From Sphingobacterium sp. UT-1RO-CII-1 (GTDB lineage: Bacteria; Bacteroidota; Bacteroidia; Sphingobacteriales; Sphingobacteriaceae), in the NCBI RefSeq assembly GCF_026711005.1, contig NZ_JAPPVJ010000005.1:1-64000 (forward strand): 64,000 bases of DNA. Direction: 5' to 3'. The translations under genes were made by a program, and so were the position numbers. Positions 1 to 64,000 of the stretch are shown here, one piece after another. Within the stretch, counting starts at the first letter, position 1; every line of letters begins with the position of its first letter. The notes under the pieces were generated by a model, which was given only the letters and a program-made list of their open reading frames with translations, made no database searches and was not told where the DNA came from.

Positions 1-3000
1 AACTAAGCACCTGCTGCAATGGCGAAATCCTCAGTTTCGCTGTTTTAGTACTAGCACCTGTATAGTTCTTACCACCATCCACTTTAACCGTAACCATATA
101 TTCGCCAGCATCGATATGATCGTTGTTACTATAGGTAGCCGTTAACCCAGCAGGAAGGTTTGTAATTATTAATGACTTCACTGTGCCATCGTAAACGAAA
201 CTAGCATCTGCAAAAATAAAGGCAGGCAATACCGCTTTCATAATCGTCAGCTTAGCAGTCTGCGAACCATTTTCATAGTTGTTGCCCCCATCAATAACAG
301 CTGTAACTGTATATTCCCCTGCTTCCGTCTGCTCGTTGTTCTGGCAGCTCACCTGTGTTCCCACTGGCAAGGCACCTGCAATAACTAAAGACTTCACAGT
401 ACCATCATAAACGAAACTAGCATCAGCAAAAGTAAACATCGGTAGGGTTGCTTTCTCAATCGTCAGCTTAGCAGTCTGCGAACCATTTTCATAGTTGTTG
501 CCACCGTCAATAATAGCTGTAACTGTATATTCACCGGCTTCTGTCTGCTCGTTGTTCTCGAAGCTCACCTGTGTTCCTACTGGCAAGGTACCTGCAATAA
601 CCAGAGATTTAACAGCACCATCGTAAGTAAAACTAGCATCAGCAAAAGTAACCCCTGCTATAGAAGCTTTCGTAATTAAAAACTTCGCCTTCTCATACTG
701 GATATTATAGTTTCTAGCTAGGAGGTTTACGTTGTTAATATCGTAGTCACCTACATCCTCACCCGCTACACGCGTTATGCTACCCGTAACTACCGAAGCA
801 TCATCCCCATTACGCAGATCTGAAGCTTTCACAGTATACGTCAATGCAGGGTCTGCATCACCATATACCTTCGTCTTCGCATCCGCTGTTACGGTAAGAT
901 TTGCTTTCGTGATACTCAGAGTTGATTGCTCATAGTTGACGGTGTAGTTATCTGCTGCGAGATCCACATTCGTAATATCGTAGCTGCCCACAGATTCGCC
1001 TACTGCACGTGTCAATGTACCGCTGACCACCGAAGCATCATCCCCATTACGTAGATCTGAAGCTTTCACAGTATACGTCAATGCAGGGTCTGCATCACCA
1101 TATACCTTCGTCTTCGCATCCGCTGTTACGGTAAGATTTGCTTTCGTGATACTCAGAGTTGATTGCTCATAGTTGACGGTGTAGTTATCTGCTGCGAGAT
1201 CCACATTCGTAATATCGTAGCTGCCCACAGATTCGCCTACTGCACGTGTCAATGTACCGCTGACCACCGAAGCATCATCCCCATTACGTAGATCTGAAGC
1301 CTTCACCGTATACGTCAATGCAGGGTCTGCATCACCATATACTTTGGTCTTCGCATCGGTTGTTACCGTAAGACTTGCCGGAACTATGGTTAATAACTGA
1401 TTCACAGATACCGCAGGCAAGTATTCATTGTTTCCAGCCTGAGCTGCTGTAATAGTCACCGTTCCAACCTTTTTCGCATCAACCTTCCATTTACCGCCAT
1501 CATTGTTGTCCTGATACACTTCGGCAATATCCGAGTCGGACGACACGAACGACACAGGTAGCTGTGATGTCGCCGAAGCTGTTAACACCACCGTTTGTTG
1601 TCCATAAGTTAGGTTGCCTAATGTTGCAAAACTTATGGTCTGCTCGCCCATCGTTTTTGCAGATGCCTGTGCTTCTGCACTACGATTGCCTACCTGGTCT
1701 ACTGCTACCAAAAAGAATTCAAAAGTTTTTCCGTTCGGCAGCCCGGTATACCCAAAGTTTTCCGTCCCTTTTAAGATCTCTGCTACATAAAAGGTTGAAC
1801 CGTCTTCACCTTTTACATAAAGTATATATTTTGCTAAATCCACTTCTGTATTGGCTTCCCAAAGCAGTGATATCTGCCCATTTTGCCCTATAGCCGTGAA
1901 ATTAGCTGGAACCGCTGGAGGTTTAGCATCCACTTTTACACCAGTGGTACTTCCTACCGAATTTAATGTCAGGTTTGCATCATTGCCTGCAGCATCTTTG
2001 ATTGCGCCACCATTCAATGATAAAGCACTTACGGTAATTCCATCATGGTCTTCCAGGCCGTTAATCACTACATAGCGGAACTCAAGAGCAGTGCTTCCGG
2101 AGCCAGATAGGTAATTAGCATAGACTGCCTGTCCCCCAATCGTAAGCGATAGTCCAGGCGTTCCTCCTGTCTTATTTACCAGCACAGCCTCCGAAAAGTT
2201 GACCGTAAAGTCCAAATTCTGATTCAGCAAGTAATAGCCATTGGCCGGCACAGCTACCGATGCTACTGTAGGTCGCACTCCATCTATCGCAATAGCATGT
2301 TGCCCAGCAATGGACTTCGGACCGCCAACCGTAGGCAAGGTCAATACCGCATCATCTCCAAAAGCATTTTTAATGGTAGCACCATTCAGTGATAGCGCAG
2401 TTGTAGATTGATAATCCAGATCGGGTGCTGTATCCCCTTCCTGTACCGTATAGCTAAATGTTAACGTATTAGTTCCAGTACCATTCATATAAATGGCCTC
2501 CCGGTCCACTGCCCCTGTTTCCAACAAAAGCCTAGGTGCATCTCCCATTGAATTCACTACCACCTGTTGATCGAAAGTCACGACCAGTGCAATTTCATCA
2601 CCTATTTTATAAGTTCCATCAGCCCTTGAAGCGCCTACGGAGACGACTTTCGGGTTGATCGGATTAACCGTAATAGCTATGGTATTTGTAGCAGTCTGTG
2701 ACCCTCCCGACCCCGTATTGCCTAAGTCATCTGTAGTTATTTGCAGCGAAGCAGGCCCATTATAACCTGGCGTCGGTTTAAATATCAAACCATTTAAAGC
2801 ATTATTAATAGCTACAATAGGTCCTGTCAAAGTCATGCTTGCATCATTTGTACCGCTCCCTATTGACACACTAAGTCCTGAAGTACCAAATAGTGTAATC
2901 AGGCCATTAGTAGCTGTTAAAGTAAGCTGGACAGCATTAGCACCTGCATCCACATCCGAAACAAAAATCTGGTTGTTATTTGCAGCGCTAAATACTAATG

Positions 3001-6000
3001 TAGCATCCTGATCAACAGATTGTGCTCCCGGCACGAAATTGATTGGTGCATCGTTTACAGCTGTAACCACTAGTGCAATCGTTTTAGTGTCTGACAATGC
3101 CGTCCCACCAGTGTGTCCGTTATCGTTAATAGATACCGTCAGTGTCACGTTACTCGTTGCGTTGCTTGCCGTGGTAAATGTAATAGCACCAGCTGCTACA
3201 AAAGTATTGATATCAGAAATTCTTCCATTAAGTGTCAAAACGCTGGCCGTTCCTCCCGCAGTGACACCCGTTCCTGATGTCGCACTGAGCATACCACTAG
3301 GCACAGAAAAAACAACTGTCACAGAATTTGTTCCTGCATCTACATCACTAAAACTTATTCCTGTAAGCGGAGATGGGGTATCTTCCGTTACGGCAATGCT
3401 CAGAGGCACGGTAACTACAGGTGCATCATTTACCGGATTAACGGTTAAATGCAACCATGCTGTGCCACACTTAGAAGGAACTCCATTATCGCACACTTGG
3501 TATCGTAAACTATCCCTACCCGCGTAATTCGCGTTCGGTGTATACGTAAAACTACCGTCCGCATTCAGGACTACCGTGCCGTTAACAGGCGTTATGACTA
3601 AGGATGCCATTAAGGCATTACCTTCAGGATCCGAATCGTTCGTTAACACATTGCCCGTTGCTGGTATATCTTCTGTCAACGTAACATAGTCATCTACTGC
3701 AACCGGCGCATCGTTGACTGCGATCACGGAGACAGTTTTCGTAGCGGCCACAGATTCCTGACCACTATCGTGTACTTTGAAGCTTATCGTACGGTTTGCT
3801 GTTGACGGATTTTGCGACGAGTTACTATATTTAACCGCACGCAAAGCCGCCTGCCATTGCGCCAAATTCGCCGTGGCTCCAGCGGAACTAAGTGTCAATA
3901 GCCCCGTTGCGCTATTGTACAGCGCTGCCGTTATATTACCCATTGTAGTCCCATTATTGGTAAATTCCAACACATCTTGTCCAAATTGGAAATTACCCGT
4001 AATCGCTACTGTTGCCGAGGCTAAGGTTCTATTATCTGGGTCAGAAACTATAAGAGCGTCATCTACTACAACCGCTGTTCCTTCGGTATATGTTGTATTG
4101 CCTCCGCTAGTGGTAACTATCGGCGCAACATTGACAGACACAATGGTTATAGTAGACGCTATCGATAGTGAAGTCACATCGGTACCACCATTCGCTGTGC
4201 CACCATTATCCTGTATAGAAGATAACGTTATAACACGGTTTGTTGTATTGAGATCAGTACTTATATTACGATAAGTTAGTCCGTTAACTATGCCCAACAT
4301 AATAGCCGGAGAGACTCCCCCGCTCTTACCTATCTCCACGGTCGTCGCCCCCCCACTTACTAAAACACCTACTGTAAGCCCATTTGTTCCTGTGGCCTGT
4401 GTGCCAGATACTAGGGGCACATCAGAGCCATCTATTGTCAATATCTCTTGATTACCATCTGACACATTAGCTACAGTAAACACCAGTTTACTTATTGCCT
4501 GCCCCGCTTCAATTGTACTTATAGCTGTTCCACTGAACAAAGAAACAGCAGCCCCGCCCTCTGTAAATGTCGGGTTTACTGCAGTAGCTATTAGCGTAGG
4601 TGCATCATTGACGGCCGTAATCTGTACAGTAACAATAGCTGGAGTACTTGTACCGCCATCGCCGTCATTAAGCGTTACGGCTATCGTACGTGCTGCTGTG
4701 GCAGGATCAGTAGTATTACTATTCGAATACGTCAGGTTACGGATTAATGCCCTCGCACTAGCCGGACCAGAATTAACATTAAAACTGATGACCAGATCGT
4801 TCGTTCCCGTTCCACCAGCCCAAGTACCTATAACCACGCCACCGTAAGTCACATGGCTACCCGATACCCCAATCTGCCCTGCTCCTGTTCCTTGATCACG
4901 AATGGAAAGAACATCTTCGTCGCTAACTCGATTAGCCGTAATGGCAACTTTCATATTTCCTCCGCTAAAATTAGGAGAATCCGAATCGGTTACCGTTGCA
5001 TTAGAACCAGCATCAATTAATACGGCAGTACCGCCCTCCATATATGTAACAGCATCTCCATCCAGGTTGCTGATTGTAGGTACTGCATTAAATATTGGAC
5101 ACAGACTTATATTATCCAAATCTACATACTGAAACGATCCACCAAGCTTAATTTCCAGTTCATCAATCACGGCTGAGGCATACGAGCCCAAATCAATAAA
5201 TGTATAACCATTATTGACAGAAGGATCTGTATTAAACCCTGTACTTTTCATTTGGGTGAATACAGGGGTTCCTGCCCGCTTCCCCGTTATAGTTACCGTT
5301 CCATTTGTAGCGAGTGTATTTCCAGATGCATCGTCCGATAGAAATAGATAGAAACTACCGACTTTGAATCCATTTGTACTCACCTTCCATGCCATCGGAT
5401 CTTGCCCCGTACCCGAAAGGTGAAAGCCTGAGCCATTAATCCCTCGTACAGGACTGAACTTTCTCACTTTCCAATTACCAGAAAGCTGGTACGTCTGTCC
5501 ATTATTCGAAAAGGAAGCTGCATTATCGGATTCTCCTTGGTCAAAATTTTCTATACTACATGGGCCTACAGCATGAGTTTCTCCAGCAGTAAAAGGGAGT
5601 GTCCCTACAATATTGCCAGTCATTGTGGCTATATCGGTCCCCGAATTTAGATGCAGCTTTAAAGTACCTTCTCCACTTATCGAGGCGATGCTTACCCTAT
5701 AGACGGTAGTCGATACAGGTGTAATATCGCCTACTACCCCCATAGCGCCAATCCCCGTAAGCGAGAAGTCATCGACACTTACGTTCTTCACAGGCTTATC
5801 AAACGTAACCAGGAAATTCATGGTCGTCGCAGATGAATTTGGCGATCCATCCACCACAATACTGGACACCTGCGCAGGCGCATTCGCATTCGTGCTATAA
5901 GGCGGCCCTGCCATAAACTGATCCAGGTAGATGTTGAGATCTGGTGCTTCTATCCGCACCTCATCGATGTCGTAAAAATCAGGATTACCCACAAAAGACT

Positions 6001-6475
6001 GGTTCAATGTTCCATCAAAATCCACTTCCACCGAATTACCAATTTTTACTCCGCCTTTATAAGCCGTAACAGTACCATTAGTCGAGCCTCCAGATCCCGC
6101 ATCTTTTAAGAATATCCCCTTAAATTGAAAATTTGTATCATCACTTTTTATGATGCTCCATTGCGTTACCCCACCAACGTTAAAATTATTATCAAACAAT
6201 GCATTAGAACCTTGATAACCTTCTCCTGAAGCGGAAACAATAGTTGTCAAGGAGTGAGTTGTTGTAATAGCAAAGACAAAACCACCAGCGAGCGTCAGTT
6301 CATCTTCATCATCATCACTCTCAACAACACCAAAAGCTTTACCATAGCCAACACCAAAACCAATTATGGGATCAAACTTCACACCCTCAAAATCGATCGT
6401 AGTTTGGGCTGTTAGCGGCTGTACAAACGCTACCAAAAGGCAACACAACCAGAGCAAAAAGGAATACAATTTCAT
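1..6475 (-). CDS. Giant secreted repeat protein (cadherin/Ig-like and MBG domains), 3' end missing
   Basis: The reading frame starts with ATG at 6475 and stays open to the left edge, so at least 2158 residues are visible and the C-terminus lies outside the window. Residues 1-24 form a signal peptide ending in LTAQ. Next comes a lectin/carbohydrate-binding-like N-terminal part, then many cadherin-like or tandem Ig-like domains recognisable by recurrent NDAP motifs, DVDAG and DNG turns, a fibronectin-III-like stretch, and finally MBG-type domains (KVYGDADPALTY and YDGTVKSLVIAG signatures). Such proteins are usually surface adhesins exported by the type IX system; the sorting domain would be in the missing end. 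It is the last visible member of the minus-strand cluster that starts at 11152, with a 137-base gap after the collar gene. Confidence 0.9.
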   Translation of the reverse strand, partial: MKLYSFLLWLCCLLVAFVQPLTAQTTIDFEGVKFDPIIGFGVGYGKAFGVVESDDDEDELTLAGGFVFAITTTHSLTTIVSASGEGYQGSNALFDNNFNVGGVTQWSIIKSDDTNFQFKGIFLKDAGSGGSTNGTVTAYKGGVKIGNSVEVDFDGTLNQSFVGNPDFYDIDEVRIEAPDLNIYLDQFMAGPPYSTNANAPAQVSSIVVDGSPNSSATTMNFLVTFDKPVKNVSVDDFSLTGIGAMGVVGDITPVSTTVYRVSIASISGEGTLKLHLNSGTDIATMTGNIVGTLPFTAGETHAVGPCSIENFDQGESDNAASFSNNGQTYQLSGNWKVRKFSPVRGINGSGFHLSGTGQDPMAWKVSTNGFKVGSFYLFLSDDASGNTLATNGTVTITGKRAGTPVFTQMKSTGFNTDPSVNNGYTFIDLGSYASAVIDELEIKLGGSFQYVDLDNISLCPIFNAVPTISNLDGDAVTYMEGGTAVLIDAGSNATVTDSDSPNFSGGNMKVAITANRVSDEDVLSIRDQGTGAGQIGVSGSHVTYGGVVIGTWAGGTGTNDLVISFNVNSGPASARALIRNLTYSNSNTTDPATAARTIAVTLNDGDGGTSTPAIVTVQITAVNDAPTLIATAVNPTFTEGGAAVSLFSGTAISTIEAGQAISKLVFTVANVSDGNQEILTIDGSDVPLVSGTQATGTNGLTVGVLVSGGATTVEIGKSGGVSPAIMLGIVNGLTYRNISTDLNTTNRVITLSSIQDNGGTANGGTDVTSLSIASTITIVSVNVAPIVTTSGGNTTYTEGTAVVVDDALIVSDPDNRTLASATVAITGNFQFGQDVLEFTNNGTTMGNITAALYNSATGLLTLSSAGATANLAQWQAALRAVKYSNSSQNPSTANRTISFKVHDSGQESVAATKTVSVIAVNDAPVAVDDYVTLTEDIPATGNVLTNDSDPEGNALMASLVITPVNGTVVLNADGSFTYTPNANYAGRDSLRYQVCDNGVPSKCGTAWLHLTVNPVNDAPVVTVPLSIAVTEDTPSPLTGISFSDVDAGTNSVTVVFSVPSGMLSATSGTGVTAGGTASVLTLNGRISDINTFVAAGAITFTTASNATSNVTLTVSINDNGHTGGTALSDTKTIALVVTAVNDAPINFVPGAQSVDQDATLVFSAANNNQIFVSDVDAGANAVQLTLTATNGLITLFGTSGLSVSIGSGTNDASMTLTGPIVAINNALNGLIFKPTPGYNGPASLQITTDDLGNTGSGGSQTATNTIAITVNPINPKVVSVGASRADGTYKIGDEIALVVTFDQQVVVNSMGDAPRLLLETGAVDREAIYMNGTGTNTLTFSYTVQEGDTAPDLDYQSTTALSLNGATIKNAFGDDAVLTLPTVGGPKSIAGQHAIAIDGVRPTVASVAVPANGYYLLNQNLDFTVNFSEAVLVNKTGGTPGLSLTIGGQAVYANYLSGSGSTALEFRYVVINGLEDHDGITVSALSLNGGAIKDAAGNDANLTLNSVGSTTGVKVDAKPPAVPANFTAIGQNGQISLLWEANTEVDLAKYILYVKGEDGSTFYVAEILKGTENFGYTGLPNGKTFEFFLVAVDQVGNRSAEAQASAKTMGEQTISFATLGNLTYGQQTVVLTASATSQLPVSFVSSDSDIAEVYQDNNDGGKWKVDAKKVGTVTITAAQAGNNEYLPAVSVNQLLTIVPASLTVTTDAKTKVYGDADPALTYTVKASDLRNGDDASVVSGTLTRAVGESVGSYDITNVDLAADNYTVNYEQSTLSITKANLTVTADAKTKVYGDADPALTYTVKASDLRNGDDASVVSGTLTRAVGESVGSYDITNVDLAADNYTVNYEQSTLSITKANLTVTADAKTKVYGDADPALTYTVKASDLRNGDDASVVTGSITRVAGEDVGDYDINNVNLLARNYNIQYEKAKFLITKASIAGVTFADASFTYDGAVKSLVIAGTLPVGTQVSFENNEQTEAGEYTVTAIIDGGNNYENGSQTAKLTIEKATLPMFTFADASFVYDGTVKSLVIAGALPVGTQVSCQNNEQTEAGEYTVTAVIDGGNNYENGSQTAKLTIMKAVLPAFIFADASFVYDGTVKSLIITNLPAGLTATYSNNDHIDAGEYMVTVKVDGGKNYTGASTKTAKLRISPLQQVLS
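25..671 (-). repeat. Three tandem 216-bp (72-residue) MBG-like units
   Basis: Landmark sequence recurs at 243 and 459, a 216-bp period; a third, more diverged copy occupies about 25-241. The encoded unit carries ASFVYDGT and GGNNYENGSQTAKLTI motifs, typical of the second MBG family. The middle and right copies share long identical stretches, so copy number may vary between strains. Confidence 0.85.
672..1382 (-). repeat. Three tandem 237-bp (79-residue) MBG units
   Basis: Identical landmarks recur at 911 and 1148, giving a period of exactly 237 bp. The units at about 909-1145 and 1146-1382 are nearly identical at the DNA level for most of their length. The third (672-908) is diverged in its left half but matches the others closely from about 780 to 908, which looks like partial gene conversion. 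Each unit encodes one beta-sandwich with the YGDADPALTY signature. Confidence 0.9.
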
Positions 6476-6486
6476 ATGTATATAAT

Positions 6487-6590
6487 TACTTCGTGATCCG
6501 TCAACTGGCGGATCGGTTTGTTTTTTATCTGTCATATGGAATACTCATAGGTGTTTGTGCTTTGCTAAACATGAGTATTTCATATTTTCA
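6487..6590. other. Two inverted repeats between collar gene and giant gene
   Basis: An 8-bp stem with a 4-base loop (GATCCGTC, AACT, GGCGGATC) lies at about 6495-6514, and a 15-bp stem (6534-6548 with 6571-6585, 22-base loop, one wobble) lies to its right. Neither is followed by a T-run in the minus direction, so they look more like processing, attenuation or operator structures than simple terminators for the minus-strand operon. Confidence 0.5.
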
Positions 6591-6612
6591 ATAATTGCTG
6601 TTATAAAAGGAA

Positions 6613-7152
6613 TTAGTTTCTAGAAGGATACTCACCTACCAGCGCAATACAATAATTCATAACTAGATAGGGTTGCCTATTTTCATGTGGTAGGCCCGCT
6701 CCCTGAACGCCAACTGCTGCTTGGTTTAGTTGTCCACCTTGGCTAGTGCTATACAAATTTGCAGGAACAGTATTGCCACGGGCAATGGTCACTGCACCAT
6801 TGGCCAAATAATTCCCATTAGCCACATCCGTAGTTCCTGCTGCATTCGAAACCATTAGTTGATGCGTATGCGCAGGCATTTGATTTGGCAAAAGCGTGAC
6901 AGACTCTGCTCCTCCTTGTTCACCTAAAGTATATGTAGAGAATCCTGGACTTTGCCCATGTCCAATAGCTACCCGCCCCCTAAGATCTGGCAATCCAAAA
7001 GTAGACTGCCCATTACCTCCATAAGTTGTACCCAATAATGCAAATAGAACCGGATTGCTATTGATTGACAAAAGCTGTCCATGACAAAAAGCCCATCCTC
7101 TTGGTGCATAATTGAATCCGAATAATTGTATTTGTCCTATAAATGGTTCCAT
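6613..7152 (-). CDS. Phage tail collar domain protein (microcystin-dependent MdpB-like)
   Basis: The 179-residue protein matches the short bacterial tail-collar family: a MEPFIGQIQLFGFNYAPRGW start, a collar core at residues 23-66 with FALLGTTYGGNG and FGLPDLRGR motifs, and the terminal PYLVMNYCIAL motif. Phage relatives are receptor-binding fibre parts, but stand-alone bacterial members of this size are common in Bacteroidota and cyanobacteria and their role is unclear. There are no other phage genes nearby. It sits 30 bases after the TAT-exported gene. It has no signal peptide, and it is the best small candidate for the protein modified by the upstream hydroxylase and sulfotransferase genes (inference). 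Confidence 0.9.
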   Translation of the reverse strand: MEPFIGQIQLFGFNYAPRGWAFCHGQLLSINSNPVLFALLGTTYGGNGQSTFGLPDLRGRVAIGHGQSPGFSTYTLGEQGGAESVTLLPNQMPAHTHQLMVSNAAGTTDVANGNYLANGAVTIARGNTVPANLYSTSQGGQLNQAAVGVQGAGLPHENRQPYLVMNYCIALVGEYPSRN

Positions 7153-7182
7153 AATATTTTATTTTTAATAACGTCGTTTAGT

Positions 7183-8058
7183 TTATATCGATTTTAATTC
7201 TTTATGTGTTATTTGTTGCGGCAACACCAACCCATCTCTTTCTAGACTATACACCTGCTTAGCTATAGTGTTTCCCTGTTCATGCCCCACTTGCACTATG
7301 ACATCATGCCCATTGGCATTTTTCATTATTCCGTTAGAAGCTTTCGCTTCTGTTAAGCCAGCACAGTTGATAACATCTATGGATCGGCTTCCACCTACAC
7401 AGTCCTCAACAAAGCGCTTATCATACCCTTGCGGCATAAGACAGACTACCATATCACAGCCACTATCTTCTTTTAGCTTTTTAGCCCAGGCTTCCGTTTC
7501 TTGCCAGGCTTGGAGATCCTTTTCAGCCCCCTCGGATGGGCCCATAGCCACTACTGCTACGCTTCTATGTCCTAACCAAATAATTTCATAAGGTTTAATC
7601 CAGGTTTGCCAATCTGATGCGTATCCTTTTCCATGGCTTTTCACCAGCGAAAAATCACATTCTTTTGCGAGCTTCAGAAGTTTCCTATCACCCAAAGCCC
7701 ATTCATTTTCACCTATAGCAGCCACCTGATACCCCTGTTGATTCATTTTAGCCACTGTAGCTTGATATTGGCCATTGGCATGCACAAAATTACCCGCACT
7801 CAGCCAGAGTGCATTTTCTGTTTGCACAGCATCTGGCAACTCGGTTAAGAAATTAATGCGGTTATTCAGATTACCTGTACAATACACATGCACTGCATCC
7901 ATTTCCGGCCTTAAGTTAAAGCGGGCTGCGCGGCCAAGTTCCGATCCGTAAGATCGATTACCTAGTATCATCGCACCTGATAATAGCCCTATTTTGGCCA
8001 AAAAATCTCTTCGACCTCCATTATTCATATTCATATTATGTAAGCCTAAATTGTTCAT
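7183..8058 (-). CDS. TAT-exported, degenerate 5'-nucleotidase/UshA-like protein
   Basis: The 291-residue protein has a twin-arginine signal (Arg16-Arg17 in GGRRDFLAKIG, then a hydrophobic run to about residue 33). The remainder follows the layout of the calcineurin-like N-terminal domain of 5'-nucleotidases: an alternating strand, then LSAGN (87-90), then MNQQGYQVAAIGENEW (105-120), where active enzymes have DAGD and GNHEF metal-binding motifs. The key Asp and His ligands appear to be missing, so it is probably not a metallophosphatase and may bind rather than cleave. It overlaps the upstream CysC-PhyH gene by 23 bases, indicating translational coupling. Family placement is by motif layout only. 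Confidence 0.65.
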   Translation of the reverse strand: MNNLGLHNMNMNNGGRRDFLAKIGLLSGAMILGNRSYGSELGRAARFNLRPEMDAVHVYCTGNLNNRINFLTELPDAVQTENALWLSAGNFVHANGQYQATVAKMNQQGYQVAAIGENEWALGDRKLLKLAKECDFSLVKSHGKGYASDWQTWIKPYEIIWLGHRSVAVVAMGPSEGAEKDLQAWQETEAWAKKLKEDSGCDMVVCLMPQGYDKRFVEDCVGGSRSIDVINCAGLTEAKASNGIMKNANGHDVIVQVGHEQGNTIAKQVYSLERDGLVLPQQITHKELKSI

Positions 8059-9538
8059 AGGTTATGTACTGTACAAATCGGGGTTTGTCCGATTCATTCG
8101 GTGTAGCAGCGTGCGGCATCGTCTCGACCCAAAGGATCAGATCGCCTTTCTTTCCTGCTATTTTCACTTCTTTATGCTGTGTTCGCAACACCTCTGCCGC
8201 TTCATGCATCCCGCCGTGTTCTCGGATAAGCGATTGAAATTGATGATGCATTTTAGGTATTAAGCTAAAAGCACCTCCCACTTCCTCGACATCATGCAGA
8301 TACACCATACCTTGTATGTGGTAGCGAGGCCCAATCTCCATATCAATATCCCAGTGTAAAGGGCTTCCTCTAAAAGGATAGCCTGTCGATAGCGGAGGCA
8401 TATACCCTAGCGGAGATCGCATGGATAACAGATCTTTCCGACGGTACAGATCCTCAAACACCGCCCTAATAGTCGGGTTGTGCCTGATAGCTTCTTCCGC
8501 TTCACTTTTTGCTGAAAACAAAAGTATTCCCTGCCAGTTGGCAACCGCTGGACACCAGGTATCTCTATTTGCTGGGTCAACACCTAGCTGTCTACAGATT
8601 TCTGTTTTAACCCGATCGCAATCTCCAGCATCTACAGCCTGCGGCACCACCAAAAAACCTTCGTTATTCCAAAAATCAAGCTGGTCTGTGGTCAATATTT
8701 GGTAAGTATAGGCTTCGGAAAATTTATTACCCACCGTATCGATACCGAGAAACATTTTCTTTGCCTCCTCAAAAGCAACTTCCCCCATCCTATTCTTTAG
8801 CCACTCTTCAAAGTGTAAACTATCCCTGCATTCACCAAAAACAAATTGGTACAGTTCCTGATTATTCAACTCGAACAATCCTCTAAATAATTTGGTTTTA
8901 TGTAGGTAATCTTGCGATTTATCTTTCTTCTCGCCAAACAAAAAAGCCTGTTCTTTCAATCTGCTTAGAAAATCCAGAAACGTCTTGTCTTCGTCACTCT
9001 TAGCGAGATCATTCCTTAAATATTGAACAACCGTGTCTGCACACTCCTTTATTGTCTGCTGTGCTGTATCCAAAATCAAATCGGCATCTGCGGGTCGTTC
9101 GAAAGGATCCGAAATACCTGTAAAGGCCGGCATATAATCAGGGTCCTGTGGGTCAAGCAAGGCCCTTTTGTAGAGCCCTTTTGTATCTCGCTGCACCAGT
9201 ACATCCAATGCACAATCTAGAAACAGCAATTTGGCATTATACGCTGTTTTCAATATATGCCTACCTACTTCATAAGGATTTATGGCCGCCAACAGCACGA
9301 CATCAAAATCTGGTGCCATCGCATGCGCAAACCGCCCCAATCGTTTCACATTCTCTAGTCGATCTTCTTTTGAAAATCCCAAATCGCTGCATAAAGTCTG
9401 CCTATACACATCACCATCCACTATTGCAACCTTAAAACCTTCCGCCTCTAACCCCGTTTTCACCTGGGTCGCCAGTGTGGTCTTACCAGCACCCGACATT
9501 CCTGTCATTTGGATAATTACACCTTTTCGCTGCGACAT
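8036..9538 (-). CDS. APS kinase (CysC-like) fused to phytanoyl-CoA dioxygenase (PhyH-like) domain
   Basis: This 500-residue protein has two parts. Residues 1-175 are an APS-kinase fold with P-loop GMSGAGKTT (13-21), the IVDGDVYR motif and NPYEVGR segment, expected to phosphorylate adenylylsulfate to PAPS. After a helical linker, residues from about 285 form a PhyH-type Fe(II)/2-oxoglutarate oxygenase with metal ligands His395, Asp397 and distal His476 and a 2-oxoglutarate Arg around 487. The stop of the upstream sulfotransferase gene overlaps its start by 22 bases. No ATP sulfurylase is present locally, so APS must come from elsewhere. It likely supplies sulfate donor and a hydroxylation step for the neighbouring sulfotransferase (inference). 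Confidence 0.88.
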   Translation of the reverse strand: MSQRKGVIIQMTGMSGAGKTTLATQVKTGLEAEGFKVAIVDGDVYRQTLCSDLGFSKEDRLENVKRLGRFAHAMAPDFDVVLLAAINPYEVGRHILKTAYNAKLLFLDCALDVLVQRDTKGLYKRALLDPQDPDYMPAFTGISDPFERPADADLILDTAQQTIKECADTVVQYLRNDLAKSDEDKTFLDFLSRLKEQAFLFGEKKDKSQDYLHKTKLFRGLFELNNQELYQFVFGECRDSLHFEEWLKNRMGEVAFEEAKKMFLGIDTVGNKFSEAYTYQILTTDQLDFWNNEGFLVVPQAVDAGDCDRVKTEICRQLGVDPANRDTWCPAVANWQGILLFSAKSEAEEAIRHNPTIRAVFEDLYRRKDLLSMRSPLGYMPPLSTGYPFRGSPLHWDIDMEIGPRYHIQGMVYLHDVEEVGGAFSLIPKMHHQFQSLIREHGGMHEAAEVLRTQHKEVKIAGKKGDLILWVETMPHAATPNESDKPRFVQYITYEQFRLT

Positions 9539-10470
9539 ATTAACTCCTCATATTGTGAATAAACACTTAAACAGTGCTCGTATAAAGCACTATCTTCCTC
9601 TTCCTTTAATTCAGCAAACACCTGATCTGGGTATTTACTGTGTTTGTGCAATCTTTCCAAAGCGGCTTTCGATTCGCTCAGCCTGGTGCCCACATGCGCA
9701 TCAAAATCAGCCAATAACCCCATCATACCCGAGGCATAATCATAAAAACGATCTAAGGGATTACCCTGCAACCTGATGTTTATCAGGCCTTTATAAAAGA
9801 TACGCAACACATCGGCTGTAAATAGCGAAAACTCTCGATAATGCCGTTCAGTAACTGTAACCGGATTTGCCTTCTCCGATAAATAGCCCGGTATCATCTG
9901 GATTCCCCTGCGTTTTTCATGCGATCGAATAATTGCTTTAGGTTCTCTACTTAAAAAATAAAAAGGGACGTTCGAAAACCATCCTCTTAGCAAGCCATAT
10001 TGATGGATGTGCCAACTATCCAACTTAATAAATAATTGCTCCTGCCCTAGTCGTTGCTGTCCCAAGAAAGTTAATACAGCTTTAAAGAATCGCTCTCGGG
10101 ATATTCCTTCCGGCAATAGCGCTTCGTCCATCTGCAATATCTCGTCCAATAGCGGAGCTTCGGGGATAGTAACGTATTTCTTATCTGCCACCAAACATTG
10201 CGACAACAAGGTGGATCCACAACGGCTGACATGAAAAATAAAAGCAGTAACCGAGCTTCCCTCAACCTCTGATGCCCATGCGCATAGGCTCTGAATATCA
10301 GATTGCGAGACCATTCGGCCTCTTCCCTTATTTCTGGCAGCTATTCTATTATCAAAAATTGTTTCGCCAAAAAATGGCTCTGCAACATAACGATCTTCCA
10401 GATCGAGCCACAATACCCGTGCTCCCCGGCCTGTTACTTCTAATTTATAGGGGATCCAGTTGCTAAGCAT
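9517..10470 (-). CDS. Sulfotransferase-family protein
   Basis: The 317-residue protein contains the PAPS-binding P-loop-like motif FHVSRCGSTLLSQ (79-91), which is the 5'-phosphosulfate loop of the sulfotransferase fold, and a downstream FLSREPKAIIRSHEKR segment consistent with the 3'-phosphate-binding Arg/Ser. It lacks a signal peptide and should act in the cytoplasm, transferring sulfate from PAPS to a hydroxyl acceptor. Its start overlaps the stop of the AspH-type gene by 8 bases and its end overlaps the CysC-PhyH gene, so hydroxylase, sulfotransferase and PAPS-forming enzyme are translationally coupled. The acceptor is unknown. Confidence 0.85.
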   Translation of the reverse strand: MLSNWIPYKLEVTGRGARVLWLDLEDRYVAEPFFGETIFDNRIAARNKGRGRMVSQSDIQSLCAWASEVEGSSVTAFIFHVSRCGSTLLSQCLVADKKYVTIPEAPLLDEILQMDEALLPEGISRERFFKAVLTFLGQQRLGQEQLFIKLDSWHIHQYGLLRGWFSNVPFYFLSREPKAIIRSHEKRRGIQMIPGYLSEKANPVTVTERHYREFSLFTADVLRIFYKGLINIRLQGNPLDRFYDYASGMMGLLADFDAHVGTRLSESKAALERLHKHSKYPDQVFAELKEEEDSALYEHCLSVYSQYEELICRSEKV

Positions 10471-11152
10471 CTTGTAGTTCTCTTTTTAGTTGAAGTACCA
10501 ATTGCCTTGCACCATCTCCCTCCATCATTTCTAGTTGAGCTATCATCGCTCTTTTAGTTGCCTCATCATAATCAGGTTTAGGCGCTTCTTCATATCCATG
10601 CTCTATAAACCAGCTATCTGTATCTTCGTCCCTTAGCCCATCAATAACCAAGTGAACCCGTACCTGATCACTTCTATTTATAATCTGATGTGTTTTAGAA
10701 AAATCGAGATACCAGCAGCTCCCCTCCTCCATAACGATACGTTCGCCTTCGAGGTAAAATTCTACTGCCGGATTCGTACATATTGGTATATGTATCCGGT
10801 ATACTCCGTCGGCATATGCACAGCCACGATCCTTATGTGGTTTTATTTCTGCACCGGGGTAAAGCGCCATTAATCGGATCGATTCTTTTGCGCCCGGAAT
10901 ACCTTCTATCACGCCACGTATATAAGGCACCTGATCCAACAGCGGCGTATCCTGGTATGAACCTTCGCCGCCAAACCCAACGATTGTATGGCTACAACCA
11001 TCAACAGAACGCAACGAAATACACTGCCAGCATCCTTCATAATCGTTCTGATTAAAATGCTGAACCCAGTTATACCCCACGCATAACAGTAACTCTTCTT
11101 GCAGCATAGCCACATCATAGTTTCTGTTGAATTTGATCGAATTATACCCCAC
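10463..11152 (-). CDS. Aspartyl/asparaginyl beta-hydroxylase family dioxygenase
   Basis: The 229-residue protein matches the AspH-type double-stranded beta-helix: YPGAEIKPHKDRG with His106 as first iron ligand, the paired RIHIPI strand, and WYLDFSKTHQIINRSDQVRVHLVIDG with His155 as second ligand and an Arg near 165 for 2-oxoglutarate. As in other AspH members, the acidic facial ligand is reduced. Family members hydroxylate Asp, Asn or Arg side chains of peptides or small molecules. It is the first gene of the minus-strand cluster, preceded by about 400 bases without genes that must hold the promoter. Confidence 0.88.
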   Translation of the reverse strand: MGYNSIKFNRNYDVAMLQEELLLCVGYNWVQHFNQNDYEGCWQCISLRSVDGCSHTIVGFGGEGSYQDTPLLDQVPYIRGVIEGIPGAKESIRLMALYPGAEIKPHKDRGCAYADGVYRIHIPICTNPAVEFYLEGERIVMEEGSCWYLDFSKTHQIINRSDQVRVHLVIDGLRDEDTDSWFIEHGYEEAPKPDYDEATKRAMIAQLEMMEGDGARQLVLQLKRELQDA

Positions 11153-11548
11153 GACTAATAATTGTGAAGTAAATGTAAATAAAAACCTACAAAAAGATAT
11201 TATCTAAGGGGTGGACATCGGGGGGACACCCGTGGTAAAACGCTTATTATAAGGTGATTATTTTTACATAATCACTTAAAACATTTCTCTACTCCAATCT
11301 ATTTAAGCCCCGATTTTTTATCCTTTAACAGTAAAAAAAAGCAAGTATGCGTCCATAGACGTAATCATTTTAAATAAAAAGATCGCTGCTTTTATTCTAC
11401 AATTTGTACTTAAGCAAGGAATGCAGAAGACAGTTAAATTTCCATAACAGCACAAAATATCCTCTTTTTTTTGTAGCATTGTAATACGGTCGGTTTCGGC
11501 GCGTACGATCTTAAACCAGATTATAAAATTTTATAAACCTTCACACTT
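11153..11548. promoter_or_regulatory. Divergent intergenic region, modification cluster versus acetate transporter
   Basis: These 396 bases separate two divergent operons and contain no credible reading frame. AT-rich blocks lie near both starts. I could not find a convincing Bacteroidota -33/-7 promoter or operator by eye. Confidence 0.4.
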
Positions 11549-11836
11549 ATGCATGTCAATAACACGACTGAAGAAAAAGAGAGTTTAACTCAGCAAAAAT
11601 CAAGATTAGGCGTTCGTCTATTTTTCATTTATTTAATTTGCTACACCGGCTTTGTGATTTTAGGCGTATTTAAATACGAGCTATTAGCTAAGACGGTCTT
11701 TGCCGGCCTCAACTTAGCCGTCGTTTACGGTATAGGGTTAATAGTATTTGCTGTTATTTTGGGTATTATTTACAACTATTACTGCACAAAATATGAAGAC
11801 GCTGCAGAGCAGTTAGCGGAAGGAGCAAGCAAATGA
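11549..11836 (+). CDS. DUF485 inner-membrane protein
   Basis: The 95-residue protein has a soluble N-terminus and two membrane segments (about residues 26-46 and 60-83, LFFIYLICYTGFVILGVF and AVVYGIGLIVFAVILGIIY), the standard DUF485 (YjcH) layout. It overlaps the symporter start by four bases (ATGA), the usual arrangement with ActP, and probably assists or stabilises the transporter. Confidence 0.9.
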   Translation: MHVNNTTEEKESLTQQKSRLGVRLFFIYLICYTGFVILGVFKYELLAKTVFAGLNLAVVYGIGLIVFAVILGIIYNYYCTKYEDAAEQLAEGASK

Positions 11837-13743
11837 TTTACGATATTTCTATCACTGCGCTCGTTTTCTTTTTCATTTTTGTAGGTTTAGTACTTGGTCT
11901 GTCCTTCTACTTTGGCCGCAAAAAAAGCTCCTCCTCATCCTACTATGCGGCTGGCGGACAAATCCATTGGGCTGTCAACGGTATTGCCTTTGCGGGCGAC
12001 TACCTATCTGCAGCTTCATTTTTGGGTATATGCGGCATGATTGCCATTGCCGGTTTTGATGGGTTTTTATATGCTATAGGTTTTTTGGCGGGCTGGATTG
12101 TCGCTTTATTTCTAATAGCCGAACCTTTTAAGCGCCTAGGGAAATACACATTTACCGACGCCTTAAACGCCAAGTTCAACTCGCGCGCCATCACCCTTAC
12201 GGCTTCCATCAGTACGCTAATTATTTCTGTCTTTTACCTTATTCCACAGATGGTCGGTGCTGGCGACCTCGTCATGCCTTTATTGGGCTTGCCGCATTGG
12301 GCAGGAGTCATCTTAGTGGGCGCTATTGTTATCGCTATTGTAGCCAGTGCAGGTATGGCTTCAACGACCTACGTACAGTTTCTTAAAGGCGGGTTACTTA
12401 TTGTTCTTTCGCTCGTATTGACTTTCTATATCTTAAAAAACGGACTATCTACACCTCCCGAATTCAATGGCAACAAATACCATGCTTTCATTGAGCTTGT
12501 ACCCGAGGTACAGGACGGTAAAGTCCATGCTGTCGAGGGGTGGGATGTATTGGCGCAGCAGCAAATAGGCGACAAAACTTTCGTCAAATTAGCGCAGAAT
12601 GGAGTAGAACGATGGTTTGACTTCAACACCGAAAACACAAGCCCCCTACTGAAAGAAACACTCACTATCACGCAAAAGGGCGACGGCAGCGTGCTATACA
12701 ACGGAGAACCTAAAGAAAATAGAAAATTTTATCAGGTCGGTCATTTAAGCAAGATTATTGTCAACGGGGAAGAGGTAAAAGAGACGGGCCCTTTAAATCC
12801 GTTTCAATTCCTATCAACTATTAAGGACAGCGAGATTGTCCGTTTCCAACAGGTCAAACTAAGCGATGGCAACGACCAAATCTCTGTATATTACCCCGAG
12901 ATTACTCCAGGTTCTAAATATATGTTGCCGGGCCTAAAATATAAAATCGGTAGCGGAGCCGACCTTTGGAGTAAAATGGACTTTGTATCGCTCATGCTCG
13001 CCCTGTTCTTAGGGACAGCTGCTTTGCCCCATATTCTTATCCGGTATTATACGGTAAAAACTCCACGTGATGCCCGAAAATCCACTATCCTCGCTATCGC
13101 CGCTATCGGTGGCTTCTATATCCTCACCCTATTTATTGGTTTGGGTGCCGGGGTCAACGGCGTAATGGATGTAGAATCCAGTAACATGGCTGCCCCACTC
13201 TTGGCGCGGGCCTTTGGTGCTGCGCTTTTCTCCATTATATCGGCTGTGGCTTTTGCTACCGTGCTGGGCACCGTTGCGGGGCTTATTGTCGCTTCATCGG
13301 GTGCGATAGCGCACGATTTTATTGACGGCTATTTAAAGAAAAATTTAGATGACGCCAAAAAAGTCAAAGTCGGGAAAATTGCGGCCGTTGTAGTCGGTAT
13401 ATTTGCCATCTTATTAGGCATGGCCTTTCAGGGCATCAACGTATCTTTCCTGGTCGGCTGGGCATTTGCTATTGCAGCTTCCGCTAATCTGCCGGCTATT
13501 CTTTTTCTATTATTCTGGAAAAAGACTTCTTCTACAGGCATTTCTTCCTCTATCGTCGTCGGTATTGTTGCTTCTTTGGCTATCATCCTTACGTCCCCCA
13601 CCATGTGGGACAAATACGGCTTAGGAGCAGGAAACGCTTTACATCAGTTGGAAAACCCTGCTTTGATCTCCTTTCCGCTAGCTGTACTAACAGTTTATAT
13701 CTTTAGTAAGCTCTATCCCAAGAAAGCAGAAATAAAGTCTTAA
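11833..13743 (+). CDS. actP: Cation/acetate symporter, ActP type
   Basis: The 636-residue sodium:solute symporter has about thirteen hydrophobic segments and typical family motifs (YYAAGGQIHWAVNGIAFAGDYLSAASFLG near residue 40, GTAALPHILIRYYTV near 393). It imports acetate or related short carboxylates. It is longer than enterobacterial ActP (about 549 residues) because of a polar insertion at about residues 200-370 between membrane segments, which occurs in Bacteroidota members. It is translationally coupled to the DUF485 gene and no acs-like gene is adjacent. Confidence 0.9.
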   Translation: MIYDISITALVFFFIFVGLVLGLSFYFGRKKSSSSSYYAAGGQIHWAVNGIAFAGDYLSAASFLGICGMIAIAGFDGFLYAIGFLAGWIVALFLIAEPFKRLGKYTFTDALNAKFNSRAITLTASISTLIISVFYLIPQMVGAGDLVMPLLGLPHWAGVILVGAIVIAIVASAGMASTTYVQFLKGGLLIVLSLVLTFYILKNGLSTPPEFNGNKYHAFIELVPEVQDGKVHAVEGWDVLAQQQIGDKTFVKLAQNGVERWFDFNTENTSPLLKETLTITQKGDGSVLYNGEPKENRKFYQVGHLSKIIVNGEEVKETGPLNPFQFLSTIKDSEIVRFQQVKLSDGNDQISVYYPEITPGSKYMLPGLKYKIGSGADLWSKMDFVSLMLALFLGTAALPHILIRYYTVKTPRDARKSTILAIAAIGGFYILTLFIGLGAGVNGVMDVESSNMAAPLLARAFGAALFSIISAVAFATVLGTVAGLIVASSGAIAHDFIDGYLKKNLDDAKKVKVGKIAAVVVGIFAILLGMAFQGINVSFLVGWAFAIAASANLPAILFLLFWKKTSSTGISSSIVVGIVASLAIILTSPTMWDKYGLGAGNALHQLENPALISFPLAVLTVYIFSKLYPKKAEIKS

Positions 13744-13764
13744 ACACGATATATTAAAATAACA

Positions 13765-13793
13765 AGCGGGCTCCCTTATTAGGCGAGCCCGTT
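13765..13793 (-). terminator. Hairpin between converging actP and lipoprotein genes
   Basis: A 7-bp GC-rich stem (13767-13773 with 13785-13791, CGGGCTC and GAGCCCG) lies between the convergent genes. In the minus direction it is followed by TTGTTATTTTAA, so it fits the minus-strand lipoprotein best and may act in both directions. Confidence 0.65.
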
Positions 13794-13815
13794 CTGATCT
13801 AAGCTAGCACCATCC

Positions 13816-14370
13816 CTAGCCATCAAACTCGCCACAGTCGTGTTCTTTAAAAAGCTCTAGCGCATCTTTAGTGGTATAATAGGTAGCTATACGTTTATTA
13901 TTCATCTCCAGGGGTGCTCCTTCTATCCGCAGCTCATACACTGGCGCCTCGTCTATTTGTGTCAGAATATATGTACGTTCGGCTGTTTTCAGTATGGTTT
14001 TTTCCATATCGCCTGACACCGTAAAATCATCCACCACTAAGCGATCCTTATCGTCGCATACGTTTGTCCATATCATCTTATTTGTTGCTACAGACAGGCC
14101 TGCCAGATCGCAGGCATAACAATTGCCAGAAAACTCAATCCCATACTTTTCAAAAACATTATCGCTGGTGCTGTCCACAACGGTTAGAGGCACTAAAGCT
14201 AACAAATCTGCTGGCACAATCACGTGCTCAGCTATTTCCGGCCCACCTTCCGTGCTATGCTCCACAACGTTTGCTGTTGTATCTGCCTGCCCTGCCTTTT
14301 TCTCACTGCCTGTTGTGCAGGAAGACAATATTGCCAGCGCAAACCAAAAAATCATTATTTTTTTATACAT
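13816..14370 (-). CDS. Hypothetical lipoprotein
   Basis: The 184-residue protein has a lipoprotein signal peptide with lipobox LSSC at about residues 15-18, followed by a Ser/Thr-rich linker. Two closely spaced cysteines (CYACD, near residue 87) resemble a metal or redox site. No family recognised. It is monocistronic and converges on actP. Confidence 0.75.
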   Translation of the reverse strand: MYKKIMIFWFALAILSSCTTGSEKKAGQADTTANVVEHSTEGGPEIAEHVIVPADLLALVPLTVVDSTSDNVFEKYGIEFSGNCYACDLAGLSVATNKMIWTNVCDDKDRLVVDDFTVSGDMEKTILKTAERTYILTQIDEAPVYELRIEGAPLEMNNKRIATYYTTKDALELFKEHDCGEFDG

Positions 14371-14581
14371 ACCTATTATCTTTTTTTATCCCAGACCAAA
14401 ACGGCTCATACGCTGCAAATTGTACTATATAGCCCTATTTTACCCTCGGATTTATTGATGGTAAAGTTGCCCAAAACTGTTCTTTACTACTATCCCTGTT
14501 TTCAGCCATTTTTATGCTACAGCTCTTTTTTTGTTGGCAGCTATAGGCCTTAACTAATATCTTTGCTAAAAATAGCACCAC

Positions 14582-15679
14582 ATGAAATCCCTATATACAG
14601 CCCTGCTCTGCCCCTTCCTAATCGCGTTTGTAGCTTGCAACTCGCAGAACAATAACAAAGAGACCTCAAAAAGCGCTGTCGAAGTTACGCAGAAAACGGT
14701 CACTTTTAGCGATTTTAAAAAGATTAAAGGAGTAGATAATGTACAGGAAGTACCTTTTCAGGTATTTACCAAGCTCGACTCTATACAACTTTTCACAGCG
14801 CCCCGTAAAGATGCCCCGCAGCTTAAAATAGGCAACGATAAGTTTAATAATTATTATGGTTTCGAAGAGTTCGACGATTTCTACGCTATACACTTCAGCA
14901 TAGCTAATAATATTTCCAACAGCATCGAAGCCTTTGTGTTAAAAACAGAATTTACTGCCGCTTTCGACCTTACTCTGGAAGGCGCCGACCTCTACGAAAT
15001 TAGGAGCAGCACCATCAAAAACGTAGACAATTTCAACGACAAATCCTTTGCTATTTATGGCAGTATTAACGAAGTATCCGAACAAGAGTTTAACACCGCT
15101 GCTAAAAACCGCATAGACGAAGTTTTAGTGAAAAACCCACACATCAAGTTAGTAAATGAAAACTGGGTGTACAGCCTCGGGGGCGATCAGCTGATTATTA
15201 CCCAGCACGAGAATGTTTCCACCGAAGAGGGCCCCTTATCCAACGAATACATCGGGCAGTCACCGCACTTAAAGCTTGAAATATTCTGCGAAAACTCGGT
15301 AGATGTTGTTGATAGCTACTATTCGTTTTACGACTTAGAGACGGCAGCCGAATTTGCAGTTTTCACCAGCGGATACCCGCAAATTGTACCGAGCAAAAAC
15401 TGGATTTCTTCCATTACTTCCAACAATTCTGTGGGGAGTGATTTTGTTATCAGCGAATACCTGCCCGCAAAACAAAATAGCGAGCCCCTACTCTATATCA
15501 ACTTCACCAACTTCAAAATTGCCAACGAAAAGGCCGCTTTCTGGGCGGATGACCATACTTTCTACGCCGAGGTATACCCCTTAAACTCTGCCCCTGCCAA
15601 AGGTAAAAAGCAGAAAGCCGCTTTTATAAAAATACAAGTCAAAGCCAATCTTTCCATAGCTAAGGAAGCTATGCATTAA
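14582..15679 (+). CDS. Hypothetical lipoprotein, 365 aa
   Basis: The lipobox FVAC at about residues 16-19 follows a short hydrophobic signal (MKSLYTALLCPFLIAFVACN). The rest is a polar, aromatic-rich periplasmic or outer-membrane domain with no motif I recognise. It stands alone, divergent from the lipoprotein at 13816-14370 and followed by a strong terminator. Confidence 0.8.
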   Translation: MKSLYTALLCPFLIAFVACNSQNNNKETSKSAVEVTQKTVTFSDFKKIKGVDNVQEVPFQVFTKLDSIQLFTAPRKDAPQLKIGNDKFNNYYGFEEFDDFYAIHFSIANNISNSIEAFVLKTEFTAAFDLTLEGADLYEIRSSTIKNVDNFNDKSFAIYGSINEVSEQEFNTAAKNRIDEVLVKNPHIKLVNENWVYSLGGDQLIITQHENVSTEEGPLSNEYIGQSPHLKLEIFCENSVDVVDSYYSFYDLETAAEFAVFTSGYPQIVPSKNWISSITSNNSVGSDFVISEYLPAKQNSEPLLYINFTNFKIANEKAAFWADDHTFYAEVYPLNSAPAKGKKQKAAFIKIQVKANLSIAKEAMH

Positions 15680-15693
15680 AAGACTGCAAAGCA

Positions 15694-15738
15694 CTGCAGC
15701 TAGCTGCTACCCAGCTGCAGCTTTTCCCCTGTTTTTTG
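15694..15738 (+). terminator. Rho-independent terminator
   Basis: An 8-bp stem CTGCAGCT/AGCTGCAG (15694-15701 with 15713-15720) is followed by CTTTT and then a T6 run. Confidence 0.75.
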
Positions 15739-15769
15739 TCTATCAAAACACAACATTCTTATTGGTTTA

Positions 15770-16276
15770 TTAAAAAACCTGCTCCGCTACCTTTATACGT
15801 TGTTCTTCTTGCTCCTGATGTTCTTCATACAGTTCCACCTTAATCATCTTTACATTCTTTGGCATACTGTAACTTATATCCTTGCTGTAATTATAGCCCG
15901 ACACATTTGCACTCTCCTTGCCTGGTATTTTCCTCACCTCTACATAATACCTCAACGTTAAGCTCTCCTCCAGGTCGTCTCCTTTTTCAAAACGTATTTT
16001 CTTCACCTGCCTTATATTATGCCCACCTGAATAAATATTACCCTGCAAGCGAAACCTCCATTTACCGTCTGCGCTATCAAGCATCACAACCTGAGGCGTG
16101 AGTCGCTTGGTCACCTCTTTGTTCGTTGTATAAGTATGTGTGCGTCCTGTTTCTTGCGTTTCTCTACTCACCCGATGCGGCTGCACATACACAGGCTCTA
16201 CTTTTAGCTTTTTCTGTGCTTCGGCACTGCAGCCCAACAGGCCAAACAAACAGGTTAATATAAAGATTAGCTTCAT
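15770..16276 (-). CDS. Hypothetical secreted/lipoprotein, SUKH-linked
   Basis: I place the start at the ATG at 16276, giving 168 residues that begin with a clean lipoprotein signal (MKLIFILTCLFGLLGCSAEA); the open frame continues 24 codons upstream into the previous gene. The mature part is basic and strand-rich with no recognised family. It follows the SUKH gene after only five bases, so the two are probably co-transcribed. Confidence 0.75.
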   Translation of the reverse strand: MKLIFILTCLFGLLGCSAEAQKKLKVEPVYVQPHRVSRETQETGRTHTYTTNKEVTKRLTPQVVMLDSADGKWRFRLQGNIYSGGHNIRQVKKIRFEKGDDLEESLTLRYYVEVRKIPGKESANVSGYNYSKDISYSMPKNVKMIKVELYEEHQEQEEQRIKVAEQVF

Positions 16277-16281
16277 CTTAT

Positions 16282-17403
16282 CTATAATTTGACAACTTCT
16301 ACAGTAGCGCCCAATGCCTCCAGTTCCTGCGCACTTGCCAGCGCCCACTTGTAAGGTCCCTTATGGTAGAACACCCGATCTTGCTTACTTAATTTCAAGG
16401 CTTCAGGCCCCGATAACTTAAATTTCTCTTTCAATAACGCTACAATTTTCATTTTATTCGGGCCTAGTGCTGTAATATACACCTCGGTTTCAGCCCAATC
16501 CGAACGGTCTAGCTGCTCGATCTCATCGTCCTCGCTATACTCGGGCATATCCAGCACCGCTTGATACACCTCCTCCCAAAAAGCATTGCCCTCACAACCG
16601 ATATCTCGCACAAAATCGAGCAAATATGCTTGATCAAATTTATTATCAAAAATAATACGCAGCCTTTCCTGAAAACCTGCTATAGTATCAGCCACCTTAA
16701 TAGGTGTCCATCTTCCTGCGCCGTGAAAAGCAAAATATACAGGAAAACCTTCTTCCGCCTCATTAAAGTCTATAAAGAAGGGATCTGCAAAATAATTAGC
16801 CGCTACAACTAGCCAGCTTTCCTTAAAATCTTCTTCCCTTCCGCCCTGTAGACTTTCGCCCGAAACGGCGTTAAAAGCATACCCCGCTTGAAAAGCCAAA
16901 ACCTGCCCAGGTTCGGGGTAATATTCAGGTAAACTTAAATTCTCAATCACATAATACTGTTTCCAAAAATCAAGCAACATAGGCCATTGCTCTACTTTAG
17001 CCTGCAGTTCTTTGCTTTTTTGCTCCCAAACAACCTGCTGCTCCGGGCTCTGCTTTAAATCTCTTTCGTTTTCCCTATCAAAAGGAAAGCTCCGCTGCAT
17101 CCAATGCAACAGATCACGATCCAGCACCTTAAACCCCTCTTCCTGCAATGTTCCATAGGAAGTCAGGTAAACCTTCGTATCACCGTCACCTTTTGCTATA
17201 ACAGCCACTTGTCCACCCGAATCATCCGCCACAGGCAGATAATTAGGTAAGTATTCTTCAAAATCGTACGTTTCGTAACGTTCTTTGATGTCTTCCTCAT
17301 TCTGAAAAACACGTACCTGTTCATATACGAGCTCCGAATCAAACTTCTTTTGAAATATCTTTATAAAATCATACCAATGCTTAGGAATACGTTCTCTATT
17401 CAT
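16282..17403 (-). CDS. SUKH (SMI1/KNR4)-like protein with C-terminal L7/L12-like domain
   Basis: The 373-residue acidic protein has an N-terminal SUKH-like region (FEEYLPNYLPVADDSGGQVAVIAKG and VYLTSYGTL, residues 45-90), a second alpha/beta region with YFADPFFIDFNE, and a final 65 residues patterned like the ribosomal L7/L12 C-terminal domain (KIVALLKEKFKLSGPEALKL, then LEALGATVEVVKL). SUKH proteins are commonly immunity proteins for secreted toxins. It overlaps by eight bases the end of a short unidentified reading-frame remnant, which could be the last trace of a cognate toxin. Family assignment is moderate. Confidence 0.7.
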   Translation of the reverse strand: MNRERIPKHWYDFIKIFQKKFDSELVYEQVRVFQNEEDIKERYETYDFEEYLPNYLPVADDSGGQVAVIAKGDGDTKVYLTSYGTLQEEGFKVLDRDLLHWMQRSFPFDRENERDLKQSPEQQVVWEQKSKELQAKVEQWPMLLDFWKQYYVIENLSLPEYYPEPGQVLAFQAGYAFNAVSGESLQGGREEDFKESWLVVAANYFADPFFIDFNEAEEGFPVYFAFHGAGRWTPIKVADTIAGFQERLRIIFDNKFDQAYLLDFVRDIGCEGNAFWEEVYQAVLDMPEYSEDDEIEQLDRSDWAETEVYITALGPNKMKIVALLKEKFKLSGPEALKLSKQDRVFYHKGPYKWALASAQELEALGATVEVVKL

Positions 17404-17500
17404 TCATTTGTCTTAACAGTTCGTTACTAGCTTTCTGCTTTATCTTCTTCGGCAATGTTTCAAAACCTGCATCGCTCAGGTTCCTGTAGTTATCTCCGAC
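17396..17500 (-). pseudogene. C-terminal remnant of an unidentified protein upstream of SUKH gene
   Basis: A 34-codon open stretch bounded upstream by a stop (TAA at 17501-17503) encodes a protein-like end, AGFETLPKKIKQKASNELL and MNE, and terminates eight bases inside the SUKH gene. The position is that of a toxin C-terminus ahead of its immunity gene, but the sequence is too short to identify. Confidence 0.35.
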
Positions 17501-17689
17501 TTAAAATACTATCCAAGCTGCAGCTTTGCCCCTATTTTTACTTTTCAATATTAAGGAGAATTGAGCAGCTATCCAATCCCGATTATCAGCTATATTTTCA
17601 TCGCTATTGAATTATATGGCCCAAACTGCGCCTATGTCCCTACCCGAACCTTCAAAAACAGATAAACCATGCATTTCCCCATAGCGATG

Positions 17690-18002
17690 ATAAGCAGCCT
17701 CCAGTAAGAAAGCCGTAGAGTCTGAGCGGAAAGGCCAACAAGTATCAAGGAAAGTCCGGCAAGTCACAGCGGTGGTAACGACCACCGGGCCCGAGAGCTA
17801 CAAGTAGGAAGGAAAGTCAGCGAGGTACATCGCCGAAAGCTACTACCCACAGGAGTTTATCAACGCCCCTCGAGGAAAGTCGACACCGTGCCGAAGATTG
17901 TTCAAGAAGTACAAGTGGATAAGCATCTTCCCTCAAGACTTTGCGAACAAGCCTAAGCGGAAGTTACAAATGGCCACGGCGGCCGCTCTCTTCCACTAAG
18001 GG
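17690..18002 (+). other. GC-richer non-coding block with GGAAAGTC recurring about every 62 bases
   Basis: GGAAAGTC occurs at 17749, 17811 and 17874, each preceded by a purine-rich stretch (twice CAAGTA...AAGGAAAGTC). A perfect hairpin GGTGGT-AACG-ACCACC sits at about 17771-17786. One plus-strand frame stays open for about 100 codons with a single internal stop, so it is either a structured RNA or a decayed lysine-rich coding repeat. I do not recognise it. Confidence 0.4.
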
Positions 18003-18443
18003 AAAATGGCCCATTATATCATAAACCCAGCCTTTAAGCAAAATCCTCCAGATTGTATGATACAGCAGCTCCCTAAATTATTATGGAGTTGCTGCGTGAT
18101 AGGTTTTATTGAAAAGTAAGTGTCCACTTCGGTCAAAGTTTTGTCCAGTTCGGTATAAATACCTCTTGACAAACTCCTTTTCCTTCTTTTTATTTCACAG
18201 CTTAGCTTAAAACTGATAAACATTATCTTATGAGAAAAATTGATTTTACAACAACTGGTGTAATTGCTTTTTTTATTAGACTGCAAATGCTCCGTCCTTT
18301 CCAATTAATGGAGCATACATTTATGTCAACAATTGGAATAACGACAAATTTTGACTCCAGTCATTTATATTCACCTATTAAGTCACCTCCTAACCAGTGG
18401 AAAAACATATGTGCCATACTGAGCCGAAAACCAGTACGGCTAT
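18003..18443. other. Gene-free stretch upstream of the AraC gene with one hairpin
   Basis: A 10-bp stem with one wobble (18063-18072 with 18085-18094) is the only clear structure. A 74-codon frame at 18230-18454 has no convincing protein character and overlaps the regulator start. Confidence 0.4.
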
Positions 18444-19442
18444 ATGACTTATAACCCATTGAAGAAAGCCATGATACGAAGCCTTATTATCCAGCCACAG
18501 CGCTACTACCCTCATGCTCGCAAGAGTAATGAACTACCACGAGGTAGCAGCTATGATATGGCCTATGGTGAGGTAAGGAGTTGGCAAATCGACGACAGCT
18601 GGTGTAGCATACAATGGTACAAAAGCAAGTATATTCTGCCTTATTGCATCGAGATAGAAGCCAAAGAGCAGCTTTATCTACCCGTATCAATAGGGCATCC
18701 TGATATACACTGGCAGTATATTATCTTGGGCGGCTACGGCATTAAAGAGGCCGGAGATCATGAGCTCATCCTGGCCGAAGGCTACCAGCATAAAATCTAT
18801 GCCGATTGCTGCGACTTTATGAGCTTTGTACCCATCGGCCGCCATCTTATTGTAGGCTACAGTATCATAAGCGACTGGCTCGACAAACATAGAAATTTGC
18901 AGGTACCCGCAAAAGCAGACATGCCCCATACCCTGCTGCAGGATCGCCTGTACCGTAACGACCCCGCCCCCATTACTCCTGATATGCTCACCGAGCTCTA
19001 TTACATACTCGAGCACCCTCGGATATCAGGCATCCAACAGGACACTAACATCTACGCTGCGGTAGGGCGCTTACAGAGCCTACACGAGCAACAGGAAAAA
19101 TCCCTAATTGCAGAACCTAGTACTGCCGCAGAAAAGATCAAAGCAATACAACAATATATTGTTCTACTAATCGCTGAAGAAAAAATTATACCTTCAATCG
19201 CCGAGATTGCCGATCTGTACCATATAGACAAAGACCACTTAAGTAAAACTCATAAAAAGCTACACAAGCAAAGCCTACAAGATTATATTAACGACAAAAG
19301 ATTAGAATACGCTCTCCTACTCCTTCAACAAGGTATATCTGTTGGAGCAGTGACTTATCGACTACATTATCACGATATCCCCGCTTTTAGCAATGCATTT
19401 CTGAAAAAATACGGAATACGTCCCAGCGAGTATCATTTATAA
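18444..19442 (+). CDS. AraC-family transcriptional regulator
   Basis: The 332-residue protein has a C-terminal AraC/XylS double helix-turn-helix (about residues 248-330): IPSIAEIADLYHIDKDHLSKTHKKL as the first HTH and FSNAFLKKYGIRPSEYHL as the characteristic end. The N-terminal two thirds is a ligand-sensing region of unknown specificity. A start at the ATG at 18471 is also possible. It leads a plus-strand group with the MauE-like and DUF6520 genes and faces the SusD-SusC-TlpA genes, which it may control (inference from proximity). Confidence 0.88.
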   Translation: MTYNPLKKAMIRSLIIQPQRYYPHARKSNELPRGSSYDMAYGEVRSWQIDDSWCSIQWYKSKYILPYCIEIEAKEQLYLPVSIGHPDIHWQYIILGGYGIKEAGDHELILAEGYQHKIYADCCDFMSFVPIGRHLIVGYSIISDWLDKHRNLQVPAKADMPHTLLQDRLYRNDPAPITPDMLTELYYILEHPRISGIQQDTNIYAAVGRLQSLHEQQEKSLIAEPSTAAEKIKAIQQYIVLLIAEEKIIPSIAEIADLYHIDKDHLSKTHKKLHKQSLQDYINDKRLEYALLLLQQGISVGAVTYRLHYHDIPAFSNAFLKKYGIRPSEYHL

Positions 19443-19550
19443 AGCCGTCTTCGACTTGTGCACGGATTTTTACAAGTAACATCACGTATTATTACAACCA
19501 AACTAGGACAAACCCTAACTACCTTTGGTGTATACCATTACATTAAAAAA

Positions 19551-20042
19551 ATGAAAGCACTAGCAGGCGATATTAACAAACATTTCAGGCAGCATCTGAC
19601 AATCTATCTAGACGCCCTGGCGGTGCTCTGTGCTGCTTTGCTGATCTATCTTTTTGTACAAACAGCTTTGAGCAAAGTATTGCACCATGCGGTGTTTCGC
19701 ATTCAGATGGGCAAGCAACCGCTCCCGGGCTGGTCAAAACCAATATTGGTTTATGCACTGCCGGTTATTGAGTGGGCGACGGTGCTGTTGCTCTTATTTA
19801 GGCGGACACGCCTTTGGGGGCTTCTGCTTGCAGGAACTCTGCTGTTTGCCTATACCATATATGCCTACCTGGCTTATAAAGAAGTGTATGGCTATGTGAT
19901 TTGCGCGTGCGGGAAAGTGTTTGAAGATATGGGCTGGCGCGAGCACTTTTATTTTAACGCCATACATACGCTGGTGGCGCTGGCAGGGTTTTATTGCGTT
20001 TATAAAAGCAAAACATTAAAAGCAAACAACAAGAAAGAATAA
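19551..20042 (+). CDS. MauE/DoxX-like membrane protein
   Basis: From the ATG at 19551 the protein has 163 residues and four membrane helices. The pattern of an ALSKVLHH motif after the first helix, then LPVIEW in the second, then a CACGKVFEDMGWREHFYFN loop resembles MauE-type redox-associated proteins, which handle disulfide or quinone electron transfer. The two closely spaced cysteines in CACG support a redox role. The longer open frame starts at a GTG at 19458 but adds a poor N-terminus. It is followed by the DUF6520 gene after a structured leader. Confidence 0.8.
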   Translation: MKALAGDINKHFRQHLTIYLDALAVLCAALLIYLFVQTALSKVLHHAVFRIQMGKQPLPGWSKPILVYALPVIEWATVLLLLFRRTRLWGLLLAGTLLFAYTIYAYLAYKEVYGYVICACGKVFEDMGWREHFYFNAIHTLVALAGFYCVYKSKTLKANNKKE

Positions 20043-20060
20043 AAACAAACTATGCATAGT

Positions 20061-20225
20061 GGCTTTCGACGGGAAGCCGCAAAAAGGGTCTTGAGGACCG
20101 GGGAAATAAAGGTAGAACCTTTTGGGATTGCGACAATTTAGATATCAATCTCCGCAAGGAAAAACATAAGAACAGGCAAGTTGCCAAAACGTTCTACCAG
20201 GCTTTCCCGCTCTCTGACCAAATAT
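20061..20225 (+). promoter_or_regulatory. Structured leader upstream of DUF6520 gene
   Basis: Three consecutive hairpins can be drawn: 20061-20067 with 20072-20078 (loop GACG), 20087-20090 with 20096-20099, and 20108-20113 with 20117-20122 (loop AGA). They precede an extended unpaired stretch and the short secreted-peptide gene. This could be a cis-regulatory leader or a small RNA; no known riboswitch core was recognised. Confidence 0.4.
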
Positions 20226-20251
20226 TTTTAAACAATTAAATTTTTGAAGCT

Positions 20252-20593
20252 ATGAAAAAGCTCATTAAACTTGTGCCTGCGATGGCACTACTATTAGCAT
20301 TAGGTGTTTACACGGTAAACGCTAAAATGAAAGCAGCTGTTGCGGAAAAGACGCAAACGGAGAAAGAATGGATGTTGAAGCCAGGAGGTAATCTAACGGA
20401 CCCAACTGATTATGAACAAGCTTCTGCCGGACGGTTTGAAGATTGTGTAGCAACTAATACATCTGTATGTGCAATTAAGGCTCCTGCCGATCCAAACAAT
20501 CCGAATATCCCACTCTTTAGTGATCAGATACAAACTGCACTTGAAAGTGATTTAAATCATCCGGATATCAGCACAGGCCCTTATAATCCTTAA
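20252..20593 (+). CDS. DUF6520-family secreted peptide
   Basis: The 113-residue protein has a signal peptide (MKKLIKLVPAMALLLALGVYTVNA) and a short mature part with exactly two cysteines ten residues apart in EDCVATNTSVCAI, typical of DUF6520, a Bacteroidota family often found beside MauE-like proteins. The cysteine pair could be a substrate for the neighbouring redox protein (inference). It ends just before a strong bidirectional terminator. Confidence 0.8.
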   Translation: MKKLIKLVPAMALLLALGVYTVNAKMKAAVAEKTQTEKEWMLKPGGNLTDPTDYEQASAGRFEDCVATNTSVCAIKAPADPNNPNIPLFSDQIQTALESDLNHPDISTGPYNP

Positions 20594-20607
20594 AAGGTTC
20601 TAAGAGA

Positions 20608-20641
20608 TAAAAGGGCGTAGTAAAAAACTACGCCCTTTTTA
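20608..20641 (+). terminator. Strong bidirectional terminator between DUF6520 and SusD genes
   Basis: The 12-bp stem AAAGGGCGTAGT/ACTACGCCCTTT is followed by T residues on both strands, suiting the convergent genes on either side. Confidence 0.9.
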
Positions 20642-20647
20642 TGATCA

Positions 20648-22000
20648 TCAACGATGATTCTGTGGCATACCACTTATTTGTATCACCGAAAAAGGCAACA
20701 TAAAAGTATACCGATCATCTCCAGGAATCAATTCATAACGATCATCCAATTTTCGAACCAATATCTTAGCAAAACGAGGATCCTGATTGAGCCTTCTTAG
20801 ATCCGACCATCGAATCCCTCCTCGAAAAAGCAATTGTTTTTCACGTTCCTCCAAAATAATCGTCAATAGATCATCATTCGACGCCAATTGCATTGGTACA
20901 AACCTATCCTTTTGCCAACGTTTTGACAATAATCGATTCAATACTTCCAGTGCCTTTTGTTCCCTTCCCAACCGAGCTAAGCATTCGGATTTTATTAAAT
21001 ATAATTCATCTATTGCTATACCACTGAATAATGCGTAATTACCTCCATCATAAGAACCTTTAAAACGAAAAAGACCAGTATCATCCGCTTTTAGAAAAGC
21101 AGTTTTCCGAAGGTCATACTCATTATATTTCTTAACCAAAACGGTATCTACAAATGCGTATCCCTGCTCATGGACACCAGATCTTGCCAACATAACAGCA
21201 TGAAAAACAACATCTTTATTGAATACTTTGAACGGAATATCTGAATCCCGATCTACGTCATTATAATCTAACAAAACATCATTTATATCAAGACTATTCT
21301 CCGTATAATACAACGATAGTTCAAAATCGCCCATAATTAAGTACAACTTCGCTAGGGCTCCTAGGGCTGCAGCACGTGATGGACGAGTCGGAACCCCAAC
21401 TCTATCCGGCAATAATTCAGCCGCACGCTCTAAATCATCAATTATGCGAGAATACGTTTCATGAACCGTAGACCTAACAACCGGCTCATTGATATCCGAC
21501 ACCAGTTGAAGGGGTAAGCCATATTCTGAATCTGCCATCCCCTTTGCATAATACGGCACATACAACTGGGCTAACTGGAAATAACTCCACCCCCGATAAA
21601 AATAAGCACGTCCTTTAATGATATCTCTGTCAGCTTCTGTCATACTTCCTAGTTTAGCCTTGTCTATTTCGTCCAAAACGACATTACAATGGAATATACG
21701 TTGAAAGGAATAGTTCCAATCTAAGTGATTCTGGGCATTAATATCCCATATATATGTCATACGCGCATCAATGTCACGTGAGTCCCAATCTGCTTTGCTC
21801 AAGAAATAGTAATCTGCCCCAATATCACCGGCTGCAGGATATTGCATATTGAAGACATTTTCATAGTCAAGTAGCGCCTGCAAATCCTGTACATTATCCG
21901 GAACCGTAAGTGAATCATCCGGCTTTACATCTAGATAATCCGAGCATGCCACGAAAGTATATAGCACACTGAATGACATCACAAGTAGTAGATTTTTCAT
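20648..22000 (-). CDS. RagB/SusD-family nutrient-uptake lipoprotein
   Basis: The 450-residue protein has a lipoprotein signal with lipobox FVAC before SDYLDVKPDD, the classical SusD start, TPR-like helices with GRAYFYRGWSYFQLAQLY near residue 130, and a C-terminal SusD domain (LLFRGGIRWSDLRRL). It is the surface-exposed lid that captures substrate for the SusC porin encoded immediately upstream (five-base gap). The substrate is not evident; no glycoside hydrolase is adjacent. Confidence 0.93.
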   Translation of the reverse strand: MKNLLLVMSFSVLYTFVACSDYLDVKPDDSLTVPDNVQDLQALLDYENVFNMQYPAAGDIGADYYFLSKADWDSRDIDARMTYIWDINAQNHLDWNYSFQRIFHCNVVLDEIDKAKLGSMTEADRDIIKGRAYFYRGWSYFQLAQLYVPYYAKGMADSEYGLPLQLVSDINEPVVRSTVHETYSRIIDDLERAAELLPDRVGVPTRPSRAAALGALAKLYLIMGDFELSLYYTENSLDINDVLLDYNDVDRDSDIPFKVFNKDVVFHAVMLARSGVHEQGYAFVDTVLVKKYNEYDLRKTAFLKADDTGLFRFKGSYDGGNYALFSGIAIDELYLIKSECLARLGREQKALEVLNRLLSKRWQKDRFVPMQLASNDDLLTIILEEREKQLLFRGGIRWSDLRRLNQDPRFAKILVRKLDDRYELIPGDDRYTFMLPFSVIQISGMPQNHR

Positions 22001-22005
22001 AATAT

Positions 22006-25000
22006 TTAAAAATTAGCGTTTAAACCAATAGACCAAGATTTAGGTAAAGGCAACTGTGCGACATCTGGGTCAAGATTATGCTTATTTGCCCGCCATATCA
22101 CCCCTAGGTTTCGGGCATAAAACGTAGCTCTTATATTTCTAAGTGGCTTAATCCCATTTCTTAAAAACGTATACGATAGATTAATATCTTGGATACGTAT
22201 ATGGTCTCCTCGCTCTACCGTAACCTCTGCGTTTCTATAAAACTCGTCACGTCTGGTATTCGTGGGATAGATCATTGAAGGAACAGTGGTGTACCTTTCA
22301 TCCCCCGGTTGTTGCCATCGTTCGTTAAAATCGCCGTGTTCAACCTGGCCATTAGCGGTCAGGAGGTTTGAATAATTAATAGTCTGTCTGCGGAAATAAT
22401 AATTTGTACGATAGGCGATATTCATGGATACAGAAACTCCTTTCCATTCAATGGTATTCCGAAAAGCTCCGAAAAACTCTGGAAGTGCCGACCCATGAAA
22501 AACGAGATCGTTTTTTGTGACCTGCTGGTTCAACAAGCTGTAATCTTTTGTTTCCACCCCTTCCAAATATCCTATTGGGTCTCCGGTTTCGGGATCGAGT
22601 CCTCCCCAGCGATAACTAACAACCGAGTATGCTGGCTCTCCTTCAATAGGAGATACGGAGGAACCTGTACCGACCCATTGGCTAAATCGCGTAGGCTCGA
22701 GCATGTATTTTTCTATACGATTTCGGTTTAAAGACATCAGCAAAGTACCAGACCAATGCGTATTTCCCAGCTTGGTGTTGCTGTTCAACGTCAAGTCTAC
22801 TCCTGTATTTTTTATTATCGCACTGTTCATGCTCAAAGATCCAAACCCCGTCGTTGGGTCAGTCTCCACCAAACTAACCAGATCCGTCGCCGTTTTCCGA
22901 TAGAATTCGATGCTTCCCGCTAATACATTATTTACAAATCCAAAATCGAGTCCCAGATTAAATGTTCCTATTTTCTCCCATCGCAATTCAGCATTCGGTG
23001 GATTCATTACAACCGCATAAGGATACCTACCCAATCGGCTTGTTCCGTAATATTGCAGCGTCGTTACCGCGGCAACATCATTCCTAACATTTCCACTATA
23101 CCCATAGGTTGTCCTGACCTTAAGTCTCGGTATTAGATTCGAGTGATAGAACTCTTCTTCCCCTATGTTCCATGCACCTCCGACCGACCAAAGTGGAGAC
23201 CATTTGTCATTTGTAGCAACCCCAAATAAATTTGAAGCATCTTTACGTGCGCTTACGGAGAGCGTATATTTTTTCTTATATGTATACGAGCCGTTGCTAT
23301 AGGCAGAAACAAACCTTTGTGTACCACCGAATGCCCTGTCTGAAAATATAATGGTAGACGCTCCCGCTAAGTTATCATAAATAGGTAGCCGGTTTACGTA
23401 ATCTACGCGGTTGGTCGTCTGTAGGTCATCGTCGTACCCATACAGTCTTGTATTGTTTCCCTCATTTCTTGCATGCCGAATTTCCATTCCGATAATTGCA
23501 GCGATACTATGGTTTGCCCAATCCTTCGTATAATTTATTTGCCCTCTAAACGACTGCGCTTTTAGTTCAGACTGACTTCGATCTAATATACCCCCCAATG
23601 GAATCGGTCGTATAATACCGTTATCTGCTACTTGAGTAAAGCGGTTTATCAGATCTCTAGTATAATAGGTATCCTCGCTGTAAAATTGACGCCCAAAAGA
23701 AGGTTCGTGTTCGTATTGATAATAGACTTCTCCAGTCAGATCTGCTAAAAATCGATATTTCAAATTGGTACTGAACAACAGGTTGCTTCCGGTTGTCGTA
23801 TTATCAGCGAGGTGCAGCTCATCGTAGGGTCGGTACCGCCAATCCAACAACCCTCCTCTTTCATCAACTTCATCGAGGTAACTGTTCCGATAATCTTTGG
23901 TCACTGCCAACGCCTGCCCATATTCGTCTACAAATTCGGCATAAGGGTACATACCTTTGGCAGCAGACATTTGTATATTGCCGAGGTGGTTATTGGTTCC
24001 AAAAAGCATCGAATAACGTATACCTGTACTCAAATCCAGCCGTGGAGTAAGTCTGAATGTATTCTGTATGTTAAGGTTGATTCGACGAAAATCATTTCCT
24101 ACTAACGTGCTTCTATTATGATCGTATCCAGCGGAAAATAACGTGGTATAGTTTTCTCCCCCTCCATTTAGGCTGAAAGAATACTGCTGGTTTATACCGG
24201 TACGATAAAAATGATTGCTTAGATCTTTTCTGATATCCTGCTCACGAAAATAATCTAACTTATTTTTTAGCGTTGTTTCACTTATTTCTCCACGAGTATG
24301 TTCATCAAGGAGTTCGATTACAGGCGTCAGCGGAGGCCTATTTGTCGTATTTGCTAACATAGAGGTGAAAGCGCCCTGTTCGTACAGAAACTGCTCGATA
24401 TCGATAAAATCGCTGGTAGACATGCGTGGCATATAATAGAGATCGGGTTTCTCTTGGATGGTACTGTTAGCATGAACGGAAACCTGCCACGGCGCTTTAT
24501 ATTTTCCTTTTTTTGTCGTAATTACCAGCACTCCATTCCCTGCTTTCGCGCCCCATATACTTGCCGCCGCCGCATCCTTTAAAAGGGTCACACTTTCCAC
24601 ATCATTGGGATTAATACTATTGATATCTCCCTCAAACGGAAAATTGTCCAAGACAATCAAGGGTGCCCCTTGTATGGCGCTCAGCGACGATACCCCTCTG
24701 ATCACCATCCGTTGTTCGGCTCCAGTTCGCTTGTCAAACAAAATTGATGGCATTATCCCGTCCAATCTGCTGATTACATCTGTACCGATCTGCCGGTTGA
24801 AAAGCTCAGCGTTTACGACTTCAAAAGAACCGGTAGCCCTTTCCTTGGGAATACTTTGGTACCCTGTATTGACTGTCACTTCTTCCAGTACATTATCTGC
24901 CGGCTTCAGCGTGATGGTCACAACTGTATCTTTATCGATTTTCATATTTACATGGAGAGGATCAAACCCGATTCTTCTCATTGTCATCTGATATTCGGGT

Positions 25001-25212
25001 CTCCTCGGTAGGACTAATTCAAACATTCCATCCTTATCTGTTGTATATATCCGCTGTATGTCCTTCACAGAGATCGTGACACCAGGTACCGGCGCACGGT
25101 CTATTTCATCGACAGCTTTCCCCGAAAGCCGCACAACACCCTGTTGGGCAAAGGCTCCTTTTAAGACTAGGAAAATCGCGCCTACCAACACTAATAATTT
25201 CCCCTGTCTCAT
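22006..25212 (-). CDS. SusC/RagA-family TonB-linked outer-membrane protein
   Basis: The 1068-residue protein has a signal peptide, a carboxypeptidase-regulatory-like beta-sandwich (about residues 28-108), the plug domain with VTLLKDAAAASIWGAKAGNGV near residue 205, and a 22-stranded barrel ending with the aromatic NANF terminus. It imports large nutrients using TonB energy. Its start overlaps the TlpA gene stop by four bases, and SusD follows, so TlpA-SusC-SusD form one operon. Confidence 0.95.
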   Translation of the reverse strand: MRQGKLLVLVGAIFLVLKGAFAQQGVVRLSGKAVDEIDRAPVPGVTISVKDIQRIYTTDKDGMFELVLPRRPEYQMTMRRIGFDPLHVNMKIDKDTVVTITLKPADNVLEEVTVNTGYQSIPKERATGSFEVVNAELFNRQIGTDVISRLDGIMPSILFDKRTGAEQRMVIRGVSSLSAIQGAPLIVLDNFPFEGDINSINPNDVESVTLLKDAAAASIWGAKAGNGVLVITTKKGKYKAPWQVSVHANSTIQEKPDLYYMPRMSTSDFIDIEQFLYEQGAFTSMLANTTNRPPLTPVIELLDEHTRGEISETTLKNKLDYFREQDIRKDLSNHFYRTGINQQYSFSLNGGGENYTTLFSAGYDHNRSTLVGNDFRRINLNIQNTFRLTPRLDLSTGIRYSMLFGTNNHLGNIQMSAAKGMYPYAEFVDEYGQALAVTKDYRNSYLDEVDERGGLLDWRYRPYDELHLADNTTTGSNLLFSTNLKYRFLADLTGEVYYQYEHEPSFGRQFYSEDTYYTRDLINRFTQVADNGIIRPIPLGGILDRSQSELKAQSFRGQINYTKDWANHSIAAIIGMEIRHARNEGNNTRLYGYDDDLQTTNRVDYVNRLPIYDNLAGASTIIFSDRAFGGTQRFVSAYSNGSYTYKKKYTLSVSARKDASNLFGVATNDKWSPLWSVGGAWNIGEEEFYHSNLIPRLKVRTTYGYSGNVRNDVAAVTTLQYYGTSRLGRYPYAVVMNPPNAELRWEKIGTFNLGLDFGFVNNVLAGSIEFYRKTATDLVSLVETDPTTGFGSLSMNSAIIKNTGVDLTLNSNTKLGNTHWSGTLLMSLNRNRIEKYMLEPTRFSQWVGTGSSVSPIEGEPAYSVVSYRWGGLDPETGDPIGYLEGVETKDYSLLNQQVTKNDLVFHGSALPEFFGAFRNTIEWKGVSVSMNIAYRTNYYFRRQTINYSNLLTANGQVEHGDFNERWQQPGDERYTTVPSMIYPTNTRRDEFYRNAEVTVERGDHIRIQDINLSYTFLRNGIKPLRNIRATFYARNLGVIWRANKHNLDPDVAQLPLPKSWSIGLNANF

Positions 25213-26684
25213 TGCCGCCCCCTTTCTTTTTTAAGGACATAGCCATATCTCGTCAGAACAAGTTCAGGCACCTCTATATCCAGTTCATGTATTGGCCGGT
25301 CTGCAACAACAAACATTTCCATCATGTGGTTCTCTATCTGCACGTCAAATCCCTGTTGTTGGAATGTCTCTTTCAATAGCTCGATATCCCCTAATCTTTC
25401 CGGCAGATCAACATCGATTCTATAGTTTATTCCGGTTGAATCGATAACGCAGGGAAAAACCTCATTATATTGGTTATTTAAGTAATTTACGATATTATCG
25501 ACCTTGGCCCCCATAAAGTAAGTATTTGCTCCCGATGGGGAATTACCGACATACTTAGGCGGATTCGACTGAAGTTCGCCGTTTTGTACCAGCTTTAAGG
25601 TGGTCTTCGATTCGGATACCTGCGCACCTGGTTGTTTGCGAATTATCAGACTCGGCATTTCCTGTTCTATATAGCCCGCATAATAACCAGTGAAAAGCGC
25701 CATATCATCCAGCATTTTATCTTTGATTTGGTCCGCACTCCATTCAACCGGAAGAGCGTATTCGTAACTTATACTGAACTGCTCCCGATCAAAAGGAACC
25801 TCCCGATTGTAATAGAAATCAAGTCTCGAAGAATCCGCTGTAGCCATTATCCGCCGATTGGGCCTCATGGCGTCGAACCTTTTTCTTGGCGCAGCGATCT
25901 GAAGAAGTTTAAGTATTGCGTAATTAATATAATTTCCTTTTTTTGCAGACGATATAACATCTGTGTATTCCCGGTTCGAGATTTCAAAGCCGTCCATATA
26001 TCCACTTATCGTAGTATAATAGGTGGGCCTATATGCCCTCAGATCAGTATACGTATCCGATAGAATTGTTGTATCCAGTTTTCCCCGATAATCAGGCAAG
26101 TAATATTCTTTTCCCACCGCTATACTTAAAAGGGCTTCCTTGTCCAAAAGATGGGGCTTAGTCGATTGCTCCAAGATGCCCGCTGGATTGATGATCGCTA
26201 TATGTGGAATAGTTCGATGTGGGATGAGGTCGGCCAGACTGGCCCCATCAACAATAGTATAAAAACGTTCTCCTAAACTTTGTATCGTTTTGGAACCCGT
26301 TGTTGACAGATATTTTGTAATAAGTGATTCTTCCTGCCTCGTTACCGGCAACAATACAACCTCATTTGGCATTTCCTCAACAAGCTCATGCATTTTCGGC
26401 ATGCTCAGGATGCAACCTGCACACCAAGTAGCCCAATAGTCCAATATGATCACCTTCCCACGATAGTCGGCTAGGCGAATTTCTTTGGTCTTCCCACCAT
26501 ATTCTACCACCTGCAAAGGCATATTCCATATTTCCTCAGGGATGGTATCCCCTATTTCTAAAGGCTTGATCTCCCCTATCTCAGTTGCCCCGCCTTGGCG
26601 GAGCTCCTGAGCCTTTGCTTCTACTATAGAAGCAAAACTAAACAACACACAAAATATCGCTATAAGCTGTAAGCCATAGGCCAT
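25209..26684 (-). CDS. TlpA-like thioredoxin with C-terminal DUF3738-like domain
   Basis: I choose the ATG at 26684 (491 residues), directly before a signal-peptide-like segment (LIAIFCVLFSFASIVEA). The open frame extends to 27476, but that extension crosses the 11-bp repeat array and reads as non-coding. Residues 50-170 are a TlpA-type thioredoxin with WATWCAGC (Cys88 and Cys91). The C-terminal part (VNYLNNQYNEVFPCVIDSTG, YRIDVDLP) resembles DUF3738. It probably acts in the periplasm as a thiol-disulfide oxidoreductase associated with the SusC/SusD pair encoded just downstream; the DUF3738 role is unknown. Confidence 0.85.
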   Translation of the reverse strand: MAYGLQLIAIFCVLFSFASIVEAKAQELRQGGATEIGEIKPLEIGDTIPEEIWNMPLQVVEYGGKTKEIRLADYRGKVIILDYWATWCAGCILSMPKMHELVEEMPNEVVLLPVTRQEESLITKYLSTTGSKTIQSLGERFYTIVDGASLADLIPHRTIPHIAIINPAGILEQSTKPHLLDKEALLSIAVGKEYYLPDYRGKLDTTILSDTYTDLRAYRPTYYTTISGYMDGFEISNREYTDVISSAKKGNYINYAILKLLQIAAPRKRFDAMRPNRRIMATADSSRLDFYYNREVPFDREQFSISYEYALPVEWSADQIKDKMLDDMALFTGYYAGYIEQEMPSLIIRKQPGAQVSESKTTLKLVQNGELQSNPPKYVGNSPSGANTYFMGAKVDNIVNYLNNQYNEVFPCVIDSTGINYRIDVDLPERLGDIELLKETFQQQGFDVQIENHMMEMFVVADRPIHELDIEVPELVLTRYGYVLKKERGRQ

Positions 26685-26909
26685 AGGTCTTTTAATATCG
26701 TCAGCTCTTTCTTTATCAAGCAGAAAACTATCCGCTTCATTTAAGCCGTTTTGAGGGCTCCTTTTATTTTTGACTAGCATAGGCTCCACTTTACCCCTAG
26801 CCTCATCGTAAAACGAATGAAACCACCTTGAAATCAATCGATTCATATGCAGACCATTCATCATCTTCCCGTCATGGCAAGCAAAACGTGGCAGTCTATT
26901 CATCAGTCC

Positions 26910-27108
26910 TTCGAGTCGTGTTCGGGAGTTGTTCGACAATCCTTCGAGTGCTCTTCGACAGTCCTTCGACTGGGCTTCGAGTCGGCTTCGACACTTGTTC
27001 GACAATCCTTCGGGTGCTCTTCGACAGTCCTTCGACTGGGCTTCGAGTCGCACTCGAACAGCACTCGAACAACACTCGAACAGCAGTCGAACACCAGTCG
27101 AACAAATG
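26910..27108. repeat. Array of eighteen 11-bp units carrying TCGA, exactly phased
   Basis: TCGA (TCGG in two units) begins at 26911, 26922, 26933 and then every 11 bases without exception up to 27098. The first thirteen units read TTCGA and the last five TCGAA, so orientation switches at about 27048. Units 3-7 are repeated almost exactly as units 9-13, a 66-bp higher-order repeat. Because 11 is not a multiple of three, all frames rotate through the array and remain open, which explains the artificial long reading frames here. Confidence 0.95.
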
Positions 27109-27897
27109 TGCACCAAAGTACGACCCAATCTCGAAGCCATGCCGAACACCCCGGCTACCCTAGCCGAAGCGGTCTTAGTGTATGGCCTAAGTATTCTCCA
27201 AGTATGCGTGAAGTAGTAACAGTGTATAAGGAGTGTATTAAAAGACATTACATTAGCCATGCTCCATGATGGCTTCATAACTGCCTGGTTCTTGCCTCTC
27301 CCACCTTCGCCAGTTGTCCCGCGGGCGCGGGACTTCTGAACATAACAACTAAACTGATAATAAATTTTGCTGAGAGACAGCAATAAACATTGAAAGCTAT
27401 TTAGAGATAAGTAATATCTTTTCCTTATAGGTTTTTCTAGGGCATAACAATCCCCTTTGCGTAAAAATCGCATCATAATTATTCGGTTTTTAAATCATTA
27501 TTTAAAAAATTAGAAAAAAACCGACCTCCCTACCCATGCAAAAAGCATAGGTAACGATATATATTTTGGAATAATAGAAAATCAAGCTATCTTTAAAGTG
27601 CGAAATAAAAATAAACCGATTATTATTAACCCAAAAACAAGGTACACCATGTTTTAGTTGGAAAGTCGGTAAACAGGTCTATCAGGACAGTTCAAACTCC
27701 CTTTTGGCTTTTGAGCTGACAATTGGGTATTATTTAATACCAATAATGCCCCAAACTGTAGAAATGGCTTACGCCCCTCCCCTTTTATACCTGTATTATT
27801 TTAGCACAGCTTAGTCCGGAGGACAGCATACGTTCTTTATCAAAATGGAATAGGAAAACCATAGGCTACGATCCTTGATCGTGTCTGGGTGGTTCTG
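27109..27897. other. Leader/promoter-side region of the TlpA operon with inverted repeats
   Basis: No credible gene. Notable structures are an 8-bp GC-rich inverted repeat at 27316-27333 (GTCCCGCG, GG, CGCGGGAC), a 9-bp stem at 27531-27553 (TACCCATGC with GCATAGGTA), and an imperfect stem near 27723-27745. The promoter of the minus-strand TlpA-SusC-SusD operon should be in this stretch. Confidence 0.45.
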
Positions 27898-28090
27898 CTT
27901 GGTGGTTTTTAATCGTTTCATAATCATTTATATGGTTATAAAAACGATGACACTCTCAGAAAGCTAGAAGGAAAGTCAGATTGGTTAAAAAAACCAATGG
28001 GTCGAACCTTGCTGCTTTATGGTTGAGGGAAACCGGCAGGAACCCCTCGCAGTATAATCTTCACGAGATTTCTCTGCTTTGACCACCAAG
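27898..28090. ncRNA. Candidate structured RNA at the left edge of the defence island
   Basis: A perfect 9-bp closing pair (27898-27906 CTTGGTGGT with 28082-28090 ACCACCAAG) encloses several nested hairpins: 27912-27948 (about 14 bp with an internal loop), ATTGGTT/AACCAAT near 27975-27993, GGT/ACC near 27996-28004, and a GAGGG/CCCTC stem near 28025-28048. The arrangement is that of a multibranched RNA. I do not recognise the family, and strand is uncertain. Confidence 0.4.
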
Positions 28091-28332
28091 AAAGACTTCC
28101 ACAAAGTTCGCCCCATCGGTTATGTATATCACGAAGATAATAATAATCCGATAGATGATGGCGAACTCGCAGTCTTCTCGTTGGTCAAATTTGCCGGTTT
28201 TCTCAAACGAGAGACATCGTTTAGGCAGAGAAATATACTCTCTGCGCTATTAATCGCATCTACTAAACAAATATAATCAATCATTTCCATTTTTAAAAGC
28301 ATTATTAATAAATAAATTGAAATGGCAAATTT

Positions 28333-28992
28333 ATGAACAAGCACTTCAGCCAAATATTTATAACAAATATTAAAGAGTTAAGAGTATCACTAAAAATTAC
28401 AGAAGCAGGGATGGACTACTTGCTTCAAAAATATAATTTGATTTACACAGGTAATGAAAAGCAATCCAAGGGAAGTATTTCTTTAGATCTAGCTAAACGA
28501 GTATCTGATCTATTCGGAAAAGATATCGAATATTTTCTTAATAAAGATTCCGTTTTGATAAGTGAAGATAATCTCCCCACAGAAACACAATTTTTTTTAA
28601 CCAATACATTACCATACATGCTAAATGCTGAGCAGGACAAAGATGAGAAATTAAGCATTTACGCTTATACAATAGTGTATCTAAAATATTATAATAACAA
28701 TAAAACAAAATTTGTTAATTCAGAGATCTTGCCATTTTTACCGGCTCCATTGAATAAGTCAACATCAATTGATTGGTCAGGCGGTCTATTGAAAGGACTG
28801 GCTACTAACACAAAAACATATAAAAAGAATCCTCTTATACCAGATCCACGCAACCGAGGAGAAGCTTACTACCAATTAAATGGTCCAATACCGACGGAAA
28901 CTGTCGATAAAGCTCTAAAGAAAGTTAATATAGCTCTTTTGGAGAAAGCTATCAATTTGGCACTAAAAAAGATGGAAGAAAAAGAGGAATAA
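28333..28992 (+). CDS. HTH (Cro/C1-like) protein, unknown
   Basis: The 219-residue protein has an N-terminal region with a weak Cro/C1-like helix-turn-helix pattern (IKELRVSLKITEAGMDYLL and SISLDLAKRVSDLFGKDIEYFL) and an acidic, helical C-terminal part with no recognised domain. It may regulate the nuclease gene that follows. After the TAA stop the same frame continues open for 22 codons (ELLKKAMKNIDKEWIKEFEEN), suggesting the gene may once have been longer. Confidence 0.6.
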   Translation: MNKHFSQIFITNIKELRVSLKITEAGMDYLLQKYNLIYTGNEKQSKGSISLDLAKRVSDLFGKDIEYFLNKDSVLISEDNLPTETQFFLTNTLPYMLNAEQDKDEKLSIYAYTIVYLKYYNNNKTKFVNSEILPFLPAPLNKSTSIDWSGGLLKGLATNTKTYKKNPLIPDPRNRGEAYYQLNGPIPTETVDKALKKVNIALLEKAINLALKKMEEKEE

Positions 28993-29149
28993 GAATTACT
29001 AAAAAAGGCTATGAAGAACATCGACAAAGAATGGATAAAGGAATTTGAAGAGAACATTTAAAAATCTGATAGCCCTAGAAAACTTAACTATCACTATTCA
29101 AGCATAAAACTTAGTTATTACTAAGCAAATAATTTTCAACACAACTCAC

Positions 29150-30697
29150 ATGGCGAAAACTAACTTAGATGCTATAATTCCTCGAGAAGATTTTGAAGTT
29201 GTAGGCACTCAAAACTCTACTAATCTCTTTAATAGCATTTCGATAACTAGTATTACTAGTGGACTATTCTATCCTTTTCTCAGAAAGCCAGATTTTCAAA
29301 GAGAGACAAACGAATGGGATGCAAAAAAAATAGCAGAGTTTATTGAGAGCTTTATAAATGGAGAGCTTATTCCCGCAATTATTCTTTGGAGAAATAATGC
29401 AGGATTATATTTTGTAATTGATGGAGCTCATAGATTGAGTGCTCTTATTAGCTGGATAAAAGATGATTACGGAGATGGTGAAATATCAAAGAAGTTTTAT
29501 GGAGACAGCTTAAGCGATGATCAGAAGGAAATTGCTGAGAGAACAAGAAAATTAATAAATAAGAAGATGGGTAAATTTCAGGATATTGCAAATGCTACAA
29601 ATGCTGATAATCCAGACCCAGCTATTCTAAAAAAAGCGATGAATTTAGGAGCTTATTCAATTGATGTCCAATGGGTAAATGGAGACGCCCAAAAAGCGGA
29701 AAAATCATTTTTTAAAATTAACCAACAACCATCAAAAATTGACCCAACAGAATTCAAAATACTTGAATCTCGAAAAAAAGGAAACTGTATTGCGGCGAGA
29801 GCTATTATAAGAGCAGGAGAAGGTCATAAATACTGGTCAGATTTCTCAGCAAACAAACAAAGTGAAATACAAATAATTGCAAAGGAAATTCATGAAATCC
29901 TTTTCAACCCAACCCTTAAGACTCCTGTCAAAACTCTCGACATACCAATCGGAGGAAAAGTAATGTCAGCACAAGCATTGCCATTAATCTTAGAATATGT
30001 AAATATGGTTAACAAAATAGGTGTCAATTTTGCAGATGAACTGCAAGACGACCAGACGGGGGATTCAACATTATCATATCTCAAAAATGCTAGAAAACTT
30101 GCTTGGCGTATTAATAGTGTACACCCATCTTCCTTAGGCTTACACCCAATCGTATATTTTTATTCTATCGATGGCAAACATAAACCTGCTTCATTCTATT
30201 TTACATTAGCTTTTATTCTAGAGCTAGAAAGAAAAGGTAAATTCAATGATTTCATAAAGGTAAGAGCGAAATTTGAGGAATTCATCTTAAATTATGATTA
30301 CTTAATACAACAAATTACACGTAAATATCGAAGTGCCTTTTCGGCGATACCGCACGTTACAGACTTTTATATGCAAATCATAAAAAAATTATTAGAAAAT
30401 AAAACAACAGAAAAATCTATAGAAGAACTTGTAAAAGAAGAAAACTTCAAATATCTAATACTAAATCAATTTGCTGAACACAAATCATCATTTATAAATT
30501 TTACTACAGAAACAAAATCCGAAATTTTTATACGCGAAGCTTTAAAAATTGGTTTAAAGTGTAAGATATGCAACGGATACATCCATAAAAACTCGATTTC
30601 AATCGATCATATTCAACGGGTTGAAGATGGAGGTAAGGGAGAGCCTGAAAATGGACAGCTTACCCATCCCTATTGCAACACAACTTTTAAGAATTGA
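29150..30697 (+). CDS. DUF262-type (ParB-fold) protein with C-terminal HNH nuclease
   Basis: The 515-residue protein starts with a DUF262/ParB-like domain carrying the signature VIDGAHRLSALI (89-100) after PDFQRETNEW, followed by a helical middle, and ends with an HNH nuclease (CKICNGYIHKNSISIDHIQ, then NGQLTHPYCN). This layout resembles GmrS/D-like modified-DNA nucleases, in which the DUF262 part hydrolyses nucleotide and the HNH part cuts DNA. After its TGA stop the same frame stays open for about 23 codons with a plausible helical tail, so the C-terminus may have been shortened by a nonsense mutation. Confidence 0.8.
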   Translation: MAKTNLDAIIPREDFEVVGTQNSTNLFNSISITSITSGLFYPFLRKPDFQRETNEWDAKKIAEFIESFINGELIPAIILWRNNAGLYFVIDGAHRLSALISWIKDDYGDGEISKKFYGDSLSDDQKEIAERTRKLINKKMGKFQDIANATNADNPDPAILKKAMNLGAYSIDVQWVNGDAQKAEKSFFKINQQPSKIDPTEFKILESRKKGNCIAARAIIRAGEGHKYWSDFSANKQSEIQIIAKEIHEILFNPTLKTPVKTLDIPIGGKVMSAQALPLILEYVNMVNKIGVNFADELQDDQTGDSTLSYLKNARKLAWRINSVHPSSLGLHPIVYFYSIDGKHKPASFYFTLAFILELERKGKFNDFIKVRAKFEEFILNYDYLIQQITRKYRSAFSAIPHVTDFYMQIIKKLLENKTTEKSIEELVKEENFKYLILNQFAEHKSSFINFTTETKSEIFIREALKIGLKCKICNGYIHKNSISIDHIQRVEDGGKGEPENGQLTHPYCNTTFKN

Positions 30698-30773
30698 AGA
30701 AATAAGTACGACAATAAGCTAATCCAAGAGTTTGAACATTTGCTAAATAAATATATAACCAATTGATAAAACC

Positions 30774-31301
30774 ATGTTAAAAGACGTACTTACCAAAAAC
30801 CTTGATGTAGTATTTTGCGGAACCGCAAAGGTAAAAGCATCAGCATTAAAAGGGTTCTATTATGCTGGACCAGGAAATAAATTTTATAGTGTATTACATA
30901 CCGTAGGGTTGACTCCTGCTAAGTTGGAGCCAAAAGATTGTTATGATATAAACAAATACAATATTGGTCTAACCGATTTAGTACATAATGAATACGGTAA
31001 CGACAACCAAATTTCTAGCGAAAACTATGATGTAACGGGGTTTATTGCAAAAATTGAAATGTTTCAGCCAAAGTACATCGCTTTTAACAGCAAGAAAGCA
31101 GCATCATTTGTACTGGGGTACCAAGGTATTACTAGCCTGGTAAACTATGGGCTTCAAAAAAAGAATATAGGACAATCAAAACTTTTTGTACTCCCATCCA
31201 CCTCTGGAAGTTCTAGGCGATACTGGGATGAGGGGTATTGGTTTGAATTGAAAAAGTTGATAGATCAGGAAAGGGTTAGTACTCCGTCCCTCCTTTTGTG
31301 A
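30774..31301 (+). CDS. Mug/TDG-like mismatch uracil-DNA glycosylase family protein
   Basis: The 175-residue protein has the G/U-mismatch glycosylase layout: VVFCGTAKVKASALKGFYYAG with catalytic-loop-like residues, then GNKFYSVLHTVGL, and VLPSTSGSSRRY near the end in the position of the DNA-insertion loop. Compared with Mug, the first motif has GTAK in place of GINPG, so specificity may differ. It sits between the HNH nuclease and the Cas2-like gene, suggesting recognition of modified or deaminated bases in a defence setting (inference). Confidence 0.72.
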   Translation: MLKDVLTKNLDVVFCGTAKVKASALKGFYYAGPGNKFYSVLHTVGLTPAKLEPKDCYDINKYNIGLTDLVHNEYGNDNQISSENYDVTGFIAKIEMFQPKYIAFNSKKAASFVLGYQGITSLVNYGLQKKNIGQSKLFVLPSTSGSSRRYWDEGYWFELKKLIDQERVSTPSLLL

Positions 31302-31372
31302 TGGGTGGAGAAAGTGAAAAAAACAGCGATGGAATTGCTCGGGAGATAAATTAAAAACATAAGTTAATAATT

Positions 31373-31645
31373 ATGAAGAAAAGCTATTTAATTGGTTATG
31401 ATTTAAATAAAACAGGTCAAGATTATACAACGCTCATCGAAGAGATTAAAAGATTAGGAACTTGGTGGCATTGTTTAGATAGTACGTTTATTGTCAAGTC
31501 TTCTTCACCTGCAACTTTAATTAGAGACCATCTGAAAAAATTTATCGATTCAAACGACGAACTTCTAGTAGTTTGCTTATCAGGAGAAGGAGCCTGGGCT
31601 GGATTTAGTAACGAATGTTCCGATTGGCTAAAGAATAATCTATAA
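31373..31645 (+). CDS. Small Cas2/VapD-like (SinR-annotated) protein
   Basis: The 90-residue protein begins KKSYLIGYDLNKTGQDYTTLIEEIK and has the ferredoxin-like beta-alpha-beta pattern of Cas2/VapD relatives, with WWHCLDSTFIVKS as the second strand unit. Members of this small family are often annotated as SinR-like and found in mobile or defence regions. There is no CRISPR array or other cas gene here. Confidence 0.65.
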   Translation: MKKSYLIGYDLNKTGQDYTTLIEEIKRLGTWWHCLDSTFIVKSSSPATLIRDHLKKFIDSNDELLVVCLSGEGAWAGFSNECSDWLKNNL

Positions 31646-31901
31646 TAGATTGATTAAAAAATACTTAAACATCAAAACTAAACAATCGGGGACAATATGA
31701 GGCCGCTTTGAAGAAAGTGAGACAGTGAATTATTAGAGAATATAAAAATAACAACTCAATTGCAAAGACACTTACTTTCGTTGATCTGAAGTTACTCAAC
31801 CCATAAAATATCGTGTTACCATATTTTACAATGAAGAAAAGTATATATTTTAACAAAAAAACAAGTATAATAAACAGAAAATAATATAAATACGGATAAT
31901 T

Positions 31902-32753
31902 ATGATAGAAAAAATAAAATCATTTATTATTAATGTAAAACTGCAAACCATTTTAGAAGGTGAAGAAAAAACTAAAGAGTATGTCAGGATTATAAAAGAA
32001 CTGTCAAGCAGTAAAAATATAATGCCAGTAGGAAAAAACGAGGGAATCCAAATGTATTCGGTAAGAGGAATTAAAGACCTTAAAATCCCTGAGTTTATCT
32101 ATGGTCATATAGCTAAAGGAACATATATACAAGATAAAGAGATCAATGTTATAGAAAATAATAAGATAATTAAAGATGTTAACAAGCCAAGAATTCTAAA
32201 GCCAACAGTAATAGACTTTTTGTTTATTCCAAAAAAACACAGATTAGTTTTAGAAAAGAAAAATGGGGGACCGTTAGAAAAAGAAGTTGAAAATTATCTT
32301 AGAACTTTTTTAAAAAACACCATTAGGAAAGAAGATGTTTTAGAAATAGTCCTTGAGAAGGACACCAATGTGATTCATCAAATATATGAGGCAAAAAAAG
32401 TTTTTAAATTGAATTACGAAATATCCTACACTAACGATGACGCTGTAGGTCACTTAGGCGAAGACCTAGAAGATATTATAAAAGAATCCAAAATCGGGAA
32501 ACTTAAACTAAGCGCAGAAGCAGATAATAAAACAGTAGGTTTAAAAATTGATAAGTCAATTTTACTTGCCGGAGGTTTAGAGTTAGCTGAATCTAATGGT
32601 ACAATTAACTCTGCACAAATTCTTCCCAAAGAAGGACAAAAAATCATCAATATTTCCAATAAAGAAAAACCAAAAATTATACCTATTGAAATAGACTTAG
32701 ATTTAGGCGGTAAATTTAGGTTATGGTATTCAGAGATCATTAAACACCTTTAA
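31902..32753 (+). CDS. Uncharacterised soluble protein paired with a membrane protein
   Basis: The 283-residue protein is lysine-rich and mixed alpha/beta, with VIDFLFIPKKHRLVLEKK near residue 105 and a strand-rich C-terminus. The layout recalls DUF4747-type proteins, but that is only a weak impression. Its stop is three bases before the GTG start of the downstream four-helix membrane protein, so the two form a soluble/membrane pair. Confidence 0.6.
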   Translation: MIEKIKSFIINVKLQTILEGEEKTKEYVRIIKELSSSKNIMPVGKNEGIQMYSVRGIKDLKIPEFIYGHIAKGTYIQDKEINVIENNKIIKDVNKPRILKPTVIDFLFIPKKHRLVLEKKNGGPLEKEVENYLRTFLKNTIRKEDVLEIVLEKDTNVIHQIYEAKKVFKLNYEISYTNDDAVGHLGEDLEDIIKESKIGKLKLSAEADNKTVGLKIDKSILLAGGLELAESNGTINSAQILPKEGQKIINISNKEKPKIIPIEIDLDLGGKFRLWYSEIIKHL

Positions 32754-32755
32754 CC

Positions 32756-33391
32756 GTGCAAAACGAACAAGAGTATTTAACACAACTTGAAAAAACTCAC
32801 GACGGAAACTGGAAGAGCTTTTTCAAAGTTTACAATCTTAAAAAGAGTTTTAAAAATAGTAGATCGTTAAAGATTTCGATAATTATATCTATTGTTGTAC
32901 AGATCTTTTTACTTATCTCTAACAGTGATCTATATGTTTTTTTTAAAAATATGCTCTCTATAAATCTTTCAATAATTCCAAATATTCTGGGCTTTGCAAT
33001 TGGTGCTTATGCATTATTAATATCTGGATTCTCAGAAAAAATTCTAATAAAAATTGCTAAAACTAGATTGAAAGAAAAAAAACTCCCATACAATAGTTTC
33101 CAAAAAACTAGTGCAGTGTTTGGAATGGCTATTTTTATGATGACAATTGCACTTCTCGTAAATTACCTTTCTCAAATAATTATCGATACAGGTTTTTTCT
33201 ATAGCATAAAAGTTAGTGCCTGCTTAGCTGTAGTATTGAACACATTTCTCTTATTACTGTTAAACATAATTTCGATTTATGCAATTCTTCTTATTTTCAA
33301 TACCATAATAAATCTATTTGCATTTTCGCAATTTATAAGTGCAATATTAACAATTGAAAAAAAAGAAGATGAAATAATCGGTGATAAATAG
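32756..33391 (+). CDS. Membrane protein with four predicted helices, GTG start
   Basis: The 211-residue protein has a charged N-terminus followed by four hydrophobic segments (about residues 41-62, 74-92, 120-142 and 158-190). It is translationally coupled to the preceding soluble gene. Soluble-sensor plus membrane-effector pairs are common among abortive-infection systems, but I recognise no family here. Confidence 0.65.
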   Translation: MQNEQEYLTQLEKTHDGNWKSFFKVYNLKKSFKNSRSLKISIIISIVVQIFLLISNSDLYVFFKNMLSINLSIIPNILGFAIGAYALLISGFSEKILIKIAKTRLKEKKLPYNSFQKTSAVFGMAIFMMTIALLVNYLSQIIIDTGFFYSIKVSACLAVVLNTFLLLLLNIISIYAILLIFNTIINLFAFSQFISAILTIEKKEDEIIGDK

Positions 33392-33609
33392 TGTTAAAAG
33401 CTAATGGCAAATTATCCGCTCTTAGGAAACCTAAAAATAAGTCGATTGTGACTATTGGAAAGAAATCAACATTTATACAGTATAATATTTTTAAATACCG
33501 ACGATTAAAGCCGCCATTGAAAATGGTATTCTTTTCTAACAAAATTGAAGATTTATAATGTATCTTCGTCACATGCCCAATTAGATACATTTTGAATCAC
33601 GAAATAATC

Positions 33610-35013
33610 ATGAATTTATTAAGTAAAATCTACAAAAAAGATAAATTAGAAGATATTTTCACACCAAACACGATTGCTAAACTAACTTATATTAATAGGA
33701 GTATTGTTGAAAAGGATTTAGAAAAATATCTTTCTCTCCCAGGAAAGCAAATTATTGTTTACGGACATTCAGGAAGTGGCAAGACAACTTTAATAAGAAA
33801 ATCTCTAAACAATAAAAGGCAAAATTTCATTAAAACACACTGTGAATCAAAAACTACTTTTGACGATTTACTGTTACAAGCATTTGATGATTTAAATAAA
33901 TTTTATATCCACGAAAAAAACAGCAATTCACAATATTCAATCTCTGCTGAACTCAAAGCAGAATATGCTGGTTTAAGTAGTAAAGTAAATGAAACAAAAA
34001 ACACCAGTCATGAGAAAAAAGAGACTCGAATCGTTCCAATACAACTAACCCCCCAAAAATTAGCACAATTTCTAGGTGAAATAAATTGCGTTTGGCTAAT
34101 TGAAGATTTTCATAAAGTTGCTGAAATTGAAAAGCGACGAATTGCTGATGTCGTCAAAATATTTATTGATACAGCTAACGATTATAAAGAAGTTCGAATT
34201 ATCTGCATTGGAGCTGTCGCCACTGCGAGAGAATTAATAGAACTTGACAACAACTTAAACAACAGAGTAGCGGAACTGCAAGTTCCTTTATTAAGTGAGG
34301 ATGAAATATCGCAAATTATAAATAAAGGTTTTAGTCTGTTGAATGTGAATATCGATGATAGTACGAAAGAAAAAGTTGTGTTTTATTCCAATAACTTAGC
34401 CGCCATCGCCCATCAAATTTGCTTTGATTTATGTTTTGATTCAGAGATTAGAAGTTGGAGTTTTTTCAAGCGAAACATAAAAACGACGTCTTTTAAAGAA
34501 GCTGTAAATTCTTATGTAAGAAAAAACTCTGATACATTCACAAAGATATATGACACAATTATACGTGAACCCTCTGGATGGAATATTTTAAAAACTTTCG
34601 AGAATTCAGCCAAAGAAATGTTAAGCTTTAACGAGATTAAAAATAAAATTCCTAAAAACAAAAGAATAGCGGACGAAGAAATGTTGACTTTTTTAAGTCA
34701 ATTACAACTTCCTGAATATAAAGAAATTTTGAGGTACGATAGAAGTTCTCAAAAATACTCTTTAGCAAGTCCATTTTTCAAAGCATTCCTTAAAATGAAA
34801 TTTGCTTTAGAAAAAACCGAACATTCTAACGCGATAAAAACAAGTGATAATAGACGGAATAACAAATACTCTATTGACTCATCTCATACTCAAGATTTCA
34901 ACATTGACGAAGATTATTTCACTAGCTTTAATGAAATATTAGAGCGTCTTATTCTTGAAAGCGGAGCAAAATCAGGTAGAATTAGAATTAAACATACTCG
35001 ACGTTTAAAATAA
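33610..35013 (+). CDS. P-loop (STAND/AAA-like) ATPase
   Basis: From the ATG at 33610 the protein has 467 residues (an upstream TTG at 33592 is also open). A Walker A motif GHSGSGKTTLIRKS lies near residue 52, a Walker B-like CVWLIEDF near 155, and a sensor-like IICIGAVATARELIE follows. The C-terminal half is helical and could be a winged-helix and effector or sensor region. It follows the soluble/membrane pair after 200 bases and may belong to the same defence module. A strong terminator follows. Confidence 0.72.
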   Translation: MNLLSKIYKKDKLEDIFTPNTIAKLTYINRSIVEKDLEKYLSLPGKQIIVYGHSGSGKTTLIRKSLNNKRQNFIKTHCESKTTFDDLLLQAFDDLNKFYIHEKNSNSQYSISAELKAEYAGLSSKVNETKNTSHEKKETRIVPIQLTPQKLAQFLGEINCVWLIEDFHKVAEIEKRRIADVVKIFIDTANDYKEVRIICIGAVATARELIELDNNLNNRVAELQVPLLSEDEISQIINKGFSLLNVNIDDSTKEKVVFYSNNLAAIAHQICFDLCFDSEIRSWSFFKRNIKTTSFKEAVNSYVRKNSDTFTKIYDTIIREPSGWNILKTFENSAKEMLSFNEIKNKIPKNKRIADEEMLTFLSQLQLPEYKEILRYDRSSQKYSLASPFFKAFLKMKFALEKTEHSNAIKTSDNRRNNKYSIDSSHTQDFNIDEDYFTSFNEILERLILESGAKSGRIRIKHTRRLK

Positions 35014-35075
35014 ATATAATTTCGAGTAGGCAACGTAAAATAACTCATTCCTATTAGCATTTTATTTTAACAATA

Positions 35076-35113
35076 AAAGGACCAAGCTTCCTCCGAAATA
35101 GCTTGGTCTTTTT
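35076..35113 (+). terminator. Bidirectional Rho-independent terminator
   Basis: A stem of about 12 bp (35077-35088 with 35100-35111, GGACCAAGCT and AGCTTGGTCT) is followed by T5, separating the converging plus-strand ATPase and the minus-strand DarG gene. Confidence 0.85.
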
Positions 35114-35190
35114 AATAATAGGCTGCAAAAGAGGTGTCAGGTCAAATCATCTTCGATATTAAGGTAATATGGGTTGCAAATTGACAATAG

Positions 35191-36240
35191 TTAGAACACC
35201 AAAATAGACTGATACTCCTTAAGATGTGTATATGCTAATTCGATATGCTCATCCTTAAAAAGATTAGCTTTCCTTTGATTCCATTTTTTTATATGATGTT
35301 TGATATCTTCGACCGATTTAACACTTTCCTGCTTACTAGCAAAGTCTACTGATGCTAACAGCTCCAATGCATAAGTGGTTTCGAAACCTTTGATCAAAGT
35401 TAAAACCGACTTAAGACGATCTAACTGTTGCGGTTTAAGCTGAGTATGTACATATTCCTCCACCTCTTGATATTTCTCATAATTGAGTAAAAGTGGTTCA
35501 AATGCTTTTGCTTCATTCTGTTCTAAGCCCTTAAGATAAACACCATTAATACTGTATAAAACATGATTCACCTGTACGGCATATGGTCCATAATGATGAG
35601 CTTGAAACTTTAACTTCAGATTCTCTCCGCTTTCCTGTAAAAAGTATGCCAACTTATTTGCGGAAAATAAACTACTAATATCTCCGACTGATTCGTAATG
35701 AAACATCAAGTATAAAAGCATGGCTTTCCCCGGAGTCAGTTTTTTTGTTGTTGTTGTATTTTTCTCAGATTGGAGTATTTTTTTGATTTGAACGTTAGGT
35801 TCGTAAACATACACATCAATCCCTAGATCTCCTAGAGCACTTATAATCATTGGCTTAACAATATTCCAATCAAGCCCTCCATTACCACAACCTAAAGGTG
35901 GAATAGCTATGCTTTTAATATTATACTCTTTGATAGACTCTTTTAAAGCTTCAAGCCCTTGTTGAATATAAGAGATCTCTGAAGGTGATCGCCAATGTTC
36001 TTTGGTTGGGAAATTGATAATATATTTTTCACACAATATATCACCATCTTTGACAACCAATAGCTCTCCAACTTTCAATTCTCCTTTTTTACAGGCTTCC
36101 TTATAGACTTTATAATTATATGGATATTGGTTTTTAAACTGCAAAGCAATCCCCTTGCCCATAACACCCACTGTATTGACAGTATTGACCAATGCTTCAG
36201 CATCTGACTGTAATAAATCCCCTTTCAAAAACTTTATCAT
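35191..36240 (-). CDS. darG: DarG-type antitoxin, macro-domain DNA ADP-ribosylglycohydrolase
   Basis: The 349-residue protein has an N-terminal macro domain (residues 1-155) with NTVNTVGVMGKGIALQF, the catalytic-type lysine Lys80 in FPTKEHWR, and GCGNGGLDW, all typical of DarG, which removes ADP-ribose from thymidine in DNA. Residues 160-349 match the DarT-binding C-terminal extension. It follows DarT after two bases and ends the ten-gene minus-strand operon. Confidence 0.92.
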   Translation of the reverse strand: MIKFLKGDLLQSDAEALVNTVNTVGVMGKGIALQFKNQYPYNYKVYKEACKKGELKVGELLVVKDGDILCEKYIINFPTKEHWRSPSEISYIQQGLEALKESIKEYNIKSIAIPPLGCGNGGLDWNIVKPMIISALGDLGIDVYVYEPNVQIKKILQSEKNTTTTKKLTPGKAMLLYLMFHYESVGDISSLFSANKLAYFLQESGENLKLKFQAHHYGPYAVQVNHVLYSINGVYLKGLEQNEAKAFEPLLLNYEKYQEVEEYVHTQLKPQQLDRLKSVLTLIKGFETTYALELLASVDFASKQESVKSVEDIKHHIKKWNQRKANLFKDEHIELAYTHLKEYQSILVF

Positions 36241-36242
36241 AC

Positions 36243-36881
36243 CTAATAATATAATCTTCCCTCAACTGCAACAACAACCGGGATATCTAGTCCTAAGTTA
36301 CGGACAATATCTTCAATTTCTATTTTTTTCGCCTCGTTTTTCACAACAATCTTATTGATATAACTAACAGGAATGTGACTCTTTACTAAAAACTCAGCCT
36401 GTTTAAAGTCTCTTCGCTGAAAATCGTCCTCTGTATTTCTCCAATCCTTAGCCTTAATAACATCCCATCTGAGTCTATGTAAATCACTTGGATTTGTCGA
36501 AAAATTTGCCAATCTTACTTTAGCATGTCGATCAGTAAAAACATATTGGAAACCATCTTGTATAATATGAGCACTGTCCACAATTATAAATACAATATCT
36601 TCCTGTGGATAACGCTTTACACCTCGAAGTCCATTAGCTATCATGAATAACATCGGGGATTGTCCCCAGAAATAAAAGGGTATATACTCACCTAAGGTGC
36701 CATAGCCATTAATAGGTATGACATAATCGTTACGATCTACAATCAATTGTTGATGCCCAATACTAATGTAATTAGGATCGATATTTTCATGATCTTTACA
36801 GCATAGGCCATGAGTCAAAATATATTTGATATTACGCCAATGCACCATGCGAAAGAGGTAAACTGGATCAGGAGTAGCCAT
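36243..36881 (-). CDS. darT: DarT-type toxin, DNA thymidine ADP-ribosyltransferase
   Basis: The 212-residue protein fits DarT (DUF4433): FRMVHWRNIKYILTHGL at residues 10-26 in the NAD-binding position, the FYFWGQSPMLFMI segment, and the catalytic-type Glu163 in FKQAEFLVKSHIP. DarT transfers ADP-ribose to thymidine in single-stranded DNA and blocks replication; DarTG pairs act in anti-phage defence. It lies 23 bases after the EcoRII-N-like gene, so it seems to be co-transcribed with the restriction operon. Confidence 0.9.
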   Translation of the reverse strand: MATPDPVYLFRMVHWRNIKYILTHGLCCKDHENIDPNYISIGHQQLIVDRNDYVIPINGYGTLGEYIPFYFWGQSPMLFMIANGLRGVKRYPQEDIVFIIVDSAHIIQDGFQYVFTDRHAKVRLANFSTNPSDLHRLRWDVIKAKDWRNTEDDFQRRDFKQAEFLVKSHIPVSYINKIVVKNEAKKIEIEDIVRNLGLDIPVVVAVEGRLYY

Positions 36882-36904
36882 TTTATAAACAAAGATATAA
36901 ATTA

Positions 36905-37309
36905 TTAAACACTAGTCATACCAGTCAAAAATTTTTTAGACTGTTGTTCATCGAAAACAAAACCGATATATTCGTCATTAGTCAAAACTAATAGTAAAAA
37001 ATCACCCGTTGTAAATTTTCGATTGAGACGGGTGATTCTGAACTCTTCCGTACCAAAAGCCTTTCCATAATAAATAAAATTGCATAATGAAGTCAGTTTC
37101 GAATCATACCATAAGATCTTGATGTCGGCATGTACATTCTCCCCTTTCTTAAAAGATTTAGGAAATAGTTTTTTTCCATCGTCCATACGTACGTATATCC
37201 CGCTCTGGTGTGAACCATTACTACCAACATCATTTGGTGTTAGATATTTATAAAAATAACCATCACTATTGACGACACACTCCAGAGCTTTCGCAACTAT
37301 ATCTATCAT
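36905..37309 (-). CDS. Stand-alone EcoRII-N-like (B3-fold) DNA-recognition domain
   Basis: The 134-residue protein resembles the N-terminal effector-binding domain of EcoRII: KYLTPNDVGSNGSHQSGIYV (residues 21-40) and LFPKSFKKGEN, then short beta strands ending with GDFLLLVL. In EcoRII this domain recognises CCWGG. Here there is no attached nuclease domain, so it probably acts in trans with the nuclease-like proteins of the operon. It sits between AIPR and DarT, 53 bases after AIPR. Confidence 0.7.
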   Translation of the reverse strand: MIDIVAKALECVVNSDGYFYKYLTPNDVGSNGSHQSGIYVRMDDGKKLFPKSFKKGENVHADIKILWYDSKLTSLCNFIYYGKAFGTEEFRITRLNRKFTTGDFLLLVLTNDEYIGFVFDEQQSKKFLTGMTSV

Positions 37310-37362
37310 AATTTTTAAATATTATGTCTAATAATAATCAAGTAATATCGATAAAACCTACC

Positions 37363-39762
37363 CTACTGCAATTGTAAGCAAGAACATAGGCTATAAAGTT
37401 CCTTCATCGTAGGAGCCTCACCTCTATGTAGGGCATTGCCTATTTCGTCCAATACGGAATAGTATTTAGCATTCTTGGCTTTGAAGATCTCACGCTCGCG
37501 CTGGAAGACAGATCTAATATCTTCATTATTCTCAATGCAATTATTGTAACGGGATAGGACAAAATCGTAAGCTGCTAACCATTTGCTTTCTTCCTTAACA
37601 GCAATCTCATCAAAAACATGAGGCTGTGAAACTCTAACTTCATTCAGATATTCCATCTCAAATGCCCGTAGATTGTCGGACAGATCTTCCTTGTTATTAA
37701 TCAATGATATGATATTGTCAAACTTATTCTGCTGATTGGCTGTGAAGCTTCTACCCAAAAGAATTCCTAGTTTCTGATAGTATGCTGCAGTCTTATTATA
37801 TATCAATACATTTTCATAAAGTTTGGAAAAGTTTACATGTTTTCTTCCCTTCGCCGTCTTTTCTGCTGCTTTTTTGGCGTCTTTGGATGTCAACAAACGA
37901 GATATTGATGTTTTAAACAAATCTGATTCAATAAACTGTTTGATCTCAATCGATTTGCTGATAGCATCCCATAGTTCTTCTTTCTTAGAATACTCGCCCA
38001 AGTCATCGCTCAACGCGTACTTTTTAATCAAATTATTCATCAAATCCATAAGACTGTAGGTCATCTCTAAAAACGATTCGTCAAACTGCTCCTGCTTCCA
38101 AATTTTGGCTAAATCGAAAATCATATTTGGTTTTATATTACCAGCATATTTGTAAACAATTGCTATAGAGTATGGTACTACCGCAGATCGCAGCTGACCT
38201 AAAGAGTTTTTACCTGCCCCATACTGCTTTTCTAAAGTTCTGAAAAGCATGATCCTAGCAATAGTTTCTTCAAAGAAATCTCGATCGATCGTAGGAGCTT
38301 TTTTCTTTTCTCCGCCGGAGATTATTTCAATGAATGACCTAAAGATCTTCTCTCCTCCTTTTTTGACCATATAGGGCTGATCTCCCCAAGACATATAATA
38401 CTTAGCCAGCTCTTCTTTTGAAAACCGCCTCTCTTTAGGGTACTCGTTATTGATCCTAGTTTTGGCTGCCGGATTTTTCCGGATCAATGTATTGAACTCG
38501 CCCTTAAAACGTTCGAAAAACCATTTCTTTCCAGTAGGTGTTAAGGTACTTTCAGAAACTGCTTTCAGCTTGACCAGCTGTTCATTTCGAGACCGTAGAT
38601 CGGTAGACGAAACCTTGGACTGAGCATTTGAATAAATACTGATCTGCGATATAAATTCATTAAGCTTATCCTCATCGGTATTCTTAGCAACATTAATTTT
38701 TGCCATTACCCGCACTTTCGAGATATCAAGTCCCTCTTTTTTGGAAAAATATATAGATGCTGTAGTCTGTCCACCATTCACGATCTGAAAATCTGTAAGA
38801 GACTTCAAAATATACTGTCCATTACTCTCTTTAAGCTCTGAATCTACGGCTGTAATGGTCATTCCGTTATTATAAGCGATAAAAAGCTCCGGTGTCTTCT
38901 TAATGGTATCACGAATACCTTGATTGACTCCTTTAAACTGAAGAAACGACCGTACGTTCTTTTCGAGAATACGTGTACTGTATTTACGATACAATTCAGC
39001 AATCAGTGCCGCAGGAAGTACACATAAATAAGATTCGAAATGTTCTTCGTCTGCTGCTTTCAGAAGATGTATCTCTTCAGGATATAGATTTTCGAAGTTG
39101 ACTAGTAGAACCTCCCTATTTCCTTGGGAGATAAGAACATTATATATAAAATTAAGATCAATAAGTCTTTTAAAGACACTTATTGATTTGGATCGACTTT
39201 CCTTTCCAACCGTATATTTAACTGTAATACTATCATCGTCAAACTCAATCTTCTTTGGCTGCGGCTCCGCACCTCTTTTTTCTACCGTGATGGCCGCAGA
39301 TACTAAGAATATTTCGATAACATCGATTTGTTCTAACCCCGCTGTAGAAGATAAAAAATTGACAAGAGCTTTGACCGGACTGGAATCTTGTACATCTTCC
39401 TCAAGGTGCTTCTTTATTGCTTTATTAACAAATTTTACAGATCTATTAAACTGTTGGTCGTAAAGACTTTTTTGCGAAATCAATAGATTTTCCTCTTGTC
39501 GCCCTAAATCAATCGACAATTCGTCTACAAGAAATATCTGCAGTCGCTCGCCAGATTCATTGATCACGTACCCATTAATCTTGAGATTATCGCTTTGTCC
39601 TAGATGAAAGGAATCATTGTAAATCTCGGAATCAACTAGTTTAGCATCATTAAGGAATGGCATTACATGGGTCAAAAAGTCCTGTTGAGAAATAAATTTT
39701 TCGTCGTCTTGACATTCTTCTAATAAATCTATTCTATACTTTAATAGTTCACTGATCTCCAT
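37363..39762 (-). CDS. AIPR-family protein (abortive infection phage resistance)
   Basis: The 799-residue protein carries AIPR hallmarks: ILEKNVRSFLQFKGVNQGIRDT near 270, FIAYNNGMTI, and FQIVNGGQTTASIYF near 330. AIPR proteins are reported in phage-resistance loci and often lie beside Z1 and MORC-like genes. The biochemical function is not settled; the N-terminal half has a nuclease-like look. It starts five bases after the DUF4420 gene. Confidence 0.9.
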   Translation of the reverse strand: MEISELLKYRIDLLEECQDDEKFISQQDFLTHVMPFLNDAKLVDSEIYNDSFHLGQSDNLKINGYVINESGERLQIFLVDELSIDLGRQEENLLISQKSLYDQQFNRSVKFVNKAIKKHLEEDVQDSSPVKALVNFLSSTAGLEQIDVIEIFLVSAAITVEKRGAEPQPKKIEFDDDSITVKYTVGKESRSKSISVFKRLIDLNFIYNVLISQGNREVLLVNFENLYPEEIHLLKAADEEHFESYLCVLPAALIAELYRKYSTRILEKNVRSFLQFKGVNQGIRDTIKKTPELFIAYNNGMTITAVDSELKESNGQYILKSLTDFQIVNGGQTTASIYFSKKEGLDISKVRVMAKINVAKNTDEDKLNEFISQISIYSNAQSKVSSTDLRSRNEQLVKLKAVSESTLTPTGKKWFFERFKGEFNTLIRKNPAAKTRINNEYPKERRFSKEELAKYYMSWGDQPYMVKKGGEKIFRSFIEIISGGEKKKAPTIDRDFFEETIARIMLFRTLEKQYGAGKNSLGQLRSAVVPYSIAIVYKYAGNIKPNMIFDLAKIWKQEQFDESFLEMTYSLMDLMNNLIKKYALSDDLGEYSKKEELWDAISKSIEIKQFIESDLFKTSISRLLTSKDAKKAAEKTAKGRKHVNFSKLYENVLIYNKTAAYYQKLGILLGRSFTANQQNKFDNIISLINNKEDLSDNLRAFEMEYLNEVRVSQPHVFDEIAVKEESKWLAAYDFVLSRYNNCIENNEDIRSVFQREREIFKAKNAKYYSVLDEIGNALHRGEAPTMKELYSLCSCLQLQ

Positions 39763-39767
39763 ATTAA

Positions 39768-40742
39768 CTAAAGGGATTGCTCTTTTTTAATAAATTCGGT
39801 TAAATTGGTCAGACGGATTTGGTAACGCACTTTATGTATACTCTGAGAGATTAAATCTCTCTTAAGTCTTGGAAATCCATCTGCTAAACAGTCATAAAAG
39901 ACTATTTTATCTACTTTATATCTATAGTTGTCATAACTTTCTAGGTCATTAAAACTGATGTTTTTTTCCTTCAATCCTTCAACGATGAATGAAAGATCTC
40001 CTCTGGAAGCTATCACTTTATCTTTTATACTGTTAATAAGATCTTGAAGAGAAATACCCTCAATATAGTTCTTATCAATATCAATGATGACCAATTCTAA
40101 TGACTTTCCTAAATCTTCCTGTAACTGGTATTCACTTGAAATATTAATATCGAGCGAGCGACCGGGTTTGGTTTTTACTTCAAAGTCAATATCTGGAAAT
40201 TCGAAATCATGTCCTTTATCATAAGGCCCTACCCAACTCTGCTCTATCTCTGGAATTGTAAATCTTGGTGAAGACTGAGATAGTAGGTAATCCATAAAGC
40301 AAAGTTCTCCAAAAAGTCCTATCAGAATCTCTTCGGATAATTTGGCACCTCGCTTCTCATCAAAGAAATAGGCCCAGCGATTGAAGGTTCTAAAAAACTC
40401 TTTGACACAAGCTTCATCTTCTTCAATTTGGTGAATTTTATTATATATTGAAATCACAAAATCATTAAAAAGATCCCAAAAGTATTCGTCAAGGACACGG
40501 ATAATGATCCGATCTTCTACTGGAAGATACACTATAGAAAGATTCGAAAACTCGTTTTTGTCCAGATACTCTTCTTTTAAGCTAATAGCCTTCAAAGTCA
40601 GACAACGTTTTCCATCGGTATCAATTCCTATAGAAAGATCTGGTTTACAAACCGAATCAATCCGTAAGATCTTTATAGCGCCGTCCGGGTGTATAAGTTG
40701 CCACTTTTCATTCAAAACAAATGCATCCATATTATTCGGCAT
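39768..40742 (-). CDS. PD-(D/E)XK motif protein (DUF4420)
   Basis: The 324-residue protein has the DUF4420 core: LIGLFGELCFMDYLL (about 142-156), WVGPYDKGHDFEF with the nuclease Asp, and DIDFEVKTKPG where E-V-K is the catalytic pair. It is expected to be a restriction-type nuclease subunit. Its start overlaps the Z1 gene stop by one base (TAATG). Confidence 0.88.
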   Translation of the reverse strand: MPNNMDAFVLNEKWQLIHPDGAIKILRIDSVCKPDLSIGIDTDGKRCLTLKAISLKEEYLDKNEFSNLSIVYLPVEDRIIIRVLDEYFWDLFNDFVISIYNKIHQIEEDEACVKEFFRTFNRWAYFFDEKRGAKLSEEILIGLFGELCFMDYLLSQSSPRFTIPEIEQSWVGPYDKGHDFEFPDIDFEVKTKPGRSLDINISSEYQLQEDLGKSLELVIIDIDKNYIEGISLQDLINSIKDKVIASRGDLSFIVEGLKEKNISFNDLESYDNYRYKVDKIVFYDCLADGFPRLKRDLISQSIHKVRYQIRLTNLTEFIKKEQSL

Positions 40743-43700
40743 TAAACATTTTCACTATCATGCGGCAGAGGGGCATCTGGATCATCCCCATCTCCTATAT
40801 CTTCTGATTTGTCATAGTCCCCGACTACATACTCGCCTCCTGGATCAGGATCTATTTTAGGGAAGCCAATGGCTATACCCACTAGTGGCACTTTTGGAGT
40901 TTTATCAAAACCTCTTTGTATGTAAGAAGCTTTCATGTCTTTTGTTTGATCTTTATCATCGACACGATATACAGCTTTCATATCCATCAAGTAAACAACT
41001 ATAAGCCCATCTTGATCAGACATCTCTTCACGATAAATACGCTCAGGTGGATTTAACTTTTCTGCTTTTTCAAGCGCAAGTTTCTCATTATCTGCCTTAC
41101 CTTTTTTTAGATAATATTCAGTCTTTTCGTTAATAAATTTTTGTTTGGCCTCTACTTTTTGAGATTCAGTCAAAAGTAAAGAGAAGTCTTTTCCCGAAGA
41201 TACAATATTGGCCGATCGGTTACCTGCAGCGAAAAGCCCTTTGTTGATAAAATCATTGTAATATACATCGTCTTTTTTAGGCCCTGTGCGTACAGTCAAT
41301 TCTATCCTTTCGGAAAGTCCGGTTTCATCTGTCTCTAAAAAAACGTTAGAAGCCCCTGTTAATTTAATAGCAATAGTCCAGTTTCTTAAGAAATGTTTCT
41401 CTTCACAAATCTCAATGAATTTAGCAATACTGGACATTTCAAAATCACAGTAATTATTTGGTAAGTCAAGGAATTGCAATGCTCCTTTTATATCGGTACG
41501 GTGTATCAAAAAGTCATCCTTGAGCTCCAAATTTTTACCTTCGAAATAATTTCTAAAGCTATCCCAAGTGTTTGATACTTCTGTTGCACTGGAAACATTA
41601 AACTTGGTAGTCTGCACAAGTTGATCCTGATAAGACCATTTGACTTCATTTGTCTTTTGCAGAATAGATGGTCTTGTAATTTTGAGTGTGCCTGGATGCT
41701 TACGTACGCGCAGTTCATAATCTTTTGGTTGCTTGCCTTCCCGTCTCATCTTTGTGAATTCGATTTCTAACTCTTCGATTGCTCGGGTCGTGGAATCAAA
41801 TTTTGATACTGCATCTGATGTTGTAAATATCTTACAACAGTCCAAATAACCTGGTCTATAGCCGAACCAACGTCCCATCTGTAATAGTGTGTCAGAAAAA
41901 TTAGTATTTCGCAGGAAGTAATTGATCGTTAATCCCTCTAAAGTAAAACCTCTAGATAACCTATTTCCTCCAACAGCGATATATTTTGCGCCTTTTCCAA
42001 ACTGATCTTTCTCATAAACCAGTTTATCGCCAGTATCACTATTGACAGCCACAACATTTATTCCTTTTATGGATTCGTCCAGAAGATGCTTCAGGTCATT
42101 GAATGTTCTAGGTAACAGAAATTCGTCTCTATAATCATCCGCTACATGGTCTTTTATATTCTCAACAATGTAAGCGTAATACTTATACCAAAGCTTTTGG
42201 AAATAACCGTAGATGGAGTTTTCGGATGTAGGCAAATCGCTAGTAATCCTACCCGCAATTTCATTTATTAGTTCCTGTATCTTGTCCTTAGTTTTATTCT
42301 GCCAAGGTATAAACCGAGAAACATGAACCAGCATTGTGTGATGCGGGTTTGAAATAGATGAGCCCGTCATCGCAAATTGTCTACTATAACGTAAAGCAAT
42401 ACTCAATATAAAACATCCAACAGCATCCTTTAAAGATTCTGGCAACCCTTTTGGGAAAGTGTCAGTCTTCTTGGCTGCTCTGGTTTTAGTGTCGCTTGCA
42501 GATGCAGGGCGAATAACACCATCCTTTTCTACGACACGCTCCGGAAAATAGGTATTATAATCATAGATCGTCTCAATGATTGGCAACTTCTTCACATCAT
42601 CATCATAGACGGTCTCAAACAGCTGTTTTGCGCCTATATAATTAGATGGATTCTTTAACAGTTCGATAAAGTCATCAGGATATATGTTGTCTACCAGTGA
42701 AAACTCTCTATTAACAACCTCACCGTTTACTTTATCTTTTATAACCCACTTCTTTTTACCTAACTTATTGCGATCTGCCAGAACATTCGCAAAAGGGGTA
42801 GCTGTATAACCGAGGTAGGATTTTTTTGTAAATAAGGCTAAAATAGCCCGAATATGACCATTTATTGTACTGGCTTCTTCTATTCCCTTTTTACCGAGGT
42901 TATTTAAAGAAGCATTATCAGCTTCGTCATCTACGATCAATAAAGGCAAATCATGTTTGTCTTTTCCTTCTGGCAGATGTTCGTTCAACCATAATAAAAG
43001 ATTCTTTAATACACCTGAATTCTTTTTGCATACAAGAATGTTTCTCCGATCCAAAGGAAAATCAGCCTCCTTTAAGGTTTTCTTAAAGTCTGATTTATAA
43101 GAGGTCGGCGTAGTAAGTTGGATCTCGGTAAAGTTTGAAATACTACCAACTCCTTTTACTCCCTTCTTCTGGTTCTTTTTATCTATAATACCATAACCAA
43201 TAACTTCTTCTTCAACTCGCTCCTGCGTCTGAGCTCTTAAATCCTCCATAATGCCAGACAGCACTATAATTAACTTATAACCACAGTCGACCGATCGATT
43301 GATAACAGCATTAAAATTACCAGTCTTACCGGACTGAACACTACCAACAACCATCCCTTTACAATAATAAGGCACTTGCGAGTCAGGATCTCCAAGCTTT
43401 TCCATAATACTTTCTGAAGACAATCGTATTGACTCAACAACTTTATCCGCTCGTCCTTTTTGTTTAAGGTACCTAAGGTATCTTTCTAAATAGTTTTCGG
43501 TTCTTGTGTTGATTTCATTCTTTCGTTCCTCTGTCAACCAGAAAGGATGATTGGTTTTTACAATTGACTCTGAATCTTCAATATTAATCGGGTGTACAGA
43601 TAAATATTCTTTGACAGCGATATTATAAGCGTGATTTTTTGAATCTTGATCCAACTCAGCAAACTCACTGGAAATAATTTCCATTTTAGTAAAAACACTA

Positions 43701-43792
43701 TCCTTTATTTCTCCAAATATAGAATCAACAACTTTCTCGTAGCTTTTTAATGCCTCCTTAATAAGGGCTTTGATCAGTTCTAAGTAGTTCAT
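40742..43792 (-). CDS. Z1-domain superfamily II helicase-like ATPase
   Basis: The 1016-residue protein contains Walker A SVQSGKTGNF (151-160), a DEAD-like box LLIVDDEADNASLN near 290, a YTATPFANVLAD motif III-like segment, GGNRLSRGFTLEGL and GRWFGYRPGY motif VI-like region near 650. These define Z1, a motor family linked with MORC/MutL-like ATPases and REase-fold nucleases in restriction systems. Its start is one base from the upstream MORC-like gene stop. Confidence 0.9.
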   Translation of the reverse strand: MNYLELIKALIKEALKSYEKVVDSIFGEIKDSVFTKMEIISSEFAELDQDSKNHAYNIAVKEYLSVHPINIEDSESIVKTNHPFWLTEERKNEINTRTENYLERYLRYLKQKGRADKVVESIRLSSESIMEKLGDPDSQVPYYCKGMVVGSVQSGKTGNFNAVINRSVDCGYKLIIVLSGIMEDLRAQTQERVEEEVIGYGIIDKKNQKKGVKGVGSISNFTEIQLTTPTSYKSDFKKTLKEADFPLDRRNILVCKKNSGVLKNLLLWLNEHLPEGKDKHDLPLLIVDDEADNASLNNLGKKGIEEASTINGHIRAILALFTKKSYLGYTATPFANVLADRNKLGKKKWVIKDKVNGEVVNREFSLVDNIYPDDFIELLKNPSNYIGAKQLFETVYDDDVKKLPIIETIYDYNTYFPERVVEKDGVIRPASASDTKTRAAKKTDTFPKGLPESLKDAVGCFILSIALRYSRQFAMTGSSISNPHHTMLVHVSRFIPWQNKTKDKIQELINEIAGRITSDLPTSENSIYGYFQKLWYKYYAYIVENIKDHVADDYRDEFLLPRTFNDLKHLLDESIKGINVVAVNSDTGDKLVYEKDQFGKGAKYIAVGGNRLSRGFTLEGLTINYFLRNTNFSDTLLQMGRWFGYRPGYLDCCKIFTTSDAVSKFDSTTRAIEELEIEFTKMRREGKQPKDYELRVRKHPGTLKITRPSILQKTNEVKWSYQDQLVQTTKFNVSSATEVSNTWDSFRNYFEGKNLELKDDFLIHRTDIKGALQFLDLPNNYCDFEMSSIAKFIEICEEKHFLRNWTIAIKLTGASNVFLETDETGLSERIELTVRTGPKKDDVYYNDFINKGLFAAGNRSANIVSSGKDFSLLLTESQKVEAKQKFINEKTEYYLKKGKADNEKLALEKAEKLNPPERIYREEMSDQDGLIVVYLMDMKAVYRVDDKDQTKDMKASYIQRGFDKTPKVPLVGIAIGFPKIDPDPGGEYVVGDYDKSEDIGDGDDPDAPLPHDSENV

Positions 43793-43793
43793 A

Positions 43794-45326
43794 TTACTGT
43801 ATAAGGTTTAAAATTGATTTTGGTATCGTATTTGCCTTTATTCCCATATTAGGAATAATCGAGTTTTTGATAACATCTTTCGATATTCCTGAAGAGATCA
43901 GATGTTTTATAGTATCAAGGAGGGTCTGCTCTTCGTTGGGCGAATTAATTTCTATTTTCTCAAAGTCAACATCCTCATACACTTTTCTAATTTTATTGAC
44001 TTGGGTATTGATCATACGTAATAGCATACGTAGATTAGATTGATCTTTTGAACTGATTGAAGCTAAGAGAGTCTCAACCAAGGGAAACTCTTCGTTTATT
44101 TCAACTAGTGCTCCCTTATTAGTAGCTTTCCTTTGAAAAAGATCTATACTGCTTTTAGTATTGTTACTCGCTATTCTCTTTATTCCTCTATTGAAATACT
44201 CTTTCTGCGCCTCTTCTTTTAACTCAGATATATATCGATAAAAGGCTTTCCTTAATTCATACGGAATCTTAATCTGTGATTTAGAAACATTAAGATGTAT
44301 CAGGTGATCAATCTTATTTCCCAGATCTACCTTCAATCTCGCTAGTTGAAGATTGGCTGATTTCCTAATTAGTCCATTCCATCCACCAAAAAGTATGATC
44401 CTGTCCGCTCTGTAAATATAAATTCCTTCTAAATCCAATAGACTATTGAACTTGGTAGTCCATATCGATGTAGCTTGTTTAGATTCGTCTATACTCCGCA
44501 CCGGTAGCACATAACCCTCGAGCTTAATGGCTTCACCATTAAATAATGCCTGCTTAGGTACCAAAAGGCGAAGGTCTGGAACATCGTTTGGAAAAGGACT
44601 AAATGGTTGAAGTACCTTGTTATTTATCCTAATTGAAAAAGGTTTTTTCTTGCTCTCTAGAAAACGATGAAAAACCAGCGATAAATAATCTGAAGTAACC
44701 TCAGCTATCTCTTTTTTTATTGCTTTTAACCCGTTTTCGTGACTAAGATATGTTTCGAACTTGAATAACCCATCCCAAAGAATAATTGTATTGGGTTCGA
44801 AGTCTTTTACTCCATTTAAATATTGCTCAGACAATAAATTAAATTTCTCCAGAATATAAGTGATTTCTGCTTGCGTGTTCACTATAACACGCCATTCGCC
44901 TACATCTTTTAAGTAATCAACATCCCATGTTCTAGCATTGTACGAACCGCTTCCCTTTTTTCTCGATAAAACGGTAAACTTTCTTGTTTGCGAAAAAGAA
45001 GCAGTTTTCATCCCCAATCCAAATCGTCCTAGATCAACACGATCCCTATTAGACTCCATCAAAGAACTAGGAAACTTCATATTCTGAATCAACTCCAATT
45101 CTGTCATTCCATCTCCATCATCAGCGATGAATAACTTAAACCTAGGCCCCTCTAGATCCGTAAGAATCTCTATATTGGATGCTTTTGCCGAAATAGAGTT
45201 ATCTATCAGATCTGCTAACGCACTCTCTAAAGTATATCCCTGCTCAGAAATGGATTTGACAAGATATTCGGGATTAGGAATACTATCTTCAAAATTAATC
45301 TTGATATGGTCTGGATTTGTCATCAT
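43794..45326 (-). CDS. MORC/MutL-like GHKL ATPase
   Basis: The 510-residue protein has a GHKL/Hsp90-type N-terminal ATPase: LESALADLIDNSISA (33-47) as the N box, IADDGDGM (67-74) as G1, and LGRFGLGMKTASFS (99-112) as G2. A transducer-like S5 domain follows. Such proteins clamp DNA in MutL and MORC families and are known from restriction-modification gene neighbourhoods with Z1 helicases. It lies 24 bases after the DUF3883 gene. Confidence 0.88.
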   Translation of the reverse strand: MMTNPDHIKINFEDSIPNPEYLVKSISEQGYTLESALADLIDNSISAKASNIEILTDLEGPRFKLFIADDGDGMTELELIQNMKFPSSLMESNRDRVDLGRFGLGMKTASFSQTRKFTVLSRKKGSGSYNARTWDVDYLKDVGEWRVIVNTQAEITYILEKFNLLSEQYLNGVKDFEPNTIILWDGLFKFETYLSHENGLKAIKKEIAEVTSDYLSLVFHRFLESKKKPFSIRINNKVLQPFSPFPNDVPDLRLLVPKQALFNGEAIKLEGYVLPVRSIDESKQATSIWTTKFNSLLDLEGIYIYRADRIILFGGWNGLIRKSANLQLARLKVDLGNKIDHLIHLNVSKSQIKIPYELRKAFYRYISELKEEAQKEYFNRGIKRIASNNTKSSIDLFQRKATNKGALVEINEEFPLVETLLASISSKDQSNLRMLLRMINTQVNKIRKVYEDVDFEKIEINSPNEEQTLLDTIKHLISSGISKDVIKNSIIPNMGIKANTIPKSILNLIQ

Positions 45327-45350
45327 AGGGATAAGGGTTTTACATCTAGT

Positions 45351-46136
45351 TTATCGGAAAGCTTCGTTTAAAATCTTTTGGCTGACTGTCCAGCTTACTT
45401 GAATAGTTGTATACACATATTTTTCTGCTCCAATTCGCGCAGCAGGGTTTTGAAGAATTTGGACCTGAGGTACAGCTGAAACATTAGATATTAGACATAG
45501 ATAGTAGTCATCTCCTATACGCTTTGCAACTTTCCATTCTTTGTTAGTGAATAATAAACCGCCTTCCTCACCATCTCTTCCCTTAACCTCGATATAAACG
45601 GTTTTAATTTTTGATTCGATTGAAAAGTCGTATCCTATGCCTAAATCACGACAGTCTTTTAATATTCCTTCAAAAGGAAGTTTCCCAGCAGTGAATTGAG
45701 TTATAAAAAACTCCTCAGCTGCGCGACCTGTTATTCCTCGAGGAACATAAACACCATCCTTTTTTAATTTAACATCACCATCTGAGACGATATTTTCCAG
45801 CTGTTTGATTTCTGGATCATCCGTTTTATGAGATTTAGAAAGAATATCTTTTACCAACTCATATATTGTTGACTCATCTAAATCGGCTAAAGCATTTGCT
45901 ACAGCCAACCTACTTTTGGACAAAGGTCTTTGGTACCACCCTGCCCTATGTCCAAACAAGGGGTCAAATTCATCTCGCCAATTTTGTACAGTAGAAGGCT
46001 TAACATTTAATAATTCTCCTATCATAATATGCGTATCGCGTTGACTGCCATATCCAAGCTTTGCGTAGGCTTCTTCATTAAACCTAGCCAAGTAATAGGA
46101 CACATATAATCCGATAAAATTATTCTTCTCTGCCAT
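45351..46136 (-). CDS. DUF3883-like PD-(D/E)XK protein with N-terminal helical domain
   Basis: The 261-residue protein has an N-terminal helical region (residues 1-80, with a GHRAGWYQRPLS segment) and a C-terminal nuclease-like domain with GRAAEEFF, DLGIGYDFSIES and TVYIEVKGRDG, the E-V-K being the probable catalytic pair, as in DUF3883 proteins. It could be a second nuclease or a methyl-DNA-independent specificity subunit. It follows the methyltransferase after 19 bases. Confidence 0.78.
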   Translation of the reverse strand: MAEKNNFIGLYVSYYLARFNEEAYAKLGYGSQRDTHIMIGELLNVKPSTVQNWRDEFDPLFGHRAGWYQRPLSKSRLAVANALADLDESTIYELVKDILSKSHKTDDPEIKQLENIVSDGDVKLKKDGVYVPRGITGRAAEEFFITQFTAGKLPFEGILKDCRDLGIGYDFSIESKIKTVYIEVKGRDGEEGGLLFTNKEWKVAKRIGDDYYLCLISNVSAVPQVQILQNPAARIGAEKYVYTTIQVSWTVSQKILNEAFR

Positions 46137-46155
46137 ACATTTATACTAATTGCTT

Positions 46156-47814
46156 TTAATGATTGTCAAGTTCTTCGTGCAGCAGCTCTCCATTGTGTCT
46201 TCTCATCTGTTCAAAGATCTCGTTGACCACAATCCCTATTTGATAAGCTAAATAAGGCGGTACTGCATTTCCTACTTGATGATATTGCTGTGTCCTTCCA
46301 CCATAGAAATAATAATTATCAGGGAATGTCTGTATACGTGCTGCTTCCCGTACCGTTAAGCTGCGAGCCTGGAGTGGATCATAGTGAATAAAATAATGTC
46401 CATCTTTTGATATATGACTCGTAACGGTTGTCGCTGCATCATCAGGTTGTTGAACTCTGAATCGATCATTAAATTTTCCAGACGTTGCGTTTTCGTGATC
46501 AGGCAATAAATCTTTTCCGGCTGCAGCATAATCAACCATTTTGGGAAATGTTCCTCTTTCTTGAGTAAATTTTGCAGCAAAGTAATACCGATAAATATCC
46601 TGTAACAAATGTTTTCTAGAGACATGGTGCGAGATACCTTTCAAATTTGAATCATAAAACCATTCGTGTGCCGCAGTATCCGACTCAAAGTCATAAGTAT
46701 CAGAATGAATAAACTCCTTACCTAAAGAGCTGGCAAGTCTGGTTCTTAAACCCTGATTCTCTAACTTTCCCGAAAGTTTTCTATCAAACTCAAGGATACT
46801 ATTTTTCCAAGTATCAAGCGTATCGTTAACTCTTGTGTAATTTCTTTTCTTTTTACGTTTTCCATCATGATCCACAATCCATTCAGCCGAATCAAAAGAT
46901 CTTGTAATACCACTTCTCAACTTTGGCAACCCGCCTATAACACTTCTTAAGGTTACCACTTCTTGCGGAATTAGTATATCTGGAATAACATTAATATCAG
47001 TACGTATACCTAACAAAATGACCCGATGTCTCTTTTGGGGAACACCATAGTTTTCTGACTTAATCAAGTAATCTTGAGGACTAAATACTGGTTCGTTATT
47101 GTGTAAATCTATATCTCTTGATAAGGTAGATAATGAATACACGTGATAGCGTACTCTATTCTCGTCAACTATTTCTACAAATGGAAGAGTGGGATCTCTT
47201 AAATCAGTTAGAATTTTAGAAAAGATACTTTCATTTCCTATGGTTTTGGCTGATAATAAACCTTTGACATTTTCCATAACAAAGACCGCAGGACTATGTT
47301 CTGCAATAATTCGGAGATACTCCTTGTATAGCCCTACCCTTTTATCCTTATCTTCGTCAAGAACAGTTTCTTGACGACGTGACCGACCTACTAGCGAATA
47401 AGCTTGACAAGGCGGACCACCAATAAGCACCCAATCTCTCTGCCCATTTAATGCACGTACTATACGCCTGTCTATTTCTTCATTGGTCGTTGCATATGGG
47501 TCGCCATTATCAGCCGTACCTAATGTTGCACACCAAGCTTCCTCGTCTGCTTCTCTAAATTGCTCAGGATATTTTGTATAAAGTTCGTTCAAAGTAATAT
47601 CTCCTCTTACGAACTCATAATATTCACTAGGAACTTTACCTTCTGGAAATTTTCTAAAAAAACTGCGCAGTCTCAGGGTTTGATGTGCGTAAGGATCTTT
47701 TTCAATCGAAAGTTTTATCTGAAAAACACGATTATCATCATTATCTAAAATAGATGAAAAACCTTCTCCTAATCCTCCTGGTCCTGCAAATAAATCAATA
47801 ATAGGAATTGGCAT
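46156..47814 (-). CDS. C5-cytosine DNA methyltransferase
   Basis: The 552-residue protein contains the C5-MTase motifs in order: I IIDLFAGPGGLGEGF (5-19), IV IGGPPCQAYSLVGRSR with catalytic Cys136, VI FVMENVKG, VIII VPQKRHRVILLG, IX RSLTVREAARIQTFPD and X QVGNAVPPYLA. The region between motifs VIII and IX (about 280-490) is the specificity domain. It probably methylates the host target and protects against the nuclease-like proteins downstream. Its ATG directly follows the controller stop (TAGATG). Confidence 0.95.
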   Translation of the reverse strand: MPIPIIDLFAGPGGLGEGFSSILDNDDNRVFQIKLSIEKDPYAHQTLRLRSFFRKFPEGKVPSEYYEFVRGDITLNELYTKYPEQFREADEEAWCATLGTADNGDPYATTNEEIDRRIVRALNGQRDWVLIGGPPCQAYSLVGRSRRQETVLDEDKDKRVGLYKEYLRIIAEHSPAVFVMENVKGLLSAKTIGNESIFSKILTDLRDPTLPFVEIVDENRVRYHVYSLSTLSRDIDLHNNEPVFSPQDYLIKSENYGVPQKRHRVILLGIRTDINVIPDILIPQEVVTLRSVIGGLPKLRSGITRSFDSAEWIVDHDGKRKKKRNYTRVNDTLDTWKNSILEFDRKLSGKLENQGLRTRLASSLGKEFIHSDTYDFESDTAAHEWFYDSNLKGISHHVSRKHLLQDIYRYYFAAKFTQERGTFPKMVDYAAAGKDLLPDHENATSGKFNDRFRVQQPDDAATTVTSHISKDGHYFIHYDPLQARSLTVREAARIQTFPDNYYFYGGRTQQYHQVGNAVPPYLAYQIGIVVNEIFEQMRRHNGELLHEELDNH

Positions 47815-48033
47815 CTACTCGAAATCTTCGTGGTTAAAAAAATCCTTTACTGTTGATCCTAAAGTGGTAATCAATTTTTCCAAATTGACCACAGAAATAT
47901 TTCTCTTACCATTTTCCACCTCACTTATATACGTTTTATCAACATCTGACTCATAGGATAATTTCTCCTGTGTCAAGCCTTTATTGGTTCTTAAATCTTT
48001 GATATGCTTGCCAATTCTCTCTTTAATATCCAT
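47815..48033 (-). CDS. Restriction-modification controller (C) protein, XRE family
   Basis: The 72-residue HTH protein (IKDLRTNKGLTQEKLSYESD, VDKTYISEVENGKRNISV) has the size and sequence of controller proteins that time expression of R-M genes. A canonical C-box (GACTATAAGTC) lies 22 bases upstream. It is the first gene of the ten-gene operon. Confidence 0.9.
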   Translation of the reverse strand: MDIKERIGKHIKDLRTNKGLTQEKLSYESDVDKTYISEVENGKRNISVVNLEKLITTLGSTVKDFFNHEDFE

Positions 48034-48054
48034 ACTGCAAACTCGACATTTTTC

Positions 48055-48080
48055 GACTATAAGTCAATCGGATATAAGTG
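48055..48080 (-). promoter_or_regulatory. Twin C-box operator
   Basis: GACTATAAGTC at 48055-48065 is a perfect palindrome with a 3-base centre, and its complement GACTTATAGTC equals the classical C-box. A weaker copy matching 8 of 11 positions lies at 48070-48080. The C protein probably binds here and autoregulates the operon. Confidence 0.75.
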
Positions 48081-48229
48081 AACTTTCTTTTATAAATACA
48101 TTACAATTCTAATCAAAAAATGTATTCCTACATTTTCTTATTAAACACTCAACTAGGATTAATACAATTTAAAAAATCACCTTTCCCTCTCCTATGTAGA
48201 CTTCCGGTATTGACCAAAATTATTTTAAG

Positions 48230-49357
48230 TTGTACCAGAGGCCATTGGTATATTATGATTTTCACACTATCCCTTTTTCGGAATTAAGAGATATGAATAT
48301 TTCCTATATTAGCACTATGCACATATTCCCACCAGACCAACAATTGCCCACACAACACTTAGCCGCATGCTTCAACAGCACCTCGGCTACCTACAAATTC
48401 TATTGGTTGCTGGCTATATTAGACGCTATACAAGATGGGCAGCAGGAAGTAAATAAGCAACAATTATTTGCAGGCATGATAGCCAATGCGTGGTATACCG
48501 TAAACTACTTCAACGTATCTTTTGGCCAACAGGACATGATACAGCAGACTGTAAAGCAACTTAAGGATATTGAAGCAATCACAATTGATGAAAACCGTTT
48601 GCGAATAAAAGCGCAATTAGAAAGCTCGGACAACCTGACGACAAGAAAACTATTATTTCATTTTGACAAGCAAGTGCCCCACTGGTTTCTCAGCCCTTGG
48701 TATGCAGGCATGAACAATAAAGGGAAAATATATGAACTATCGCAGGCGGACATTAACAGCCCCATATATAAGCTGTATGCAGAGAAAATAGTTATATCCG
48801 ACGGATGGTTTGCGTATTTGAGTAAGCACATCCGTATTATACGGGATTATGTGTACTGGAACCTTTCTTTATTCTTACAGACACGTAATCCGAACGTGCC
48901 GGATATCCCCAACAAATTGATAAAACCACCTTTGCGCAACTCGCTGACTAAGCAACGTAAATTTTGGGATTATGTGATGGAGGTGAATGGCCCTTTAAAA
49001 TGTATTTATACAGGAAAAGAACTTTACAAGGCACAATATCACGTTGAGCACTTCGTGCCTTACAGTTTTGTGTCGCACGACCAGATATGGAACCTCATAC
49101 CGGCAGATAGCAGCTTTAATGTGAGCAAAAGTAATAAGCTACCCGATTTGGAACGGTATTTTGAGCCGTTCTATACGATGCAAAATTTGGCATTACGCAC
49201 TTATATTCGTGAGCGGCCTAAAGAAAAGCTATTGGAAGATTATTTTTATATTGGCACCGATTTGAGCGAGGGACTATCAAGAGAGAAATTTTATGATGTT
49301 ATCAACCCGTTAGTGACTATTGCATCTAACAATGGATTTGAGTTTTTGTATAAATAA
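48230..49357 (+). CDS. HNH endonuclease, TTG start
   Basis: The 375-residue protein has an HNH domain near residues 265-305: CIYTGKEL, HVEHFVPYSFVSHDQIWNLIPAD and NVSKSNKLP, the His-Asn-His layout of a DNA nuclease. The TTG start gives YQRPLVYYDFHTIPF; a later ATG is possible. It is divergent from the C protein and eight bases ahead of the HIT gene, with which it probably forms an operon. Confidence 0.82.
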   Translation: MYQRPLVYYDFHTIPFSELRDMNISYISTMHIFPPDQQLPTQHLAACFNSTSATYKFYWLLAILDAIQDGQQEVNKQQLFAGMIANAWYTVNYFNVSFGQQDMIQQTVKQLKDIEAITIDENRLRIKAQLESSDNLTTRKLLFHFDKQVPHWFLSPWYAGMNNKGKIYELSQADINSPIYKLYAEKIVISDGWFAYLSKHIRIIRDYVYWNLSLFLQTRNPNVPDIPNKLIKPPLRNSLTKQRKFWDYVMEVNGPLKCIYTGKELYKAQYHVEHFVPYSFVSHDQIWNLIPADSSFNVSKSNKLPDLERYFEPFYTMQNLALRTYIRERPKEKLLEDYFYIGTDLSEGLSREKFYDVINPLVTIASNNGFEFLYK

Positions 49358-49365
49358 TTGTAGCG

Positions 49366-49737
49366 ATGGGGATCAATAACTTTTTTGAGATTGACCGAAA
49401 CAGGCATATTGGTGAAACGCTGCATTTTTTCCTGATAAGAGACGGCTTTCCAGTGAGCCCCGGGCATACACTGATTATTACAAAGGCGCTGAGGGAAGAT
49501 TATTTTGAGCTGACGCAGGAAGAAAAAGCAGACCTAGACAACGCTATACAACTAGCGAAGAAACTTGTGGAGGAAGAGTTTGCGCCAGATGGTTATAACA
49601 TCGGCATGAACTGTGGCGAGACTGCCGGGCAGACGGTGTTTCATTTTCACTGCCACCTTATCCCCCGCTTTAGCGGCGACATGGAAGACCCTCGAGGTGG
49701 TGTGCGGTATGTGATACCGAGTAAAGGGAGTTATTGA
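49366..49737 (+). CDS. HIT-family nucleotide hydrolase
   Basis: The 123-residue protein carries the histidine triad FHFHCHLIPRF near residue 93 and the ETAGQTVF segment before it, with the GHTLIITK strand, so it should hydrolyse or transfer nucleoside phosphates such as Ap4A or adenylyl conjugates. It shares an apparent operon with the HNH gene, an unusual pairing in a defence setting. Confidence 0.9.
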   Translation: MGINNFFEIDRNRHIGETLHFFLIRDGFPVSPGHTLIITKALREDYFELTQEEKADLDNAIQLAKKLVEEEFAPDGYNIGMNCGETAGQTVFHFHCHLIPRFSGDMEDPRGGVRYVIPSKGSY

Positions 49738-49750
49738 GAAAAGTTGATTG

Positions 49751-49785
49751 TTTTGTCACAAATATTTAATGTTTTTGTGACAAAA
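49751..49785 (+). terminator. Hairpin after HIT gene
   Basis: TTTTGTCAC (49751-49759) pairs with GTGACAAAA (49777-49785). It lies directly after the HNH-HIT operon, but the tail is A-rich rather than T-rich, so it could equally be an operator. Confidence 0.4.
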
Positions 49786-49942
49786 ATAAGATTAGAGTTT
49801 TCATATTTATTTCAGTAAAAATTAAGTTAAACGAATCGCTTAGTTTTCACAACAGTCTTTAATTCCTCAATTTTACTGCCGTACTAAAAATAGTTTCTTA
49901 TAATAACGCAATAAGTGTTAAAAGCACGAATGTAAACATCCA

Positions 49943-50170
49943 CTAACTAGTTTTTGCTAAATTATCCTTTTGATAACGCTCGACTTTATTCCTAAGATCT
50001 AATGTAGATGCCTGTATGGATGGGCCATCGGTGATCACGATAGAGGCTTCGGAACGGTGATAGGGACTTGTCTTGTCCCGTGTAGCAGAAAGCCAGTTAA
50101 AAGACCCTTCGATCAATACGCTATCATCGATGAGGATAGTCTTGTTATGTACACCATTGGCAAGCAACAA
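49943..50170 (-). pseudogene. C-terminal remnant of a phospholipase D-family nuclease
   Basis: The stretch NGVHNKTILIDDSVLIEGSFNWLSATRDK contains one HKD-type motif of a PLD nuclease (His-x-Lys, then Asp, then GSFNW). The N-terminal catalytic half is missing, and immediately upstream the sequence changes into an unrelated zinc-finger fragment on the other strand. Confidence 0.7.
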
Positions 50171-50173
50171 AAG

Positions 50174-50285
50174 AATAAAGATGTGTCCATTTTGTAACAC
50201 GAAACTCAACGCTAGAAAAGGAAAGTATGGCCCATTTTTAGGTTGTCCAAATTATCCTGAATGCAAATATACACAACGCAACTAG
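50174..50285 (+). pseudogene. Topoisomerase-type C4 zinc-finger fragment
   Basis: A short in-frame stretch ending CPNYPECKYTQRN at 50285 contains CPFCNTKLNARKGKYG, i.e. four cysteines with the spacing of the C4 DNA-binding finger found at ends of topoisomerase I and nuclease proteins. No upstream protein remains on this strand; it abuts the PLD fragment head to head. Confidence 0.6.
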
Positions 50286-50319
50286 ATATAAAATGTCACC
50301 ACCTACTCTGCTGGATAAA

Positions 50320-51276
50320 TTATAATCTATTTATATGCTCACGTATCCTCTCCAATATGTCATTAAATTCGGGCTGTCCTTTATAGTACAATGCAGCAGT
50401 GGCTTGGTAACGATCTTTGAAACGCTGACGTTGCTCAATAGACCCCAATAAAAACGCCTCATTTTCTCGAATGGGCACCTCCTGATCTTTCTTCGGGAAT
50501 CTATCTTGCTTATGCAAAAGATAGGGTTCTGTACCGATAAAATGACAAATTTCATCAAAAGCTAGTAAGCAATACACATCATAATACTGACGCATTAAAT
50601 TGGATCGCTCTTTCCCTGTTTCTTGCTCTTGTCTATATTTGGTAGCAATAGTTTGAAGTTTTTCGACCAGCGTATACCCCGGATGATAGCATGCGATATC
50701 GTAAGCTTTATTATCAATTAACTGTCCTCCTACCACTGATACAGCTTTGTCATATGCCCATGAACTAATATGCGTTAGTTTGTTGGGGGTTACTGTATCA
50801 AATCCCACCTCTAACAATATTCCTTCTTTTACCCCGTCTACATAATCGGTCTGACTTTCATACTGTAAACGAATACCACCACTACGATAATACTTCTTGT
50901 CATCAAATGCAGTATCGCGTTCAATACTTACGATTCCATCAATATTAATATTTTCTGCAAGCCAATCATAATATTCTTTTCGACTCTTAATCTGATTTGG
51001 CTTAGTCTTCTTAGGATTGGTATTAACGGCTAATTCTTTTGGTGGATGGATATGGATGTCAATGTCTTCAGAAAAACGTTGGATAAACTGGTACCCTTTA
51101 GATAAAGACGTTCCTCCTTTAAGTTCAAATTCTAATCCCATCTTTGTTAGACCATACAGAACATGCATAATCCAATAGTCTTTCTCGATAAGGTATGCTA
51201 ATATTCCCGTTTCCTTTTCGAGAAGGCGTAAAAGATCACTAAAGTCTTTACGATCGTGCAGATAGCTAGTTCGCAT
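50320..51276 (-). CDS. abiEii: AbiEii/AbiGii-type nucleotidyltransferase toxin
   Basis: The 318-residue protein has the AbiEii nucleotidyltransferase motif GGTSLSKG (54-61) with RFSEDIDIHI (67-76) providing metal-binding Asp residues, and the KLQTIATKYRQEQETG segment. AbiE is a type IV toxin-antitoxin system in which the toxin pyrimidinylates tRNA acceptor ends (known for family members). Its start overlaps the antitoxin stop by 11 bases. Confidence 0.9.
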   Translation of the reverse strand: MRTSYLHDRKDFSDLLRLLEKETGILAYLIEKDYWIMHVLYGLTKMGLEFELKGGTSLSKGYQFIQRFSEDIDIHIHPPKELAVNTNPKKTKPNQIKSRKEYYDWLAENINIDGIVSIERDTAFDDKKYYRSGGIRLQYESQTDYVDGVKEGILLEVGFDTVTPNKLTHISSWAYDKAVSVVGGQLIDNKAYDIACYHPGYTLVEKLQTIATKYRQEQETGKERSNLMRQYYDVYCLLAFDEICHFIGTEPYLLHKQDRFPKKDQEVPIRENEAFLLGSIEQRQRFKDRYQATAALYYKGQPEFNDILERIREHINRL

Positions 51277-51865
51277 ATTGCTTCGGATTCATCTGCTGCA
51301 GTACGGGTTGTAATATTTTTTTGGTCTTGGAATGCCCGTACTCCCGAACTGCATATTTCAGTTTATTAAAATCCATCGTTTTTGCTTTAGCAAGAGTATT
51401 GTTTAAGACCATCTCCCGATCTTCAGCTAATGTATCAAGGTGATTAACCAAATCGACTAAAAGGAATTCGGATGTAGCTTTTTTAGGAAAATACGGTGTT
51501 TTGTGAAAGAAGAACTTTTTACCGTCTAAATTGATTTCACCATGGCGTTTATGATTGTATACCAAACGTTTATTGTATAGTTGAGTAGTACCTACATTTA
51601 ATGCATTATAGCTGTTCGGTGACATCAATAAAAAATGATCATCTTTTAAAAAACTACGTACCAATACCTCATCTTCGGGCGGAACTGCGCCAAAAACAGA
51701 TTGTTTGGGAAAATGATACAAACCTGGAGCTACTTTCTCGAGCGTCCCATCATCGACCAATTCTGCCAAATGCCGATCTACCGCATTAGAGTATTTAACC
51801 AACTCTTCTCTGCGATATACCTTACCTGGTTTTAGCTGTTTTTTAAATGCTGTGACTCTGTCCAT
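51266..51865 (-). CDS. abiEi: AbiEi-like antitoxin (DUF6088)
   Basis: From the ATG at 51865 the protein has 199 residues and begins DRVTAFKKQLKPGKVYRREELVKY, followed by a winged-helix pattern and LYHFPKQSVFGAVPPEDEVLV, as in DUF6088/AbiEi repressors. It neutralises AbiEii and usually represses the operon. An open frame extends 11 codons further upstream. Confidence 0.88.
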   Translation of the reverse strand: MDRVTAFKKQLKPGKVYRREELVKYSNAVDRHLAELVDDGTLEKVAPGLYHFPKQSVFGAVPPEDEVLVRSFLKDDHFLLMSPNSYNALNVGTTQLYNKRLVYNHKRHGEINLDGKKFFFHKTPYFPKKATSEFLLVDLVNHLDTLAEDREMVLNNTLAKAKTMDFNKLKYAVREYGHSKTKKILQPVLQQMNPKQYAN

Positions 51866-51898
51866 AACCTGATCCTTTATTAAGCTATATATAAACAA

Positions 51899-52229
51899 AG
51901 ATAAGAAACAAATATCCTATTTACAATATTTATAATTCAAAATTCATGCAATATAAAGACATAACACACTTAAATAAAACAGATTATAAAAACAAACTCC
52001 TAAGCTGACACATATTTTCGGTTTGGGGGATTAAAAATGATCTTCTACTTCCGGGAGTCTTCTTTTGGATAGAACATATGAAGTTTATAATATACCGTTT
52101 CAAAGTGTTCTAACCCTTCGAAGTGTAATCGACCAACTATTTCTTCTGTGTAATATCAATAAAATCGTGTTAGTAAATGATCAATACTTAGCATTGTCTT
52201 TTTGGTGATTTTGTGAAATTCCAATATTA
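51899..52229. other. Gene-free AT-rich stretch upstream of abiE
   Basis: No credible gene, repeat or motif was found apart from the expected abiE promoter side. Confidence 0.4.
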
Positions 52230-52232
52230 TTT

Positions 52233-52394
52233 ATTAATCTGCAAAAATCAGAGGAGGACTTCTCTCCTACAACAATGTATGATGATTATGCGATAGATGA
52301 GAGTTTATTTCATTGGCAATCGCAAGGAAGAACTACTGATAACTCAGCCACTGGAATGTCGTATATCAAACAAGTGGAACTGAATAAAAAATAA
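52233..52394 (+). pseudogene. Remnant of a DUF3427-type helicase/nuclease C-terminus
   Basis: The frame reads NLQKSEEDFSPTTMYDDYA and DESLFHWQSQGRTTDNS, the hallmark segment of the DUF3427 domain of DEAD/DEAH helicases with PLD-nuclease domains, and ends with a proper stop at 52394. The upstream gene body is missing and the sequence stops matching before 52233. Confidence 0.75.
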
Positions 52395-52602
52395 TTTTCT
52401 ATCTTTACAACTATGTTATACTTCTATAATAAGGCTATGATGGCAAAGCCTTGGTTTTCCTAATCAAATAGTCGCCGAGATGGCTTCCATGCGACAGTAA
52501 TTCTACTGTCTCACAATTAATTCATGTATCAGATTTTTGTTCCCTGATGGGAAATGTTTATCCATACGAAAAGAATATGGGTAAAGTGTTACACCTGTAT
52601 AT

Positions 52603-52617
52603 GACATTCAGAATGTC
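52603..52617. promoter_or_regulatory. Palindrome upstream of macrolide phosphotransferase
   Basis: GACATTCAGAATGTC is a 7-bp inverted repeat with a single central base, about 48 bases before the ATG of the mph-like gene. It could be an operator or part of a leader hairpin. Confidence 0.45.
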
Positions 52618-52664
52618 CTGTCGGGGCAACTGGTACCAATTTAATAAAACAAAACAGTATAGAA

Positions 52665-53552
52665 ATGACAATCGAAGATATGCAAACATTAGCCCTAGAG
52701 CATGGGCTGAGAATTTCGGAAGAGATGAGCGTCAATGAGATGGGCATCGACTTTAGAGTTGCCTTTGTAAAGGAAGTCAACGGTGAGAACTGGGTACTCC
52801 GTATACCTCGAAGAATCGATATGCTTGAACAAATCGAAAATGAAAGTAGAATATTGGATTTAGCCAAAAGAAACCTGTCGATCAATGTTCCTGATTGGAA
52901 AATTATATCGGAGCGCCTAATAGCCTACCCTTTACTGGAGGATGCGCCTGCTCTGACATTCGATGCGATAACACATGAGGTATCTTGGAACATAGATCGC
53001 GATAGCATAGTTTATGTGGAGTCTCTGGCAAAATCATTGGCCGAATTACATCGTATTACAGCTGACGATGTGAGAAAGAGCAACTTGAAAATAATGACTC
53101 CAAGTGAATTGAGGACCGAAATAGCTGACCGTATTCACTTGGTGAAATCTGAAATAGGTATCAGCGAGCCGTTGGAAAACAGATACCGTAGATGGTTAGA
53201 CAATGACCCTTTGTGGCCTGAATTCACTTGTTTCATCCATGGCGATCTCTATGCAGGGCATATCTTAACCTCAAAGGAAGGTAAGACCTCTGGTATCATA
53301 GATTGGTCTACTGCGCATATGGGTGATCCTGCACTGGACTTTTCTGGCCACGTATCGGTTTTTGGAGAGGATAGCCTGAAGCGTTTGATAACGGAGTATG
53401 CTAAACAAGGCGGAACGATATGGGATAGGCTCTACGAACAATCTATAGAGAGGGCTGCAGCAGCTCCATTAGCATATGGCGCTTTTGCGGTAGAATGCAA
53501 CGACGATAATCATATCAATGCCGCCAGAGCAGCCTTAGGTGTTGTTCAATAA
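52665..53552 (+). CDS. mph: Macrolide 2'-phosphotransferase (Mph-family)
   Basis: The 295-residue aminoglycoside-phosphotransferase-fold protein has the catalytic loop FIHGDLYAGH (His192, Asp194), the metal-binding IIDWSTAHMGDPALDF (Asp213) and an N-terminal part typical of Mph enzymes (LEHGL, DFRVAFVKE, WVLRIPRR). It inactivates macrolides by phosphorylating the desosamine 2'-hydroxyl. The subtype cannot be fixed by eye. It stands alone among defence genes and remnants and was probably acquired with them. Confidence 0.9.
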   Translation: MTIEDMQTLALEHGLRISEEMSVNEMGIDFRVAFVKEVNGENWVLRIPRRIDMLEQIENESRILDLAKRNLSINVPDWKIISERLIAYPLLEDAPALTFDAITHEVSWNIDRDSIVYVESLAKSLAELHRITADDVRKSNLKIMTPSELRTEIADRIHLVKSEIGISEPLENRYRRWLDNDPLWPEFTCFIHGDLYAGHILTSKEGKTSGIIDWSTAHMGDPALDFSGHVSVFGEDSLKRLITEYAKQGGTIWDRLYEQSIERAAAAPLAYGAFAVECNDDNHINAARAALGVVQ

Positions 53553-53655
53553 AATGAAGTGAGGATAGTCTTATACGGATATAGCGAAACACCCATAAAA
53601 AAAGCCATTTACTAAACTAAACGGCTGTGTATATTTTTAGCAGATGCTATCTTGC

Positions 53656-53793
53656 TTAAAGCTTTTCGATCTCTTCGACTGTCAGTTTAGTAAATTTCAC
53701 AATCTGCTCGGTAGTTGCCCCATCTTTCTTCATAGCCTTGGAGATCTCAATCGCATTTTTACGTGCGCCTTTAGCCAGACCTTCAGCCTTCAC
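53656..53793 (-). pseudogene. Third Rpn-type C-terminal cassette (fragment)
   Basis: A 45-codon frame from the GTG at 53793 encodes EGLAKGARKNAIEISKAMKK and TVEEIEKL, which continues the GLAKG-type repeat style but ends in a different sequence. It overlaps the stop of the preceding cassette by one base (TAGTG) and lacks its own strong start signal. Confidence 0.55.
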
Positions 53794-54071
53794 TAAACAC
53801 CTTTTAAAGCCTTTTCTAACTCGGCCTTGGTTAAAGAAAGTTTACTACAGATATCAGCAACACTAAATCCCAGTTCTTGCAACATCTCGATTTTTCCTTT
53901 AAGAATGCCAGAAGCCATACCTTTCTCAAGGCCAGAAGCCATTCCGGTGGCTATTCCTTTCTCAAGTCCGGTAGCCAGACCTTTCTTAAGCCCACTAGCC
54001 ATTCCGGCTTGCATCCCCTTATCGAGTCCCTCTTTTTTTGCCTTATCCAGTAAATATTCACGAGTTCCCAT
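53793..54071 (-). CDS. Stand-alone copy of the Rpn C-terminal domain (RpnS-like)
   Basis: The 92-residue protein begins MGTREYLLDKAKKEGLDKGM, exactly as the internal start of the full Rpn gene next door, and ends in the same GFSVADICSKLSLTKAELE motif. It has its own Shine-Dalgarno sequence, AGGAAGGAG, seven bases before the ATG. It carries eleven four-residue units (GLDK, GMQA, GMAS, GLKK ...) against nine in the full-length gene. In E. coli the separately translated RpnS domain blocks the Rpn nuclease, so this is probably a duplicated inhibitor. Confidence 0.85.
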   Translation of the reverse strand: MGTREYLLDKAKKEGLDKGMQAGMASGLKKGLATGLEKGIATGMASGLEKGMASGILKGKIEMLQELGFSVADICSKLSLTKAELEKALKGV

Positions 54072-54178
54072 GATAATACTCCTTCCTAAATTTTGATGAT
54101 AGTGTTTATATTATATGGCCATCAAGAGCCCTTCGGGGTTAATTTCTATTTCTTGTTCAAGTTCACAATAAACCTTCA

Positions 54179-54433
54179 CTAAACACCTTTTAAAGCGTTT
54201 TCTAACTCGGCCTTGGTTAAAGAAAGTTTACTACAGATATCAGCAACACTAAATCCTAGTTCTTGCAACATCTCGATTTTTCCTTTAAGAATGCCAGAAG
54301 CCAGACCTTTCTCAAGGCCGGTAGCCATACCTTTCTCAAGGCCAGTAGCCATTCCAGTAGCCATTCCGGCTTGCATCCCCTTATCGAGACCCTCTTTTTT
54401 TGCCTTATCTAGTAAATATTCACGAGTTCCCAT
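54179..54433 (-). CDS. Internal RpnS-like small gene within the Rpn gene
   Basis: The in-frame ATG at 54433 is preceded by a strong ribosome-binding site AGGAAGGAG with a seven-base spacer (TATTATC), identical to the one of the stand-alone copy at 54071. The product has 84 residues: MGTREYLLDK, nine four-residue units, and the conserved end. This matches the gene-within-gene arrangement described for Rpn toxin-antitoxins. Confidence 0.75.
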   Translation of the reverse strand: MGTREYLLDKAKKEGLDKGMQAGMATGMATGLEKGMATGLEKGLASGILKGKIEMLQELGFSVADICSKLSLTKAELENALKGV

Positions 54434-55162
54434 GATAATACTCCTTCCTAACTTAATTTCTATTTCTTGTTCAAAGATACTCAATACCTGTTGGTTATCA
54501 AAACTCACATAATAAGTAAGAAAGTCATATAACCCTTGACGGGTAGCCTTACTCATCTTACGTTTCATCATTTCGTCGTACAGGTCGTGCTTGATGGTTT
54601 TCAGTTGTTCGTCATCAGCAGAAGTATGTCGAATATCTAGCAAAGCTGTAAGCACCACAACAGCAAAAGGATTGTCGTTAGCACGTAATGCGACTTCATC
54701 CTGGTCCAAGATTTTATAGCTTTTAAAATTATACTGAATTTTGGTATCCATAAATTCGCTCACATACACAGACGGACGGTAGCTTTTATTCCGATCGTTG
54801 AGGATAGCAATAGCTGTAACCGGAACTTGGTAGCGTTCGAAGATCTTGTAATAATAACGAAACATACGCTCGGCAAGATCACCTTTGCCCTTACTGCTCT
54901 GAACCTCGATATGGCATAGGATAAACTTCTCGCTACCATCTTTTAAGAATACCTTGACAAGCTTATCAACGTAACGCACACCCTTGCCCCCATTCTCTGG
55001 CGGAAAAAGGCTCTCGAACTCTTTGTCCAAGTAATCAAAAGGTTTGTCCAAATCGAACACCTCTGCAGCATCAGGAAACATGAACTGCAAAAAATGAGAA
55101 AAAGTTTGTTCGAGAATAGATTTCCACAAAAGGTCATCTACACGCCTAGATTTTCTAGTCAT
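54179..55162 (-). CDS. Rpn-family recombination-promoting nuclease (PD-(D/E)XK)
   Basis: The 327-residue protein has an N-terminal PD-(D/E)XK nuclease domain (Asp66 in YVDKLVKVFL and CHIEVQSS around residue 86 in place of EXK) followed by LAERMFRYYYKIF and the long helical linker of Rpn proteins, then the four-residue repeat region. Such genes are often annotated as transposases, but recent work shows them to be anti-phage toxins. An internal start at 54433 would produce a small C-terminal product; see that entry. No terminal inverted repeats flank it. Confidence 0.88.
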   Translation of the reverse strand: MTRKSRRVDDLLWKSILEQTFSHFLQFMFPDAAEVFDLDKPFDYLDKEFESLFPPENGGKGVRYVDKLVKVFLKDGSEKFILCHIEVQSSKGKGDLAERMFRYYYKIFERYQVPVTAIAILNDRNKSYRPSVYVSEFMDTKIQYNFKSYKILDQDEVALRANDNPFAVVVLTALLDIRHTSADDEQLKTIKHDLYDEMMKRKMSKATRQGLYDFLTYYVSFDNQQVLSIFEQEIEIKLGRSIIMGTREYLLDKAKKEGLDKGMQAGMATGMATGLEKGMATGLEKGLASGILKGKIEMLQELGFSVADICSKLSLTKAELENALKGV

Positions 55163-55322
55163 AACTGTTTATCAAATGGTTAACAACACAAACATAACAA
55201 TTAAAAATGACTAAAGCTAATATTATTAGCAAAAAAGATATATCATGATATAGCAGCTAAGAGCGGGATTTTTTAAAAGATGTGGTTTATATTTGAAGAA
55301 ATCGCCCCCCCCTCCTCTAAAA

Positions 55323-55368
55323 AAACAGGCTCAATATATGGTTGTCTTCATATTGTTGAGCCTGTTTA
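55323..55368. terminator. Hairpin after the truncated SusD gene
   Basis: AACAGGCTCAA and TTGAGCCTGTT pair with a loop of about 22 bases (55325-55367), with A/T runs on both sides, as expected for a bidirectional terminator serving the minus-strand SusD fragment. Confidence 0.8.
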
Positions 55369-55418
55369 ATTATTAGTAGGTGAAAGAAAATATAATTTAA
55401 CTCCTTATTTTAAACTTG

Positions 55419-55814
55419 TTAATCCCAAAACGGGTTTTGCACGAGATTAGGGTTTTTATCGATTTCTCCCTGTGGAATAGGAAACCAGTAATTTTTTGCT
55501 GTAAAAACACGTTTTTGATACACAGATCTTTTGAAGAAAGCTTTCGGATTGCTTTCGTTATCATCTTTCTCCGTACCAGAAAAATTCATACCATAAAAGT
55601 TACCATCGAGTTCCTTTTCTCCAATTTTCCACCGCCTAATATCACGGTACCGAATCCCCTCGTTGTTAAGCTCGACCCTACGCTCTCTACGGATTGCTGC
55701 CCTCATATCTTCCTGAGAAACAGGAACAGGTATAGAGTTTATCCCAGCGCCATACCTAGGGATGCCTGCCCTTTCTCGTATAAGATTTACATATTTTTCC
55801 CTTCGAAATAGCAC
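55419..55814 (-). pseudogene. SusD/RagB C-terminal fragment
   Basis: Residues ERAGIPRYG, AAIRRERRVELNNEGIRYRDIRRW and YWFPIPQGEIDKNPNLVQNP match the C-terminal SusD domain. The N-terminal two thirds is absent; upstream is a long inverted repeat and no SusC partner. Confidence 0.88.
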
Positions 55815-56486
55815 AAAACAAATGTTTCCCGTCTCTTTCTGGGGAATAAGTCGGTATATTCTTTTATAGGCTGATCATATATTATTTTTTTTAAAAAAAT
55901 AATATATGGAAGGTATACTTGCAAATCTCCTTTAGCGAGCCCACTTAACGCAAAACATTGTAGTCCCTTTCGAAGGTAGCTACGCAAGAAAAGTATTATA
56001 TCCGGGTGAGTGTTAGCGAGACCTATTGATAGAAGTCGTACAAAGCGAGATAACGTAAAAAGAAAGGATATTGATAAGGATAAAATACGTTCAGGCTCCT
56101 TCGCTGAACGTAACAGAATATAGAATTTTCCTTAGTGCACTACGAACTTGACTTTTGCCTTCCTTCTGTATTGTAGAGATAATATATGAAATAAAACCAT
56201 TTTTCAGCTGGGTCTATTTAAGGCACAGAGAGTCTTTCCTTTTATTTATCAAAAATTTTATTTCACATGTATATGTAAACACCTATACACTTGTAATTAA
56301 ATTATAGAAGATGTATATTGCTGATTATAAACTATAAATATTGTAAAAAAAACGATTCTACTTCTTTTAGTATTTTTCAAAAAGTTATTTTGGCTGTTCT
56401 AAATAGGGCAAAATAAAGGAAATACATCCATTATAGTAGTCTGACATTTTACATATAGTAAACGCTGACTTATAAAGCTTATAAAT
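55815..56486. other. Gene-free stretch with two perfect inverted repeats
   Basis: An A/T-only palindrome with arms of about 16 bases lies at 55877-55908 (catatattatttttttt then its complement), just upstream of the truncated SusD. A 9-bp stem TACGTTCAG/CTGAACGTA lies at 56086-56112 with a 9-base loop. I see no gene. Confidence 0.6.
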
Positions 56487-56714
56487 ATGAAAATTTTTGT
56501 AATTTTATTAATGTTGCTCTGGTTTGTTGGTTATGTAATAGCTTTACTGAAAATAGCTAAATCAAAAAAGAGAATACCTTTCTTGAGTGTTGTAGCAATG
56601 TTATTATTTCCATTTTTATGGATATTTTTTATTAAACAGCTTTCTCATATTGAAAGTGTACTTAAGTTTAATCAAAAAAAGACATATATAAAATTACCCC
56701 CAACAAGAAATTGA
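56487..56714 (+). CDS. Small membrane protein, 75 aa
   Basis: It has two hydrophobic helices (residues 4-22 and 33-50) joined by a basic loop AKSKKR. No family recognised; small membrane proteins of this kind are common in the group. Confidence 0.5.
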   Translation: MKIFVILLMLLWFVGYVIALLKIAKSKKRIPFLSVVAMLLFPFLWIFFIKQLSHIESVLKFNQKKTYIKLPPTRN

Positions 56715-56731
56715 TTATTTCGGAGTAAAAG

Positions 56732-57313
56732 CTATCGAAACTTAATACTCTGCAAAAGTGTTTCAAGAAAGGCTTCTGCTTTACGGACTTCATTCTCTTG
56801 GCAAGTTACGCTCCCCATCAAATAGTAGCGATTTTGTTGATCTATTATTGTGAAATATTTCTTAATAAAATCCTTAAAATAATAAACCAGTACATTGTAA
56901 TTATTGACTTCTTTGATTTCATCAAAGTACTGATGTTCCCGATAATCGATGTACTTTCCTTCTACATAATACCCCCCTGGATCGGTAGCCCTTCTTTCGT
57001 CGCTTAATTTTAACCGACTAGGATGAACATTATTAATATTCACCGATACAATATTAATAATCAGACCATCATAAGCCCAAAACTCGCCATTAAGGTCTGA
57101 CTGTTTTTTCCATATATCATAAATTGGAGTAACATATCTATCTCGAAGAAGGGGATAAACTTCTGCGATGCTGACTTGATTCTGAGCCGTAAGATAAGAA
57201 CTGCTAGCAATACTATGGAAGGACAATAATTCGCCGCTCTTTTTTGAGTTTTGAGAAAAAGTGGTCAAAAAAGAAATAGAAAAAAATATAAATACGATCA
57301 ACTTTACTTTCAT
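56732..57313 (-). CDS. Hypothetical secreted protein
   Basis: From the ATG at 57313 the protein has 193 residues with a signal peptide (MKVKLIVFIFFSISFLTTFS). It contains RYVTPIYDIWKKQSD and a C-terminal YYLMGSVTCQENE segment; no family recognised. A remnant with a nearly identical N-terminus lies at 59273-59326, on the other side of hipBST. Confidence 0.7.
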   Translation of the reverse strand: MKVKLIVFIFFSISFLTTFSQNSKKSGELLSFHSIASSSYLTAQNQVSIAEVYPLLRDRYVTPIYDIWKKQSDLNGEFWAYDGLIINIVSVNINNVHPSRLKLSDERRATDPGGYYVEGKYIDYREHQYFDEIKEVNNYNVLVYYFKDFIKKYFTIIDQQNRYYLMGSVTCQENEVRKAEAFLETLLQSIKFR

Positions 57314-57564
57314 AAATATAATACTCCTGTATAAAGAAGGCACTGTCGAATAGTTCTTAATTTGATTACTGATTATTGTAAGATACGATTTTTACTGTGT
57401 TAAACGAATGCGACAGCCTGTATCTCTGTTGCCAGACGGTGAAGCCCCTCTTCTATCTTCTTAAGCTGCAACTAGCGGGACTTTTTCAACCCTGACGAGT
57501 AATCGCAGCTGACTGACCCGTCGTGAAATAGCTATACCATTAAGTGAGTGATAAGATTATATTT

Positions 57565-58494
57565 CTAAAACAATGCTATTTGTGTTGATTTACTCGTCAT
57601 AATTTCAAAGTATTTTTCCTTATATTCATCAGTTAAAAAACTTCTATCAATCCATTCTCTTACCTCATCAAACTGTTTAGAAAAGTCTTTGTAAATATTA
57701 TCACGAACAATATCCGTCAGACCTAAACTCGTAGCAAAGAGATCAAAATCTGAACGCTTTATTTTCCGTTTTCGTCCACCCAAGGTCAAAGCCAGATCCT
57801 CTTTGTCATCGGGATAAATTAAGTTTACATTTAAAAGATCATACGCTGGTGAAAACAAAACACCTTTATCCGTATGCACTAAAGAAAAGTTTTTTAGGTG
57901 CATATCGTTATTTCCTGTTAAAAAAGAAAATAACACCAATCTAAAATATTTAATGACATCCAAACCCGAGTTGGTAGCATAGTGCTTGATAATTTTACCT
58001 ACACGCTCGTAGGAGCTTTTGTATTTTTGTTCTGTCAATAAACCAGATACTTGACATAAATCCTCTACGTGAATTTTCTTGCCAGCAGCACGGTCAAAAC
58101 GTTTGGTAATGTAAGCCAGTTCGCCAGTTGAAGTTCGAATTAAGCTGTGTTTAGCCGTATCAATTTTAAATAACTTTGCGAGGTGCATAGTCAAATCTTC
58201 TACCTCTGGCATAAAGGCAAAATCTTTAGACTGGGGCTTCAGAATATAATCTCCCCATAACCCTACTAAAGTCAATCGTTTATTACCTTTTTCACCTTTT
58301 AGACTTAATGATATTTTGGGTTGCACACCAGTCAAAGCCAAACGTTCGTTTACTGTAATTTGCGCTAGTTTGTTTAACTTCTCTTGATCTAATTCTAAGA
58401 CAGGAATGTGGGATGTTCCAAAGAATCTTCTGGAACAAGTAGCGTGATATTCACTAGCCTCAACAGGTTGATAACAGAACAAACAATTAAGCAT
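57565..58494 (-). CDS. hipT: HipT-type kinase toxin (HipA C-terminal-like)
   Basis: The 309-residue protein begins with a CLFC ... HATC zinc-finger-like motif typical of Bacteroidota HipT proteins, then LTGVQPKISLSLKG, the P-loop-like region of HipA-type kinases, and the catalytic FLTGNNDMHLKNFSL (Asp197) with the metal-binding FSPAYDL (Asp219). Related kinases phosphorylate aminoacyl-tRNA synthetases and halt growth. The N-terminal subdomain present in fused HipA is encoded separately upstream (HipS), with an 8-base overlap. Confidence 0.9.
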   Translation of the reverse strand: MLNCLFCYQPVEASEYHATCSRRFFGTSHIPVLELDQEKLNKLAQITVNERLALTGVQPKISLSLKGEKGNKRLTLVGLWGDYILKPQSKDFAFMPEVEDLTMHLAKLFKIDTAKHSLIRTSTGELAYITKRFDRAAGKKIHVEDLCQVSGLLTEQKYKSSYERVGKIIKHYATNSGLDVIKYFRLVLFSFLTGNNDMHLKNFSLVHTDKGVLFSPAYDLLNVNLIYPDDKEDLALTLGGRKRKIKRSDFDLFATSLGLTDIVRDNIYKDFSKQFDEVREWIDRSFLTDEYKEKYFEIMTSKSTQIALF

Positions 58495-58822
58495 GATTCT
58501 CCAATTCTATAGGGTATACAGAAACAGCACCAATAGTATCTCTGCATAAATTGATTAATAGTTCAAAACGGTCACGTGGATTGAGCTTCCAGTGTTTCTC
58601 CCCAATTTCTAATAACCACCCTTCGGGAATTAAGCCATCAAAAAAAGAAAAAAGCACCTTACTATGATAAGCTGATTCTGAAAGCGGTAAAGTCAAGCTA
58701 ATTGCTTTAGAACTGGTATTTTTTAAATATTCGTCTGTATAATGAAATGTATAACCATCATCACCCTCAACTAAAACACCCGCTAATTGACTTTGAAAAT
58801 ATATTTTTGCTTGTCGTGCCAT
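58487..58822 (-). CDS. hipS: HipS-type antitoxin (HipA N-terminal subdomain)
   Basis: The 111-residue protein corresponds to the N-terminal domain of classical HipA: AKIYFQSQLAGVLVEGDDGYTFHYTDEYL and SLTLPLSESAYHS with LFSFFDGLIPEGWLLE. In HipBST systems this separate subunit is the antitoxin. It shares its ATG region with the hipB stop (58822). Confidence 0.88.
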   Translation of the reverse strand: MARQAKIYFQSQLAGVLVEGDDGYTFHYTDEYLKNTSSKAISLTLPLSESAYHSKVLFSFFDGLIPEGWLLEIGEKHWKLNPRDRFELLINLCRDTIGAVSVYPIELENHA

Positions 58823-59025
58823 TACGCTCTACTTTTATCAATTACTCCCACTTCTTTTCCGAATAATGCTAATACATCATTAACTTTATCTAAACGAAGT
58901 GTTTTCTTGCCTTGCTCCAGATCACGAACAAAACGAAGTCCTACACCAGCATTTAATGCTAATTCTTCTTGTGTCAGTTTTAGTTCTTTCCGCTTTTCTT
59001 TTACAAACAATCGTAATGTGTTCAT
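58822..59025 (-). CDS. hipB: HipB-type XRE repressor
   Basis: The ATG at 59025 gives 67 residues with an XRE HTH (EKRKELKLTQEELALNAGVG, LRFVRDLEQGKKTLRL). It is the first gene of the hipBST operon and lies just below operator O1, so it probably autoregulates. The open frame upstream to 59055 adds ten unlikely residues. Confidence 0.88.
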   Translation of the reverse strand: MNTLRLFVKEKRKELKLTQEELALNAGVGLRFVRDLEQGKKTLRLDKVNDVLALFGKEVGVIDKSRA

Positions 59026-59028
59026 ATC

Positions 59029-59127
59029 TATACCTTTTCTGGTATAAATATACACATTAACTTTAAAACAATACCAGCTCGGGTATAAAATAAATAAAAA
59101 CCAAATAACTATACCTCAAAGGGTATA
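59029..59127 (-). promoter_or_regulatory. Three HipB-like operators, TATACC-N6-GGTATA
   Basis: Palindromes occur at 59029-59046 (TATACC, TTTTCT, GGTATA), 59071-59086 (ATACC, AGCTCG, GGTAT) and 59110-59127 (TATACC, TCAAAG, GGTATA). Centres are 41 and 40 bases apart, close to four helical turns, so bound repressors would sit on one face of the DNA. O1 reaches to three bases before the hipB ATG. Confidence 0.9.
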
Positions 59128-59272
59128 TTACAAACTTTACTAAAAACCGTATTGGTTGAAATGATGAGCTAAGTAGCTCAATAGGAATAAAGACAGGGAA
59201 AGCAAGGGTAATGGATATTACGGTTTGATTTGTGCCACTTAAGAATATCATTGATTTATATTTTGGCCAGTA

Positions 59273-59326
59273 TCACCCACTTTTAGAAGCTCCTCGAAAA
59301 ATAAATACAATGAATTTTACTTTCAT
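59273..59326 (-). pseudogene. N-terminal remnant of a paralogue of the 56732-57313 gene
   Basis: The ATG at 59326 starts MKVKFIVFIF, which matches MKVKLIVFIF of the downstream secreted protein, then runs into unrelated residues and a stop at 59273. It sits immediately after the 59333-59872 gene and before hipBST. Confidence 0.6.
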
Positions 59327-59332
59327 AAATAA

Positions 59333-59872
59333 TTACAGACTAATTATTGGCTCTAGGCACTCTCCTGGCATATACTTATTATTATTCTCATCGATAAGAC
59401 AGTCGATCTTATTTGTTTTTAGGTTATAGAGTATCTTGAAAGTTCTCTTTGGATGCTTGTCTACTTTATCGGGTGTGAAAATCAAAATATTCTCTGCTGC
59501 TTTGTATGATCCGTTTATAAATTGCAGCTGCTGGCTAGGAGCAAAAAATGTACGCCCTTCTTTTTCCTCCTCTTTCTTTTTTACCGGATCGTAACTGTAA
59601 CGAGTAACTACCATTCGGGCATTATCTCCTGACCAGCCATATTCTAAAAGGTTTTCAACCACATAAACCAGCGAATCTTTTTGTTCTTCAGCAGTATAAC
59701 TGAAGCAATTTTCGCCCTCTTCCCTAACAGCAGCCCCTTTTGGCCTGACCTGCGCTAAAGGAGCTTCTTCCTTTAGCAATGCAGGAGCAGGAATGTTATT
59801 TGATTTTTCCGACTGGCCAAAAACTGAAATACCGATAAAAACTAAACATGCTGCTATAAATATTTTTCTCAT
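59333..59872 (-). CDS. Hypothetical secreted protein, 179 aa
   Basis: It has a signal peptide (MRKIFIAACLVFIGISVFGQ) and a mature part with VVTRYSYDPVKKKEEEKEGRT and FKILYNLKTNKIDCLIDENN. No family recognised. Minus strand; a short paralogue remnant follows it. Confidence 0.65.
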   Translation of the reverse strand: MRKIFIAACLVFIGISVFGQSEKSNNIPAPALLKEEAPLAQVRPKGAAVREEGENCFSYTAEEQKDSLVYVVENLLEYGWSGDNARMVVTRYSYDPVKKKEEEKEGRTFFAPSQQLQFINGSYKAAENILIFTPDKVDKHPKRTFKILYNLKTNKIDCLIDENNNKYMPGECLEPIISL

Positions 59873-59925
59873 TTTATTACGTAGTGCATCAATTTTTATT
59901 GAAAATAAACGATAAATATAATGCT

Positions 59926-60510
59926 TTAGAATAAACTTATTGCCTTTTCTAAATCTACCGTTTTGTTGGGCGACAAATCTAAAAAATAGTTCACCTGCCA
60001 GAGCTGTGTTTTCTGCGCTTGTTGACTAGTCGTTAAATCCCAAGGAGGATAAACCCTAATACCTCGTTTACCTTCCTTGTGCTTGATTTTATCGGATAGA
60101 ATTTTGTGTTCGTATAATACTGCCTTTGAAAAAATGAAAACACCGAAATTCTCACTTTGTTTTGTTGCAATGATATAGTGCTCATACTCGTCTGAAATGT
60201 CGAAAGGTTCGGTTATACCTTTTTCATTCCGTTTCCAGATCGTTACGAATTGTCCAGTTTTTGAAGGAGTAATTTTTGCTTTTCGAAATTTTATTTCTTG
60301 TCCATTAAGAAGAAAACTCAAGGCAAAATAAGCTTTACTTTCGGCTTCGCACTCTACGTTTGTCAGCTTCAATCCACACGGTTTGAAAACAGCTTCATTA
60401 ATCAGTTCCAGCTCGGGATATATAGTTCTAGAATTTATCAAATCGTACCTTATTATTATTGTAATTATTGCCGGAACACCTACTCGGCGCTTGAAACAAT
60501 AGACTAGCAC
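59926..60510 (-). CDS. MepB-family protein
   Basis: The core FKPCGLKLTNVECEAESKAY, KFRKAKITPSKTGQFVTIWKR and KGIRVYPPWD are the conserved MepB features, as in the protein of the mepRAB multidrug operon; its biochemical role is unknown. The listed start (GTG, 60510) gives 194 residues; a TTG at 60441 preceded by AAGG yields a length closer to other MepB proteins and may be the true start. No mepA-like pump is adjacent. Confidence 0.85.
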   Translation of the reverse strand: MLVYCFKRRVGVPAIITIIIRYDLINSRTIYPELELINEAVFKPCGLKLTNVECEAESKAYFALSFLLNGQEIKFRKAKITPSKTGQFVTIWKRNEKGITEPFDISDEYEHYIIATKQSENFGVFIFSKAVLYEHKILSDKIKHKEGKRGIRVYPPWDLTTSQQAQKTQLWQVNYFLDLSPNKTVDLEKAISLF

Positions 60511-60706
60511 AAAAAGCCTAGCATCGAGCTGTATCTTAAATATACACTATTTGCTAAAATAATAAATTTAACCGACAGCGCTGTTTTGCGCTATTCAAAT
60601 ACCGTGTAAAACACTACATTTACTAACTCAAACACTGCCTTTGCTATTTTAGGGTTTTTGTTTTGCTATTATTGTGACAAGTTTGATGAAGATTAAACTA
60701 AACGCC

Positions 60707-62350
60707 ATGAAAAAAATCGTCTTAATATTTATCAGTTTCTTGACTCTACTTTCTGCCGTATATGCGCAGAAAGGTATCAACCACTCTATACATTATGCTG
60801 CTGGAGGAAGATTAAACATGCATGTTGATAGTGGAGCAAACAATGTCTATTATAACAGTAAATTTCCAAATCAACCAAACACCTCTTTTAATTATTTGCC
60901 TGAAGTCAATCATGTAAGTGTCCTAATGTATTTTAGGAAGAAAGAGAACCCACAGAATTTTCGGTACACTATCTTAGAGGATGATACCCCATTAGTAGTA
61001 AACAAGCCGGTCAATAAAGAGCAATTGCATGATGTTATCAGGAAAGATATTGATTGGAAAGACGAAGTGCTTGATTCTACATCACTTGGTGTTTTTCCCT
61101 TAAAAGGCAAAACAATAACTATACTAATATACAGCGTCGAAAACCCATTGAATATCCAAAAAACTATTTTCTACGGAAAGCCTATTCCGCGAGCGAAAAT
61201 TGAAGTCTTATCAAAACGTTTTGCTACCGAAAAAGGCGTTAGCTACAGTTCAATAACCGATCTAAAAGAGGTAACAGATCTTGTTTTTACAGAGAAAGAT
61301 GATGAACTCACTATAGTAAAAGATTTATCAGAAATAGATTATCTTTACTCCACTTCCATAAAAGATAAGAAAACAAATAAAATAATCTTTGAATCCACTT
61401 CATGGCGATATGGAGGCTATCTTAATGAAGAAGGTAATAAGCATTTACCTTATGTAAAGCTTGACAAAAGCATTTTCAAAAAATCGGGAGATTATGAAAT
61501 TATCATTCAACCAATGATTAAATGGAATAGCACGCTTGAGGGTGTTTTAGAATATAATCTTTCCCCAAAAGAAATAGAAGAATATACAACCAGGCATACC
61601 CTCGCAATCACTCTAAGCCAAGAGAACTACACGTTAAGAGACCTTTTGACCTTTGTAATTACCGTGACTTCCATGATTGGGTTAGTCTTTCTTTTTATCC
61701 TTTATATAAACAAAAAGCACAACAAAAAAAAACTAGCAGAAAAAGAGCAGCAAGAGCAGTTAGCTAAGGTTCAGTTAAGTTCGATTCGTAGCCAATTAAA
61801 CCCTCATTTTCTGTTTAACGCATTGTCTGGCATTCAAAACCTGATGAATAAAAACGAGGTGGACAATGCCAATAAGTATTTGGCTAAGTTTGCCCGCCTC
61901 ACACGCACCGTACTGACAGATAAAGAACTGATTAGCTTGGCGCAAGAGAAGAAACTATTGGACGACTACCTGCAGATGGAGCAATTGCGGTTTGGCTTTA
62001 AATATAACATCTTCCACGATGAAGACCTCGATTTAGATAATATAGAAATACCGAGTATGTTGCTACAGCCTTTTGTAGAAAATGCGGTGAAACACGGAAT
62101 AGCAGAAAAGGGGCATGATGGCGATGTAATTATCAGGTTTACTAAACAAGAAAATGATTTGATATTAACAGTAGCAGATAATGGAAATGGCTTTAATACA
62201 GCAACGAAAAGCACCGGCTTAGGTCTGCAATTGAGTGAAAACAGAATAGCTTTATTAAATAGTATTTATAAAGAAAATCACTTTATCTTAGCTATACAGT
62301 CAAACAGCGAGGGTACAAAAATAAACTTGACATTAACAGACTGGCTATAA
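60707..62350 (+). CDS. LytS/YehU-type sensor histidine kinase
   Basis: From the ATG at 60707 the protein has 547 residues: a signal peptide (MKKIVLIFISFLTLLSAVYA), an extracytoplasmic strand-rich sensor of about 310 residues, a transmembrane helix (LLTFVITVTSMIGLVFLFILYI), then the His-kinase motif SIRSQLNPHFLFNALSGIQN and the ATP-binding G boxes VADNGNGFN and GLGLQLSENR. Two earlier in-frame starts (60674, 60686) are possible. It overlaps by one base with the LytTR regulator gene region and forms a two-component pair with it. Confidence 0.92.
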   Translation: MKKIVLIFISFLTLLSAVYAQKGINHSIHYAAGGRLNMHVDSGANNVYYNSKFPNQPNTSFNYLPEVNHVSVLMYFRKKENPQNFRYTILEDDTPLVVNKPVNKEQLHDVIRKDIDWKDEVLDSTSLGVFPLKGKTITILIYSVENPLNIQKTIFYGKPIPRAKIEVLSKRFATEKGVSYSSITDLKEVTDLVFTEKDDELTIVKDLSEIDYLYSTSIKDKKTNKIIFESTSWRYGGYLNEEGNKHLPYVKLDKSIFKKSGDYEIIIQPMIKWNSTLEGVLEYNLSPKEIEEYTTRHTLAITLSQENYTLRDLLTFVITVTSMIGLVFLFILYINKKHNKKKLAEKEQQEQLAKVQLSSIRSQLNPHFLFNALSGIQNLMNKNEVDNANKYLAKFARLTRTVLTDKELISLAQEKKLLDDYLQMEQLRFGFKYNIFHDEDLDLDNIEIPSMLLQPFVENAVKHGIAEKGHDGDVIIRFTKQENDLILTVADNGNGFNTATKSTGLGLQLSENRIALLNSIYKENHFILAIQSNSEGTKINLTLTDWL

Positions 62351-62351
62351 T

Positions 62352-63101
62352 ATGGTGAGAGCAGTTTTAATAGATGACGAAATTTCTAATATAGAAAACC
62401 TACGGACTTTGCTTGAAAAGCATTGTCCGCAGGTAGCTATCCTAGAGACAGCACAAAATGTAAAGGATGCTGTAAGCATTATTGAGAAGTATATGCCTAA
62501 TTTGGTGTTTCTAGATATTCAAATGGGCAAACAGACCGGGTTTGATGTGCTAAAACTACTTCCAGAACGGAGTTTTGAGGTTATTTTTGTTACTGCTTAT
62601 GACCTTTATGGCATACAGGCTGTGAAATTTGCAGCATTGGATTACCTTTTAAAACCAATTGATATCGAAGAATTGATAACGGCAGTAAATAAAGCTGAAC
62701 GAAAAATAGCAGCACAGAGCCAAACTTCGCAGCTCGATTTTTTAGTGCAACAGCTAAAAAAACCTGAAGCAGGCGGAAGCAAAATTGCCCTGCAAATGCA
62801 AACAGAAATAAGGTATGTGATGCTATCGGAAATTGTGCGTTGTGAAGCAGACAATACCTATACACACTTTTTTTTAACAAGTGGTGAAAAACTATTGGTT
62901 TCTAAATCACTTAAAGAATATGCAGATCTTTTGCAGCCCAAGGGCTTTTTGCGAACACATCAAAGTCATTTGGTAAACCCAAAATATGTAAAAAGCTGGC
63001 TTAAAGAAGATGGTGGTGTTTTACTGATGATATCAGGCGATAAAATCCCCATATCAAAACCCAATAAAGAGACCGTAAGGCAAGCATTACAGCGGATTTA
63101 A
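62352..63101 (+). CDS. LytTR-family response regulator
   Basis: The 249-residue protein has a receiver domain with phosphoacceptor Asp55 (VFLDIQMGK) and a lysine in LDYLLKPID, and a LytTR DNA-binding domain from about 150 (VMLSEIVRCEADNTYTHFF, FLRTHQSHLVNPKYV). It is the partner of the preceding kinase; the target promoter is unknown. Confidence 0.95.
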   Translation: MVRAVLIDDEISNIENLRTLLEKHCPQVAILETAQNVKDAVSIIEKYMPNLVFLDIQMGKQTGFDVLKLLPERSFEVIFVTAYDLYGIQAVKFAALDYLLKPIDIEELITAVNKAERKIAAQSQTSQLDFLVQQLKKPEAGGSKIALQMQTEIRYVMLSEIVRCEADNTYTHFFLTSGEKLLVSKSLKEYADLLQPKGFLRTHQSHLVNPKYVKSWLKEDGGVLLMISGDKIPISKPNKETVRQALQRI

Positions 63102-63133
63102 TGCTTAAAATAAAATAGGAGCACATAATAAAA

Positions 63134-63161
63134 AAGGTTTCGGCCTTACGACCGAAACCTT
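63134..63161. terminator. Bidirectional terminator between LytTR and oxidoreductase genes
   Basis: A 10-bp stem AAGGTTTCGG/CCGAAACCTT is followed in the minus direction by T-rich sequence, suiting the minus-strand oxidoreductase; it serves the convergent pair. Confidence 0.9.
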
Positions 63162-63187
63162 CTCTAAAAGAACTACATGACTTTTGT

Positions 63188-64000
63188 TTAAAAAGACCTA
63201 TAGTTACCTTGTAAATATTGATTGGCTTTTTCTTCCTTGAATTTAGCTGTTTTCGCATCCCAATGCAACGTTTCGCCAGGGAAACGACCAGCGATAGTGC
63301 CCAAAAGAATGGTCTCTGTAAGACGGGAAGCATAATCAAAGTCAGCCGAACATTCAGCCTTACCTAAGCAGGCGTCGACGAACTCATGGTAATGTTTAGC
63401 CCCTTCTCTATCATAATCGCGAACAGGTTCGCCTAGATTAAACTTCTTGGAGACGTCTGCGATTTCCTTAGAGATATCAACATATTGACCATCGACGATC
63501 TTAGTAGGCAGTTGCATAAAGTGAGGCAATAATAAACGTCCTTTAGTACCTACAAACATAGCTCCCTGCTCGGGCAGCTGACCTTCGCCTGCTAATTTTG
63601 GATCAAGAGATAATACACCAGGATCGTCCTGTTTTACTTCTTTCTTTTGAGCCCCCTGCATATTGGGCAACATAAGATCTTCATGCATTGCCGGCGCGCC
63701 GGGACCATCGTACCAGATCCACTTTAAAGACTTACCGGTATACTTTGTGCCAGGAAACTCATACGTTACCTTGTTGTGCTCTGGGAAACCAAAACCATTC
63801 GTGGGTCGACATTCGTTGACAATAGTACGTGGCACATCGAGTTGCAAAGCATTATAAGGCGTATCAAAAATATGTACGCCCATATCTCCTAAAGTGCCAC
63901 AGCCGTAGTCCATGAGTTGTCTCCAACGCCCGGGGTGATAAACGTCTTTTTTATAAGGCCTTTTCGGCGAAGTGCCTGCCCATAAGTTCCAATCCAGATG
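63188..64000 (-). CDS. Gfo/Idh/MocA-family oxidoreductase, 5' end missing
   Basis: The open frame continues through the right edge; visible residues run from LDWNLWAGTSPKRPYKKDVY through GRWRQLMDYGCGTLGDMGVHIFD, with a catalytic-type histidine, then the C-terminal domain and TLHWDAKTAKFK near the end. This is the C-terminal part of the NAD-dependent sugar or cyclitol dehydrogenase family common in Bacteroidota. The N-terminal Rossmann domain lies outside the window. Confidence 0.9.
   Translation of the reverse strand, partial: HLDWNLWAGTSPKRPYKKDVYHPGRWRQLMDYGCGTLGDMGVHIFDTPYNALQLDVPRTIVNECRPTNGFGFPEHNKVTYEFPGTKYTGKSLKWIWYDGPGAPAMHEDLMLPNMQGAQKKEVKQDDPGVLSLDPKLAGEGQLPEQGAMFVGTKGRLLLPHFMQLPTKIVDGQYVDISKEIADVSKKFNLGEPVRDYDREGAKHYHEFVDACLGKAECSADFDYASRLTETILLGTIAGRFPGETLHWDAKTAKFKEEKANQYLQGNYRSF

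Follow-up and report, generated by a model that had tools for sequence, protein, structure and literature searches.

Why should short words recur at exact 11-bp intervals in front of a receptor operon, and is such an array constrained as DNA, as RNA or as protein? The question is raised by an array at 26910–27102 in a stretch of 64,000 nucleotides from Sphingobacterium sp. UT-1RO-CII-1 (contig NZ_JAPPVJ010000005.1), referred to below as the window.

The array, its operon and its recurrence

Eighteen units were found by direct reading and by a scan, 13 of TTCGR (TTCGA or TTCGG) followed by 5 of YCGAA (TCGAA). Their spacing is exactly 11 bp in 17 of 17 steps, and the cores span 26911–27101. The 13 TTCGR-N6 units lie at 26910–27046 on the forward strand (YCGAA on the gene strand) and include a 66-bp duplication of six units, which is frame-neutral and is reported by Tandem Repeats Finder as 2.2 copies with a 92% match. 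The 5 inverted units lie at 27054–27102 on the reverse strand (TTCGA on the gene strand), and the 11-bp TCGA register is unbroken at the switch. The 18 TCGA or TCGG units, the period without slip, the orientation switch and the duplication had all been described in a sequence-only reading of the window and are confirmed here. A three-unit pattern matches the 64-kb window 14 times against 0.01 expected from dinucleotide shuffles, which excludes chance. The lag-11 autocorrelation reaches 0.69 at the array, and other lags from 7 to 14 stay at or below 0.49 everywhere in the window. The phase also extends past the limits first noted for the array. Outlying TTCG units at 27168, 27146 and 27135 (27131–27168, reverse strand) keep the same 11-bp phase with intermediate units missing in places, and a second 11-bp-phased block with the word ATAC follows at 27180–27241 (reverse strand), conserved in the leaders of S. 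paucimobilis and S. tabacisoli. Elsewhere in the window, 216- and 237-bp tandem repeats with 86–97% match at 170–1378 probably belong to a large repeat protein, and 12-, 24- and 60-bp tandem repeats (CCAGTAGCCATT-type) are found at 53913–54367.

The array had been described as lying upstream of a TlpA-SusC-SusD operon. The association holds, and the position has to be amended: the array sits inside an open reading frame of 755 amino acids (25209–27476, reverse strand), which consists of a leader extension continuing in frame into a TlpA-like thioredoxin protein (AhpC-TSA/Redoxin, by Pfam/NCBIfam). The leader part runs from an ATG at 27476 to a signal-peptide-like start, MAYGLQLIAIFCVLF, at 26684 on the reverse strand. 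An A/T-rich inverted repeat (27483–27524) lies immediately upstream of the leader ATG. A SusC/RagA TonB-linked outer membrane protein (22006–25212, reverse strand; TIGR04056, E 4.6e-150) and then a SusD-like protein (20648–22000, reverse strand; PF14322) complete a SusC/RagA-SusD operon. Beyond it, a small protein convergent to the operon (20252–20593, forward strand) has a weak DUF6520 match below the Pfam cut-off, and a MauE-like membrane protein is encoded at 19458–20042 (forward strand; PF07291, E 6e-24).

The array is present seven times at 95–100% identity in the 4.5-Mb genome, together with one diverged intergenic copy. In each of the seven it forms the core of a cassette of about 1 kb that is 85–99% identical across the loci, the leader part showing this identity with the six other operons. 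An alignment of the seven places the cassette limits at about 175 bp upstream of the leader ATG and at the signal peptide, and both flanks drop to background identity. Each cassette precedes a tlpA/susC-susD operon, whose first gene encodes TlpA at five loci and SusC at two, followed by SusC and SusD. The operon genes beyond the cassettes are just about 31–59% identical between loci. Such leaders are missing from 30 other SusC genes of the genome, upstream of which the median open stretch is 17 codons and the lag-11 signal is faint or absent.

The sequence-only reading had mentioned similar repeats in related genomes, and the searches bear this out. Within the genus, 23 of 61 genomes carry GTAC arrays of the same 11-bp period. 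Of 251 genomes of the family, 20 have arrays of five TTCGA units, spread over 4 of 25 genera, and none has the reversed pattern; counts outside the searched patterns are lower bounds. A perfect array of four TTCGA units is absent from most Sphingobacterium species. The CATG pattern with four units was found in 0 of 61 genomes, so that at this stringency CATG is not a separate array type. Among 198 genomes from across the class, a single one contains five GTAC units, in the form of a simple tandem repeat, and GTAC arrays therefore appear to be mostly confined to Sphingobacterium. We fetched 20 of these array loci with their flanks, and 16 of the arrays lie inside a reading frame that continues as TlpA or SusC, with SusC and SusD genes behind it. 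With the seven loci of the genome itself, the link with tlpA/susC/susD operons is strong and extends across species. The array belongs to a type of tlpA/susC-susD operon leader that recurs, is restricted in lineage and is constrained in both phase and frame.

A reading frame kept open through the leader

At each of the seven loci the gene-strand reading frame opens at a conserved ATG (MMRFLRKGD), crosses the array and continues into TlpA or SusC, with no stop in 7 of 7 copies. The indels that separate these seven close copies are multiples of 3. We extended the comparison to the periodic part of 28 leaders from 10 or more species and several genera. Frame 0 contains 0 stops in 6170 codons, and frames 1 and 2 contain 329 and 381. 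Since 11 is not a multiple of 3, every word passes through all three frames, and this contrast is internally controlled. To be noted, these loci were chosen by array pattern and then by reading frame, so that the fair in-frame fraction is 16 of 20 among the newly fetched loci and not 28 of 28. A stop triplet directly 3' of GTAC is found in 20 of 120 off-frame units and in 0 of 47 in-frame units. Furthermore, among 183 leader substitutions, counted as minority states, there are 0 nonsense codons against 8.1 expected by random placement (p ~3e-4). The frame is conserved against stops, as expected of a translated leader, and we infer that the leader is probably translated. The array had been said to cause false long reading frames, which is wrong for the gene strand, where the long frame is the conserved one.

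An open frame may be kept for its product. A real N-terminal protein domain, in which the extension of 250–600 residues would be functional and the 11-bp repeat would encode an 11-residue repeat of 33 bp, is in keeping with the openness of every leader and with indels in multiples of 3 among the close copies of the genome. The substitution pattern speaks against it. Leader substitutions are spread evenly over the codon positions, for example 33/26/32, whereas the TlpA body of the same pair gives 182/133/288, the usual third-position excess. Together with the zero stops, the even positions indicate that openness is kept and amino-acid identity is not. In addition, the extension has no Pfam or NCBIfam match, a signal-peptide-like segment would lie deep inside the protein, and a period of 11 bp, not only of 33 bp, cannot arise from selection at the protein level. 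We regard a protein domain as highly improbable. Length differences between leaders are mixed with respect to multiples of 33 bp: the net difference of 198 between L333 and L338 and one gap of 33 between L336 and L337 fit, other gaps do not, and gap placement is poor, so that these differences carry no weight here. The array does not fit a contingency (phase-variable) tandem repeat either, in which nearly identical units vary in number and shift the frame; the spacers are diverged, 18 units are present in 7 of 7 copies and every leader is in frame.

Phase, cores and folding

Whole leaders are 11-periodic, with a lag-11 identity of 0.35–0.44 compared with about 0.25 for other lags and for gene bodies. 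They are built of blocks that differ in their word, namely TTCGR/YCGAA, ATAC, GTAC(T), CATG, GGAACA and ACCCAA. In 30 scanned arrays the core-to-core steps are 11 bp in 376 cases, 22 bp in 22 and 33 bp in 12, and just 10 are off-phase. The order of blocks is TTCGA then TCGAA in 24 of these arrays; four have a single orientation, two an extra stray unit, and none the reverse order alone. The orientation switch is therefore a general rule of such arrays and no peculiarity of this copy. One related leader, L338, lacks most of its TTCG block, which shows that this block is not indispensable.

Between species the cores differ at 8 of 95 positions and the spacers at 60 of 142; within the genome the numbers are 0 of 95 and 8 of 142. 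This is selection on the cores rather than on the spacers, as the suggested binding sites predict. Conserved cores, diverged spacers, even codon positions and the open frame together point to a constraint that acts on the nucleic acid and in addition keeps the frame open. As in a phased binding array, the cores are conserved, the spacers free and the phase constant; this phase is 11.0 bp, whereas a turn of relaxed B-DNA takes about 10.5 bp. On B-DNA, sites placed every 11 bp therefore drift by about 17 degrees per unit and by about 300 degrees over 18 units. The proposal that the period would line up a bound factor on one face of DNA is therefore doubtful, because an exact spacing of 11.0 bp would leave one face of relaxed B-DNA. 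The exact period fits underwound DNA, A-form or double-stranded RNA, or a protein with its own pitch.

A rival reading is a structured, translated RNA attenuator, whose self-complementary cores (UCGA, GUAC) would fold the transcript and whose structure would be opened by ribosomes translating the leader, coupling operon expression to translation or termination. The predicted folding of the array RNA is strong (−89 kcal/mol, z −2.7; other strand −88 kcal/mol, z −3.9, both against dinucleotide shuffles). Inverted arms of 58 nt are 71% complementary, TCGA and GTAC are self-complementary and among the most enriched phased words, and a turn of an A-form helix is 11 bp. The spacers tell against it. 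When they are permuted, most leader arrays give z values of about −0.9 to +2.1, with L085 (z −1.4 to −2.2) as the exception; the spacers thus add nothing to folding in most leader arrays, and a specific RNA duplex is disfavoured. Pairing of spacers is present in some intergenic relatives (L084, z −5.4; L093, z −3.7), and copies from rumen Bacteroidales are nearly perfect palindromes. Pairing at the level of hexamers was not seen in most leader arrays, and the two halves of the window array do not match at the bases that flank their cores. The cores themselves are invariant and thus uninformative on compensatory change. Moreover, single-strand folding needs no fixed 11-nt period, and an Rfam search of the leader gave nothing of note and no family match. 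Taken together, we consider such an attenuator somewhat unlikely. At the leader end near the signal peptide, a perfect hairpin of 12–13 bp was observed in L325 and L337, ACAAATCAATGCC...GGCATTGATTTGT in one and CAAAGCCATACC...GGTATGGCTTTG in the other, at the same place with wholly different self-complementary sequence.

Neighbours, a possible control role and known systems

A divergent gene (28333–28992, forward strand) starts 857 bp upstream of the leader ATG of the window. It is XRE/Cro-like by position and by eye and has no significant Pfam match. Such a gene is found at nearly all of the 26 leaders with enough flank and is absent at L038; its distance to the leader ATG is mostly 500–860 bp (range 240–1763). 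For single proteins the XRE/HTH calls are weak and partly made by eye, with Pfam E values of ~1e-4 to 0.2 that miss the cut-offs; the window copy gave no match. As a reader of the array, the XRE-like regulator is disfavoured; one array is common to loci with diverged regulators. Behind the regulator of the window, a profile match identifies a GmrSD_N and HNH protein as defence-like cargo (29150–30697, forward strand). The genes behind the XRE-like genes are varied, and many match defence or toxin–antitoxin families: GmrSD-like (window), UG5-nitrilase reverse transcriptase, NsnA, AbiP-like and DUF1016/YhcG proteins, and further NsnB/AAA_15, Fic, UvrD-like helicase, Gp49/HigB-like, PIN and GIY-YIG. 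Such matches were noted within 28333–31301 of the window and in the flanks of L031, L033, L034, L089, L326, L331, L335, L336, L339 and L342. This distribution suggests a defence hotspot beside these operons. Near one cassette, a small peptide bearing a double-glycine-type leader and CAAX-protease-like membrane proteins (by eye) are bacteriocin-like (L038:3166–3438 and 2151–5061).

Not all arrays belong to leaders. About 10 intergenic loci without such operons were found in one Sphingobacterium MAG (Lapin-020 bin49; G006 loci L090–L098), in which the central switch step is often 10 or 21 bp instead of 11 or 22 bp. MAGs of rumen Bacteroidales, Prolixibacteraceae and others (L099–L178) contain many short intergenic TTCGA 11-mer palindromes in all gene orientations, nearly perfect in RUG737 and RGIG5008. 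Diverged TTCGA arrays at L032:6827–7061 and L079:6004–6238 adjoin a DUF6266 gene whose copies in two species are 97.7% identical. An apparent change of word at an orthologous intergenic site between species was dropped, the flanking genes not being homologous.

These copies bear on a different origin, in which a dispersed repeat family, mobile or merely amplified, would have landed in leaders and would now act chiefly as a homology anchor. By recombination, the near-identical ~1-kb cassettes would swap upstream regulators and defence cargo or downstream receptors and would homogenise the copies. The cassette identity that is lost on both sides, the intergenic arrays of other genomes, many Bacteroidales MAGs among them, the varied defence-like cargo adjoining the leaders and the DUF6266 gene shared between species are what such a history would leave. 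Against it, the core/spacer contrast, the strict phase and the stop exclusion seen across species require that the sequence itself be under selection. In addition, neither a transposase nor a recombinase gene was noticed at the array, and the alignment of the seven cassettes shows no target-site duplications. We judge the anchor improbable as the main role.

The leader looks like a control element rather than a chance repeat. Our main reading, to which we give a probability of just under one half, is that the array forms the centre of a leader that regulates, in cis, a family of tlpA/susC-susD operons linked to XRE-like genes in Sphingobacterium and related genera. The phased cores would be the assembly platform for a putative factor, which probably oligomerises along DNA or nascent RNA and so would gate transcription into the operon. 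How neighbouring subunits sit relative to one another would be set by the 11-bp spacing, and the inverted halves, TTCGA then TCGAA, would make the platform symmetric. Ribosomes translating the leader may trail the polymerase and prevent Rho-type termination or displace structure. The divergent XRE-like gene probably controls the promoter; since the seven loci combine one array with different regulators, its product is unlikely to be what reads the array. Against the main reading weigh the arrays at intergenic sites without such operons, the lack of a perfect array of four TTCGA units in most Sphingobacterium species, the reduced TTCG block of L338, the weak XRE calls and a period that does not fit relaxed B-DNA.

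More tentatively, and from sequence comparison, we suggest that this may be a control leader of a new kind: the first gene is fused to a long 5' extension that would be translated over its full length, and the successive 11-bp-phased blocks of this extension (TTCGR, ATAC, GTAC, CATG, ACCCAA) would be read by a putative factor at the level of nucleic acid. A helical-phase code and an open frame would then share one sequence, which would mark XRE-linked receptor loci that also collect anti-phage genes. If true, phylogenetically restricted receptor operons use a layer of control undescribed in the open literature searched, with a sequence bound by helical phase and reading frame at once. The 11-bp-phased leader and the XRE-like gene also provide a sequence handle for variable receptor loci and nearby anti-phage genes in Sphingobacteriaceae. 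For annotation, a purely regulatory leader would mean that first-ATG models of TlpA and SusC carry hundreds of residues that are maybe not protein domains.

The open-licence literature on 11-bp repeats, Sphingobacterium repeats, DUF6520 and SusC/TlpA leaders contains no description of such an element, and several known systems resemble it in part. Phased operator and iteron arrays have short repeated cores at helical spacing with free spacers. The array is alike in its cores and spacers, but it lies inside an open leader frame, its word changes by block, its orientation inverts midway and its binder is putative. Translated leaders and attenuators place an open sequence with strong predicted RNA structure before structural genes. 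Openness and structure are shared, whereas here 250–600 codons without a stop are fused to the first gene and are 11-nt periodic. The genome-wide A/T periodicity of about 11 bp in bacterial DNA is a weak statistical AA/TT bias linked to the DNA helix (PMC4132750, PMC516772). The period is alike; here G+C-containing words keep exact phase over 200–1300 bp at defined loci. PARCEL repeat elements are palindromic tandem repeats inside coding sequence that encode a conserved amphipathic repeat of 25 residues (PMC2996958). The leader array also lies within coding sequence, but its amino-acid sequence is not what is conserved. REP and BIME elements are likewise dispersed in several copies per genome, have inverted halves and are often intergenic. 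Their palindromic unit is 20–40 bp, extragenic and of high copy number; the arrays described here are 80–250 bp of 11-bp units, occur in open leader frames (28 leader copies) and stand as 1-kb cassettes before one operon type. PARCEL and REP are different elements.
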